DNA of 64,000 nt, from positions 12,079,001 through 12,143,000 of the forward strand of contig JARDYH010000001.1 of NCBI GenBank assembly GCA_029215795.1. Reading direction: 5' to 3'. Positions 1 through 64,000 of the stretch are shown here, in pieces (position 1 is the stretch's first letter; each line of letters opens with the position of its first letter). The stretch comes from Anniella stebbinsi. Lineage: Eukaryota > Chordata > Lepidosauria > Squamata > Anniellidae. The notes beneath the pieces were generated by a model that was not told the DNA's origin, did not search any database, and saw nothing but the letters and a program-made list of their open reading frames with translations. A program made the position numbers and the translations under genes.

Positions 1-1149
1 CAAGGCCTATACTCATAAGCCCGTTTCCTGCCCAGCTGGAACGACTTGGAAAGGGACAGCTTTTGTGGGTAGGAAGGAGCAGGAGGAGGATGTTGCACAT
101 GCAAGACTCATGTGGGCCATGTGAGATGAGGGTGGGGCAGAGCCTATAAAGGCCAGCCTCACCAAACCTCTGCCCCTTTCACTTTTCAGTTCTCTCCCAC
201 CCTTCCTCCAACTAGTATGGGATTAGCCAGCTGCTCCTTGGGGGGGGGGCTGAGTAGGAATTTCACTTGCCACGAATTGGCATTTGTGTACAGCTTTCTT
301 GCCTACTCCATACTGGAATTATGATTAGTGGCGGTTGGGTAAATAGGTGGTTTGGATTAGCAGGGATGTGTGGGAATTTGCACATCATTAGAATAGGGAT
401 GGTGAGCACTCTGGCACCTTTTGGTGATTGGCGTACCTGGAGGACCTGCTCCTCGGGGACTGTGTGGCTATTGTGGCAGGATATAGGTTGCTTTTGGGGA
501 CCGTCCTGCCTCACCTACTCAGAGTTGTGTGGCAGCAGGAAGGGCTGATGAAGGGTGGTCTCCCCACACTTACAAAGTGCCACATAAGAGAGGGGCCAGG
601 TTTACCCGACTCTTGGTTTTGGAGAGTGGCTCACCCACAATGGCAGGCTAGTTGCTTGAAGAAAGGACCTAATAGATTCCTGCACTTTCACATGCAGACA
701 CAGGGAGGGGGCAATAAGTGTCCTTATTTAAATGAAGAGGCCCTAGATTATCCCAACCTCTGGTGTCTGTGCCTTTATTCCATGCTTCCTTCTCCACTCA
801 CAAATTGGCTTCTTGGTACACTTCACACACTCATCCTGTTAAAAGCAGGGTTAAAAATGGATGCATATCGATGTACACACAAAGGGCGGAATCCCATACT
901 GCAATTGCCCCTCTGCCGGTGATGTTTTTCCAGTGAGACCTACTGCTGGCACAACAGGAAACTAGCATTTCCTAAAGCAACCTTGGAAACAAAATGAAAC
1001 ACTCATTTCAGGAATGGGGCCGGTCAGCAGAGCACTCTTCTCCACATCCCACAGATCTGTTCCACTCTGGAAATGAACACTGAAGCTCATTTCTGGTTGT
1101 TTTTGGAAGCACTAACTTCCTGTTGCAGCAGTAGTGGTCCCTCCTGGTA
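1..1149. other. Non-coding flank, no gene recognised
   Basis: I see no gene here. Open frames of up to 164 codons exist on both strands, but they have no recognisable domain, carry no splice context and overlap each other on opposite strands. A G homopolymer of about ten bases sits near 241-250. The stretch is moderately GC-rich and looks like ordinary intergenic or intronic DNA. Confidence 0.5.
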
Positions 1150-1150
1150 A

Positions 1151-1450
1151 GAACATAAGAAGAACTCTACTGGATCAGACCAAGATCCATTTAGGTTAGC
1201 ATTCTGTTCACACAGTGGCCAACCAGCTACTTCTGGGGAAACCTACAAGCAGGCAACAGTACCATCCCACCCATTTTCCCCAGCAACTGGTGTGCATACC
1301 CATATTGCCTTTGATACTGGAGGCAGCACATATCCATCAGGACTAGTAGCCATTGATAGACGCCTCCTGGAATTTATCTATTCCCCTTTTAAAACCACCC
1401 AAATTGATGGCCATCTCTACATCTTGTGGTAGTGAATTCCATCGTTCACT
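1151..1450 (-). mobile_element. CR1-like LINE 3' fragment
   Basis: The + strand begins with gaacataagaag followed by a diverged 'ctggatcagaccaag' block, 'cacagtggccaaccagct', 'ccccagcaactggtgt' and 'actagtagcc', and ends near 'catcttgtggtagtgaattcc'. The same block recurs at 11384, 20909, 22417 and 49516 in this orientation, and at about 26930 and 43650 in the opposite one. In the sense direction it follows a coding tail reading LWDTLPQDVVMAANL (seen at 26937-27004), which resembles the end of CR1-clade reverse-transcriptase ORFs. Family assignment is from memory. Confidence 0.65.
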
Positions 1451-3000
1451 TATAGTTTAACTATATTTTCATAATTTAACTGGTGTATGGGCTGCATTGG
1501 ATACTGCCTAAAGACTTTAAATCATCCACATTCTAGAGTGTGTGCAAGACCAAAAAAATCACTCATGTTTGAAGGCAATCAATCTCCATTTAGAAAGTAA
1601 GCTTCATCTAATGTTTGGCCTTATGAAACATTAAAAACCCAATAACGATACACCAAATCTCAGAGCTCACTCACCAATTGTCCATTAAACAGTGTGCTCT
1701 TTAGGACAGATAAACTTTGTGGTTTTACATTTTTATCCAATGGGTTCAATTGTGAGTGCAACCCTTAACTTTATGGAAGGCCAAACAGTCACACCAAAAA
1801 ACCCGATGGTCTATCATGCCCTAATGAACCCATCCAAATCATTGAAAAAAGGCAAATCTAGGCTCTTTATGTAGCCAATTGGTGCATTCTGTTGGTGACC
1901 AATAGATGAATATCCCAGTTGGTGAGAAACCTATTGTATTCTAGGCCCTGTTGCAGAACAGTAATCAAGGAAATGAAAGACATTCTAAGGAGAAGATTTT
2001 AAATGAATCTCCCTGTAATTGCTGGGTACTGACACAATCTTCAGCTAAAATAGCAGGTAACAGAATCCTTTCCAATTGAAACTACCTTTTAAAGAAAGAA
2101 TGGAATGCATAGGATACCTACAACAAGCTGTGCCTTGTTAGCCTACATTAGTCTGAAATTTATAGCTTCCCTGTAAAAGCTAATTTAATGTTACAATAAA
2201 GGTATTGTTTGTTCTAGCATTTTTGCATGTCTAGGCTGCTCTTGGGGGTCTATTTTTTCCTACCTAAGCTGTGCCATAAAGCATAGCAGAGAGACAATAT
2301 ATTTGCAAATTCTCATGGATCACTATTATTTTGCAAGTCATGAACCCCCAGAGATTTTTAAACATTCAGAGAACAGCAATGTGCAGAACATACAAAGTTA
2401 AAAAAAGTTAATTTCACTGCACAATTGGGGTGGCTTTCCATTGTGCTATCAAGGAGCTTTAAAGAAAGGAATGCAGAAAGAAAAAAGCGAGCCTTGGTAA
2501 GGATTGTGCTCTGTCTGCCTTTAGAGGTGACTGACCTCTCTAACTCATGGCAGTTTTCAGCATTGTAATTCTATTGATTTTTCCGGTTTGGTTTTTTCTT
2601 TCTTTTTTCTTTTTAATATCCGCAGACTGGGGTGTAATTGAAGCTTGCCTTTTGTGTCACTAATTAAGCTTTGCTTTTGAATTTGCAAGACAAATGCACT
2701 CACGAGCACTAGCTTCATCCAGTGATCTCTTTCGAGCATGCAAGCTCCAGGTCATAAAAAGCATTCCCCCCCCCCCCCCGCTCTCACCTGGAATTCAGCA
2801 GAGAGAGATGATTCTTTTGCACACAGCAAAAGAGCTCTTTTTTCTCCCTCCACTGAAATGAATGAGGCATGTGTGCGAAATTCAGTCTGTCAAGGTTTAT
2901 TTAATGGATTTAACCAATTCGCACCACCTGTGCAAACAGGAGCCAAACAGAATTTGTCCTGAGACGTTCCTACATTTCAAAGCTTGCAAACTCTCCCTCT
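1451..3000. other. AT-rich non-coding stretch
   Basis: Nothing gene-like is visible. Short open frames are scattered and lack domains. A C homopolymer lies at about 2766-2780. Stretches around 1960-2220 and 2560-2740 are AT-rich and non-repetitive, which would be compatible with unconstrained DNA or old conserved non-coding sequence; only alignment could tell. Confidence 0.4.
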
Positions 3001-3006
3001 CTCCCC

Positions 3007-3010
3007 TCCC

Positions 3011-3044
<34 letters not shown>

Positions 3045-3055
3045 TACACACACAA
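3007..3055. repeat. Compound (CT)n(CA)n microsatellite
   Basis: A CT-rich run passes directly into CA dinucleotides broken by one 'ta' step. Open frames over it (Ser/Leu then His/Thr repeats on one strand, Cys/Val and Glu/Arg on the other) are translations of the microsatellite. Confidence 0.9.
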
Positions 3056-3320
3056 TGTTTGACAACATGTGAACATTTGGAAAATGTGGAAACAAAAACA
3101 ATGCACTTTTCTAAAATGCTCACAAACACACTTTAGTCAATGGGTGCATTGACTAAAAATGCACATCCAAAGTGAGTACATCATTCCATACACTAAGAAA
3201 AATGTGTATCAATTTTCATAAAGTTTCTCCCATCCCATTGCAAGCTCTAATGGAATGGGAACAGAATGAAAGTGACCCAAACAAAGACTTGTATTACCAG
3301 ATCCATTCATCCCTAAAATG
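3056..3320. repeat. Decayed interspersed repeat rich in TGCAC/ACATTT words
   Basis: The stretch has the 'aaatgtg / aatgcac' word pattern also found at 37940-38250, 48890-49090, 60720-60900 and 61960-62130, and ends near 'ccattcatccctaa'. The latter resembles the reverse complement of the TAGGGATG ends seen on hAT-like elements here, so it may be an old copy of such an element. Boundaries are uncertain and no target duplication is readable. Confidence 0.35.
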
Positions 3321-3499
3321 AATGTTGTCCTACATGTATACAAGAAATTGAATGAATACATGAATTAACCTATTTCTCTGAAATAGGGTGCATGCCTTAA
3401 TATGCATTTAGGAAATGGGAGGGGGGAGTAAATTTATTAGTGATCATGGAATGGAATTAAATGGGGGGGGGGGGAAATCCAGTCATCCATTGTCTTGAT

Positions 3500-3790
3500 A
3501 ACACTAGTTACACTTTTCAGGGGTGCTTCACAAATCCCTAAACACGTGTTGGCCCAGACTTAACACTAAACAATGGTTGGACATTATGTGGAAGAATCTG
3601 ACTCCCAGCTCCCCACTTTTCCTGTGGTACATAAGAAGCAACCACTTCCACTTTTAAACTAACCAGAATGCCTGAACCAATCTTTATAGCCAAGCTCAGG
3701 AGAACTCTGGTTAGTTTAAACTCTAGTTAGTGTAAAGTCATTGTCATAAACCATGTTTTAATCCTGGTTTGCTTGAACTAACCATAGTTT
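3500..3790. repeat. Possible old MITE with internal inverted repeats
   Basis: A 15-bp inverted pair tttaaactaaccaga (about 3655-3669) and tctggttagtttaaa (about 3706-3720) lies in a region rich in 'aaccatgg/ggttagt' words like those at 46200-46613 and 51380-51610. I infer a decayed DNA-transposon derivative; ends and target duplications are not clear. Confidence 0.3.
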
Positions 3791-4584
3791 AAAGTGGGGT
3801 AGGCAACCTTTCTGGGACCACAAGCATTTGGGGCCATGAGAATTCTTGTTTGGGGGATTTCTTTCTTTTCTTACCCCATCCTGCCCCCCTGGAACCCCAC
3901 TTTTCTTCCAACCCCCTCCTTTAAATGCTGGGAGATGTAGGAGGTTTTTTCCCTCCTGTCTAAGCATGCTTAGGTTTGTGCCCTTAGAAACTAAAATAAT
4001 GAAAATGAAAATTTGGCTGGGGCTATCTTTGTCCATAAACATAATCAAAATTCGGGGCAGCAACTCCTGTTGATGTGATAAAGCATAAGGCATTAGTTTA
4101 AGTGGGGCAACAAAAGAAAAAGAAAATCAATGATGTCTCTGAATATTTATTCTCGTTGCTTTTATAGAGCTTCATTTCTGTAAAGAAAGTGAAAGATAAT
4201 TACATTGTCATCAGCTCACTCACTTGTTTGCTTCATGGAGAAATGTTTACAGTTGTGTTTCTGCCCCCCCCCCCCTCTAGATGTAATTAAAATCCAACTC
4301 TTGGTCATTGCTGAAATTTGTTCTCCAAGGTCTTGGTTAAAACACAGGTGCTACTCTTACTTCATAAAGACAGTATCATAGTCCCAAAGCCTAAGGGAGA
4401 TTTTTTTTTTACCTCACATCTGCACCTAATTAGAAATCTAGGGGAATGGCAACATTTTCTTCAGAACTTGGCAGCCTGAGAGAGAAAATGGATGCAGATG
4501 AACCAATTCACTACATATTTTACCACACACCTGCACCTGATGTGTGGTAAGACATTGCTTTCTTTCTTATCAGAACCTGATATG

Positions 4585-4725
4585 CAGTAATATATGCAGT
4601 TGTTGTTGTTTTAAACATTGTACATTGGCTTTATAATAGTGCTCAAGGCGGTCTACACCAGAGTCAAACCATAAAAATAACAAAAAGTAAAACGACAAAT
4701 GTAAAGCAATATAAATGAAGTAAGG
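4585..4725 (-). mobile_element. Possible LINE 3' tail fragment
   Basis: After a TTG microsatellite the text runs 'tttataatagtgctcaagg' and 'ggtctacacc' into an A-rich string of 'aaaataacaaaaagtaaaac' type, the pattern of reverse-oriented LINE 3' ends seen at 24665, 49165 and 58117. Too short and diverged for a firm family. Confidence 0.35.
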
Positions 4726-4862
4726 GGGCCCAAACAGTAAAAACTGGTTTCAGCCAGGAAATGTCATTTGGTGTTCACAGTTAAAATAGAAGTGCTGCAC
4801 TTCTGGGGACCAAGCAAGGCTGCATGTGATCCTAATCCATCCCTCCGGGATTCCCCAGATGT

Positions 4863-5276
4863 TCGGGTGACCGTATAAAAAATGAGGACAGGGCTCATGT
4901 AACTTTAACAGTTGTAGAGAAAAGGGAATTTCAGCCAGTGTCGTTTGTATGCAGTTAGTTCCTGGTTAAATTCCCTCTTCATCACAACCATTAAAGCTGC
5001 AGGAGCCCTGCCTAGCAAGACCAGAAAACAGAAGAGGGCAGTGCTCCTGCAGCTTGAACTTTGTTTTCAATTTAAAGTTTTTATTATTTAGAAACATAGA
5101 TAGAACTCAAACATTACAACCACAAACATTAAAACATACAACATTAAAATGGACTGTTGTGACGAAGAGGGCATTTCACCAGGTGCTGCATGCAGACAAC
5201 ACCTGCTGAAATTCTCTTTCAAATACAATTGTTAAAGACACAGCAGCCCTGTCCTTCTTTCCACAGGGTCACCCTA
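4863..5276. mobile_element. Palindromic hAT-like MITE, copy 1 (with internal extra segment)
   Basis: Ends read TTCGGGTGACC and GGTCACCCTA. They are flanked by CCAGATGT (4855-4862) and CCGGATGT (5277-5284), an 8-bp target duplication with one mismatch. The two halves are inverted relatives of each other: each contains an 'actttaacagttgt' type word and 'gaatttcaccagg' or its complement. This copy is 414 bp against 320 bp for copies at 7444 and 59226, because about 90 bp of A-rich sequence (about 5063-5154) lies in one arm. Eight-bp duplications are characteristic of the hAT superfamily. No coding capacity. Confidence 0.75.
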
Positions 5277-5284
5277 CCGGATGT

Positions 5285-5727
5285 CCCTATCGCTTTTCAC
5301 CCAACTCTTGATGGTTTGGTGGTTTCCCAGCTTTTGCACAGTTTTTCTTCTCTCTTTCTATACAGTTGAGATGTTTCTCCTAAGGCTGAGTCACCGGTAG
5401 GATGAGCTTTAAGCTAAAATAGGCTGGTCCCTTTGATCCCAGATCATTTTCCTCCAGCCCTGCACTCCACTGGACTGCAGCCCTGAAATTTGGTCCTCAG
5501 ACTGAAAGAGGTTCAGAAAAACTGTGCTTAAAAGCTTGGACAAACTGGATGGGCGTGGCTTTCCAACTGATGTATTAGTGCTGGGCCCAATCCTGCCCCC
5601 TATTAGGGAACTTTCTCTCTCCCTGCTGAAAAGGCATTGTTTTTGTCTGCCTCTTTTGCAGGGAGGGTGGGGGAAAGTCAGAGAATTTTCTCCCCTGGGA
5701 GGGGGACAGGATTTCCACATACCATTT
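5285..5727. other. Non-coding stretch with an acceptor-like tract
   Basis: No gene is supported. A pyrimidine-rich run ending 'ctcttttgcag' at about 5651-5661 would fit a splice acceptor on the + strand, but no following open frame with a donor is recognisable. Treated as chance. Confidence 0.35.
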
Positions 5728-6330
5728 TTAAGTGTAGCTAGTGGCTGAGAGACCAGTTGCTTTCTCCTGAGGAGACCCTCTTTGCAAACGAGCACTCCTA
5801 ATTACAAGAGGCCTACTGGCTTGTTGCTTGAGGCAACGGTGCTCCTCGGGGTCAGGGGGTTGTTCAGCATCCACTCCAGAGTCAGAGTCCCTTCCCCCCT
5901 GCCAGGAAAGGACCTGGAGTGGAGCCATCTCCCCTGAAGACCCAGGCTCCTCCTGGTCTGGTGCCAGTGACTGATGTGGTGTCTCCCTGGTTTCTGTGGG
6001 CTCTACTTCCTCCTCCGAGGAGGATTCCTCTAGTGAGGACATGACACTGCCTCATGGTAGGGCTGGTCCTGCCTGCTGGTGTAGATGTACCTGTGCCCAG
6101 TGGGCCAGTAGCCTCTCTGGGCATGCGCACCTATTTCCAATGTCAGACTCCCAACTTCAATAATGAACTGGGCATGCAGATTTCTGCGCCTCTTTGAGGG
6201 CAGACCTCTCTCTCTCTCTCTCTCTCTCCCCTCCCTCCCCTTTGAGGGGAAGATCTGACCCTATTGCCCCCAAGATGCCTTTTCGGGGACCCATAGAATT
6301 CCATTCTTAGTTTCCCTGACAATAAGGCAA
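5728..6330 (-). pseudogene. Acidic Ser/Glu-rich open frame, probable retroelement remnant
   Basis: The minus strand has an open frame (104 codons, 6042 to 5728) that starts with an acidic Ser/Glu-rich segment and has a basic, Arg-rich tail. A second overlapping frame (6130 to 5882) is Gly/Thr/Pro-rich. Upstream on the same strand lies a long (TC)n tract. The composition reminds me of the linker-like segments of retrotransposon first ORFs, but I recognise no catalytic motif, primer-binding site or long terminal repeat. It could equally be a non-coding GC-rich repeat or a gene exon; no splice sites are convincing. Confidence 0.3.
6208..6229. repeat. (TC)n microsatellite
   Basis: An uninterrupted TC dinucleotide run followed by C-rich sequence. 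Confidence 0.9.
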
Positions 6331-7014
6331 AGGGGAACGCAAATTAGCACAGAATGGCACAGGTCAATCCTAGCATACACTATTGTGACTAATATAAATT
6401 GATTGCAAATGTTCTCCAAATATAAAATTCGTTAATAGGAAATAGGCATGTTACGTTGAGTTATGTGGTGTCTGAAGCAGCTGCCTCTAACTGCTTTTCA
6501 GTCTTCTTGTCTCACTCGGTAAACACAAACTGGAAGCCTACAGCAATATTTCGCTGATATTTTGTAGCATAGACACAATAATCCACCCCTCACTGTATGA
6601 TGAACGAGTGGGGACAGGGACAGTTGTCTGCTAATCTTAAAAGGAATACTGCTACAAGCAGGCTTTTTCTAGCTTTCAAGGCCTAAGCATGTCTCCTTCA
6701 TTTCCCTGTTCAGATTCTTTAAAACACACACCATTATCATCTCCTCCTCCAGATAGCAAAGTTCAGAGAAGAGAATACTGAAGCACGTATTAATTATTTT
6801 GTTTAGCAAAGCTTCATACTTCAGGCAGATTACAAATCTAAGCAAACAACCCGGATTGTTATAATAAACACAGTATGCATTAAGTAGAAGCTACAGATCT
6901 TTTTATCTTTTTATTTTATTTTTTTCTTCCCCGGCTATAATCTCCATGACTTTGAATTAACAGAAATGGAAGGTGTCTTCTGTTACCGTACATCATTGTA
7001 GCAAGACATTTAGA
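6331..7014. other. AT-rich non-coding stretch
   Basis: No gene, dispersed repeat or long open frame recognised. Composition is AT-rich and complex, so it may hold conserved non-coding sequence, but nothing in the single sequence proves that. Confidence 0.35.
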
Positions 7015-7121
7015 CTGCAATCCTATGTATACTCATCTGGGAGTAAACCCACTGAATACAGTGTGACTTATTCCTGAGTAAAGATGCATAATTGCTTGGA
7101 AGCAAGTCATGCTGAACACAA
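7015..7121 (+). repeat. Interspersed repeat, left part, split by insertion
   Basis: The text 'gactgcaatcctatgt', 'ctgggagtaaa', 'gaatacagtgtgactta' and 'cctgagtaaagatgcat' matches a repeat common in squamate DNA; related text occurs at about 28480-28560 and, inverted, at about 60075-60175. The repeat's 'gaacacaatg' end continues as 'caatgaggcttatttctg' at 7955-7972, so the element at 7122-7955 has been inserted into it. Confidence 0.6.
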
Positions 7122-7261
7122 TGGCTTAGTTCGGATGACACTTTAGGCAACAGAGGGGTTAATAACACACTCATCGTGCATTATGTTTCCGGTACTTGCC
7201 ACACCACATGTTGCCCCTCCCCCGTCACATGGCTGAAAGTCCCGTGTCCTTCTGGGCTGCT

Positions 7262-7292
7262 CTTCCCTCCCCCTCCCCCTCCCCCTCCCCCA
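7262..7292. repeat. (CCCTCC)n-like C-rich tract
   Basis: A C-rich hexamer-like run inside the transposon; it explains the poly-Pro and poly-Gly open frames that cross this point on the two strands. Confidence 0.8.
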
Positions 7293-7443
7293 GTCCTCCG
7301 GCCATATCCCATGATGCACCGCAAATTCTGCCAGCTGTATAGGAGTGGCTGGGTTTTTTTTACGCCACTCCAGCTGGAGAACTCTATGACTGACTGGAAC
7401 AGTACATGGAGAGAGGGGGGTTCCTGGCACACGACACTTTAAA

Positions 7444-7763
7444 TAGGGTGACCAGATAAAATCCAGGTCAGGGTTCATGTAACTTTAACAGTTGTAGAGA
7501 AAAGGGAATTTCAGATGGTGTCATTTGTATGCAATTAGTTCCTGGTGAAATTCCCTCTGCATCACAACAGTTAAAGGTGCAGGCACTATACTAGAGTGAC
7601 CATATACAAAAGAAGGCAGGGCCCCTGCAACTTTAACTGTTGTGATGAAGAGGGAATTTCACCAGGAACTAATTGCATACAAATGACACTGGCTGAAATT
7701 CCCTTTTCTCTACAACTGTTAAAGTTACATGAGCCCTGACCTGGATTTTATCTGGTCACCCTA
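7444..7763. mobile_element. Palindromic hAT-like MITE, copy 2, with perfect 8-bp target duplication
   Basis: The element runs TAGGGTGACC...GGTCACCCTA, exactly 320 bp, between two copies of ACTTTAAA (7436-7443 and 7764-7771). Its two halves are inverted relatives meeting near 7590. The related element at about 9424-9845 contains the uninterrupted text 'cacactttaaacaa' at the corresponding point (about 9665-9680), so the insertion can be proven by an empty site within this window. The 8-bp duplication and short CAGGG-like ends point to the hAT superfamily. Confidence 0.88.
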
Positions 7764-7955
7764 ACTTTAAACAATGGATTTCGGGATAAGCAACTGAGCA
7801 GCCCATTGTTTTTCCCCATTGTTTAAGTGCCCGAAATAGCGTACTGCCAGTTGTGTGTGTGTTGTGTGCTGCCTGCCACACAACACAATAAGCAACACAA
7901 CTGACGGTTGATTCCCCACCCCTCCGTTGATTATTGTGTCATCCGAACTAAGCCA

Positions 7956-8617
7956 ATGAGGCTTATTTCTGTGTGATCAGACTATGAGCTTGGAGTACAG
8001 AAGTTAGAAGAATTTCAGAGTAAACTGTTTGAAAAGTGGATTTACAATTGCAACAATTGCAATTACACCATTTCTCCTGCTGAATATAAATTTAACAGTC
8101 CACTTCCCCTCCCCAAAAAGGAGGGTTCCTGGGCCTTTAACAGTCCTCCCCCAAACGCTTCTGACAGGCATAATATGTAGGAATTATGACCAGTAGGGCA
8201 TAATATATGGCCATTATGACTATTAGCTATTTTTAGTCTTTTCCTCCATGAAAATCGTGTCCATATGCAGAATGCCTGAGTTAAAACGATGGAGACTGTA
8301 AAACATATTGATTTTTAAAAGCCGAAACTGCAACAAAATGTTGCCTTGTGGAGTGCTACTGGGCAGGATTCCAACTAATCCATTTCCTCTTCCACCAGAT
8401 TGTCTGTGCCTCTCTACAACACACAGTCAGCCAACTCAATGGTCACAGAATGGGCTGTTTTTGAATTCCCTCCTTCCCTCTAGATTTTCCTTTGCACATG
8501 TTGTTGTTGTTGTTGTTGTTCTCATTGTCTTAACACTATGGACAGCGCTGTTTGGACACCCATAGCCTGAACATAGGAAATATGTGAATGAAGATGTGAT
8601 GAGACATTACTAATTTA
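7956..8617. other. Repeat remainder and non-coding stretch
   Basis: The first ~30 bases are the right part of the split repeat at 7015. The rest shows no gene; a (TTG)n run lies near 8500-8519. Confidence 0.45.
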
Positions 8618-8922
8618 TAGGCTGAACATATGAAAAGGAGGACAGGGCTCCTGTATCTTTAATGGTTGCACAGCAAAAAGAATTTCAGCAGGTGTCATTT
8701 GTATGCATGAAGCACCTGGTGAAATTCCCTCTTCATCAAAACAGTTAAAGCTGTAGGACCAGATACAGAAAAGGGCAAGGCTCCTGCAGCTTTAACTGTT
8801 GTGATGAAGAGGGAATTTCACCAGGTGCTGTTTGCATACAAATGACTCCTGCTGAAATTCTCTTTAAAATACAATTGTTAAAGATACAGAAGACCTGTCC
8901 TCCTTTCCATATGATCACCGTA
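8618..8922. mobile_element. Palindromic hAT-like MITE, copy 3
   Basis: The same inverted architecture as 7444-7763: 'ggctgaacatatgaaaagg' at the left, 'gaatttcagcaggtgtc' and 'gtgaaattccctcttcatc' internally, and the complement of these on the right up to 'catatgatcacc'. No clear target duplication remains, which together with the divergence suggests an older copy. Confidence 0.7.
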
Positions 8923-9249
8923 GCCATTGCAACTCAGAAACTTTTCCTAACAAGAAGATAAAATGGCAGAAAAAAGTTTATCCTACTCCCTTTCTTCCCA
9001 TGAGTTGGGTTGCCAAGGTTTCAAGTGCTTCATTTAGCTGTGCCTTGAAAACCAGCAGGAGAGGTAGGCATGAGCAGGTGTTAATGTTTATTCCCATGCC
9101 TTAAAAAGCTTCACCTGCTGATTTCTCCATAACAAGCTGTAAAGAATGGCATAAGAACAATGTGTCCATTTTCTCTGTCAGTTGGCAAACCTGAGTGCAG
9201 GCCGCTGTCATTAATGAACATTACTATCAGCATTGTTATTAATCACAAT

Positions 9250-9425
9250 TGCATTTATTTCCACCTTTCTTCCAAGGCATGCATGGTTCTCACCACCACC
9301 CTTTTATATCTACAACAACCCTGTGAGGTAGATTATATAGTGATGGGCCCAAGGTCACCAAGTGAATGTCATGGTTGATGTGGATTTAAACTTGAATCTC
9401 CTGAGTCTTAGACCAACACTCTATG
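9250..9425 (-). mobile_element. tRNA-derived SINE, squamate type, reverse orientation
   Basis: The + strand reads 'ccacctttcttccaagg', 'acaacaaccctgtgaggtag', 'gggcccaaggtcacc' and 'gaccaacactct', which is the complement of the SINE at 51135-51352. The B-box region is diverged. I believe this belongs to the Sauria/ACA type of squamate SINEs, from memory only. Confidence 0.7.
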
Positions 9426-9850
9426 GAGCCTGCCACACAACATGTTGCCCCTCCCCCCATCGCATGGCTGAAAGTCCCGGTGTCCTTCTGGGCTGCTGCA
9501 TCTCCTCCCTCCCACCTCCCTCAGTTCTCCGGCTGTATCCCATCATTCACTGCAAGTTCTGCCAGCTTTATTGGAGCAGCCAGGGTTTTTTCTGCTGCTC
9601 CGGCCAGCAAACTCTATGACCGAGTGGAATAATACACAGAGAGAGGGGAGTTCCCTCCACACAACACTTTAAACAACGGATTTTGGGATAAACAACATGC
9701 AAGCCCGTTGTTTTTCTCCATTGTTTAATTGCCCAAAATAGCGTACCATCAGTTTTGTGTGCATTGTGTGTTGCCCTCCACACGACACAATATGCAACAC
9801 AACTGATGGTTGCCTCTTCTCCCCTCTGTTGATTATCGTGTTATACACTA
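9424..9850. mobile_element. Partial paralogue of the 7122 transposon, with the empty MITE site
   Basis: It matches the body of 7122-7955 ('catgttgcccctcccccc', 'ccagcaaactctatgacc', 'aacaatgg'-like words, 'gtgtgcattgtgtgttgc') but lacks the left end and has no 320-bp insertion after 'actttaaa'. The right end is degraded ('gattatcgtgttataca'). Confidence 0.7.
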
Positions 9851-9924
9851 CTGGTAAAGGAGTAAGGCTAGAGAAAAGAGGCAGTGTTACAGGAATGAGA
9901 GCTTTGTAGCCATTCAACTGTGAA

Positions 9925-10449
9925 TGGCTGCGTACAGACAACACATTGACAATGGTGGTTTAAGTTGTCAACCATGAGTTGAGCAGTCAATAGTTGGTTA
10001 TTGTGTTGTCTGTAAGGCAAAACCCACCCCACAAATGTCTATTTTGCCAAAATAACCAACTGAGAAGCACAATCCATGGCAGGGTTGACTATCTGCACAA
10101 CTGTTGGCTAGTGTGTTGTCTGTTGGGATTAGTGGACTATTTTGCAGGGTTGGTTGGACTATCTCGGCTGGCTACAGAGTCTCCTGGCAAGAGTGTCCAA
10201 AGCGGCGGTGGCCATTCTAGTCCATTCAGCAGAACTCGCAATGGCTGCTGGGATAGCACCAGGAGGACTGAGGGCGGGGAGAGGGCAGGGCTATGTCAGT
10301 CAAATGTCGGGTTGATGATTAGTCCACATAATGCCCCAACCACCTACTGTTGTGCGGGAAAACGTTATGTGGCTGATACCTGCAAAATAACCAACTGTGA
10401 GTTGGCTACTCAACCCACCATTGACTAATGTGTTGTCTGAACACAGCCA
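9925..10449. mobile_element. MITE with TGGCTGCGTACAGACAACAC ends
   Basis: The left end TGGCTGCGTACAGACAACAC is an imperfect inverted match of the right end (GTGTTGTCTGAACACAGCCA, ending 10449). The body repeats 'ataaccaact' and its complement. No transposase frame; the 144-codon frame across it is incidental. The ends share the CAGACAACAC core with the elements at 7122, 11717, 36211 and 46200. Confidence 0.6.
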
Positions 10450-11190
10450 ATAAGAGAGGCAATAGGATAACGATCCAAAGCAAAGAGGGATCCCATCCCA
10501 TTTGCAGGCATAGATGAAGCAGACACCATAGTTGCACAATGAGAAATGCTATGCGTATTGACATTCTCACCCCTATGCAACTTTTATAAGTACGCAGGCC
10601 ATCTCAGAGCATGGACCCCTGGGAGGTATTAAGGAGGGGAAACAAATGGATTTGGACTAAACCAAACAAAGAATGCTATGGAAGGAAGAAGGTGTGCCAT
10701 GTGTAGCTTGTGTTCTATGCTCTCCGAGCAAGATATGAAAGATTGGGGTGGTGGGTAGTGAGCAGCCATAGCCCCGCCACTGTGCATTTATTTCGTGCGA
10801 AGGTTGGCTTAAAGTTTTAGGCACAGTCAAGATCCCGCGAAAACAAATCAGCCAAACTCTCCATTTAGCTTGCTTTGTAATGCATGAGGGTTTTCCTCTC
10901 GTGCGTCACATTCCAAGTTGCCTTGAGAGGAAGGAGCAAGAGGCCTTGTGCTGAATTTCAGAAAGAGCAAGGGGAAGCACTTACTTTAGGCTGCAGTGTG
11001 TGTGTGTTCTGCATGGACCATTTCCCCCCCCCCCCATCTTCAGCATCTCTCTCTTTCTCATCCTTAAAAGTGAAACGGGGAGGAGCGTAGAGGATTCGCT
11101 GCAAAGATGGTGGAAGGCTGCCACAGAAGCGCCTTCAAAGTGCATGGGAATGTAATGGGCAGAGAGGTCATACAGCTGCATTCCTAGCTA
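10450..11190. other. Non-coding stretch
   Basis: No gene recognised. It contains a C homopolymer near 11024-11034 and otherwise complex, moderately GC-rich sequence. Confidence 0.4.
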
Positions 11191-11360
11191 GGAGGGGCCA
11201 TAACTCAGTGGGAGAACATATGCATTGCAAGGGGAAGTCCCCAGTCATAGATTCAGTCCAGGGACAGGAGTCACATAGCAGGTGATGTGAGAGATATCTA
11301 CCTGAGAGCCACTTCTGTTACTCAGAGAAGACCATTCTGGGCTAGATCAACAAACATAAG
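11191..11360 (+). mobile_element. tRNA-derived SINE, diverged
   Basis: A-box-like 'ccataactcagtgggagaac' and a B-box-like 'agattcagtccagg' are followed by 'gagagccactt' and 'gggctagat', the body of the SINE seen intact at 29252-29445. Confidence 0.6.
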
Positions 11361-11383
11361 CCAGTTCCCAATAAGGCAAAGGT

Positions 11384-11605
11384 GAACATAAGAAGAGCTG
11401 TGCTGGATCAGACCAAGGGTCCATCTAGTCCAGCACTCTGTTCACACAGTTGCCAACCAGCTGTCAACCAGGAATCCACAAGCAGGACATAGGTGCAATA
11501 GCACCCTCCTGTCCATGTTCCCCAGCAACTGGTATATATAGGCTTGTTGCCTCTGATACTAAAGGTAGCGTATAGTCATCAGGACTAGTAGCTACTGATA
11601 ACCTT
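11384..11605 (-). mobile_element. CR1-like LINE 3' fragment
   Basis: Good match to the dispersed block that starts 'gaacataagaagagc' and continues 'tggatcagaccaagggtcc', 'cagttgccaaccagctgt' and 'ggactagtagc'. The sense strand is minus. Confidence 0.7.
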
Positions 11606-11716
11606 CTCTTATGAGGCAAAGGTGGCTTTTCTCTCACCTGTTCATCACTATTATCAGCAAGTTGGCCCATCCAAAGTCCCCTCTTCTGTACCGTAATGAA
11701 GGTTGCAGTCAGAGAG

Positions 11717-12027
11717 TGGCTCATTTCGGACGACACATTAGGCAACGGAGGGGGGAAGAGGCAACGGACGGTACATTATTTTTGGAGTGCCCGCCACACG
11801 ACATGTTGCCCCTCCCCCATCGCACGGCTGAAAGTTGCACCCCCATAATAAGCAACGGGGCTCCGAAAAACAACAGAGCAGCCCGTTGTTTTTCCCCGTT
11901 GCTTAATAACATACCGTCAGTTGTGTGTGCGTTGTGTGTCGGCCGACACATGACACAATAAGCAACACAACGTACGGTTGCCTCTTCCCCCCCCTCCGTT
12001 GATTGTCGTGTCATCCGAACTGAGCCA
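11717..12027. mobile_element. MITE with TGGCTCATTTCGGACGACAC ends
   Basis: A 311-bp element: TGGCTCATTTCGGACGACAC at the left and the complement of TGGCTCAGTTCGGATGACAC at the right. The inside repeats the complementary words 'caacggac' and 'gttgcctcttcc', so it can fold back. It is a shortened relative of 7122-7955 with the same 'ccacacgacatgttgcccct' segment. Confidence 0.7.
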
Positions 12028-12160
12028 GTGTCTCTTCTCAAACCTAGAACCCATATGTGGAGGGCTGTTGCAGACCAACCTGAAGGTACATCCCCATTCT
12101 CTGCTGACCAATAGCTCCCAAAAGAATTCTCAGTTATTTCCAAGGAGAATGTCAAGCACT

Positions 12161-12960
12161 GGAAACAGCCCTAGCTACTACCCTAGTTGTTTATTGTTAT
12201 TATTACTATTATTATTCACTGGAAACAGCCCTAGCTTCTACCCTAAATGATAATAATAATAATAAGGCACCGGAAACAGCCCTAGCTACTACCCTAAATT
12301 GTTATTAATATTATTATTATTAATTGGAAACAGCCCTAGCTATTACCCTAAATAATAATAATAATAATAATAAGGCACCGGAAACAGCCCTAGCTACTAC
12401 CCTAAATTGTTATTATTATTATTAGTAATTGGAAACAGCCCTAGCTATTACTCTAAATAATAATAATAAAATTAATAATAATAAGGCACCGGAAACAGCC
12501 CTAGCTACTACCCTAAATTGTTATTATTATTATTATTATTATTAATTGGAAACAGCCCTAGCTATTACCCTAAATAATAATAATAATAAGGCACCGGAAA
12601 CAGCCCTAGCTACTACCCTAAATTGTTATTATTATTATTATTAATTGGAAACAGCACTAGCTATTACCCTAAATAATAATAATAATAATAAGGCACCGGA
12701 AACAGCCCTAGCTACTACCCTAAATTGTTATTATTATTATTATTATTAATTGGAAACAGCCCTAGCTATTACCCTAAATAATAATAATAATAATAATAAG
12801 GCACTGGAAACAGCCCTAGCTATTATTATTATTATTATTATTATTATTCATTGGAAAGAGCACTAGCTACTACCCTAATATGTTGTTGTTGTTGTTGTTG
12901 TTGTTGTTAGGCACTGAAGAGAGAACTAGATACTACCCTGGTTGTTGTTGTTGCTATTAT
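12161..12960. repeat. Compound minisatellite with alternating TTA and TAA arrays
   Basis: About 15 copies of a ggaaacagccctagct core start at 12161, 12221, 12272, 12326, 12380, 12431, 12491, 12548, 12596, 12647, 12698, 12752, 12806, 12853 and a decayed one near 12915. From 12272 to 12806 two unit types alternate. One has 'ggcaccgg...ctactaccc' and is followed by (TTA)n; the other has 'aattgg...ctattaccc' and is followed by (TAA)n, giving a higher-order period of about 105-118 bp. The 3' end passes into (TTG)n. It ends about 300 bp before the presumed promoter. Confidence 0.92.
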
Positions 12961-13083
12961 TATTATTGTTATTAGCAGCAGTAGCAGCAAACATGACCCA
13001 TTCTGCACAGCCTTCGATGCCTTCGCCAGTTTTTCGTAAGGCTGAAAGCAGCAGCAGCAGCACCCTTTAGGACGAAAGGGGAG

Positions 13084-13105
13084 AAAACACACACACACAC
13101 ACACT
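13084..13105. repeat. (AC)n microsatellite
   Basis: A short CA run between the minisatellite and the CpG-rich promoter block. Confidence 0.85.
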
Positions 13106-13119
13106 TTTTATTATTGAAA

Positions 13120-13340
13120 AAAAGGAGGGGGGAAATCCCCTCCCTCCTCCTTCCCCCCTCCCCTCCCCCCTCATTTGCATCCCCCTCCACTCCCCGCCCC
13201 CTTTGCAGTGATGTCAGTCCCGGCGAGGACTTGCCGGCAGTGTTGGGGGAAAGCGGAGTTCAGACGGCGGCAGTCGCAGGCGCGGAGCGGATGCGAGCGC
13301 GGCGTGGAGCCGGAGCAGCGGCGGCAGGCGGTCGGTCGGT
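13120..13340 (+). promoter_or_regulatory. Presumed CpG-island promoter
   Basis: CT-rich sequence gives way abruptly to CpG-rich DNA. A perfect octamer motif ATTTGCAT lies at 13173-13180, a GC box CCCCGCCCC at 13192-13200 and a CRE-like tgatgtcag at about 13208-13216. There is no TATA box in a plausible place, which is usual for CpG-island promoters with dispersed start sites. Direction is inferred from the consensus splice donor at 14254/14255 on the + strand. A divergent transcript cannot be excluded. Confidence 0.6.
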
Positions 13341-13633
13341 CGTGGCTGCGGCGGCGGCAGGAGCAGGGGCAGCCCTCGCCGGCTCCGGCTGTCCAGGTCG
13401 CCTCCGGGGAGAGCCTCGCGGATCGAGGCGGCTCTAGGGCAGGGGACTCCCTTTCCCCTCTCCGCTGGGGCGGGGGGACTAGATCGCCTGGCTTTGGCTG
13501 CCGCTGCTCCCTACCCCCCCCCCCCCCCCCCACACGCACACCCCCTCCAGCGGCCAAGCCCCTCGAGGGGGCTCGTTTCTGCCCGACGAAGAACGCTTTA
13601 AACGTCTCGGCGACTGCAGGAAAACAACCCCGA

Positions 13634-13672
13634 GGATTCTCCTCTTCTTCCTCCTCCTCCTCCTCCTCCTCC
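13634..13672. repeat. (TCC)n tract in the leader
   Basis: Near-perfect TCC/TTC triplets; the poly-Ser and poly-Arg frames over it are translations of this tract. Confidence 0.9.
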
Positions 13673-14117
13673 TAAGTTGCATCTCTCCTTGTGCAAGTTA
13701 AAAAGAAGGGGGTGGAAAAGCCACCCGCCAGCGGCTGTCCGGACGCGGCGTCATCCGCTTCTTCTTCTGCCTCTTCTGCTGCTTCTTCAAGCGCTTCTCT
13801 GGGCATCGGAGAGGAGAAAAGAGCAAGGTGGTTTCACTAGTCTGGCACTTCTATTTTTAAAGACACCCCCAACTTGCCCGTTCCACCCCCCACGACTGCA
13901 AAGCGAGGTGTTCTTGAATAACTCTCAACTTAGGATCTCTTTCCTCACGCCCTCCTCTTCCACTCTGAGAAGGGGATCAAAAAAAGAGAGCATCCCTTCA
14001 AACAACAGTCCCAGGACTTCGCCTTTGATCAAGCCATCTCGCTTTTTTGTCCTAGACTATTTCCTCCCTCCCTCCCGTCTTCCTCTAAATTTTGAGCAGA
14101 ACAAGGATTTTCCCCCT

Positions 14118-14156
14118 CCTTCTTCTTCTTCTTCTTCTTCTTCATCTTCTTCTTCC
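14118..14156. repeat. (TTC)n tract in the leader
   Basis: TTC triplets with one interruption, located 100 bp before the presumed exon end. In RNA it would give a U/C-rich, largely unstructured segment. Confidence 0.9.
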
Positions 14157-14198
14157 CCTGGCGCGCTTTGGGTCTGGCTCGGAGGCTCGTGGAGCAGC

Positions 14199-14219
14199 AT
14201 GGCTGAGGACCTGATTTAG
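14199..14219 (+). other. Upstream open reading frame, MAEDLI
   Basis: ATG GCT GAG GAC CTG ATT TAG has A at -3 and G at +4, a strong initiation context. It ends 35 bases before the presumed donor. If transcribed in the mature mRNA it could restrain translation of the downstream main frame; this is inference. Confidence 0.4.
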
Positions 14220-14873
14220 TGGTCCGAGGTTCTCCAGCACAGAAGGAATCCGAGGTAAGGCGGTGGGGGGGGGGGGAACGGGTGGTTGCATCGAGGAGGG
14301 ATGGGGAGACTTTGAAGGAGCCAGCATCTCCCTCTCAAGCCCCACACGTATCTCCCTAGATTCCCCCCCCCCCTTCCCTTGTCAATACAAAGACAACCAT
14401 TCCTGGTGGAGATGCCTCCAGTGAAAATGATGCCATCAAAAAACTAGGAGTGTTGGAATCGAACGTGTGACTGGTCCTGTGACGCGCCTTTGACTGGTGT
14501 GTTGGGGTTGCAATTCTGTAGATATGGGGTGGTGGTACATCTCTGGCTTCCCTTTGACAGGGGTGGAGGAGGCAAACCCTGTAGCTGCTGGAAAAAGGGG
14601 GGGCAACCCATAGATCTATGATACGCTATGGAGAATCCATCTCCACCCACCCACCCTGCAAGATACTAGCCTTCTCTTCCCTTTTGCAATGCCACCCAGT
14701 GAAAGCAGTTCAGATTTGGGTGTCACACAGGGTGCAGAGTACTTAGGGGAGGGGGGATACCAGCGAGAGGGGGATGGGGTGGCGGAGAAAACATATGGAG
14801 TATTTTATTGATGCAATTGTAATCCTGTAATGGAGGCTGCATTAGATGGGGGGATTGCATTAAAAACCTGCTG

Positions 14874-14875
<2 letters not shown>

Positions 14876-14906
<31 letters not shown>
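14876..14906. repeat. (GT)n microsatellite
   Basis: About 14 uninterrupted GT units. Confidence 0.9.
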
Positions 14907-14907
<1 letters not shown>

Positions 14908-16535
14908 GTGTTGGGGGGGAAAGTACCCCCCTCCCCCGCAATGTGCTGGATTGTAAATGAAGTTTCCTGATTGAAGGATTTCCTTGAACTCCGGTGGTGA
15001 TGAGCTTAAAGTTGCTGTGCATTTGGACTATGGGAATGAGATGTAAAGCAGATCAGACGGGCAAGGGGGGGTGGTCTCTCTTTCTGTCTCCATCTGCATG
15101 AGAGGCTTGATTTCTTTGAGCCTTTGAATCTGGAAGAGAAGGAACCCGGGCATTGCAGAGAATGGGCTGGCATCTCTGTGTAGACTCCTCTGCCAAAAAA
15201 AGCGGGAAGGAGGGGGCTTAGTCCCAGCAAGACTAAGCCAACCGTTCCTTTTCCTTTCCGCTCTTGGTTATTGGAAGAAAGTGAATAAAGCAGGCATATA
15301 GCATCCCCCCAGCCCACCCCATGGCACACCAGGTAAAAATTGGTCACTGCATGGATCTTTACAACCTGCTGGCTGCAGAGGGAAATCTCCCAGACTGGCT
15401 GCCGATCTGAGGGTCCCTCTCCTCCCCCCCCACGCAAGCTTAGCATAGTAATAACTTGTAGGAAGTAGCTCTAAAGGGTTGTCATGAGAAGCAAGAGGGA
15501 GGAGAAGGAAGTATTAGCCTCTTCATATCCAAGTTGATGGCGAGGAGGAGGCGTCTGGACCATGTGAATACAACATTGCCTTAAAATAGCTTGGTGCCTA
15601 GTTGAACATAACAGTATTTTGTTGCAAAAAAAAAAGGGGGGGACAAAATAATGAAGCTGGCACTATAGGTAAACATCGGACTTCCACCCCAACCTGAAGA
15701 AGTGTTGGAAATATTGATGGTGTGGAAATTTTGGCCCATCAGAAATGGAAGAGGCTTATCCAAGAAGCTGATAGAATGACAATCAGCACTTCTACTCTAA
15801 TAAGGGGAAGAACTTGAACTTCTAGTTGCAATATGAAAATGAAGACTATCCAAACAGAATTCTTGCCACACACAGATGAACTTTTTTCTTTATAACCAAA
15901 AGTTTATATATGGCAGGTGAAATGTAAGATTTGGATGTTTTTTAAACATGTTATGGAGGTAGGATGTTTATCACCTGTAGTCTTTCCAGAAAACTGACTT
16001 TTTTCCTCACCATATAAAAAGCACAATTTAATTTTTGAAAAAAAAAATACACACAAATGCGCACACAGAAATGCGCACACACATACGTTCCCATATAGGT
16101 GCCAGTAGATGTTGAATAAGTGACTTCTCCCATAGATGGGATTAATATGTAAGCTTGCAGGTTACACAGAATTCTTCATCAGCCAGAAAGTGAGCAGCAG
16201 AGACCTCTTCTATACCATTGTCAACAGAACCACATAGTGCTGCTCTGCGATGGGGCTTGAGTTCTTAAAATGCAGAGAGTTCAGTGAATAAATTCAAATA
16301 AAGCTCTATCGGGTTGTCAAAAATGGTTTGTTTTCACATCTGAAACGTGAGCGGGAGCTTGAGTTATGCCTTCATACTTGAATGCTTTCAAAACTGTAAA
16401 TTTTGCATAAGATAAAGGTGAAAGAGAGTGGGAGGCATGGGTTTACATGAAGCAGAACAGCAGAGAGGAATTCATCTAAGCAAACATAATTCCACCTATT
16501 TCATATGGAGTGTGTGGGGTGGGTGGGGGGGCAGT

Positions 16536-16560
16536 GATTTGAAGAAGAAGAAGAAGAAGG
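16536..16560. repeat. (GAA)n microsatellite
   Basis: Short AAG triplet run after a G-rich segment. Confidence 0.8.
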
Positions 16561-17689
16561 AGCAAGTGTGTGTGTTAATTGCAAAGACAGGATCAGAATA
16601 TTAATGATTTCAAGCCTGGGGATACAAAGGGTTTAGCTTCATAGGCAAAATACCAGAGTGGGTTGGCAGCGAGAGGGAGAGGTCTTTAAATTTCCAGACA
16701 TGTTCTATTTCAGCTGTGTCTGTAGCCAAATCTGAAAATGAAATTGAACATTTACTTAAGTCAATGATTCTTGGCGTGCTTAAATGATATGGTAAAATCG
16801 ACTCTTTTATGGGTGGCAGATAACACAGTGCAACTGTTAACTGCATGATGTGTGAATGTTTTCTATTTAAATCCTCCTTCTGTCAAATAAAACACCCAAG
16901 TTGCACATATATTTCTTCTCCCCCACCCTGTCTTCCTCAAGGTGGTTACCCGTTCAGATCTCCCTTTGCATTTTAATCCCCCCACCCCCGCAAGGAGGTC
17001 TTATTGCTTCATGGCTCTGTAATTCTTCCTGGCAAGCTTCTTACCCCCCCCACCCCCACCCCCTTTCCAAAACGTGAACAGGAGAATGCCTTGCTATCGT
17101 TAAAGGATAATTTATATTCAGCATAGGGCAGTCTGCTTGATACAATTGGTTTTATACATCACAGCCTCTGCAAAAAGGGAGATCAAAGATTCGGACCTGT
17201 AGTCTTGGAGCACATTTGTATTCTGTGTGGGCCTAGAGGCAAACATTCTGCCAGTCTCTCATTCTCTCCTACAGTCAAGCCTGTGTCAATCTTCTAACAT
17301 TCTTCCTAGCACCCATTTGCTTAGTGGTTCGTCATTTAGCCCTAACAATTTGCGCTCTGAGCTGTAACTAGAACTTACGGATGGGAATCCGAATGCAGTC
17401 TGCGCCATTTTTATATATCACGGTCTTGTGGAATCTGTTTCTGATGGGGAACATGGAAAAAACCAAGTGATGAGGATTGGAGAACTCTGAATTCTTTTCC
17501 TTCCTTTAAAAAAAAAAAGGTTTCAGTCTTCTTAGGTTCTAGGTAATTGCTTGATTCTAGGGGCTTTCTATTTTCAATAATGTCCTTTATTGTGCCTTTC
17601 CGGGACAGCAGAGCTTCACTGCTCTGAGGTCAGGAATTAGCATGAAATGTTTAAGTTTTGTTTGATTTGGGGTTCACTCTGGGGAGATT

Positions 17690-17741
17690 GGTGCCTGTAG
17701 CTTAACTTCTGGTGGTGCCTGTAGCTTAACTTCTGGTGCTG
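17690..17741. repeat. Tandem duplication of a ~24-bp word
   Basis: ggtgcctgtagcttaact is repeated with its 'tctggt' tail, giving two adjacent copies. Confidence 0.8.
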
Positions 17742-19737
17742 TATTTCGGGCTATGTTACAGTTGATATCCAAGCAGAATTCAAGTGTATTGTTGAAAAGT
17801 AATCAAATTCCAGGGAAGTGGTGGAATACGAAAATCTGGATAGTTCAATCTCTGTGGATAATGCTGGGAATCTGGATTTGGGGTTCTGTAGGCTATGTCA
17901 TTCCTCTGTTCAAAGAGGTGTGATGAAGGCAGCCCGGAAATGAGGGTGGCGACCGAAATGGAGTGCTACTGACGTAGAACCTTGTTTTCTCCAAAGAATG
18001 AAGAAGACCGAGAGTGTTCCACATGGACTTGGAAGAGATGAGCATTCCTCTCTCTTGGAATCTCTCTGGTCTGGGGTAGCCGTGAGCTAGCCATTCTATT
18101 AAAGCCTGCTCCTTGGTATCCAACTCTGAAGGCAATCCTACTGAGCATTGCAGGGCTTCCTTCATAGTGAGTGTGATTTAGTGGTGGTAGAGCGATAAGA
18201 ATGGTAATGAGTGACTCCCCTTCCAAGGTTATTGTAAGGGAGGACTACACACAACCACAAGCTGCAAGCCCTATACAAATGCATTTCTCGATCCGCATGT
18301 CTGTTTGTTCTGTCGTAGTTCTATCGTTTGGCTGCATGTTGGAGCTCTGTGCACCTCCCATACATGGAGAGCTTGCATTAATTGTTCTGCAGTAGGGATT
18401 CTTAGCATAGCAGACTGAGGATTTTGAACATGACTCCTTGTTTTGCAGCCTTTAGACTCATTGCTAGCATACCTTAAACTTGGTAAGCTAAGGGTTTTCC
18501 TTGGCACATGCCTATCTTTCCTCTAGGTAGGTCGGAGGAGTTAGCTTTTCCATTATCTGGTGGGTAGTAAATCTTACTAGTAGTACCAGCATAATGGATA
18601 CATAAGCAGATCTTCTATCTATGTTCAAAATATGGCACTATATTCCTCTGCACATAGTATTACAGCATCTAGAAAAGACGGGGATGATGGAGCCCTTGGT
18701 TTTCAGTTATGAAAGCACTTGCCCTTGATGGAGCACATGTCCTTCAGAAGAAGGAGGTTCTTTGTACTTGACATTGACCAGCCATTTCAAAACTCTGGTA
18801 CCCTGAATCTTAGTTCATTTGCACATCCCGTTGAGTAAGTACTGCTTGGATGACAGTTTTGGAGGAGCCTCCCATCACAAAACCAAGGTGGAGCAGAAGC
18901 ACCGTGCTGCCTGCGGACTTTCTGCTTGGGAGCAAGCCCTGTGCAGAGCGCTGCGGACATTTTGTTGCCTACAGTGGCCAAGCGTGTGAGACTGAACCTA
19001 CCTCAGGCTCTTCTTGAAAGCTGATGCTCTTGGCAGAATGAATTGCTTAGACACTAGAATGAAATATGAAACAGAAAGAAATGTAAATTGGATAGGTGCA
19101 TTCCATTACCCCATGGGGCTTGCGGAGGAGAGACTACTTTTCATTATTCCAAATAGTTTGAAAGTCAATCTCTTTCAATTATTGTCCCTGAGTTTAGTAG
19201 AGGGACTTGACAGAAATTGTATAACTTGCTATTACCTTTTTCTGCTTGTAAAATCCCTGTTAGCAGATTTGAAACTTCCCTTGTAACTCTTTCTTGTGTG
19301 TTGTGGAATGAATAAAAGCGCCCTCAGTAGAATATCAATTTACCATCTCCAGCAGAAATCTGAATGGTGTTTTTTTTTTTAAAAAAAACAAAAACCTTTT
19401 CCTTACCCCTACACCTAATTTGGTAAAGAAATGCAGCAGCTTCATAGCACAGAAAACCCTCTTTTCTCTTTTGCAAATATGTGTGTGTGGGGGGGGGGAG
19501 GGGAACCCAGGCATATAAGATTCAATTATGTTTCAGTGGGTGAGCAGTATTCAGGAAACATGTAGGTAGATATTTAACTGAAAGGCAGAGAGAATTAATT
19601 TAATGAAAACTGAACTTTAAAACAAGGGCCTTGGAATTTATTTGGAGGGTTGCTGCCAAGTTATCCCAAATAACCTTCACTGTTTAAATTGTTTCTGCCT
19701 TGTTTCCTATGGGAAAATAAAAGGGTCCTATCCTGTG

Positions 19738-19830
19738 GGGAAGCGTCATTGCTCAGTGTTAGAGTCTGCACTTTGTATGTTGAACATCTCAAGTTAATCC
19801 CTGGCATCTCCAGGTAGGGCGAATAAATAC
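19738..19830 (+). mobile_element. tRNA-derived SINE fragment
   Basis: 'cattgctcagtgttagag' resembles an A box and 'aagttaatccctggc' a B box, followed by 'atctccaggtaggg' as in the SINE at 29252. The rest of the SINE is missing. Confidence 0.55.
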
Positions 19831-20099
19831 TTTTGTTTAAAAACTGGGGAGCTGGTGCTGATCAGCGTATGATCCAAAAGTCATCCAAGTTGCCCCAAAA
19901 CTTGACAAAGACATTGCTTGTCATTTGAATAGATCTTCAAATACATAAGGGTTAGAGTTGAGGAATTCAACCAGGAGTTGACATGGGGTGTGTATGTTGG
20001 TCTTCTCTTGAAATTCCTTGAGTGTCATGTCTGAAGAAGAGACTTCAGTTTTGCTACAGAAAAAATTGTGGGGATCACTATAATGGTGACTTTGCTTTA

Positions 20100-20227
20100 T
20101 AGCAGGAGCGGGGGATTTGTGACCCTTGAGATACTGTTGAACTACAGGCCCCCTCGTCTTTGGCCATCCTGAGTGGGGCTGATGGAAATCGTAGTCCAGC
20201 ACCATCTGGAGGTTTCCTACCCCTGCA
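20100..20227. mobile_element. Old palindromic hAT-like MITE
   Basis: The left end 'gcaggagcgggggatttg' and right end 'ggtttcctacccctgc' are degraded inverted repeats, with 'gttgaactacaggcc' and 'atcgtagtccagcacc' as inner inverted words. The family, with internal 'ttgtagtcc' words, is common in reptiles from memory. No target duplication remains. Confidence 0.5.
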
Positions 20228-20714
20228 CTGTAGGTGTTATGTTGTCAGTTTCCATGCATTTATTCTGAGATGGGTGTGCTCTATGATCGTTGGTGCAAAC
20301 AGGAGTGAGTAGAGATTGCACAATTTAGCTGTCGGTATGGAAAGCTGCACTGAAGCTTTGCCAAAGGGGAGGGGGAGAGGGAAAATATTCTTAAATAAAG
20401 GCCTAGCTTCCATTCCACTAATTTATTTATAAATCTTTTTTTATGCAATGCACAGTAATCTCTGTGGAATTTAATTTCAATTGAAGATGCACGGAAGGAT
20501 GAGTTGAAAGACTCAAATCCTGCCCTGGCTTCTATCAGTGCAATGGGAAATGAGTGAAATGGTAGTTTATGATATTGCAACCAGGAGCCAGATTTAGCCT
20601 GGTGGAAATCACAGGGGATGGTCCTTCTTCTAGCCTTCATCCTCTTTATCCCATTCCCCCCTTCAGCTGTTGCATTTCTTCCTTCATGCATTTGGGAGTA
20701 GCAGCAAGGGCAGA

Positions 20715-20890
20715 AGAGAACCAGTGTGGTGTATTAGGAATCATGTTGGACTTTGGAAAAGAAGATCCATGTTCCAATTCCTACTCAGCACACTGGACGG
20801 CGAGTGTCTGTCAGTAGAGCTGACATTGTTGTGAGGATAAAGGTAAAATGCATGTAGTCTGCCCAGAGATGCTTGGAGAAAGAGATAGGG
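20715..20890 (+). mobile_element. tRNA-derived SINE, diverged
   Basis: 'ccagtgtggtgtattagg' and 'ttggactttgg' with the B-box-like 'gttccaattcc', then 'ttgttgtgaggataaagg' and 'atgcttggagaaaga'. Same family as 51135-51352, heavily mutated and with a gap. Confidence 0.6.
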
Positions 20891-20908
20891 GACAGGCTTG
20901 TTTATCAA

Positions 20909-21085
20909 AAGAACATAAGAGCCATGCTGGATCAGACCAAGGGTCCATCACTCAGTTCGCTTAGTGGCCAACCAGCTGTTGACAAGGAATCCACAAGCAG
21001 GACACAGGTGCATTAGCACCCTCCCATCCATGTCCCCCAGCGACTGGTATATATACACTTCCTACCTCTGATACTGTCATTGCAT
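20909..21085 (-). mobile_element. CR1-like LINE 3' fragment
   Basis: 'gaacataagagccatgctgg', 'atcagaccaagggtcca' and 'ccacaagcaggacacaggt' are recognisable, with a deletion after 'ggtccatc'. Reverse orientation. Confidence 0.65.
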
Positions 21086-21295
21086 AGTATTTTTTTATGG
21101 CGTATATTGCAGTTATAGCCACGGAACGAAGACCACCAACATCCCACAGTTCAATTTGGAAGGGATTATTTTGATGCGATGAAATTAGACTCTTTCATTA
21201 ATGTTCTGTCGTTGTAGTCTCTTCATCTATTGATCTCTTGCCCCAGTTGATTGTTAGTTTTTGTATGTTGTTTTATACATTTGAATAAGACATTT

Positions 21296-21299
<4 letters not shown>

Positions 21300-21332
<33 letters not shown>
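21300..21332. repeat. (GA)n microsatellite
   Basis: About 16 uninterrupted AG units; the downstream 100 bp is the 3' part of a tRNA-derived SINE. Confidence 0.92.
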
Positions 21333-21334
<2 letters not shown>

Positions 21335-21337
21335 AGT

Positions 21338-21475
21338 GAAGGACCATGTTCCAAGAAGGTTCCAAGTTTAATCCTCAGCATTTCCAGGGAGGGCTAGGAA
21401 TGAATCCTGCCTGAAACTCTGGAGAGCCACAGTGTTATGGAGACAATACTGAGCTAGATGTGCCAATGGTATAAA
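21338..21475 (+). mobile_element. tRNA-derived SINE, 3' portion
   Basis: 'ccaagtttaatcctcagcat', 'ccagggagggctagg', 'cctgcctgaaactctggaga' and 'acaatactgagctagat' match the body of the SINE at 29252-29445. The 5' third has been replaced by the GA microsatellite. Confidence 0.6.
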
Positions 21476-21790
21476 TACTGAGACAACGTTGAGCTAGATG
21501 CGGCAGTGGTAAATGCAGCAATATCAAGCAGGTTTATATGTTTCTAAGGATGGTGGACGAACACAACAGACATTAAATCCAGAGGGATGTGGTGTGTGTT
21601 TAATTTGTGTAGTATGAGTTATCAGTGGCCAATTTTGCTTAACCCCTTGGCTATTAGCAGTAAGTCAGTGCCAATCTGTTTAGGTGTGGAGGTGGTAGCA
21701 CAGTCTGGTTTGGACAAGGAGAGATGGAAATGCAAACGGCTGAGTAATAAGTGTAGACCTGTTTACTGTGTTTAAGCGACTGAGAGACAG

Positions 21791-21818
21791 AATATATATA
21801 TATATATATATATATATG
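21791..21818. repeat. (AT)n microsatellite
   Basis: About 13 TA units; the Tyr/Ile repeat frames over it are artefacts. Confidence 0.9.
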
Positions 21819-22416
21819 TAAAACAAATCTGTTTGCTCCATGATATTCTTCATTATGGCTTTCTTTTCTAAAAGTGTAACAAAACCACAATTTTCCCCTG
21901 TGGCTTTATTCATTGTTTCCCACACTAAATTTGAACCAATGCCACTAAAGGAATGCATTATAGTTAAAATCCCAACAAGCTCTAAATCACAAGTTGGAAT
22001 ACTCAATTGTGTGTTACAGTTTGCCCCCTACCCTCGGTGGTTCTGACTTTGGTTGGACTAGTGTGTTGGCTGGGGCAAATCTTTACTCAACAGCAGCTCT
22101 AGAAATAAGCAACAGCAAATCTGCTCATTGAAACATAGAATGGCTTAATTGCATGGAGGCTCTGTGTCTCACCCATTGCTGCAGGATGTGCAGTTCGGGG
22201 AATCAAAATATGTTCTGTAAGTATGATGGGCCCTGTGGCACATCAAGTGCAGATGTTACAGGCCCTCACCTGCCATGCACATGGCTTCGCCTATGCTCAA
22301 AGTGGCTCTTTGGACTCCAAATGTCGGTTTTATTCCAGGACATGCGAGCGTGGGCCAATCTTAACATAGCAGATTCTGTGTGGCTGAATTGCCACTCGGG
22401 GTAATAAAATTCTACA

Positions 22417-22731
22417 ACATAAGAAGAGCCATGCTGGATCAGACCAAGGGCCCGTCTAGTCCAGCACTCTGTTCACGCGTTGGCCAACCAGCAGTTGACC
22501 CGGAGTCCACAAACAGGACACAGGTGCAAACAGCACTGTACCATCCATGATCCCCAGCAACTGGTGCACATAGGCTTACTGCCTTGGGTGCTGGAGGTAG
22601 CACCTAGTCATCAGGACTAGTAGCCTTCTTTTCCAGGAATTTATCCAACCCCCTTTTAAAGCCATCCCAATTGGTGGACATCCCTATATCTTGTGGTAGT
22701 AAATTCTATAGTTTAACGATGCACTGTGTGA
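22417..22731 (-). mobile_element. CR1-like LINE 3' fragment, longest reverse copy
   Basis: Runs from 'acataagaagagccatgctg' to 'aattctatagtttaacgatg' and 'gtgtgaagaagt'. It covers the block found in copies at 1151 and 11384 plus about 90 bp more of the upstream side of the LINE. No intact reading frame. Confidence 0.7.
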
Positions 22732-23171
22732 AGAAGTCTGGTTGTGGCTTGTAACTTGGAGACAAGGGTGGGAGCCAAGCTGTTGCACCCACACAGGTGA
22801 TGCACACCAGGATACCTGTGGGGAAAGCTGTATTTCATCTGTAACCACACACAAAAAATGTGTTTGATACCACCAGCCAGGACATTTGCTTTGCTGCAGT
22901 GTTGGTTTGTTTTGTACTACCCGGCATGCAACCTGGAGAAACCGCTTCTCTCTCAGACAACAAAGAGCTTTGTGGCACCTTAAAGGTGCGCATCCGTCAT
23001 CTGGACTTTTAGGCTGAATGCCTTTGAGGAATTCAACATTCACTGCTGGTCTTTCAGGTGCCACAAGGCATGTGTCTGTGTAGTTTGCTGCAGTTGCATC
23101 AGCAGGTTAATAGGGTTTCTCTCTTCCCTGGAGTTGCCTTCACCCAGCAATGTCACCTTCCCTGTATCCTG

Positions 23172-23374
23172 GGCCTCATCTACATCAAGCAGGATATCAC
23201 ACTATGAAAGTGGTATAGAAGAGGCAAGAACCACTGACAACTGTTGGGGCCCATTGACGCATACCATATACCACTTTCGTACCGCTATAACCTGCTCGCT
23301 GTGGCTCCTGCCTTTCATATGCTGCTTTAATACCACTTTCATAGTGCAATATCCTACTTGGTGTAGATGAGGCC
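23172..23374. mobile_element. Palindromic MITE with GGCCTCATCTACA ends
   Basis: The left GGCCTCATCTACATCAAGCA and right complement (ending GATGAGGCC at 23374) form inverted ends. Inside are 'acactatgaaagtggtat' and its complement, and a 'caactgttggggccca' core that recurs in four other copies at 29100, 42501, 45527 and 54281. No transposase. Confidence 0.7.
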
Positions 23375-24664
23375 AAAGTGGAGCAAGTCAGGCTTGCGGG
23401 CTTTTGGCTCCACATCAGTGATTGTGCAGAGGAAAGAATGGGATCAAGTATAGACGGGGGAAAGGCCATCTGCAGAGCCGTTACAGAATTGGTAGGAAGG
23501 GCGTCTTCTGGCTTTCAGATTGGCAAGCGTATATGGGCATTTTTGGCATTATAAGGTACGAACAAGATGAGTGGGCTGTGCAGTAGGAAGAGAAAACATC
23601 CCCTCCAAAAGCTACTGTGTAGGAATGGAACATACACTTTGATTTTGAAATATTTCGTTTAATTGCAAAAATGTGTGAAGTACCGCGAAGGGTAGACCGG
23701 GGGTGGGGGGGGGGGGAGGGAGTGATATTGGAACCTTCTTGCAAGTATTAAAATGCCAACTTTTTTTGAATTATGGTTCTCACTGTAAATTCCAGTTTAT
23801 TATGCGGCAGTCTGTTGAGACGATTTGGGACATCTATTCGACTTACTTTGCCATGATGCAGAGTTTTCCCCCTTCTCTCTGCCTGTATCCGCTGCAGGGA
23901 TATCAATGTGTCCCTGATAAGCTGGAGATATGAAGCCTGAAAGAAAAGGAAAAGTGCATTAAATGGAGTAATTGCTTTTACTCTGTCAGTCATTTAAGTG
24001 ACTCCTGGAATATTTAACTGGCAGTTGGTTTTACGTGAGTTTGCTTTATAAGGGATCCCAGCACTAGCACCGATCTAATGAAACCGTTTCCTAAAAGGCA
24101 GTTGGACTCTCGTCTCCCTCTGCTTCCCTTTTGTTTCACCTTGGCAAATTTAGATCTTCGAGAGTGACTTTCCCATTTCTCCTTCTTGGCCAGTAGAAAT
24201 GGCTTCTTGATGCCTTCCTTTTAGTGGTTCTCACATCTTAAATGTTAGAATATAAATGTAGTTAATTAGTGGGAACTGTTTTTTTAAGAACACATTAGCT
24301 CTGAAGAAGTCAATAGCGTTCTTTACTGCTGTAAAAAGAAGAGATGGGGAGATAGAAAGGTGAATCAGCACTTTGGTTCATGGCAGCCGCTGTTGTATAA
24401 AGGCGTTTCAAGCCTACTTTGGCTTGGATCGCCAGTTAGCATTGATTTGGCTGGTGCCCAGCTACTGCAGCCAGGTGATTATTAACTTTTTTTTGGCCTC
24501 ATTGGTTATTTTGGGAAAGGAAGGTGTGACGACACCCCACATTTCTGTCTCCTTAAGTATGTCTGGTTAGTGTGTTTGGAGACTGTTGAACTGAGTGGGT
24601 GTGGCTGATGATGCTGGGAAAGGGAGTGGGGAAGAGTATATATTGTGTGAAGGTGTGTTTTAGA
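23375..24664. other. Non-coding intron stretch, possibly with conserved segment
   Basis: A G homopolymer sits at about 23706-23716. The part 23750-24060 is AT-rich, complex and free of recognisable repeats, the kind of text in which intronic conserved elements are found; I have no alignment, so this is a guess. Confidence 0.3.
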
Positions 24665-25045
24665 TTATCTTTATTATTATTATTATTATTATTATTTTTA
24701 TTATTTATAACCCGCCTCTCCCTCCGGATCGAGGCGGGGAACAAAAACAATATAAAACACAAGAATCACAAAACAGTTAAATTTTTAAAAACAAGGAAAA
24801 AAATACATCATTAAAAACATCTTAAAATTCATCTGGATAGGCCTGCCGGAAGAGAGCAGTCTTCATGACTCTCTTAAATTCATGAAGACTGCTAATTTGT
24901 CTAATCTCCTCCGGCAGACCATTCCACAGTCTGGGAGCGATGGAAGAGAAGGTCCTCTGGGTAACACTCGTCAGCCTAGTTCTGGCTGATTTGAGTAAGT
25001 TCTTCCCAGAGGACCTGAGTGTGTGGGGCGGATTGTACGGGAGAA
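24665..25045 (-). mobile_element. L2-like LINE 3' end with coding tail and stem-loop
   Basis: On the minus strand a frame reads RTFSSIAPRLWNGLPEEIRQ and continues to a stop at about 24826, which has the RLWNxLP motif shared by the C-terminal tails of L2/CR1-clade LINE proteins. It is followed by an A/T-rich 3' untranslated part, a stem-loop (24711-24738) and a (TAA)n tail (24671-24699 on the + strand as TTA). The 5' end is truncated, as is usual for LINEs. L2 versus CR1 is not certain. Confidence 0.75.
24671..24699. repeat. (TTA)n tail microsatellite of the LINE
   Basis: A run of TTA units immediately adjacent to the LINE 3' end, best read as the element's tail. Confidence 0.85.
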
Positions 25046-25611
25046 TTTTATTTTCTTGGTTGTGTGGATGATAGCTGTGTGTGTTCTAGTCAGTAGTGTG
25101 TGAAGAGAATATAAGTACCTAGGATTATTATTAACAAGACTGTTTGAAGTATGAAGAATAGGCAGGTTTTAAATTGATTTGAAAAGACTGTTAACAACAA
25201 TAAACATTTTCTTTTATTTTTTTTGCTACCACAAACCACGTGTCAGCTTGGCTTTGTATATAAGTATACATAAGTATATAATAAGTGTAAGTATAATAAA
25301 GAAACACATATCATTACACCTTCAGCCAACATACTTATAGGAGAACCTTCTTCAAAACCCTTAACACCCTTTCCCCCTCTGCTATAAGGGAAAAGTGGTG
25401 CGTCTTTTGTCCTTCCCTCTGTTATTTAAGCGTTGGGGCTTGGCCTGAGAGGGGTGGGCTCATCTAGGCCTAGTGTTTGAGGCTGTGGCGGCACAGAAGG
25501 CCTCCAGGGAAATTGAATATCTCACCAGCGTTCTGTGTATTGGCTGTGGATGTTTTGCTCCTTGGCTGAGCTCTGCCACTCTTTGCTTGGTTCTGTTGCC
25601 CTCTCCCCAAA

Positions 25612-25812
25612 TCATGGAGAGATACAGCTCAGTGATAAGACACATGTTTGTCTTGTCTATGGTCCAGTTCTAAGCATCAACAATGAAAAAGTTAGTGGAA
25701 AATACTTCTTCTACCCAAGGCCCCAGAGAACAATAGCCACTCAGAACAAGCAGACCATAAGTTCTAGCTTGCCCACTGCTGCCTTGGTATAAGGCAGTAT
25801 CATATGTTCATT
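25612..25812 (+). mobile_element. tRNA-derived SINE, diverged
   Basis: 'gagatacagctcagtgataag' resembles an A box, and the far end 'ccttggtataaggcagta' followed by 'catatgttc' matches the SINE 3' end at 29252-29445. The middle is strongly mutated. Confidence 0.55.
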
Positions 25813-26545
25813 CATATATCTGTTCTCTATGGAGCCTTTGTGTTTTGCCCCTTTCATATTATCTGGAGGCTTCTGTTAGCTGGGATACTGTTGAGTCCTC
25901 GCTGGGCCATTGTATTCAGTGTGTTGCCTAAATATGATATGTCAAAAGCTAAGCATGGAGTCCCAAGTAAAAACTGGAAATCCTGAAACTGACAGCTTGC
26001 CTTTAAATAAATCTGACTGCAACTTTCTTAACCTTGTGTTTTTAACCTTGGGAAAAGTGCTGCTACCATCATAGGAACTGGTGTGGCTGCAGTTACAATA
26101 TCCACATGGAGGAACCAGTTCATAGTAATCAGTAATAGTGTATGATCCCAACCAAGCTGAAAGTCTGGTAGCATCCCAAGCGGAGAGTCTGATGCTCCCA
26201 GAGGTGATCATCTGGCGATGGCTGCAATTTGTGCAAACCAGTCCTGTGATTAAAGCAATCTTCAATGGCTAGAATCTTGGGGTGGGCTTTGTTTGATTGT
26301 TTCACACACAGACACACGGCATTGGAGCCAACCCTTGCATGAGCAGATGTCATCTCACACAATGGGAATTCCCTGTCCTCTCTTCCTTCAGTGCACGCCC
26401 CAGATTTCCTCCAGAAGATCCCCCAAGAGAACATGGGGGAGCTGCAAGGGGGAAAGGGGAAATCTGTTCTGCCAGTGGTTCCCTTCTACAGGCTGAATGG
26501 CATCATTGGATACAACCCTTGGAAGAAAAGACATTAAAAGACAAT
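25813..26545. other. Non-coding intron stretch
   Basis: No gene or clear repeat. Short open frames on both strands overlap and lack recognisable domains. Confidence 0.4.
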
Positions 26546-26616
26546 AAATGCAATAGCCAAAGAGAGCTTTGGCTATTGGGCAGTATATAAATGCATTAAA
26601 TAAATAAATAAATAAT
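26546..26616 (+). mobile_element. Retroelement 3' end with perfect hairpin and (AAAT)n tail
   Basis: caatagccaaag (26551-26562), loop agag, ctttggctattg (26567-26578) form a perfect 12-bp stem. This is followed by 'ggcagtatataaatgcatt' and (AAAT)n. The arrangement of stem-loop, 'tatataaat' and AAAT tail matches the 3' ends of squamate LINEs or their SINEs. Confidence 0.55.
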
Positions 26617-26929
26617 CTGCTAAGAACCATGCTGTAGATTTTCTTCATGGGTTTTTGGATCATAGTTTGAGAATGCTTTATTCCTGAGATCTGATCCTGT
26701 CCGCAAATGTAAGATGTTGCAGAATGTTTCCGTGCACGTTGTTAGATTTCTTAATCCAACAACAACAACAAAACTAAATATGGACACAACACAAAACTTA
26801 AGAATGTGGAAAAGTTGTTGTGGCCGTGCAAATAAGGGTGTATGTGTGTGTGGATTTTCTTTTCAGGTGTGCATGGGGACTACGGTGCAATACAGAACGA
26901 ACTATATTTCTAGTAAGAGCCAGACTATG

Positions 26930-27235
26930 CTCGTTATACTATGGGATACACTACCACAAGATGTAGTGATGGCTGCCAATTTGGATCACCTTAAAAAGGA
27001 TTAGACAAAGACATGGAGGATAAGGCAATCAATGGCTATTAATCATGATGGATATATGGTACCTCCAGTATCAAGGGTGGTACACCAGTGGTTGGGGAAC
27101 ATAAATGGGAAGGTGCTATTGATCTCATGCCCTATTTGTGAGTTTCCACAGGAAGCTGATTGGCCCATGTGTGAACAAAATGCTGGACAAGGTGGATTCT
27201 TGGTTTAATCCAGCATGCCTGTTCTTATGTACACC
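26930..27235 (+). mobile_element. CR1-like LINE 3' end in sense orientation, with coding tail
   Basis: A frame ends LWDTLPQDVVMAANLDHLKK at the stop 27002-27004, similar to the terminal segment of CR1-clade ORF2 proteins. The following text 'caatcaatggctattaatc', 'ggttggggaacat', 'gtggattcttggtttaatcc' and 'gttcttatgt' is the complement of the fragments at 1151, 11384, 22417 and 49516. This copy ties those fragments to a LINE. Confidence 0.7.
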
Positions 27236-27239
27236 TTAC

Positions 27240-28470
27240 TTCAAAGATGTAGCTACCACTGTCATCCATTTTCCTTACTCGAGATTACATGCAGTGGGCC
27301 TGATCTGGTTTGGAACCATAGTGTGTGTATGGGTAGATTTTAGTTTGTTGCCTCCTACTGCAGAGGCAGTTCAGTTTAGGGGCGCCATGCCTGCAATTGA
27401 CATTTCCAAACAGAGATCCAATTTGTTTCCTTTTAAGGAAAGACCTAACACAAGTCTGGGGGATAGGACATATTTGCAGTCTTGATGGTTGATGGGGAAG
27501 GAGTAAGATCGTATATTAATTCAAAACAATCAGCTAGATCTTTTGGCTGCAGGTGTCTGGCTCATATACATCTGTTGTTACTCACCCTGAGCTTTTGAGT
27601 TAAGGGAGGCAAACATCAAAATAAACACACTAACCTGTGAACTCTTTCCCATCTGTGCATGTATCTAATTTGTGTTTCCAGCGAGCTGAAAAAAGCATCA
27701 ACATCAACTTGCAGGGATTTTATTTTTTTATTTCCCCCCCTTCTCTAATTTCTCTGGCTGGCTGGATTTCTTGTTCGGTGAGATTGCCTTTAAATTGGGC
27801 CAGTAATTTCTCAAACTCTGACCTGGAGATGCCGCCCGACAACAGTTAATTAGAAGGAGGCTTTCATTCTGGTGGTGTTTGTGTAACTCCGGTTTATATT
27901 GATGGGGGCTTTGTTCAAGAAGCGAGAGAGCCTAAATCCCTGAGATCATGCCAAATCCAAACAGATGAGTGCTTGTGTCTCCCCTACCCCGCACGCGTGA
28001 TGATCCGTAAATACACAGGCCAGTGTTTCCAAGCTGATGTTCTGCAAGGCTACTCTAGAACCACTCTAGATTTGGGGCTGGGAGCGGGGGTGGGAGTGGA
28101 ATGCTGCCTTTTCAGCCGCTATGAGAGCTCAGGGAGGTTTACCACAGTCAGCCGTGACTTTGTTGAATCTGCTGTGTGCTGTGCTCATCATCTGAGGACT
28201 TCTCAGTCTTCTTATGCTACAATAGGGATGATTCTGTAACTTGGAATTTCTGTGCCTCGTTTCGAAAGCATGCACATACACAAATGTGAACTTGGCACAC
28301 TGGTACTGCTTGGAGCACTGTGTTGTGCACACACATCAGGTTCGCCCTGGAGTATTGAGGGATGTTGATCCTGATGTGCTATACATCCTGCTCTGCTACA
28401 GACCCCAAAGCAATGAGCTGAGGGAGAGGGGCTGTATTTGCTGATTGGCTGAGTCTGTGTGTTTGCTGAT
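27240..28470. other. Non-coding intron stretch, low-repeat
   Basis: No coding exon supported. The segment about 27490-27870 is AT-rich, complex and non-repetitive (including 'gacaacagttaattag'), so it is a candidate for conserved non-coding sequence. This is a guess from one sequence. Confidence 0.3.
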
Positions 28471-28479
28471 CAAATTTAA

Positions 28480-28565
28480 AGCTGCCATTCTATGCACATT
28501 TATCTGGGAGCAAGCTGAATGGAATGGGACCAACTCCCAAGTAGACATGTATAGACATTATATAT
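28480..28565 (+). repeat. Interspersed repeat fragment (same family as 7015)
   Basis: 'ctatgcacatttatctggga', 'caagctgaatggaatggg' and 'aagtagacatgtatag' match the pattern of the repeat at 7015 and 60075. Confidence 0.5.
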
Positions 28566-28576
28566 GGCAGAAGTGG

Positions 28577-28660
28577 AAAAGGCCGTGGCTCAGAGGTAGA
28601 GTGCCCCATGTTCAATCTGGGCAATGGGCAATGAGGGCACCGGGATGGTGAAGGGGCGAT
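28577..28660 (+). mobile_element. tRNA-derived SINE, 5' fragment
   Basis: A-box-like 'ccgtggctcagaggtagag' and B-box-like 'gttcaatctgg' with the spacer between them deleted. Confidence 0.55.
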
Positions 28661-29099
28661 CATTTGTGCCTTCATTGACCATCACTCCTCCAAAGGCCAT
28701 TTCTGAGTGATTCAGCTCTCCTCTAGTCAAAAGCAAGGTTTTAAAAAAACTTATCCATCTGGCTCCTAAGGCTCTTCCTTTTGTCAGTAGGGCTAGCTGG
28801 ATCTGGGTGAAAAGCTGTCACGGTAGGCTCAGAGACGGGCTCACGGCAACTGGATGCCCATGCTGACCCCTGATCCTGGACAGGCGCATAGCCTTTGGCC
28901 ATGTCCAATGCTGGGATACAGCCCCTGAACTCTCCCCAAATCCCAACAAAGAAATCTATTCCTGTGGCTAGAAAAGTTTCCATATCCCTGATCTGCATCC
29001 AACTGCTTTTCACACTAAAAAGGCAAGTTGATGCCTTGTACTTGGTAATGAGAATTAAAATGAAAGCTGGTCATCCAGTAAATGGTAAGTTGACAAATG

Positions 29100-29224
29100 A
29101 GCCGGATCTACACCAAGCAGGATGTATGTAACACTTTGCAAGTGGTTTGAAAATGGTACATGCAACGTTTCATGGGCCCCAACAGTTGTCAATACCGTTA
29201 TAAACCGGTAGTGTAGATCTTGAC
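29100..29224. mobile_element. Palindromic MITE with GGATCTACACC ends
   Basis: 'gccggatctacaccaagcag' at the left and 'gtagtgtagatcttgac' at the right are inverted. The inside holds the shared 'ccccaacagttgtcaatacc' core. Same family as 42501, 45527, 54281 and 23172. Confidence 0.65.
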
Positions 29225-29251
29225 ATGGTGGCAATAAGGAATGAGTACAGG

Positions 29252-29445
29252 CGGGAGCATAGCTCAGTGTGATTGAGCCCATTCTTTGCATGCAGGAGAT
29301 CCCAGTTTTGATCCCCGGCTTCTCCAGGTAGGGCCAGGAAAGAATCCTACCTGAAACCTAGAGAGCTGCTGCCAGCCAGTGTCTACAATATGGGGCAAGA
29401 TGGACCACTGGTCTGGCTCAGTATAAGACAGCTTCCTGTGTTCCT
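29252..29445 (+). mobile_element. tRNA-derived SINE, best copy of the 'tagctcagtg' family
   Basis: A-box-like 'agcatagctcagtg', B box 'gttttgatcc' (29305-29314), then 'ctccaggtagggccagg', 'cctacctgaaacctagaga', 'ggtctggctcagtataag' and 'gcttcctgtgttcc'. The promoter layout is that of a pol III, tRNA-derived SINE. The family name is not certain. Confidence 0.75.
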
Positions 29446-29561
29446 ACTGCCTTCATGTCTGCTTCTAGAGAGCTGAGCAAAGATATCTAGCTGTTGGAGA
29501 TGGAGCGCTAGACCACATTAGGGACTGGCTTAGTGTGGCAGTTCACATATGCTTTTTGGTT

Positions 29562-29569
29562 ATGGATTC
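29562..29569. other. Left target-site duplication of the large palindromic element
   Basis: ATGGATTC, identical to 32556-32563. Confidence 0.85.
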
Positions 29570-29582
29570 TAGGGATGTGCAC

Positions 29583-29679
29583 TGACCCCCCGGATCGGAT
29601 CGGATAGCGGATCGGAATCGGACCTGGGGGGTCGGATCGGATCGGATCGGAGGCTGGTCGGATCGGATCGGACCAGATG
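29583..29679. repeat. Left subterminal (CGGAT)n array
   Basis: Degenerate CGGAT pentamers, CpG-rich, between the left end and the palindrome arm. Confidence 0.85.
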
Positions 29680-29745
29680 TCCGATCCGGATCGGACGCCA
29701 TTTTGAATGCTTTTTCCCATAGCCAAGTATTGTTTTACAAAAACG

Positions 29746-30790
29746 CCTATAACTTTTTCATTTTTAAAGATAGAAGGATGAAACTTGGGCACATTGTAGA
29801 CTGGTTAGGGGTAGTTATCTGTGAGAAATTTCAGAAAGATTGGTGCATGCGTTTTGTGGCAATTAATTTTTTAATAAATACCCAGGAATGCCTATAACTT
29901 TGTCATTTTTAAAGTTACACACATGAAACTTTGCCACATTGTAGGGGGTACCTTGGGACCTATGTGTGTGAAATTTCAGAAACGTAGGTGCTTGTCTTGT
30001 GTGGCAATTAATTTTTAGAAAAATGGGTAGTAGTGGGGTAAATACAGTTACGCCTCCCATTTTTTTATTTTTGAAGATACAAACAGGAAACTTGGGCACA
30101 TTACAGGTACCACTTGCCTTGATATGTGTGTGAAATTTCAGAAACATTGGAGCTTTCCTTGTGTGGCAATTAATTTTTGAAACAATGAGGAAAGAAACAC
30201 CTATAACTTTGTCATTTTTAAAGTTACACACATGAAACTTTGCCACATTGTAGGTGGTACCTTGGGACCCATGTGTGTGAAATTTCGGAAACGTAGGTGC
30301 TTGCCTTGTGTGGCAATTAATTTTTTAATAAATACCCAGGAATGCCTATAACTTTGTCATTTTTAAAGTTACACACATGAAACTTTGCCACATTGTAGGC
30401 GGTACCTTGGGACCTATGTGTGTGAAATTTCGGAAACGTAGGTGCTTGCCTTGTGTGGCAATTAATTTTAGAAAAATGGGTAGTGGTGGGGTAAATACAG
30501 TTACGCCTCCCACTTTTTTATTTTTGAAGATACAAACAGGAAACATGGGCACATTACAGGTACCACTTGGCTTGATATGTGTGTAAAATTTCAGACAGCT
30601 GGGTCCAGGCATGTGGTGGCAAGGTATTTTTGAAACAATGAGGAAAGAAACGCCTATAACTTTTTTATTTTAAAAGTTAGAAGTCTGAACATTGCTCACT
30701 TTGTAGATGGGTTAGGGGTAGATATGTGTCAGAAATTTCAGAATTATAGGTCCAGGCATTTGATGGCTATGGAATTTTTAAATTACATGT
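29746..30790. repeat. Tandem ~150-bp repeats of the left arm, three-unit higher order
   Basis: Units begin at 29746, 29891, 30053, 30200, 30345, 30506 and 30653 (spacings 145, 162, 147, 145, 161, 147). Shared words are 'cctataacttt', 'cacattgtag', 'gaaatttcagaaa' and 'gtggcaattaatttt'. Units 1-3 resemble units 4-6 in order, so a three-unit block of about 454 bp has been duplicated. The complement fills 31318-32363 of the right arm. Confidence 0.85.
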
Positions 30791-30839
30791 TTCAAAAAAA
30801 TTTCTACAGAGGCCAGGTCTTCCCCTCCCGCTTCCCGCG

Positions 30840-31047
30840 AAGAAAAGGAAACACTCTCTCGTCTCGATCCCTTTGATCCTTGCTAGTAATATCCATTACA
30901 GGGCTCGTGTTTCCTTTCCTACTTTCACTTTTCAAGCAGAACGGCTGAGCCTAGCTGAGTTTTGCAGCCATGCGTGCAAGGAAGGATCACTCTGGTCTCG
31001 ATCCCTTTGATCCTTGGTAGTATCCATTACAGGGCTCGTGTCTGCTT
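30840..31047. repeat. Inner part of left arm with duplicated segment
   Basis: 'tctcgatccctttgatcctt' followed by 'tccattacagggctcgtgt' occurs twice (about 30862-30911 and 31000-31043) and is mirrored in the right arm. So the segment exists in four copies in 400 bp. GC content is higher than the surrounding arms. Confidence 0.8.
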
Positions 31048-31317
31048 TCACTTTGTACTCAAGCAGACACGAGCCCTGTAATGGATACTACCAAGGATCA
31101 AAGGGATCGAGACCAGAGTGATCCTTCCTTGCACGCATGGCTGCAAAACTCAGCTAGGCTCAGCCGTTCTGCTTGAAAAGTGAAAGTAGGAAAGGAAACA
31201 CGAGCCCTGTAATGGATACTACTAGCAAGGATCAAAGGGATCGAGACGAGAGAGTGTTTCCTTTTCTTCGCGGGAAGCGGGAGGGGAAGACCTGGCCTCT
31301 GTAGAAATTTTTTTGAA

Positions 31318-32363
31318 ACATGTAATTTAAAAATTCCATAGCCATCAAATGCCTGGACCTATAATTCTGAAATTTCTGACACATATCTACCCCTAACCCA
31401 TCTACAAAGTGAGCAATGTTCAGACTTCTAACTTTTAAAATAAAAAAGTTATAGGCGTTTCTTTCCTCATTGTTTCAAAAATACCTTGCCACCACATGCC
31501 TGGACCCAGCTGTCTGAAATTTTACACACATATCAAGCCAAGTGGTACCTGTAATGTGCCCATGTTTCCTGTTTGTATCTTCAAAAATAAAAAAGTGGGA
31601 GGCGTAACTGTATTTACCCCACCACTACCCATTTTTCTAAAATTAATTGCCACACAAGGCAAGCACCTACGTTTCCGAAATTTCACACACATAGGTCCCA
31701 AGGTACCGCCTACAATGTGGCAAAGTTTCATGTGTGCAACTTTAAAAATGACAAAGTTATAGGCATTCCTGGGTATTTATTAAAAAATTAATTGCCACAC
31801 AAGGCAAGCACCTACGTTTCCGAAATTTCACACACATGGGTCCCAAGGTACCACCTACAATGTGGCAAAGTTTCATGTGTGTAACTTTAAAAATGACAAA
31901 GTTATAGGTGTTTCTTTCCTCATTGTTTCAAAAATTAATTGCCACACAAGGAAAGCTCCAATGTTTCTGAAATTTCACACACATATCAAGGCAAGTGGTA
32001 CCTGTAATGTGCCCAAGTTTCCTGTTTGTATCTTCAAAAATAAAAAAATGGGAGGCGTAACTGTATTTACCCCACTACTACCCATTTTTCTAAAAATTAA
32101 TTGCCACACAAGACAAGCACCTACGTTTCTGAAATTTCACACACATAGGTCCCAAGGTACCCCCTACAATGTGGCAAAGTTTCATGTGTGTAACTTTAAA
32201 AATGACAAAGTTATAGGCATTCCTGGGTATTTATTAAAAAATTAATTGCCACAAAATGCATGCACCAATCTTTCTGAAATTTCTCACAGATAACTACCCC
32301 TAACCAGTCTACAATGTGCCCAAGTTTCATCCTTCTATCTTTAAAAATGAAAAAGTTATAGGC
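31318..32363. repeat. Tandem ~150-bp repeats of the right arm (inverted)
   Basis: Complement of the left-arm array, with very few substitutions. Its + strand frames (88 and 127 codons) repeat Lys-Phe-His-rich segments every ~50 residues and are by-products of the tandem structure. Confidence 0.85.
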
Positions 32364-32428
32364 GTTTTTGTAAAACAATACTTGGCTATGGGAAAAAGCA
32401 TTCAAAATGGCGTCCGATCCGGATCGGA

Positions 32429-32542
32429 CCTCATCGGATCGGATCGGATCGGATCGGAGGTTGTCCGGATCGGATCGGATCGGATCGGATTTTCCCGATT
32501 TTGGGTCGGATCGGATTCGGATCGTGGATCGGATCCGATCCG
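32429..32542. repeat. Right subterminal (CGGAT)n array
   Basis: CGGAT pentamers in the same direction as the left array, not inverted, so this part lies outside the palindrome. Confidence 0.85.
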
Positions 32543-32555
32543 ATGCACACCCCTA

Positions 32556-32563
32556 ATGGATTC
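32556..32563. other. Right target-site duplication of the large palindromic element
   Basis: ATGGATTC, identical to 29562-29569. Confidence 0.85.
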
Positions 32564-34364
32564 CCACTTCCTTTCAATTAAAGTTTAATATTAAAGAGCA
32601 TATTGACAGAAGCTCCTGCTTCGGCTATACCCTTAGTTTCACATCTTTAGGTGCAATTCATCTTGGAGTGTGCACTGCTTTCAGGATTTATTGTATTGCA
32701 AACTTTTGGAAAGAAAACTTGAAAGAAATAATTGAAGAAAGGTTTTAGAGGAAATGATTTAAAAGAGGCTGGCAGGTGGTGCTGTGTGGCTACTGCAGGA
32801 TTAACGAAGTTCTGAAAATGCTGTCACTACGGAGTATTGGATCTCTGTCAGGATTTAGTCATTGTCAGGCAAAATGACAAAATTTGCCTTTTGCTGAACA
32901 AATCGTGGAAGGCATTAGCGGATGGCGATACCAAATGGGAACAGCTGAAACCCTTTCCTGATCAGCTTTGGAATCTTCTGTGATTAGAGAGAGAGAGAGA
33001 GAGAGAGAGAACTTTGGCTGGGATGGCGAGTCTTCTGTCACTTCATTTGTACGTTCATTGTAGCAGTTGTGGGGCTATAGTAACGTTTTGGCCTAAAAAA
33101 AGAAAGAGGAGGAGAAGGAACAGTGAAATATCTAGTAAAAATCTCAAAGAGGTTGTAGTGGGATCTGATGAAAGAGAATTTTAGAGGTGATGGAAGTCCT
33201 AAAATATACATCTTACATTCCTTAGGAGCTGTTGTGCTGAAGAAGCAGAATATAGGATCTGGCAGAAGAATCCTCGGGCTGGTAGACTAGAGAGTTCTTC
33301 ATTTCAGTCCAGTGTTGGGAACTGCCCTTACTGTAGAAGCTTTGGGGAGGTTTTTTTGTTTGTTCGTTTGGTGCCCTCCCTGAACATGTGTCTGTTAGTC
33401 TCTCTCTCTCTCTCCCCGCCCCCTCTGAGAGGGAGGATGAGTTAGGAGCCGAATCAAAATGAAGGAAATAAATAAGGTTTTCCTGAGAAGCAGCACATAG
33501 TCATCTGGGAATTTGCTGTTGGCAGTCTTGTAGCAAAAGGAAATATGATCCTTAACATGAGGCTGCTGCTGAAAATGACATCCCTGCGTCAGGATATCTC
33601 CTCCCATATTTGTAACAATTTTAGGCAGATGGACTTGAGTCATGAACTTGCATTGTGTATTTCACCACCCCCTTTTCATCCCCACTTCATGGCCACCATT
33701 AGTTTAGAAATGATGGAGGTAAGTCTCCCTAAATATTAGAGGAAAGGAGAGGGGGTCAGTATAGGACTGCTGTATTCAGCAGCAGGCCCGCATTGAACAT
33801 CAGCTCTAATTCTGCCCATGGGTTTGGGTCTTGCAAGATAGGAATGTACAAGAAATTTATTCCATCAAGGTCTTTTAAAATGGTTTTATGCAGTTTGCCC
33901 TTCCCGACCCAAACACAATTTGCAGACAGAAAATGGTGCACTCCCAAGCAGGTGATGTGTTCAACATGCACACATTGGGGGGCGGGGGGGATGTGCAAAT
34001 GAAAAGGTATACGTTTCCAAAGTATGTATACATACTTTGGTCACTGGATGCATGTGTCCAAACATGTATGTTTAAAACTGTGTATGTTAATACAAATAAT
34101 GTGGGGGGGAAACATTTTATTTTTGTTAAAAAGAGAATTGTAGACTTGTGTGGAGATAGGACACAACATGCTTGACATAAAAAGAAAAAGAAAAAAGAAG
34201 ACCTGATGGGATTGACAGATCCATCCATCCCTATTGCAAGATTACTCTGCGTGTGTTGTATCTAGCGAAATACCTTGGGATGTGGGTGGCATAAAGACTG
34301 CAATCATTAATCTACTTAATTAACACTTATGATTCACACTAAAGGTGCCCTGATTAATTGGACA

Positions 34365-34400
<36 letters not shown>

Positions 34401-34530
34401 AGGGAGGGAGAGGATTTATTTTTAAAAAAAATACAAATGCTTGTTGAAAATTGCACATGGCAAGCACGGTCTAAAGAGGCATTCTCCTTTTTCTCTCAGA
34501 TCCAAACTTAGTGTGACATCAGAGTTCTGT
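32564..34530. other. Non-coding intron stretch with microsatellites
   Basis: No gene recognised. (GA)n runs lie at 32986-33010 and 34366-34398 and a (TC)n run near 33400-33414. A stretch ending 'tccatccatccctattgc' at about 34231 resembles a decayed TAGGGATG transposon end. Confidence 0.4.
34366..34398. repeat. (GA)n microsatellite
   Basis: About 15 AG units passing into 'aaggagggagggag'. Confidence 0.9.
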
Positions 34531-34534
34531 TCTA

Positions 34535-35010
34535 GGCCATGTCTACACCATGCATATATCCCAAGGTCATCTCTAGGTCATCCCTGTGCATATAAATGGT
34601 GCACAGGGGATCCCGGCGTCTACTGGGGACAACCAGAGACTTTCCCCAGGATATATGCAACCGCAGATTTCCTGTTTTTTTTCCACAGTCCCGGGACAAC
34701 CCCAAGGACTGCGGCCCGTGTGGTGCGGGTTTCTATGTCCTCAAATGAGCATGGAGCTGCGCGGGGTGGGCAGCATTTTTGCCATCCCTTGGATGGTGAC
34801 GCTGAGTTTTCCAATTTTTTTAATTTACTGTTGTGCAGGGTCTAGGCTCTCCTTAAAAAAAGAAAGAAAAAAGCCGCACCACGCCAGAACGTCCCTGTTG
34901 GCTTCTGGGACAACGCACTGGTGTATGGACGCTGGGGAGGATTGTGGAACCCGGAAAGCCCGAGATCCTCCCCACCACCAATCCCAGAAGGCTCATAGGT
35001 CTAGATGAGC
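34535..35010. mobile_element. Possible MITE with GGCCATGTCTACACC-like ends
   Basis: The left 'ggccatgtctacacc' is an imperfect inverted match of the right 'ggtctagatgagc', and the inside is GC-rich ('gggatcccggcgtc', 'gtcccgggacaacccc') unlike its AT-rich flanks. Overlapping open frames of up to 140 codons on the + strand have no domain I recognise. Confidence 0.4.
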
Positions 35011-36210
35011 ACTCAGTATCCAACTAATCCATCTACAAAGTGTGTATTTCACTTCAGAAAAATGGACTGACTTCACTCATATGCGAATTTAATCTTTCTG
35101 TACCTTTTCCCACAACAAAATAAAACCCGGTAAATCTGTTTTTTTTAAAAAAAATTGAAGCGAAACTTGCTGCCCTTTCCTGCTGTGTGCAGGAAAAGCA
35201 GCACAATAAAAATGTCCATTGAATGGGTCACATGGTCTTTGCTGCTTCCTGTGGGGACAGCAGCAGGAGGCAAAGTGACGGTAGGGAAATGTGATCCCAC
35301 CCCATCTAATGACGCTCTAAATCCTGATCAAAACCAAACTGAAAGACATTTCTCGTACATCTCCAGCATTTCCCACTGATATATATATGAGATTTGGCTT
35401 ACACATGGTTTGTAATCACGCTACTTAACAACAGCTGAGACGGTGACATGTTGAATGTTCCTTATTGCTGTTTATATTATATGTTCCTAGAGGTTGATTG
35501 ACAAGTACATTATAGAAATGGGAGGAAATAATTTGTGCCTGGATTTTTAGCAAGTTGTTTGACATGGCATTTCCCTGAAATATCAGTGAGAGAGCATCTT
35601 CTAATGCATAGTCGAGGGGAAGAAACAGTATGTTGCATAGGCTTGCCAAATCGTCAGGCCCTGCTAGTTGCTACCAAGAACAGGCTGTTTATGGTGATGG
35701 TGCCCATTCTAGGAAATCCCTCATAAGGGAAACCAGCAAGTTCTGTTCCGTTTGAATTATTTCAAGAGTCGAAAAGGATTTCACTCGTCTGCCAGACTTC
35801 TAGAGAACAAAGAGCAGATTTTTTAGAAAGTTCATAAATACTGCTGACTCCTTCGTTACTCCCAGGTCATTGTTCTGCCTAATAAGAGCTCACACAGTGA
35901 CTGGTGCTTATGCTGAGCTACAGGCCAGGAAATTCCATGTACAAAGGTTATTTTAGCTGTAAGCCTAAATGTATTAGGAAAGCTACCATCCTCTTGAGGC
36001 TTGTCTGTGCGCTTTATATATGCTGTCGTGGCTGCGCAGTCGCGCCCCATTGTTTATATGACACAGCTGCATCATGCTGTTCTCCGTGAACCTACACGTT
36101 TTTCGATGTGCTTTTTCACAGTGACTTTTTCCATTGCTCTGATGTTACCACAGTTGTTTGATGTCTACCAGTGGTGGCTTCAGTTCAGCTTAAGAGAGTG
36201 GGCGTAGTTA
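35011..36210. other. Non-coding intron stretch
   Basis: No gene or clear repeat. Complex sequence with scattered short frames. Confidence 0.4.
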
Positions 36211-36298
36211 TGGCAGCGTTCGGACGACACAATAGTCAAAACAACTGACGATTGTTTCCCCCACCCCAGTTGTTTATTGTGTCGTCCAAATTGAGCCA
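36211..36298. mobile_element. 88-bp MITE with TTCGGACGACAC ends
   Basis: 'tggcagcgttcggacgacac' and the complement of 'tggctcaatttggacgacac' enclose only about 48 bp. This is the smallest member of the family seen at 7122 and 11717. It can fold into a nearly complete hairpin. Confidence 0.65.
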
Positions 36299-39200
36299 GA
36301 GAGTATATAAATGCTTCTCCCACCTTACAGGGCTGTTTGTAAGGATCACTGAGAGGAATGTATGTGACGGTGTAATTGAGGAGACAATTGCACATGAGAA
36401 ATAAAGGGAAGCACACGAACAGCGGAAGCACAAAGAGTACTGTTAAATAAGGGGACAAGGCAAACTCTCAAGGTGAGACTGAAGATTCATTGAATCCAGC
36501 ATCCTGCTTCCACACCGGCTAAACAGATGGTTATGGGTAGCTGCAGTAGTTAATCCTGTTATGGGTTGTTTGTGGCCACAACCTTTCCTGCTGTAGTTCC
36601 TGAGGAGAGGTGCAGCACCTGAAACCAGGAGTCCCAGTCTGGTCCTCCTGAGGTCCTAGTTCAGCCCTCTGAAGGTTCTCTAGATGACCTCAGACTTTTC
36701 TCCTGTCCACTGGTTATTTGTGGCTTTGTGCAGGTTCCCCCCCCCCCCATTTTTTTAAAAAAAACATGAACATAGCCATGACACTAAAAGGTTGCAATGC
36801 CTCTCCTAAGTCTTAGTTATCATTTTTCAGCTAAAATATGCTGGTATTGTTGGCTCCGCCTCTTTTGCCTTCATCACCCCTCACCACTGGGGTGTGGCCC
36901 CCAAGAGCGTCTCCAAAATAAACCTCTTTCAGCCCGAGGGCCAAATTTCAACAGTCCTGTTCCAGATCCACGCTTGCATTCAGTGGCATATTCCCTTTGA
37001 ACCTGCAGGTCCCATATCACCATTGTGGCAAATCCTCCTCATCTCTTGGCAATAGGATGTGAAGGAAAACTCAAGAAAGAAGATAACCTGACCTGCTGCT
37101 GGGAAATATATGATTATGAAGTACAGTAACTCAAGCTATTTTGTATCAAAATCCTTCTTTCAGGAAACATTACCCCAGAAATGATCTGCAATGTCTGTAT
37201 CTTCTCCGGTACCATTTTGGGGTAACCATTTTCTGTGGGCAACATTCTCTTGTACACCTGTATTTTCTCCTTTCCGCCTACCACCCACCCAAGCCACAAT
37301 CAACCTGAAATGCCTAGGTCCAATTTTAGAAATGCTACTATAGGTTACCTGCTTGGCATGAATTGTGTTACCCACAGGGAAATTGCAGACTCTAATTTCC
37401 CTTGGAATAACTTCATTATTAGAAGGCATTACCAGAATATCATTTGTTGTCAGAGAAGCAATCCCTGTTTAGGTTTTTAATGAATCTCTTGAGAGACTCG
37501 GCAGACTTAAAGGTAGAACTTATTGTAAATATTCTGTGGTTGTAGCCATAAAGGTGGAAAAAGAAAATGGAGCCAAGAGTTATCTTCAAGGAAGGAGAAG
37601 CAACGCTCAAAGGTATTTAGAAATGAAGTTAATGTTCTCTCATCATTTAAAATTCTCCTTTCCCTCTTCCTTGAGGGCTAAGGTTAACTTCAAGAACATT
37701 CCCCCAGTTTCTAGAGCACTGGAAGGCATTGGTGTGAGAAAGCGAAGCATAGCTTCCTCCTCAAGTGGTGAATGAACTTGCACGAGCCTCAGTTGGCAAT
37801 TTGACTTTTTTGCAAATTAAAGAAAAGTGGAATGAAATAAAACCAGAATGAAATAGGATGGGCAGACATGCAGTGCTCAGGGTCATTGAGGTTCTTCAAA
37901 ATCCTCCTTGAAAGTTGTTTGCGTACCTGAATGTGAGTATTTTATTTTTACAATTGGGAAAGAAATGCACGTTTTTTATTGGAAAAAATGTGTGTTTTTC
38001 CCAGTTGAAAAAAAGTGGGTTAAAATAATAATAATCACATTTTCCATTCAAATATGTGCATCCCCCCTCCCCATAGGCTGAAGCATGAAAAAATCAGATT
38101 TTGGGGAGAAATGCACATTTATGCATGTGTGTAGGTTCACCCTTTGGAACACAAGTGCATATTTAGAAAATTGAGGGAAAAATTGCACTCCTGTTCATAT
38201 TCAGGCTGTGAATGGACATATTTGCATGATTTGTGAACAGGAACAATTCTCATTCATCTCTGTAAATCACATCCTTATGGACAAAAAATAATAAATTCTG
38301 AGAAACTACAGTTTTAATCCACTGGCAAACTACCTATCTTCTTCTTGCAAACCCGCAAGTGACAACAGATGGCTTACAGCACCTTTTCTTCCAAGACCTG
38401 TTGCTATTCTGGATCCTGGGTAAACATGGATCCTACTTAGTATTAATCATGGTTAAGATCAGTGCCCCCATCTTCTGTAACAAAGGAAGGAGCAGAAAGA
38501 AGCAGCTTAGGGTAAAAGGACTTGGATTTTTGCAACTCTTTTCCATTGATTAAATACTTTTATCGTTATTTCCTCTTTTAATTCACTAGTAAATGGTTGT
38601 GTTAAGCCACAAGTGTCTGGGGTGTCACTCACCCCACATCTACAGCCTAAACCCCATATTACTGGAGAAGGGAAGGTAAAAAAAGGGAAGGCAGCACTCT
38701 TAAGGAGGCATAGATCTTTAAAGAGTTGTTCCACGGAGTCCAGAGCATAGAAGGAACCCTGACATGAGGAAAGAGCAATTTGTATGTGGGTCTTTGTAGG
38801 AGGGAACGGACAGTATAGGCAGCAACAAATTGGTAGTGGTGGGGAATTTGGTGGTGGTCAGGGCATTCTTGGTAGGCATACTGAAGGCCTTGGAGGGCCA
38901 CATGCAGCCGTGGGGTATGCAAGTTGTGCAACCTTGATATATGTTCTCTGTCTGGCTTGCTTCCTATTAATTTTGTATTTTCAGTTGTTTTATCTATGGT
39001 GTGAGCCACCTTGAGTATGGCAGGATGTTCTCAAAGAGGGATGGAGTATCCCATTGTGATAGTAGACTCATGGGGGGGGGGACTGGTTAAAGAGGCCTTC
39101 CCTTTAAGGAAGGATGCCCCCTTTCTGTCCCTTCCTCGTTTCAATGCAAACTTGATCCTTAAGTACTGAGTAACTCTATGTTCCTGATTCTTTTTAAAAA

Positions 39201-42200
39201 ATGTGGCTATCCCTCTGAAAATGAAAGTATAGCAGCACCCTGAGCTCCAATTTGAGTGTGCAGGACGACCGTTGTGCAGAAATCCGACAAGCAGAGAATC
39301 CCGGCACGGGGGGTGGGATCAATGGCTGTTTTGCATTCTGTCCCTGCCCAACACGTGGCAGTCTTCAATAACCTGCAGTGACGACACACTGTAGCCCCTT
39401 ATCTCTTTCTGTCAGTGTGAGCCAAAGAGGAGTCACAGCAAGTTGACATGTTATTAAACCAAGGTAATTCTCTTCATCGGAGGAGAAAAATGCCTAAGAG
39501 CAAATTCGAGTATGTGTATATAATATATGGAGGAGTGTTGTCTTGTGCTTTAGGTTGGAAGACTAAAGACATGCTCCATTATAACAATCTTTAACAAACA
39601 TTTTATTTTTAGCTCAGTTTCCCCCCTAGTCTCCTTCAGGCTTTTTGTTTTTTTATAAGCTATGGCACACAAGAAAAGAGAGTCTATTTGTGTGAATGCC
39701 AATGTTTGTTGTGTTTTGTTGGCATAGTTATTTAATGGAGCACACAAATACGTTGTAAGCTTTGATAACAACAGAATGTGATCTGTGTTCAGTTGCATCT
39801 GGGCTTGAATACAGAACCATGGTTTTGCTTCCACTGGGCTTTCAAAGAGGTTCCTCCCCCCTCACACCCCCATGAGGAATGTGAATAACGGGCCACTTTT
39901 CTGCAAAAAAAATAGAAGAAGAAGAAAAAGAAAAGAAAAAAAAGGGGGGGGGAAGTGTCATATCCATGAAGGGGAAGTTGTGGCACAGAGAAATTCAGAA
40001 TTATTTTGACACACTCAATAAACATTTGAGATTGGGGTGGCCATTTTGTTGTTCAATCTATAAATATTTGTTGAGTGGAAAGAGGAGACACATAACTCAC
40101 TGCTTTAATCAAAAGAGGTAGGGAAATGTTCAGTAGTGCAGCTATTCCAGCTTGGTGGGATACTCTGTGTTGGTGCCTAAAACAGGTTTCTGTGGCCTGA
40201 ATCTTTGGATTAGCTACAGAACCAGCCGTAGAACATGTATGGTAAGAATAAATTGTCGGAGAGTGTATCCATAGCAAGAGTAATGATGATTGTCTCTGAG
40301 TATAGACTGAACGTCTTCAACTCTGAAGGATGACAATCTTCTACTGCCACAGGTGTGGCCTTCAGAGCAGGGCCAGGATCAAGGCTAAGCCTGGTTGGGC
40401 ACCTATCTTGGGCCCACATCCCAGCAGGAGCCCCCTGACGAGAGCCCTCTGGAGTTCCTCATCCTATACAACTTTGTCACCTGCTTGCTCCCCTACCCCT
40501 TGCTCTGGCCTAGACAATGGCAGTAGTGAGAAGGTGGACCACTAGGTGTCATTGCCCATTTGCTCCCTGGCTCTCTGCCTGTCAAGCAAACGAATGGCCG
40601 CAGTGATGAGAAAGAGGGTGAGGAGCAATAGCAGCAGGTGTTGAGAAGGGAGGCTATGGAAGGTGTCTTGTCCAAGGGCCCAGGCACCATTTTGGTGTTG
40701 CTGCTTCCAAGCCAAGCAAGGTAGCTTTCAGAGCCTACCCCAGTAATCCTATGTTGTTGTTGCTGTGATGTTGTTGTTCAAATTTAACCTGTGACTGGAT
40801 TCCTCTTTTCTCACCTCACCTTCATTCGGTCCATTTGGTTGTTGTTTGTTTGCTTGTTTGTTTGTTAGGTGTGGGAAATGCCAAGGGAATATTGTCTTCT
40901 TTCTGTAGCTTGGGCTAGCGCTCAACTGAAGTGCCGGCCCGGATTTGGCACTCAGTTTCCAGTGTATGATTCGGCAGAGTCAGTGCACTGGGGGGGGGGG
41001 ACTGACAAAAACCCATCTAGCATGCCCATCATCCAATGGAATCATGACATTTGGTAGTGCGCAACCTCCCGAGGGCCCCAGAACGCCCTCCTGTGCATAT
41101 TAGAGTCAAATCTGGAAGCCAGGTAACGAAAGACACAACTGTGAATTGTGTTTTTGCTGAATCTGGAGTGGAAATAGTTTCCATTCTGGGAGTTTAACCT
41201 TTCAGCTTGCTAGCATTCAACAATTTTGTAGTACATACAAGATCCCTCCTTATTAAAAATGCCTTCAGATACTCCAACAGTCTTGTCGATGGAGTTGTTC
41301 GAATTCGGCTAATGGTCTTCTACAAATTTCATCTCCACCCCCACCCCCAGGTCATCCTACGAAAGCTTAATTCCTTATTCTGTGTATATGCAAAGTGCTT
41401 TTGAAATGTTGACTCCTTCTCCCTCCTGTCACAAGAGCTTTCACGTTTTTAGGAAGAAAGCCAGCAACGCTGCATAGACTTTGGCAGCTACAGCCAAGTG
41501 TTAAGGTTAACAACTTGCAAGTAGCTGCATGTTGCCATTATCTAAAAACCCTGCTGTTTGGTGAAAATGATGGAGCCCTAATAAGATGGCTGTGTCTCTT
41601 CCCCCACCCGGTGTTCATTAAAAAAAAAATCTTTCCTTGCTGCCACACTGACACTTAACTCCAGTACCAAGATTTAAAAGTTGGACATACTTTCTTAAGG
41701 CTGTGTTGTAATTCTTGCTGTAGTTTTAATGACTAGTAAATGGGCTAGCTTCCATCACCTTGTCATAAGAGTGTCTACCAGTCATTTATTTAAGGGACTA
41801 AAAAAAAAAAACCCTGCAATGCCCTTAGGAACAGTTTTTGAAAGTTAGAAGCTACTTTCTCAAATAGGAGTCCACTTTGAGAAAAAACACACACACCATA
41901 GCATGCATAATCTGTGATTATACCGTTAATCACCTGCATCCTTCAGTATGGTTGGTCTAAAATGGCCTGCAGCTAGTTCCGCCACACACAAAAAATGTGA
42001 TTTTTGAAGTGAAATGCTTAGCACATTTGGGGTTCTTCCTTGGGTGGAATATTTAGAGGAACTTCAAGGAAAAAATCTAGGAAGGGTTGTTTTCAACGAT
42101 GTCTGTCCTCTAGTGGAATGGACATCACTGATGGAATGGGTTTCCCCTCTCCCTGCAGTTCCCCCAAATCTTCACCTGAAATTAAGCAATAATCTGAAAT

Positions 42201-42500
42201 TGATTTGGAGGGAGCATGGGGGTGAGGAGAGGGAGGAAGGAAGGAAGGAGAAATCACTTTGCATGAGCCAAAATCCTCTTGCACAATGTTGGGTGGAACA
42301 TCTTCCTTAGCTGTGTGTGCGCACAAGTGCCCTCATATCCCTCAGGATGTGAAATGTCCTTTGCATTCTGGAGGTTCCTCAAGCTAAAAAAACTGTGAAA
42401 TCCCAGGGAATTTGGCCATTTTGATAAGATTTGTGCAAAACTTTCTAGAGAAATTCCATATTGTGCCCAGTGACCTCTTATGTCAGAATGTCAGAGACAT
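36299..42500. other. Non-coding intron stretch
   Basis: I recognise no exon. It contains C homopolymers near 36737-36748, a decayed repeat rich in 'aatgcac/gtgtgt' words at about 37940-38250, a purine run near 39905-39955 and TTG/TTTG runs near 40755-40865. A hairpin or repeat could be hidden in the remaining unique-looking text, but I see none. Confidence 0.4.
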
Positions 42501-42640
42501 TGGCAGGATCTACACTGCTGTTTTAAAGCGCTTTATAACAGTAGTGACAACTGTTGGGGCCCAGGACACACTCCAAACCAGTTGTCACTACTGTTATAAA
42601 GTGCTTTAAAGCACTTTAAAGCAGCAGTGTAGATCCGCCA
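42501..42640. mobile_element. Palindromic MITE with GGATCTACACTGCTG ends
   Basis: TGGCAGGATCTACACTGCTG and its complement (ending 42640) enclose 'taacagtagtgacaactg' and its mirror, with the 'ttggggccca' core in the centre. The whole 140 bp folds as one hairpin with stem words such as ctttataacagtagtgac. Confidence 0.75.
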
Positions 42641-43136
42641 ATTGAGAGTGGTCTAGTTTAGGGAGCCTGCCTATGCCCATCCTTCACAGGTCCAATGAAA
42701 ACAAACAGGGAGACTTCCTAGGTAGCTGACCTATACTTAACTGCCTTTCCTCAGTTGCCTTTTGGCAGCCTGAGCATCTGCCAAAATTGCCAACTTTCTT
42801 GGTTTGTCATGGTTTTGTTTGTTTGATTGTTTTGATGGTGAGGAATAAGTTGTTATGGACAAGTGTCTTAACTGTGAATTGGGGAGAGAACCTCTAGGAG
42901 CCATTTTCTTTCATTGCCTTGCTGACAGTATGTGGTTTTTAGCTTCTTTTGACCCACCAGCAAGCTTTCAGAGGAGAAGGGCTTTTTTGTTTGTTTTGTT
43001 TTGTTTTAACACAACCTGTGTTTCTGGACCATATAACTTTGACACAAGATCTATGCTTGCTGTTCAAGGCTGCATTCTAAGTGGCTTAATGAGGTTCATT
43101 GCTCCTTCCGTATTTACCTGATTTACCTACACTTCT

Positions 43137-43242
43137 TCTAGGGAGGGCTGGAAAAGAAATCTTGCTGAAGCCATTGAGAGCTGCGGAACTGGGCTAGATG
43201 GTTGCTCTGACTCGGTAGAAGGCAGCTTCCCATGTTCCTCTA
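43137..43242 (+). mobile_element. tRNA-derived SINE, 3' half
   Basis: 'ctagggagggctggaaaag', 'ctgggctagatgg', 'ctctgactcggtagaaggca' and 'gcttcccatgttcc' match the 3' half of the SINE at 29252. Confidence 0.65.
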
Positions 43243-43544
43243 TGTTGCTTGGGAAACATATATTGGGGGGGGGGGGATTATAATTGTCCATGTCCCAGAA
43301 AGTAGATAAGTCTGAGAAAGTTTTGGGATATGCCATGAAACATGCCATGAGCCATGCCATGAGCTTTGTGTCTGAGTGGGTATTTGAATTTGGCTCTTCC
43401 AGCTTCATTTATGATACCTTCTCTCCACAACGCTTCCAATTATTGTCATCAGTTGCAGATATCCTGCTGATGCTTTTCTCCCCCTTGCTCGCATTGATTC
43501 ATGCACTGATTCATGCATGCATGCACGCATGCGCTCGTTCATTA

Positions 43545-43625
43545 TATTTCTATATCTCCCCATAGTTGAAGCTCTCTAGGTGGTTTACAAAAATGGAAAA
43601 CCATTAAAAAAATGCATTACGCAAA
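43545..43625 (-). mobile_element. Possible LINE 3' tail fragment
   Basis: 'aagctctctaggtggttta' followed by an A-rich segment fits the complement of a LINE 3' end; short and weak. Confidence 0.3.
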
Positions 43626-43649
43626 GTGCAAAACCGTTTCCTTTGAGGC

Positions 43650-43766
43650 AGTAGGCCTATATACCCCAGTTGATAGGGAACATGGGTGGGAGGGTGCTGT
43701 TGCACCCATGTCCTGCTTGTGGGTTCCTGGTCAACAGCTGGTTGGCCACTAGCTCCAAGCCATTTT
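43650..43766 (+). mobile_element. CR1-like LINE 3' fragment, sense
   Basis: 'cagttgatagggaacatggg', 'gggtgctgttgcaccc', 'tcctgcttgtgggttcctgg' and 'cagctggttggccact' match the sense copy at 26930-27235. Confidence 0.65.
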
Positions 43767-45526
43767 AGGCCAACCATACTGGAGAATGCAAGCGGTTAAC
43801 GGTATAATCACGGATTATGCAATTGAAAGGACGTGGAGCAGCTGTTGGCGGTTGGGATGAGGGCTGGGGAAAGGACCATATGGCATGGTGGAGGATGACG
43901 GCATAAACTGCACCTCTTTCTGCAAGAAGTGCTGGGGAAAAAATGAGTGGGGCCAGAGCCAGAAGGGCCAGAGGAGGAGTGTAGCTTACCCTGGGTCCCA
44001 CAGCTTCCTCTCGGGCTCACAGCCCCCCCCCCCCATCTTTCTATCCAGTGGGACTAGGGAGTGCCTGGGTGCCCACCATAATGGATCCATATTCCGGCAA
44101 TGTCTTTGCCCAACATCACTTTACTGGGCTTGAAGAATGGGAGCTGCCATTTGAGACAATTTCCTAAAGAGGGTAGGACCAATACACACCGTGGGCGTAT
44201 TGTTTGCCTTATTCATTGTGTTCCTGCTTTGATTTCCCAGCGAAGGAAGATATGTGTTATCTTTTCTGTTACCCAGTGAAGTAACTCGGACTTAATATAT
44301 TCCCAGCAAATCTTAGAGAGCCTTTACTTCCCACCTCCGAGAGTGAGGATCCTCTGGACTCCGTATACGGCAATGTCTGATGTCCCCAAAGGCCTATCTA
44401 GTCCATTCTTCTACCAGTGGTCAGTACATGTGTGAGGGTTTCTCTGCTTGTGAAGCTGAAGAATGGGGACAGAGAATGTCCAAATTGAAATCAATGCTGA
44501 AGCCCTTGTAGCAAAAGGCCAGAACAGGCAAGGGGCTGTAGAGGCACAGAAACATAGATTAAATAGACAATGCCTTGGCAGAAAGCTGAAGCAAATCTCT
44601 CAAGGCAGCCTCTCGAATGAGGAAAGTGCCAGTAGCAAACTTGGAGGGGAACCAAGACAGCAGGGTATCTCAGTGGAGATCTATTTGTTTTAAACGCCAC
44701 AATAATCAATCTGAACTTGGAGCTGCCTGGAGCATTGTTGCTGCTGCATAAAGTCCCTTGTAAAATATGTGGTGAAGCAACACACAAAAAAAACTCTGTT
44801 TAGAACCCTGTTGGAGGAGTTAACTCTGCTATTTTCCTCAAAAGGTAAGGAAGGATGCCGTCACTCTAGCCAACCAGCACGAGAAAGCGCCAACCTCTAG
44901 GCTAGTGTCAAGATGAGTGTTGCGTTTGCAGCCAGCAAGTCCCGCTGGCTACTCCGTTTGTAAAGGTCTTTGTGTGAAAACAGTTCTCTCCTCCTCAAAT
45001 GTGAAGACAAAAAGGACCTGGGAGTGGGCCTGGTGTGCAGCGTTTGTTTCAGCCATTGTGAGCAAATGTACCCGTTTTATGCTCTCCCTTGGAGAAATAA
45101 CAGTTTTGCTCACTCTTTCCTTGATAAATCTGACAGACCTTGAGGCCTTATCCTTAGCTGGTGTAAATCTATATATGCACACACATATATCCCCTGACTT
45201 TTCTGTCTGGCTTTCTGTTCCATTGAAGTATAGAGAGGCAAGAAAATTGGGCTAGGCCACAGCAATCAAAGAAACATTGTCTCTCCATTTCCCATATAAC
45301 CTGTAGGTGGAGCAGAGATTTCAAACTGTTCCTTTCAAGTTGAGTGTTTGTACTCTTGCACACTGCCAACCTATATATATATATATATATATATATATCC
45401 TGTTATTTGAGGTTGCATGGCTTTCTCCCCCAAAGTGTGTGTGCGTGTTGAGGAGGGGAAATAATTTCAGTTCAGCTTTGATAACAATTTCCCTAAATTT
45501 ACAAAGTTCTCAATATTTGGGACAAA
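43767..45526. other. Non-coding intron stretch
   Basis: No gene recognised. An (AT)n run lies at 45372-45398. Short frames such as 44917-45255 (112 codons) show no family resemblance and no credible splice sites. Confidence 0.4.
45372..45398. repeat. (AT)n microsatellite
   Basis: About 13 TA units. Confidence 0.9.
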
Positions 45527-45749
45527 GGCCTCATCTACATCAAGCAGGATATTGCACTATGAAAGGGGTATATAAAAGGCGGGAGCCACACCAAGCAAGA
45601 TATAGTGGTATATGGTATGTGTCGATGGGTCCCAACAGTTGTCAGTGCACTTCGATACCGCTATAAAGCAGTAGTGTGGCTCCTGCCTTTTATATACCAC
45701 TTTCATACCACTTCCATAATGCAATATCCTGCATGGTGTAGATGAGGCC
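45527..45749. mobile_element. Palindromic MITE with GGCCTCATCTACA ends, best copy
   Basis: GGCCTCATCTACATCAAGCA and its near-complement ending GATGAGGCC at 45749. The inside contains 'gggagccacaccaag' / 'gtgtggctcctgcc' and 'tatataaaaggc' / 'gccttttatata', so most of the 223 bp can pair. The central 'cccaacagttgtcagt' is shared with 23172, 29100 and 42501. Confidence 0.75.
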
Positions 45750-46199
45750 ACTAAGAACTTGAATGTGGAAGAAACCAAAATTTGATAGATTCATCCATCC
45801 CAGCCAGGTTTTTGAGTGCTTTGCTCTGAAAATTCTGGGTTCAAATCCCCATGTATTTATCTATGCTCAGTTAAGGGTGACAACTCTCGTATTTTTGTCA
45901 GGCTCTTCATCTTTAACAGCAGGCTAGTATATCATGGTCCTCTCCATTCTGGAAGTAGCTGTACCTATTGAATTTGGTCAGTGCCCAGTGGTTTCCTGTT
46001 AGTTTATTTAACTGGCTTGGCAGGGCAAAGACAAGCCAGAGTTCCTGGTTTGCCCATCATGACAAATAAGCCAGGGATAAAGCATCCCTGGATTGTTTAG
46101 CTGCTCACAGTGGGTGTGATTAGGCAGTATTAAGTATGCATTAGAAATTCATTTCAGTTTTTTTTTAAATCAAATTGAATTTGCATGTGCAATTTTGAC

Positions 46200-46613
46200 A
46201 ATGACCTTGTTCAGATGACACTTAATCACAGAGGTTAAGTGTTTTGAGCTAAATGTTATGACGTAGCATGTTGTGTGAAACATGACTTAGCATATCATGT
46301 GAAACATTCCTAACCATAGTGGCTACATAATCATGGTTTAACACACTCACTAACCACTTCCTGCAAAAGGGTTAGCAGCCTAACCATGGCTTAGTGTGTT
46401 GTCTGAAGAGGCCCATTGTTTAGCTCAAAATGCTTAACCACCGTGGCTCGGTGTGTCACCTGAACAGGGTCATTATGGCTTAGCATTTCATGTGAACCAT
46501 TCCTAACCATGGTGTCTACGTAACCACAGTTTAAACATGCTCACTAACCATTTGCTGCAAAAGGGTTAATGGCCTAACCATGCCTTAGCTTGTTGTCTGA
46601 ACAGGCCCAATGT
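46200..46613. mobile_element. MITE with AATGACCYTGTTCAGRTGACAC ends plus partial duplicate
   Basis: Left AATGACCTTGTTCAGATGACAC and right complement (ending 46474) differ at two or so positions. Immediately after the right end the inner text ('catgtgaaacattcc', 'tgctgcaaaagggtta') is repeated at 46475-46613, ending with 'tgttgtctgaacaggccc'. This suggests a partial tandem duplication or two copies meeting. Confidence 0.6.
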
Positions 46614-47175
46614 GAAGTAATGCATGTTTGTCATCGTTCAATGTGATGTGCAAGGGAAATGCTCCTATTTGCTCAAGATTGCAACAAAACTTGACAAAGT
46701 TCCGTTTTTTAGCTCTACTTGCTGCAGAGTGAAATCACGTTCCCTGCACCCCAGCGTGTTTGTGTACACCGTAAACAATTTAAAAAGCTGTGATCCAAGA
46801 ATGACTGCTGACATTCTGGTACCAATACTCTCTGGAGAGGATTCTCATTCGAGAAGAAGGGAGCGAAACGCATCTGACCTTGCAGAGCAATACTCAAATT
46901 TTTCCATTAATGTTCATTAACTTTGATTTGTATTGCAGTTCTAGAACTGTTTATGGAATACAATTGACTTGACAGGGGAGCGCTGGATTTGTTAAACAGT
47001 AACCATAGTAACCTGTTACATTTTATTAGTGCACAAATCCCAGCGCTCTGATGTATTCTTCCTTCCTTATGCTTTGATAGGCATATCTATCCATCGAGCT
47101 GTATCTGGCTTGAAAGGTATATCTGTAGCTGCTGCGGGAGCTTTGCCTTTCCGTTAACTTCAAATCCTTTTAGGG

Positions 47176-47530
47176 CAGGGGTGAGCAACATCCTCCCCCT
47201 GCTTTTCCCATTGCCTCCACTGCTGAAGCAACCCCCCCCCCCCCGGATGATTTTGCTTGAAATCAAGGTGTGTAGGGAGTGTACACCTCGTTTGTAAACA
47301 GAATCCTTTTCCTGGAAGCATCCCAAAGATTCTCTTCTGGTTCCAAACAGGGTGTCTGCTTGCCGCATGCCTTGTTTTCAAGTTAAATCAGCACACACAC
47401 ACACCGCTATTGCCACATCAATTTTAACAGCAAATTAGTTTTGGGGGTGGCAGGGGGAGCAGTATCCATTGTATTCTGAGGGCTGTGGGGGACATGCAGC
47501 CGCCTGGCCCTTGGAAGTTCCCCATCCCTG
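47176..47530. mobile_element. hAT-like non-autonomous element with 8-bp target duplication
   Basis: Ends CAGGGGTGAGCAAC and GTTCCCCATCCCTG are flanked by TTTTAGGG at 47168-47175 and 47531-47538, a perfect 8-bp duplication. The 355-bp inside contains a C homopolymer and no transposase. CAGGGG ends and 8-bp duplications are typical of hAT. Confidence 0.8.
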
Positions 47531-47538
47531 TTTTAGGG

Positions 47539-49100
47539 GATTTGCATATGGCTCTCCTCTCTTTTTTACGATCCATTCTGGAGATCTACGAGCTCCCCCT
47601 GTGGATATATGGAGCTCTGGTGTGACCACATTGTTCTCCTTCCATGGAAATTTAGTGACATAATCTCTTGTTGATGGGGAAAGGATGTTCTAAGAAAGGA
47701 TGTTGCATCAGGGCACTGGTTTATCTCCCTCTCTTCCGTTTCGTTCTCTAAGGAGGGGAGAAAAAGCTCCAACATGTATTGCACATTATTGAATCGTCTT
47801 GTTATTCTGTCTTCTTGGGGAACAATTGGATTTGCTCCGGATTGCTGGTTGTGTAAAATAGATATACTTAGTATTGTGTCTAGTGCTTGCTGTTCTTCTG
47901 TAATAGTGTAATGATGCAGGGATCGCGTGAGATGGAGTACCGTGCACATTCCACCATTGGCAGAAATTTAGAAGCCCATTCAGCAAAACGATATTCACAG
48001 ACCCAAAAGTTTGGCAGCTGTGCTGTTTTGGCTCCAGCGATGGAGGGGCTGCAGGTATGTGAAAACAGAACAGGTGGGTCAGGCTAGTATTTGGAGCCTG
48101 GATGGGCAATTACATCAAACCCACAACTTCTGAAGGTTGGGGACTGACCCAGAGACTCGTCTGAGAAGGTAAAAGCAGGTAGGGCTACCTAAGAGGTGAC
48201 AGAGGAACTGTAGCAATTTTAGGATCTCTCTCTCTCTCCCCTCCCCCTCCTCCCTCTCTCTCACACACAAGTCATTTGGTATTAGCTGCTTTCAGGTCGG
48301 CATGCTAGTCTGTTAATGACGGTAGAGCAGGTGATATTGATGGTCTCCGAGGTGAACTAAACAGCTTGAGGGTGTGCCAGAAAAATAGTGTTTTGCAGAA
48401 GTTTTCTGTATTTGAAGTGCCAGTATAAAGTACCAGTTGATGATGAGAGAGGAACGAGTGAATTTAGAAAACGTTGTGTTCTGTTCAGGGGGCAAGATGA
48501 AAGAGCTGCTGGGGCTCAGACAAATCCCCTGGATTTTTTTGTCTGTGCACATTCGGCTCCATGCTTCATCAGAAAATACTGTTACAGTTCTCTTTGCTAT
48601 GTATGATGCTATGTATGATGGGTTGCTATGTATGATGGGCAGTGGATTAGCATCGGACTGTGCGCCGGGAGAGGGGCAAACTAGGACCCAGGGCAACCTC
48701 ATCAGTCCACTGTACTGATGTTGGAGGCTATAGCACTGTATTTGCTGTATACCAGCCTTTCCAACATGGGTCCTTCCAGGTGCGTTGGACGTTGGGATAA
48801 ACAGATATTGCAAAATCTGTTCCATCCGCATTTCACGGACTGTCAGGTGCCTTTCGTTCCATCTTCTGCTAATTGGCAGAATTGGCTTTTTTCCAGTTTC
48901 CCAAATTTGTGCAAATCTGCACTCATGCAAATTTGCAGATTGGCAAAAGGCACAGATCACACCAAAAGTTGTATTTTCATGCTTTAGCCCTTGGGGGAAA
49001 TGTGCATTTTCAGCCATTTAAATTGTTTTTTTTCCCATATTTTTCTACAACTAAATTTGTGCAGAGTTAAAAAGAAAAGTCCACAAAATATCACCATATT
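47539..49100. other. Non-coding stretch including the longest open frame (234 codons, minus)
   Basis: The minus-strand frame 49017-48313 is the longest in the window, but its first third runs through the 'aatttgcag/aaatgtgcat' repeat words also seen at 37940 and 60720, its remainder has no domain I recognise, and it overlaps three + strand frames. I do not support it as a gene. A compound CT/CA tract lies at 48222-48267, and 'gctatgtatgatg' is repeated three times at about 48597-48640. Confidence 0.4.
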
Positions 49101-49117
49101 TGACTGAAATAAATCTT

Positions 49118-49151
<34 letters not shown>
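49118..49151. repeat. (AAC)n microsatellite
   Basis: About 11 AAC units. Confidence 0.9.
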
Positions 49152-49164
49152 TGGAAACCTAGTC

Positions 49165-49480
49165 TGCATTCCACTTTATTTTATTGATTTAATTTGTATC
49201 CTATTTTTACACTAAAATAACACTCAAGGCGGCTATCCTTAATGAAATCCAAATGAAATGTAATGAAATTAAACTTAACCACATCAATTAAAACACATAG
49301 GTTAAAAAGAAATAAAAGCCTCGTTTAAACACGAACAAAACAGCTTGACAGTCAAAGGCCTGCCTGAGTAAAAATGTTTTTACCTCTGGCAGAAAGACAA
49401 TCAAGACAGAGCTGGTTTTGCATTCATTGGCAGAGAGAAGCCACCAAATAAGCTCTCTTCTATCCATAACTTTCAATTCT
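49165..49480 (-). mobile_element. LINE 3' end, L2/CR1-like, diverged
   Basis: Reverse-oriented: 'cactcaaggcggctatcctt' and A-rich text near the AAC run, then 'aggcctgcctgagtaaaaat' and 'tttttacctctggcagaaag', matching the complement of a LINE protein tail and 3' untranslated part. The frame is broken. Confidence 0.45.
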
Positions 49481-49515
49481 TCCTGGAAACATACCAGTAG
49501 CCAATGAAGTTGTTA

Positions 49516-49690
49516 AGGACATGAGAAGAGCCATGCTGGATCAGACCAAGGGTCCATCTAATCCAATACTCTGTTCACACAGTGGCCAGCCAGATGCCAA
49601 TTAGGAAATAACAATTAGGACATGAGTGCTACAGCACCCTCCCACCTATGTTCCCCAGCCATTGGTGCACATAGGCTTACTGTTGTAACA
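49516..49690 (-). mobile_element. CR1-like LINE 3' fragment
   Basis: 'gagaagagccatgctggatc', 'agaccaagggtccatct' and 'ttccccagccattggtgcac' are clear. Reverse orientation. Confidence 0.7.
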
Positions 49691-49994
49691 ATGGTGTGAC
49701 ATGATTCCTGTAACTGGCCCCAGTCAACAGTCCGGCCACAACATTCTAGTTCAGCCGAAGTTTCTGAACAGACTTCAAAGGCAGCCCTAAATACAGTGTG
49801 TGTTACAGTTGTCCAAACTAGATGCAACTGAGGCATGTGGACTGACTTCCAACTAAGCACGCTTAGGATTTTGTTGCGTTTTTCACTGGATGAAATCCAT
49901 TAATATATTTTTCAAAGATTCCACTCCAAACACCAATCACTTCCCTCAAAACGGGAGGATTTGATTCTGACGCATGGACAAGATTAACCACATT

Positions 49995-50092
49995 ATAGTT
50001 GTGCCTTTCCTCCATGGAGTTTGCCCTTTGTGGTAACCCCTATTTTATCCTTGCGGCAATCCTGTGACGTCGGTTAGGCTTTGTCCGAGCAA
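49995..50092 (-). mobile_element. tRNA-derived SINE fragment, reverse
   Basis: 'cctttcctccatggag' and 'caatcctgtgacgtcggtta' match the complement of the SINE at 51135, strongly diverged. Confidence 0.4.
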
Positions 50093-51134
50093 TATTTACT
50101 TGGATTGCAAATCCCTCATTAACCAAAGTGCAAGTACCTTTCAGAAGATACTCTTTGGCAGGTTCTTTCACAGCAAAATGCCCAAGGAATTGTATTGGAG
50201 GGTCAATGCACTTTTATTCACTCACTCAAAATGTGTGTGCATCTCTCCTAAATCTAATCTCTGTTCAGTCTGGTAAAATATCTACAAATGCATGTATGAT
50301 ACCCATACATATATTCCTCCCTCTGCTTTTAGTTTAGAGATAGCTTTTTTCTAAGACGTGTCCAGGCTCACTTTGCTACTGTTGCACATGGCTTTCATTT
50401 CCTATTAATAAATGATAATAACAGTGTTGCTCTTTTGCTAGATTTGCGAACAGAGTAATATGAATAAAAGGAGGTGGATGTTACAGGAATAATGTATTTG
50501 GGATGCATCTCATTACATTGTTAACACTATGATTGTGTACATGGATTGCACGATGATTTATAGCTGGTTTAGGGCTTCTGGGGATTAAGCAATTACGGTA
50601 TAGATGCAGTGGCAATACATGGGCAAGACTCAAATGCTTAAATTCCAGTCTCTTGAGGGTAGCCCTCCCCGGCACCCCGTACCTTGAGCCTCTGCAAATC
50701 TTTCTTGACAAAAGAATATGTGAACGCCGTCAGAAACTGATGAGAGTAATCCTTTTATTATACCACTTTGAATTCCCCATTATTTGAGTTATTTCTCCAC
50801 CATACAAAAAGCTTCTTTTGGCAAAAAATCCCGGTGAAAATAAAAATAAAATCTATCTTGTCAGCTTCTTTCTCTGACAGCAAAGAACACACTGATTGAT
50901 AAACCATTGCTGACTTCCAAAACTTCAGCAAGTTCTCATAGCAATCTGTCACTTTTTTAGTTGCCTCCCCTTTTAAGCTCTGAAATGGAAGCTGGATTCT
51001 TAGTGCCCGTTTGTTCTAATTTGGTGTTACGTTTGGTGCTCAGTGGAAGTGCATGGATCTGTAGTGACACAGAGGAAGCTTGGTCTTGTGTCTGATCCTG
51101 CATCAAGCAGAAGTCCCATTCTAGATCATTCTAG

Positions 51135-51352
51135 ATGGTGTAGTGACTTAAAGTGTTGGACTGGGAGTCGGGAGATCCGGGTTCTAATCCCCACTGGGTG
51201 TCTTTGGGCCAGTCACAGACTCTCAGCCCAACCTACCTCAAAGGGTGGTTGTTGTGAGGATAAAAGGAAGAGGAGAAGGATTGTGTACGCCACCTTGGTT
51301 TCCTTGGAGGAAGAAAGGCAGGATATAAATGCAATAAATAATAATGATTTTG
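51135..51352 (+). mobile_element. tRNA-derived SINE, squamate type, best copy
   Basis: A-box-like 'tggtgtagtgacttaaag', B box 'gggttctaatcccc' (51180-51193), then 'cagtcacagactctcagccc', 'ctacctcaaagggtgg', 'ttgtgaggataaaag', 'gtacgccaccttgg' and the tail 'ggatataaatgcaataaata'. Intact pol III promoter elements and tail indicate a fairly young copy. This family is the main reason for calling the genome squamate. Confidence 0.8.
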
Positions 51353-51392
51353 CCAGGATAAACCATGGTTTTGCCAGGATAAACCATGGTTT
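51348..51392. repeat. Tandem duplication of a ~21-bp word
   Basis: ttttgccaggataaaccatg is present twice in tandem, directly after the SINE tail. Confidence 0.85.
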
Positions 51393-54280
51393 ATCATGAT
51401 GTTTGCTTTTCCCTCCTGCTCTCTTCATTCTCCTTCGGCATGACCGTGAGAAGGACTTGAAGTTTCTACTTCCATTTTTTTTTTAATTAACCTCAGCTGA
51501 TATAGCCTAAACCTGAGAAATGATGTTTCATCTTAACTACAGCTTATGAAACCAACTAAAACACAGTTAAGATTAACCACAGTTTAGGATTTGGATGCAA
51601 CACTAAACTGTGGTTCACCAAAAACAGATGTGAAGAATCCTGATCTCTTTCTTGTGGCTATGCTTGAGAAGGAAGGAGGGAGTACTTGCCCCACCATGAC
51701 AAATCATGGCTTGTGCTGACATCTGGACTGGTCCATTGTATTGCCTGATATGTTTGTTTGTTTGTCTGTTTTTTACCCCAAGAGGGGGTTTGTGCATCAT
51801 GCATAGATTATCAGCATCAACCATTATCTCTCTGCTTAGAGCCATCATTCCCCCATAATCAGCTGCATCAAATTGTAGAGCCTTTTTTTCCCCTAGACCG
51901 GACCACTTTAGGTCGCCAGGGGTGATGTTTAAGAAAACTCTTCCTGGATCAAACTTGCCAAGCACCCTTCTTCCCCCAGTGGCTAATTTGATGCCTCCTG
52001 GAAGCCCGTAACTGGGGCATGAATGCAATATCTCTCCCTTGGGGCTGCTACCCAGCAATAGCTATTCAGTGGAATACTTCCTCTGATTACAGAGATTTCT
52101 TTTAGCCATCATGGTGAATAGCCACTGATCAATCATCCCCAAGGAATTTGTAAATGATTGCAGAGGATAGGTGGCTATTAGTCATAATGCATGTTCAAAT
52201 ACTCCATCCGTGTCAGACACATGCACAATCCCTAGTAGGTAAAGAAGATGGCTATGCTGAACCCTTCACCCTGATGTGCGTGCTGGAGTGTTTTCTTCTG
52301 TCTTTGTGTGAGTGTTTGTGGGCCGTCTGAATTGGGAGAGGCAGTGCATGTTCTGAACCAGTGCCTGGATGAAGTTATGGCTTGGATGAGGCCAATAAAC
52401 TGAAGTTGAATCCCAATAAGACAGATCCTACGGGTTGGCCATTCCCAGGTCTGGGAACTGGGGCATTTGCCTGTTCTGAATGGGGTTGCACTCCACCTGA
52501 AGGAGCAGGTCTATAGTAATAATAAACAAACAAACAAACAAACAAACAAACAGGGCTAGAACATGCAACCTATTTAATGTCAAGTATTTATCCTGCTTGT
52601 CAGAAAAAACAAAAGGTCTCCTGGAGTGGCTTACTATCAATCAGCCCTAGGACTTCCCCTGACCACAAGTTTACAATCTAGAAGGCATGACAAATAAGGA
52701 AAATGGGATAGGGATGGAGGAGGAGGAGAAAATATCTGCAGAGCTGGTGGAATGTTCTCTCCTTCCCCTCCATTATCCCGGGCAGAGGCAGTCCAACTGC
52801 AGCAGACCCTGATGTTCCAATTGCTTGCTCCTCCTTCCCTGACCTTTCCTGCTTTCCTAAAGGATTGTTGAGGTTAGTTAGCCCTGGGGTGGGCAGTCCA
52901 TCTCAGCAGGTCCCGGCATTTCATTTGCCTGTTCCTGCTTCCCTTCCTCATTCCTTCTCCTTTCCCACAGGGCAGTTGAAGTGGTATAGTCTAAGAAATG
53001 TTTAAGGTCTTGTTTCTGACATTTGTATAAATTGTATAAATTTGGCCCTTAGCAATGTCACTTCTGTGTCTGCCATATTGTTTTACAAGGTACCCCTACA
53101 AATATCCCTTGAGGGCAACTGCACCTTATCAGAAATGGCAGCCTTTCTGATAAGTGGAGTGGAGAGGGGTAATCCATCCCCTAGACCAAAAGGGTTTGTC
53201 CTCTGCTGTTGTGAAGATATTTGACACAGGGTGGACCAGTTCACGTGCATAGACATCATTCAAGCACAACTTCATGCTTATGTGCTTTTGAAAAAAAAAA
53301 AGTTACTGGGCCTCAGGATTCCTTGGGATTGAGGATCTAATCCACAGGTCAGTGTTGAGGTTGAAGATTTGATGTCTCCTATGTGGAGAAACCAGCACAC
53401 CCATGGGTGGCTGCCACTTGCTTTGGTTTGCAATCAGACTGATTGTGAGGATCATTTAGATTTTTGGACAGCACAGTATGGTATTTTTCAGAGAACACTT
53501 TCTCTGCAAAATAGCCAAGACCCCGTCTGGGATGCTTAACTGTTTCTTCCCCAGCCATAAAAAACTATATATGCCATGCATAAAAATACCAGGGAAGATA
53601 CACGGTATTTGAGTGTGATTTTATACAAGGAATAGGTAAACGCTAAGCCTCAAGCATGCACCTTGACCTCTGTTGAAGCTGCAGTAAAAAGAAAATAAAA
53701 AGATTTCACAGCTATTGTTATTGCAATCCTATCCTTCAAAAACCAGGAAATTACAAACCAAATTGAATTGCTCAGATTCGGTTCCACTATCCCCTCTTCA
53801 AACACTCACGTAGCATTCTAGTAATTGATATCGTTGGAATTCTGATTCTAAACAGAACCATGGCCTTAAATGCCCACTCCCCAAATGGAATTAATCATGA
53901 GCTTGTTATAAGCCATTGCGAAATAAACTTGTGATGTGAAAAAGGAAAAGAAGGAAAGGCGCCTGTGTTAGCTGTAAGAAAACATCTAGTCCGTAGTCAT
54001 GTAATGCCTTTATTAGGCCAACTGCGTGTTCAGTTTGCCTAATAAAGGGATTACACTATTATGGACTTTTGAAATCTTGGGATCTGTGATTTTTGACTTT
54101 AGAACCCTAAGGGAAAGCCTAGGGCTCCCTCATTTTGGAAATTACTGGTGGAGCAGAGATGAGATGGACTTGAAAAGAAGTTACTACTCTGATATAAATG
54201 CTTAACTTCTAACAACATTTCTATAGATGATTCAACTGAGCCCCCAGATTTTGCTTTGGTGTTAGCTTTAAAAACAGGGA
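51393..54280. other. Non-coding intron stretch
   Basis: No gene. A (CAAA)n run is at 52524-52552. Text at about 51500-51620 has 'taaccacagttta' type words, hinting at an old MITE of the 46200 type. Confidence 0.4.
52524..52552. repeat. (CAAA)n microsatellite
   Basis: Seven CAAA units. Confidence 0.9.
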
Positions 54281-54397
54281 CCAGATCTACACCAAGCAGG
54301 ATGTGGCACTTTGAAACCGTTTTGAAAACTGTATGTGGAGTGTGTCCTGTCACTACTGTTATAAACTGTTTGAAAGCAGTAGTGTAGATCCTGCCTT
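54281..54397. mobile_element. Palindromic MITE with AGATCTACACC ends
   Basis: 'ccagatctacaccaagcagg' and 'gtagtgtagatcctgcc' are inverted; 'ctactgttataaactg' is shared with 42501. Same family as 29100. Confidence 0.65.
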
Positions 54398-55246
54398 GGT
54401 GGCAAGTCCAGCCCAGGGTGTAAGTGTATGAAGGTGCACAGCGGAACGTCCAGTGTTCATCGCTTTCTTTTTGGGAGACACTTTCCATCCTAACATCCTT
54501 GAAATTTCTGTAATGTTATCCTCAACAAAATTTATGAACGCATTTTAAGGCAGGGTCTTAGACATGGTTTACCTGTTAGCTAATCCATACGTAGGGTACT
54601 GTAGCAATGGGCACTGTCGTAGGCACTCATATTGAACATGTAGGAAGAATTCTGTAAATGGTTTAAGATTCCTGCATGTATCTAGAGTAACTGCTAAAGC
54701 AGATCAGGAAATGATCTATGTAAGATATGAATCACTGGCTTTTAGGGAATTAGATGTTCCCCTACATAAAATGCTTCTTACACATGCAATTTGACCATGT
54801 TGGGGCAAAGAGTCTAGGATTACATGTTGTCCTAATCTTGCAAATTTGCATGCCTAGGAAGTATTCATATATTGAAACAGTAGACCCCACCAGTGATTCC
54901 AGCTGGTCCAGCTTTGAGGCATTGCTGTACCCTGCACATGGAGCAATAATATATTTAATGTGTTTTTTTGTGTGAGCTCTAACATTTGACCTTTCGGCTG
55001 CATTCCTATCGGACTGGTTTTGAACATTAAAAGAAAAATTTGCGGTTGGGCTCTCAGGAATGTTCCTCTTTCCTCATACACTCTGAACCCACCGTGACTT
55101 TGGGAAATTGCAACTTGATGTGGCTGGGGGCATAATTCCTAAGAAGATAGTCGTCAGCCTCCAAACTTGGAAGCGGGCAACTATCCAATGCAGGATGGGC
55201 AGGACACAGATGTGTGACCCTCATCTCCATGGTTTGAGGGTACCTC

Positions 55247-55700
55247 TAGACGTTTTCCGTCAATATGGCTTTGCACTGGCAGCATTTTGGTTACATGACG
55301 CTGTCAGTGCGAAGTCATCTGGGGCAAATGATCTTTGCTCCAATTTTAAAAAGTTGGCCATTTAGTGCGACTTCTTTGGAGCGGAGCAGGCAGCCCAGGG
55401 AAAAGGGGTGGAGCAGCGAGACATAATATCGCTGCCCCGCCTCCGCTGTCCTCCCCGCCATTTTGATTAAAACAAAACCAAAAAAAAGCTTACCTTAGCG
55501 ATGAGGAGCCGATGCTCCCAGCCACCTCTCCAGCTGCCGGTGGGCTACTGCCCGCACAGGAGTGCTGGCGGCTCAAGGAAAAGCTGGCATGGTGCCCTTC
55601 ACGTGTAAGAGGGGTGTCTGGGAGCACAAACGCGCCTCGCACTGGCAGCCGCTGCCAGCGTAACTCATAACCGACGTCGTCAAGAGGGGACCTGACTCAC
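55247..55700. mobile_element. Possible GC-rich MITE
   Basis: 'ggtacctctagacgttttc' and the complement of 'gacgtcgtcaagaggggacc' are imperfect inverted repeats around a GC-rich body ('gctgccccgcctccgc') with CpGs, distinct from the AT-rich flanks. I considered a CpG island but found no further promoter or exon features. Confidence 0.4.
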
Positions 55701-57000
55701 TGCATTTTTGATGGGACAGGCGATTTCACCTGTGTAGCCCAGGAGCAGGAGGGGGGAGGAGACTGTGTTGATCCTAGGAAGCTACATGAAGTGGCTTCTA
55801 CTGTCTACTCCCCTTCTTGCCCCTGGGACCACCCCCTTTTTGCCCTCTCCGCACTCCATTCACAAGCCTGGAGATGTAGGTGTGGCGAAAACCACACCGG
55901 CAACAAGGAGGCGGGGAGTGTGGTTCCCAGAAACCAAAAAAAACCTGTGGCCCTCCAAACACTATTCAGTGGCCATAGAATTGCAGCCTGAATTGGGAAA
56001 CTGTGGTTTGCTTTGGCTGTCCAAACCAGAAGTGTGTCTGAACCAGCCCAGCCCATGCATCACCGTTGTTCAGGCTTACATCTTGATGCAGTGGTTAGAG
56101 GTCCCTGTTTAGAGCAAGCCCTTACAGAACTAATTAAAAACTCTTTATCAAAACTGCCTCTTGCTTTAATAATTGGAATTGCCTTTTTTAAAGTGGGGAT
56201 TTATAACCTTACAGCTATTGGGGACAGCCCCATTAAAACAAGCATATTTCATATGATTTAAGGAGACAGGGAATGACCATATCTACCCTGATGTAAGCTT
56301 CTGTTAAACGGAGTTCCGTGTTTTATTTCCGCCTTGGGAAATTGCCTGGGTCTTAAAATGTTGTGTGAATCTATCTTCAAAACAAGACATGAACATGATG
56401 GTGTGAGTTAGTCACGTCTCAGGGAAATCACATTCTTAAGTTAGGTTCATGATTCACCTCCTGAGTAATGTTTGTGCGCGCTGTTCCCCCCTCCCCTTTG
56501 TGAGAGGTGTGACGTTATTAAACAGTTGCATAAAAGGTGAATGCAAAAAAACACCTTGCAAAAAGCTGAAAAATGAAACCTGTGTTTGCTAAATAAATGG
56601 TTGTAAATCAATTAAACGTTCAGATGAGTTTCCTTTCTTTTCTTGTTTGCAGATTAGACTGCAAATGAATGAATTGCCTGTTTACTTAGATGTAACAATT
56701 AGCTTGGGTACTATTTTGTCTGCATTAGGTTATGAAATGAAATAGATTGAGACTTAAAAGCTATATTGCTGCATTCTAACCATTCATTTGTGTTGAAAGA
56801 GGTGTGTTTCCCCCAATGAAATCAGAAACTCAGCTTTCTGCATTTTGCAATGTGCAATAGAAGTAAAGACTTTTTTTTTTGGTCAACAGATGTCTTTTTT
56901 CCCTTCATTGCTTTAACCTCATCTTGACTCCCAGCCAAGATGCATGACAGAATTAGGGACAAGCCATGATGTCAGCCCGGGATTGACCCACGTGCCATGC
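55701..57000. other. Non-coding intron stretch, possibly with conserved segment
   Basis: No gene supported. The part 56440-56800 is AT-rich, complex and repeat-free, with 'ttaaacagttgcataaaagg' and a strong pyrimidine tract ending 'ttgtttgcag' at 56652. That would serve as a splice acceptor, but no matching exon end is recognised. Confidence 0.35.
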
Positions 57001-57005
57001 TTGCC

Positions 57006-57120
57006 ATTGGTTTATTTAATTTGCATCTCATTTTGTAAGATAGGTAGAAAGGCAGTGACTGGCTCAAGATTATGCAGCAGCGTCCATGGCCGAGTGAGAA
57101 TTTGATCCAGAGATCAAATC
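57006..57120 (-). mobile_element. tRNA-derived SINE fragment, reverse
   Basis: 'ggcagtgactggctcaag' and 'ggccgagtgagaatttgatc' match the complement of the SINE body and B-box region; 5' and 3' ends are degraded. Confidence 0.45.
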
Positions 57121-57735
57121 CAGAGACAGTTTGCAAAAATTAAAACCATGAAATCCATTCAAAATATAAAACAAACAATAGTATGAAAACACAGTATAAA
57201 ATGCAATGGAAAAGCACCGCCAGGATAAAACCGAGCAGCCACGCAGAAATGAATACAGATTTAAAATACAAAGTTAAAACAGCAAAGTTAAAAACTAGGT
57301 TGATAAACTGTTAAAATACTGAGAAAATAAAAAGGTCTTCACCTGGTGTCTAAAAGAGTATACTGTGGGTGCCAGGCGAACCTCTCTAGGGAGCTCATTC
57401 CACAGCCACAGAAGAAGGCCCTCCTCCTGGTAGCCACCTGCCTCACTTCCTTTGGCAGGGGCTCACAGAGAAGGACCCCTGAGGATGATCTTAGGGTCTG
57501 AGCAGGTACATATGAGAGGAGCCATTCCTTCAGATAGCCTGGCCCCAAGCCGTTTAGGGCTTTGAATGTTAATACCAGCACTTTGAATCAGGCCCAGACC
57601 TGGACTGGCAGCCATTGGGAAGCTGGAAAAGGACTGGCATGATGTGGTCTCATTGGACAGTCCCTATTAGCAAACGTGCTGCCCTGTTTTGTCCAGCAGC
57701 CAATGCCTCTCCAGTAAGCAAGTGTTACAAAGCTT
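57121..57735 (-). mobile_element. L2-like LINE 3' fragment with reverse-transcriptase tail
   Basis: The minus strand encodes LVLTFKALNGLGPGYLKEWL (start 57581), similar to the FKALNGLxPxYL motif of the C-terminal domain of L2-clade LINE proteins. It continues with 'RSSSGVLLCEPLPKEVRQVA'. Frameshifts interrupt it after the GCGMSSLERFAW segment, where the family would read a RLWNSLP-like motif. An A-rich 3' region follows (57130-57300). A dead copy. Confidence 0.75.
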
Positions 57736-58116
57736 AAAGACATCACACAGGGATTATAAAATGTCCTAAGCCACCAAATGCGTAGTGGTTAAAGGTTTCC
57801 ATCTTCCACCCTGTAGGACTTATACAAGAGTGCCTTCTTCCACAGCATTTGTCAATGGACAGAATAAATGGCTGTGCGTACCCTCTTGAGTAGAATAGGG
57901 AATTCTCATGGTTATGCCAACTTCTCGATTGTTCGCTTTACTTCTAATGCATCAAATGAATCTTCCACTGCCAGGCCCATGTCAACTCTGCCCCCTCGCA
58001 TACTAGAGATGTCAGAGAAATCTGCTACCGATTGAAACGTGTTTGGACTTCTATTAATTCAACCCATGGATTCTGCAGGGAACCATCTCTTTCTTAGCTG
58101 TGCGGATTCTGTGTAA

Positions 58117-58290
58117 TAATAATAATAATAATAATAATAATATATTTATTTATTACTCGCCTCTCCCTCCGGATCGAGGCGGGGAACAACATCATCATAA
58201 AACACACAAAACTGATTAAAAATACATAAAACCAGTATATCATTAAAAATACCAATAAAACACCAATAAAACACTTGTGGACCTTTAAAA
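58117..58290 (-). mobile_element. L2-like LINE 3' end, short, with stem-loop
   Basis: Tail (AAT)n at 58117-58141, then on the + strand 'cgcctctccctccggatcga' and 'ggcggggaacaa', and an A-rich stretch. Nearly identical to the 3' end at 24700-24790. Truncated before the coding part. Confidence 0.7.
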
Positions 58291-59217
58291 AAACACTTTT
58301 GGGTGGATTTGCATAAATTTCCACCGATGCACACTAATGCTAAATAATGCATGCTTGTACAGGTGGAAGAAAATTCTCGTATATCCCCCCTCCCCACCCC
58401 CCAACCCCCAAAATCATCTGATACCGTGAAAGAGCAGGCAGTGGAATGAAAGATAGATGCCTAACAATCCGAAAATAACACAGGATGGACTTTTGAAAAT
58501 GCAGACAGTTAGTTAATGGCACATCAACAAATGTTGTATGGGGCTCTGACAGTTTCCTCAAAAGAGCACATCTGTTTCAGGTTTCTGTTGATATTATTTC
58601 ACTTACACGGTACTAGCAACGTTCACGACATGTTCCAATTTCATTGTAAAAAAATACACAAATGGAGAGGTCCCAACTTCCTGATATCCTGTCTTCCCTC
58701 CAGCAATTCTTTTTGTCTCTGTGGCTTTATTTCAAATGGAGGGGAGGCAAGGGAGAATGGACCACAAGTTTCTTTTTTTCGGGTTTTACATAATTAGTAA
58801 ACCCTTAGAATACTCATTATAAATAGATCAAAGCATTTCGTCTCTTCGTTACAAAGACAGTCATCTTAGATCTAACTTGAACCGCTACCTCTTCCTCTCC
58901 GCCCTCCCAACAAACCCTGCTGTTTTGCCACTTTGTGTTTCCTTAAATTATTAACACTAAAAATACTAAATTATTCAGCATGCTAAAAAATTTCAAGAAA
59001 CTTCATTTCCAGGAAGAAGAAAAAAAAAGTTTCACACAATTGAAGCTCCCTTAACTTAACCAACCTTGTTTTGATTTCATCTGGGATTACTTTCCTTTGA
59101 TCTGGAGTGCTGTTAACCATTTTCACCCATCTTGGGATGAATAGCCCTTACTATCCCCAGGCAATTCAAGTTTCTCTTCTACACTATATGCAAACCCCCG
59201 GTTCCGAAGGGATATGC
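58291..59217. other. Non-coding intron stretch
   Basis: No gene or clear repeat recognised; C-rich run at about 58385-58410. Confidence 0.4.
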
Positions 59218-59225
59218 CTTTGAAT

Positions 59226-59545
59226 TAGGCTGACCATATTAAAAGGAGGACAGGACTCATGTAGCTTTAACAGTTGTAGAGAAAAGGGAATTTCAGCCAG
59301 TGTCATTTGTATGCAATTAGTTCCTGGTGAAATTCCCTCTTCATCACAACAGTTAAAGTTGCAGGGGCCCTGCCTTCTTTTGTATATGGTCAATCTAGTA
59401 TAATGCCTGCAACTTTAACTGTTGTGATGAAGAGGGAATTTCACCAGGAACTAATTGCATACAAATGACCCTGGCTGAAATTCCTTTTTCTCTACAACAG
59501 TTAAAGTTACATGAGCCCTGTCCTCCTTTTCATATGGTCAGCCAA
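59226..59545. mobile_element. Palindromic hAT-like MITE, copy 4, with perfect 8-bp target duplication
   Basis: 320 bp, TAGGCTGACC...GGTCAGCCAA, between CTTTGAAT (59218-59225) and CTTTGAAT (59546-59553). It closely matches copy 2 at 7444 in length and text ('acagttgtagagaaaaggga', 'cagttaaagttgcagggg'). No coding capacity. Confidence 0.88.
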
Positions 59546-59707
59546 CTTTGAATACCAATTTCTGGGGAGCCATAAGATGCAAATGAGGCCTGATCCAGAT
59601 CTTAAAAACCTCCCTACCACACTTGCTAGTGGCCTAATCTGGAGTGGACCCTCAGCACCTACTCTGGAGGAAAAGCATCCCTAGGAGTAACATCCACTGT
59701 TTGTCCT

Positions 59708-60070
59708 AGGGATGTCTGAATTTTGTGAAATCCATCCCATGTGTATTTTATGGATTGGGTGTTGTTGTTTGTTCAAGCAACCATTCACAGACATTTTTTT
59801 TTATTGTGTTTAAAAATATGTAAAAAAATACTGTAAAAAAATGTGCCACAATTTACATAATTTATGCTAGTATGTAACATTTAGCGTATTGTCCCCCATT
59901 CCAATCAACTTTTCCCTGCATATATTTTCCAGCATGGCATATGTGTCAGGAGAAACATGCATCCTGCAAATACATTTGCATAAATTTCAGGATTCTGCAG
60001 GTTGCATTCTAGAAATTCGAACACATCTTAGTTTTGAATTCCTCCAGCATCCTTAGTTAGTCCTTCATCG
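59708..60070. repeat. Possible decayed TAGGGATG element
   Basis: Starts 'ctagggatgtctgaatttt' and has the 'aaatttgcataaatttcagg' word pattern of the related repeats; the other end is not identified. Confidence 0.3.
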
Positions 60071-60178
60071 AGCAGTAGACCCATTGAAATGAATGTAATT
60101 GAACTTTCTTGTGACTCATTTAGTCTCATAGGTCTACTCTAAGTAGGACTAACATTGGATACTACCTATAGCTAATAG
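60071..60178 (-). repeat. Interspersed repeat fragment (family of 7015), reverse
   Basis: 'gtagacccattgaaatgaat' and 'ctactctaagtagg' with 'aacattggat' fit the complement of the repeat at 7015 and 28480. Confidence 0.45.
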
Positions 60179-60634
60179 ACAGGGATTTAAAGTAATGTCT
60201 GTTAGGCCTTGTTCTTTATTTAATAGTCTGCAGAGTCTGTGTTCTGATTGATAAGCATTCATCTTCTGGTTAAAGTCATCTAATATGTTCTGATCTGGGT
60301 AGATTTTGTGCCAGTATATCTTACCTCACATTCTTTCCTTGGTCTATAGTTATATTTATCCTCTAGGACGGGTGGGGAACTTCCAAGCTATTGGTGAAAT
60401 GTCTGGATCTCCAGACTCTCACCATTGTACCAGGCTAGTCTTCCTGATTCTATCCCACTCTATCCCCTAGTATACAGCTGATAGAGGAAACCTTGTACAA
60501 GTCTGGGAAGGGGGATGCCTGGATGCAAATATCATCTTCTTGTTGTGTCTTGTGTGAAAGTAGGAGTTGCATCTCTAACACTGGCCAATATTGGCTCTGG
60601 CCACAACCACTCTTGGAATGTAGACCCTGGCAGG

Positions 60635-61025
60635 TAGGGATGTGCATATCAGCAAAACTCTAGTTTGGTGTGGTAGTCTGAAAATCAAAGCTCGTTCTGA
60701 TTGGTGCTGTGTCAGATTCCAAGCTTTCTTCACACCCAAATGTGTGCGCATTTCCCTGTGCATTTTTTAAAAACGTGTGCATCAATTGTGCACATTTTTG
60801 AAAGGCATGCAGTTTTTTCTCATTGACTGAAGCGTTTTTGTGCATTTTCTTTTCAAATATATGCATTTTTTTCCCAAATGCATTTGCTGTTGTTAAGCAA
60901 ATAGCACACCACGTTCTGAAATATACAGATAGCGACTGTTGATTGCATTCAGGTCTGTGCTCACTTCCAAAACTCAGGAAATTCTGGTCAGAAACAAACT
61001 GAAATGAATTTCTCATGCATCCCTA
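60635..61025. mobile_element. hAT-like element with TAGGGATGTGCA ends, decayed
   Basis: Ends TAGGGATGTGCA and TGCATCCCTA match the ends of the large palindrome at 29570. The inside has repeated 'gtgcattttt' words, A/T-rich, and no transposase. I could not find an 8-bp target duplication, so the boundaries are approximate. Confidence 0.5.
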
Positions 61026-61494
61026 TGTTCTTTACCCCTGATCTAGGGTGTTGGGTTGGGAGAGTTTTGAAATTGGGTAAGTTTTGAAGCCACACATTTG
61101 TTAGGACATCTTAGATTATGGTTAGGCCCGGTGGTAAAGTTTAGACACCCTTTAATTTTGCTTACCTAATGATCCTTTGGGGTTTCAAATTAAGGAGGGG
61201 AGTATGGATCCACTGAAAGAACCTAGGGTATATCACAAGGAGCTTATGGTGTTTCTAAAGCATTTGTGCTTCATTGGAACTGGATGATACCACTCGTTGT
61301 AGAGATTGGATTACAATGATTGCTTTGCATATCCACAACATGGAGAGGGGACCTTCCCTCTAATACTACGTTGTGTCTCATGTTGCCTATTTATATTGTG
61401 TTGCTAAGTGAAACATAGCAACATGCATTTTGTGAAGTGCACATTGTACATTTTAATGTTCTAGAAGTACAGATTATTTAACTTCTAACTGGAG

Positions 61495-61527
<33 letters not shown>

Positions 61528-64000
61528 AACTACAATTCATGGTAGTAAAAAAGAATGCCTTGCATGTTGCAGTGTACTGAAGAAAATATTCCTGGTGCAG
61601 ACTTGATGGTGTTTGTTCCTACGTGGGATATTTATCTTTACTCTTTGTGGCATTGACAAAACAACTAGAAAATATACGCAGACATTTAAATGTCAGAGTG
61701 TTGAATTTGCGGAAGCAAACTGTGCATAGCTACATATGACTTTTTGGAGTCTGCAAGTCTTTGCATTTTTTATTGAAGGGGGGACTGGTATATAACAAGT
61801 TGGAATTTTGGCCATGATGGTGCACTGGAAGACACCATCTTGACTTGTTTCAAGTATTGCGTAGAAGGGATGGTTGCATCTGTCAACTTTGGTTTTGGTT
61901 AGTTTCGCCATTTTTTTTTCATTCTTACGTTTGTCCTGAACATTTGTCCTGAACTTTGAGAAGTATATTTTAAAAATTTTCCTGAAAATCCATAAGCCTT
62001 TTTTTTTTTTTTGCACACATTTCTCCTAATATATGCAGTTTGGTATGCATTTTTGACTTACCACACACATTTTTAGTACATGTTTTTCCTAATACCATAC
62101 ATTTTTACAACATTTCACCTAATATACACATTTCTGTACAGATGATGATGATGGTGATGATGATGGGAGAACTCTCTTGCAAAATTCAGTGAAGTGCGAA
62201 TTTTGAAGAATAACTAATTTTGTTCGCATAGTGGTTGCATAGTGTGAAGGTAAGTTTGCATTAAGATGCAAAATGGAATGAGTTCCCCCCCCCATCTCTA
62301 TTGCGTAGTCATTCTTTTGTCACTGTGGAGGCTCCAAGCAGTGTGTGGTAGGGAAACAACACCCTTCCTTGGGTCTCCTGTTGTGGGCCTTGAGTAAAGG
62401 AAGTTTCTCCTTGGACAGCTTCCCTAAGGATGTCCTTGCCACCCTGGGCGATTTTAATTCATTAGGGCAATCCCCCATGTGCAATCTGCAGAGCTGTTGA
62501 TATTAGGTCATGCCTAGATCGAACAGTCAACAAACTTGTTGGCTTGCAGGCATTTCCTCTCTTCGTGCCCCCACCTTTATTATGCCATTATTTCAATGCA
62601 GACAGGACTTGCTTCAGATTCAGGAGGAACCTGAGCAAGTTGCCTTTGGCACCCCCTAGTGGTATGGTGGTCACCTCCCCAACATAGCAGGATGGGATGG
62701 AGTGAGTGGAATATACATACTGTTGGTGCCATCCCATTAATGACACCAGCATTGCATCAATGTGCATGCATCAAGGGCAGTGCCAGCCACATGGAGCCGG
62801 CCTGATGCTCCACTTGGTGCAGCTGCCACCACCAACTGCCACATCAGCAGTGGTGGTGACGGTTCCAGTTGCCTGGTGGCAGCAAGAGTGGGTCCTGCTG
62901 GGGCCTTGACATTTGTTGCTTCCTGTTCCTGCTGGGGCCTTGGCATTTGTCACTTCCTGTTCCTGGATGTGGATCAGCTGCCCGAGCCCTTCATCTTACA
63001 TCAAGGAATTGTGGTCATCCTGGATCATGTTGTCACAGACACAGATGACTACAGCAGAAATCATGGTTTAAATATATATATTTTTCCCCTCACAGTGTGT
63101 TGTTAAAAATGCACTGGTTTATTTGTGGGCATGGAAGCATTACAGGGTTTTCTGTTTGTGGCTTTTGTCCCATGCTTCTCATGTTTTTGAGTGGCACATT
63201 AAAACAACATAACTGTTGAATAAGAAGACAGATATATCTTACCTGTCTTACCTAAAAGGTAGGTGGAAGGGCTGCTTAAATTATATGAATAATCTTCAAA
63301 GGACAAGACAAAGCTAACTGCTGCTTGTAGTAAACATCCTTAAAATTACTCTTCATTATTGCATCTTATTATTTTTTAATCGTGCAGTATGCTTTTCAAA
63401 CATTTTTATTTGACAGTCTGCTGATACTGTGAAAATTGGACACATCCTTTTCCACCTGACAGAGACGTGGTTGCTATTATGGCTACTTGGTAGGTTATGA
63501 GTTTGTGTGCCCCCCCCCATCTCTCTAGCTCTGGAAAAGAGTAATGAAGCTAATCTATACCCCCAAATTAAGCAAAAGGATTTATACCCACTGCTTATCC
63601 TTGAGCATCAAATATTCCATCTGTGTGTAAAGATCTTCATATGGTTCAACAAGCTTAGGTCCCCCTCGGGCACAAGAGAGGCTTTGCAGAATTATGACTT
63701 TAAGTGCTCACTACAGCACTTCCGATTATGTATTTTCCCCCCACTGCTCAATAAGGAATCCATAAAATCAGAATAAAGCTTGCACTATCCACTTCCTGCT
63801 CTTTAAGCAATTGCCTAAGGCCAGAGGGGTTGTGCAATCTCCTCTATCCAAGGTCTTGAACCTTGGAGCATGTAGTCAGCCTCCTGGTACCAAGGCAAAC
63901 CACCACGAAGGGGCTTCTTTATTTGTTTTAGACCCTTCTAGAGCAGTACAGTTGGGATGGCCAGGTAACATGACAGCGGGCTGCCAGGGACCATAGCTCA
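61026..64000. other. Non-coding intron stretch
   Basis: No gene. It contains a (TTTC)n run at 61499-61527, the 'tatgcattttt' word repeat at about 61990-62130, a (GAT)n-like run near 62140-62166 and a tandem duplicate of 'cctgctggggcctt(g/t)' with 'ttcctgttcctg' at about 62895-62965. Overlapping frames at 62700-63106 are Ala/Val/Gly-rich products of GCC/GGC-rich text. Confidence 0.4.
61499..61527. repeat. (TTTC)n microsatellite
   Basis: About six TTTC units after a short TC run. Confidence 0.85.

What the first reader, a model, noticed from the sequence alone, without database searches (positions are those of the whole stretch)
29562..32563. Nearly 3-kb palindromic transposon with a perfect 8-bp target duplication
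ATGGATTC flanks a 2,986-bp element whose inside is two 1,368-bp arms, equal to the base, around a 13-bp spacer (31048-31060). I noticed only isolated mismatches. A palindrome this size is very unstable and hard to assemble, and such identity means it is very young or is kept identical by conversion between arms. hAT-like ends with this arm length and no transposase frame suggest an undescribed foldback family. Spacer symmetry and length equality were checked by hand from coordinates.
Basis: partly seen in the sequence, partly recalled or inferred. Interest (0 to 1): 0.85.

Follow-up and report, generated by a model that had tools for sequence, protein, structure and literature searches.

The report
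Young palindromic jumping-gene copy, hAT-like
This is a 3-kb stretch of mobile DNA with no gene of its own found that reads almost the same on both strands; scars at its centre and edges suggest that a DNA-repair accident copied one half back on itself inside an ordinary transposon.

Summary
An exact 8-bp duplication (ATGGATTC) flanks a 2,986-bp element (29570-32555). Its core is two inverted arms of 1,369 bp, not 1,368, with 3 mismatches (99.78%) around a 13-bp spacer. The outer 109 and 126 bp are not mirrored beyond the 12-bp tips: CGGAT arrays run in the same direction at both ends.

No transposase match was found. Tips and 8-bp duplication fit a non-autonomous hAT-like element.

Two features suggest how the palindrome arose. 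A direct repeat in the left arm runs through the spacer into the first 7 bases of the right arm, so the left arm is probably the template and the right arm its copy, primed at a 7-bp inverted repeat with a 13-nt loop. The mirror ends on a perfect 18-bp palindrome at the CGGAT array. I infer foldback priming during repair inside an older hAT copy, the copy rejoining the right end through array homology.

Foldback elements with tandem-repeat arms are described in Drosophila (Galileo, Tetris) and, for hAT, in Atlantic cod: a new member of a known kind. Whether it is a multi-copy family is untested (the genome search did not complete), and youth is not separated from arm-to-arm conversion.

The parts
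29562..29569 (.). left target site duplication ATGGATTC
29570..29581 (+). left tip TAGGGATGTGCA
29582..29678 (+). left subterminal region, CGGAT arrays, not mirrored on the right; 9 CGGAT, 0 ATCCG
29679..31047 (+). left arm, 1,369 bp (probable template)
29679..29696 (.). perfect 18-bp palindrome GTCCGATCCGGATCGGAC at the outer edge of the left arm
29742..30789 (+). seven tandem monomers of 142-163 bp, higher-order period about 454 bp
30856..30943 (+). inner unit A
30990..31067 (+). inner unit B, which runs through the spacer into the first 7 bases of the right arm
31041..31047 (+). TCTGCTT, left half of the proposed 7-bp priming repeat
   Evidence: role inferred
31048..31060 (+). 13-bp spacer TCACTTTGTACTC
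31061..31067 (+). AAGCAGA, right half of the proposed priming repeat
   Evidence: role inferred
31061..32429 (-). right arm, 1,369 bp (probable copy)
31319..32366 (-). mirror of the seven-monomer array
   Evidence: coordinates by reflection
32412..32429 (.). second copy of the 18-bp palindrome at the outer edge of the right arm
32430..32543 (+). right subterminal region, CGGAT arrays in the same direction as on the left; 13 CGGAT, 2 ATCCG
32544..32555 (-). right tip (TAGGGGTGTGCA on the minus strand)
32556..32563 (.). right target site duplication ATGGATTC

Best explanation
A non-autonomous hAT-like transposon whose interior was replaced by an inverted copy of its own left half. Steps: (1) an element carried the tips, the CGGAT subtermini, the tandem array and two copies of an inner unit, each half once; (2) a break arose inside it, or repair of an excision gap was abandoned there; (3) a 3' end finishing in AAGCAGA folded back onto TCTGCTT 13 nt upstream and primed synthesis back along the left half; (4) at the CGGAT array, marked by an 18-bp palindrome, the new strand left the left-half template and joined the original right end; (5) the result kept two distinct ends, so that a transposase supplied elsewhere could still move it, or it formed at this very site after insertion. 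Shown here: the target duplication, the arms, the unmirrored ends, the unit that crosses the centre. Inferred: steps 2 to 5 and the hAT label (tips and TSD length only).
For: TSD, tips and arms. No transposase match in the 10 frames scanned. Unit B crosses the centre: 21 of 22 aligned bases equal around a 4-base gap, score 31, reached by 0 of 5,000 base shuffles and by 0 of 8,709 window 28-mers taken outside the element; spacer plus 7 bases alone, score 24, 0 of 5,000; the opposite strand scores 14. Ends align directly (44 of 50, score 70) rather than inverted (29; best of 500 shuffles 25). The array is older than the mirror, since the right arm repeats all seven monomers in reverse with 3 differences in all. 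[quoted passage not shown] stems as short as 4 bp, and resolution mainly by homology-mediated secondary rearrangement (PMC7467729, passages); gap filling by template switching in animal TIR elements, 208 of 370 of them hAT (PMC8277862, passages; the 370 from its abstract in the listing); left and right ends of the hAT element Hermes are bound differently (PMC10368747, passages).
Against: No single-armed relative was seen that would prove the ancestor; the genome search did not complete. The original sequence at the right junction is unknown, so homology at the outer joint is inferred. The 13-nt loop is a little longer than the 3-12 bp quoted for the yeast mutants. AAGCAGA at the start of the right arm is also simply the mirror of TCTGCTT, so only its match to unit A, found after looking, carries the argument. 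The unequal ends could also come from slippage in the arrays after a complete mirroring. The TSD does not follow nTnnnnAn, the preference of Hermes (position 7 is T).
Confidence: 0.6

Rival explanations
1. The palindrome is old and its arms are kept identical by conversion between them; the CGGAT ends escape because arrays slip too fast or lack the homology.
For: A palindromic MITE of about 320 bp in the same window shows sites shared within copies: 6 against 5 of the crossed pattern for copies B and D, 11 to 0 for B and C, 7 to 1 for D and C. Sharp edge between identical arms and unequal ends.
Against: The arms of that MITE still differ by 5-16% in three copies and by 24% in the fourth. Two of the three arm mismatches can be placed, one on each arm, as expected of independent mutation. 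The scars at the centre look fresh.
Confidence: 0.25
2. Head-to-head fusion of two sister copies, followed by a deletion on one side of the centre that left the 13-bp spacer and, separately, re-sorting of the ends.
For: It also predicts that the spacer belongs to one arm.
Against: It needs two events at the centre where foldback priming needs one, and it does not explain by itself why a 7-bp inverted repeat flanks the spacer or why the ends differ.
Confidence: 0.12
3. Same structure, but moved by another superfamily with 8-bp duplications (P, Mutator-like or Merlin; recalled).
For: Foldback elements with 8-bp TSDs are placed in P (Galileo) and Mutator (Tetris).
Against: The tips TAGGGRTGTGCA are hAT-like (recalled); no transposase seen to decide.
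Confidence: 0.12
4. Assembly or library artefact (inverted chimera).
For: Short inverted repeats also seed chimeric reads (general knowledge); no reads were available.
Against: An inverted chimera would run back into the left flank; here a different right end, an exact TSD and three arm mismatches follow.
Confidence: 0.03

Closest known systems
gadMor-hAT-1784, Atlantic cod (PMC12368964; outline and passages read)
   Same: hAT-derived, non-autonomous, no ORF, palindromic consensus; inverted arms of about 600 bp built of 167-169 bp tandem repeats; vertebrate
   Different: arms here are 1,369 bp, 99.78% identical, spacer 13 bp, monomers about 150 bp; no sequence comparison was made; the cod copies studied sit in tandem at inversion breakpoints
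Galileo, Drosophila (P superfamily; PMC4168063 passages; PMC3688188 abstract)
   Same: foldback-like long inverted repeats, in the longest copy with tandem repeats of about 140 bp and no transposase; TSD 7-8 bp
   Different: another superfamily by its transposase; near-identity of the arms around a tiny spacer is not mentioned in the passages seen
Tetris, Drosophila virilis (PMC4079207, passages)
   Same: same layout: flanking domain, tandem-repeat outer domain (units of about 220 bp), inner domain; TIRs up to 1,735 bp; no conserved ORF; TSD 8-10 bp
   Different: variable middle domain; its authors suggest Mutator; insect
Tc4, Caenorhabditis elegans (recalled, nothing read)
   Same: near-perfect palindromic DNA transposon with a short central spacer
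   Different: about half the size, other superfamily and TSD (recalled)
Small palindromic MITE with tips TAGGGTGACCA in this window (7445-7764, 59226-59544 and others)
   Same: palindromic, 8-bp TSDs at two copies, TAGGG tip
   Different: about 320 bp, arms 84-95% identical in three copies and 76% in the fourth, unrelated interior (no hit)

Membership tests
hAT superfamily (non-autonomous) | 8-bp target site duplication | tested here: met
   ATGGATTC on both sides; one site only
hAT superfamily (non-autonomous) | short terminal inverted repeats of hAT type (TAGGG/CAGGG; consensus recalled) | tested here: met
   TAGGGATGTGCA and TAGGGGTGTGCA, 11 of 12 equal
hAT superfamily (non-autonomous) | target preference nTnnnnAn (Hermes, PMC10368747); a preference, not a defining feature | tested here: inconclusive
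   ATGGATTC has T at position 2 but T, not A, at position 7; one site cannot decide
hAT superfamily (non-autonomous) | an autonomous hAT transposase gene with the same ends in the genome | not tested
   The genome search did not complete in 9 tries
Foldback elements | long inverted repeats over most of the element | tested here: met
   2 x 1,369 of 2,986 bp
Foldback elements | tandem repeats inside the inverted repeats (in Galileo in one copy, in Tetris in general) | tested here: met
   seven monomers per arm
Foldback elements | no transposase in the copy | tested here: met
   no Pfam family above cut-off in 10 of the 22 stop-free frames of 60 aa or more overlapping the element; the other 12 and shorter frames were not scanned
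A new palindromic family | several copies with the same structure | not tested
   one copy in the window; genome search not answered; 0 hits in viral and prokaryote contigs, which are not expected to hold it

The most novel reading that the evidence does not exclude
This copy is a readable record of how foldback transposons are born: a 7-bp inverted repeat primed copying of the left half during gap repair inside a hAT element, and array homology let the copy rejoin the right end, so that the mirror-image core sits between two ends that stayed different and usable. Foldback elements in general would then be products of single repair accidents, not of slow lengthening of their inverted repeats.
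Probability: 0.4. Interest if true: 0.6.

Novelty: new member of a known kind. Interest (0 to 1): 0.45.

Why it matters
How foldback transposons arise is not settled; loss of the transposase with lengthening of the inverted repeats, repeatedly in different lineages, has been suggested (as told in the Tetris paper, passages). Here the centre seems to tell template from copy and the edges show where the mirror stops, so a specific repair pathway can be tested against relatives. A 1.37-kb near-perfect inverted repeat with a 13-bp spacer is also a natural test object for the stability of palindromes in a vertebrate genome.

Tried and rejected
Assembly artefact: rejected as main reading because of the exact TSD, the different right end and three arm mismatches; no reads were available. 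Coding function: the largest open frames in the arms (two of 153 aa, mirror images) gave no protein relative (one of them searched: 49 candidates, none at E 1 or below) and no Pfam family above cut-off. Structural RNA: 0 Rfam matches at gathering score in the window. Relatives elsewhere: degenerate patterns from the monomer gave 0 hits in viral contigs and 0 in prokaryote genome contigs; these collections are not expected to hold vertebrate repeats. Literature by tip letters: 0 papers hold TAGGGGTGTGCA (the left-tip form TAGGGATGTGCA was not searched). Host gene: Pfam on 10 of 745 stop-free segments of 45 aa or more gave 0 families at E 0.1; the host gene was not identified. The host as a squamate reptile is a guess from a repeat at 22416 recognised from memory; CpG o/e 0.29 fits a vertebrate. 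A date was sketched with recalled rates: 3/1,369 gives about 0.5-1.6 My at 2.2e-9 to 0.7e-9 per site and year; the 95% interval of the divergence is 0.05-0.64%, and conversion would void the date.

Full report
What is there. ATGGATTC at 29562-29569 and again at 32556-32563 flanks 2,986 bp. The element begins TAGGGATGTGCA and ends TGCACACCCCTA; the tips match at 11 of 12 bases. Outward from the centre without gaps, 29679-31047 and 31061-32429 (1,369 bp each) differ at three sites: 29851/32257 (CpG in the left arm), 30371/31737 and 30889/31219, all transitions. The spacer 31048-31060 is 13 bp. The two longest perfect runs are 519 and 517 bp; outside the element the longest perfect inverted match of the window within 3 kb is 64 bp.

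First, the mirror stops at 29679/32429. The outer 109 bp (left) and 126 bp (right) hold CGGAT arrays in the same direction: 9 CGGAT and 0 ATCCG on the left, 13 and 2 on the right, tips left out; 44 of 50 bases align directly, score 70, against 29 inverted and at most 25 in 500 shuffles of the right end. The shuffles destroy the array, so they are a weak null; the direction of the units is the firmer fact. Second, the mirror ends exactly on GTCCGATCCGGATCGGAC, a perfect 18-bp palindrome that occurs in the window only at the two arm edges. Third, each arm is mostly a tandem array: seven monomers of 142-163 bp, 61-98% identical to one another, with a three-monomer period of about 454 bp.

The centre. 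Two direct copies of an inner unit lie in the left arm, A at 30856-30943 and B from 30990. Unit B does not stop at the end of the arm: it runs through the spacer and into the first seven bases of the right arm, as CTTTCACTTT-GTAC-TCAAGCAGA against CTTTCACTTT-TCAAGCAGA in unit A. The score of 31 was reached by 0 of 5,000 base shuffles of the centre and by 0 of 8,709 28-mers from the rest of the window; spacer and seven bases alone score 24 (0 of 5,000); the opposite strand scores 14, which is the heptamer AAGCAGA alone. The stretch of unit A compared was chosen after the self-alignment, so these are checks of a seen match, not a blind test. Read plainly, the natural order runs from the left arm across the centre, and the mirror takes over after AAGCAGA, which pairs with TCTGCTT thirteen bases upstream. 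That is what foldback priming at a short inverted repeat would leave.

Mechanism. In yeast deficient in Mre11 or Sae2, inverted repeats of 5-9 bp with 3-12 bp spacers can drive large palindromic duplications (review PMC7999016, passages); stems can be as short as 4 bp, and foldback inversions are resolved mainly by homology-mediated secondary rearrangements (PMC7467729, passages); two of three inverted duplications from wild-type cells used a 5-bp repeat with a 35-bp spacer (PMC10622511, passages). In animals, gap filling with template switching puts new sequence into TIR transposons, hAT most often (208 of 370), with microhomology at one breakpoint or more in 190 of 281 unique cases (PMC8277862, passages; listing). 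Put together: the left half is copied back on itself, then the copy joins the right end at the CGGAT array. This keeps two different ends. Hermes, a hAT element, is bound very differently at its left and right ends (PMC10368747, passages), so a fully mirrored element might not move well. The joining and its benefit are inference. That paper's title and section heads also speak of two-left-end and two-right-end complexes, so like ends are not ruled out.

Age or conversion. Three differences in 1,369 bp give 0.22% (95% interval 0.05-0.64%). Two of the three can be placed: sister monomers u2 and u4 carry A where the right arm has G (30371/31737), and unit B carries G where the left arm has A (30889/31219), so each arm has changed on its own at least once. 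CpG o/e is 0.46-0.48 in the arms and 0.29 in the window. Against plain youth: a palindromic MITE of about 320 bp in the same window hints at transfer between arms (6 sites shared within copies against 5 of the crossed pattern for copies B and D; 11 to 0 for B and C; 7 to 1 for D and C). With three copies and no tree this is weak. Its arms still differ by 5-16% in three copies and 24% in the fourth. Conversion is not excluded.

Known relatives. Long inverted repeats with tandem repeats inside and no transposase are the plan of foldback elements: Galileo, Tetris and, within hAT and in a vertebrate, gadMor-hAT-1784 of Atlantic cod, with arms of about 600 bp made of 167-169 bp repeats. I therefore call this a new member of a known kind. 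Less usual are the near-identity of 1.37-kb arms around a 13-bp spacer and the readable scars. I saw no paper on this element in ten searches, which cover an open-access library only and were made mostly by general terms; repeat databases were not available.

Limits. One copy only. The search of the window's own genome did not complete in nine tries. The host is not identified. The hAT label rests on tips (consensus recalled) and TSD length, not on a transposase.

Noticed in passing
7445-7764, 59226-59544, 8618-8922, 4864-5276: Small palindromic hAT-like MITE, about 320 bp, tips TAGGGTGACCA; 8-bp TSDs ACTTTAAA and CTTTGAAT at two copies by eye; the copy at 4864-5276 is interrupted by other sequence.
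   Followed up: partly
7197-7942 and 9431-9844: The MITE copy at 7445-7764 sits inside another repeat whose uninterrupted relative lies at 9431-9844, a paralogous empty site; the two matches overlap there by 8 bases (9666-9673).
   Followed up: no
47176-47530: A 355-bp element with tips CAGGGGTG..CATCCCTG and an exact 8-bp TSD TTTTAGGG.
   Followed up: no
60635-61025: A repeat-like stretch that starts with the same 12-mer TAGGGATGTGCA and ends CATCCCTA; no TSD seen.
   Followed up: partly
12156-12877: Minisatellite, 6.8 copies of a 105-bp unit with trinucleotide runs, just upstream of a CpG-rich stretch at 13001-14000 (GC 0.61, CpG o/e 0.72).
   Followed up: no
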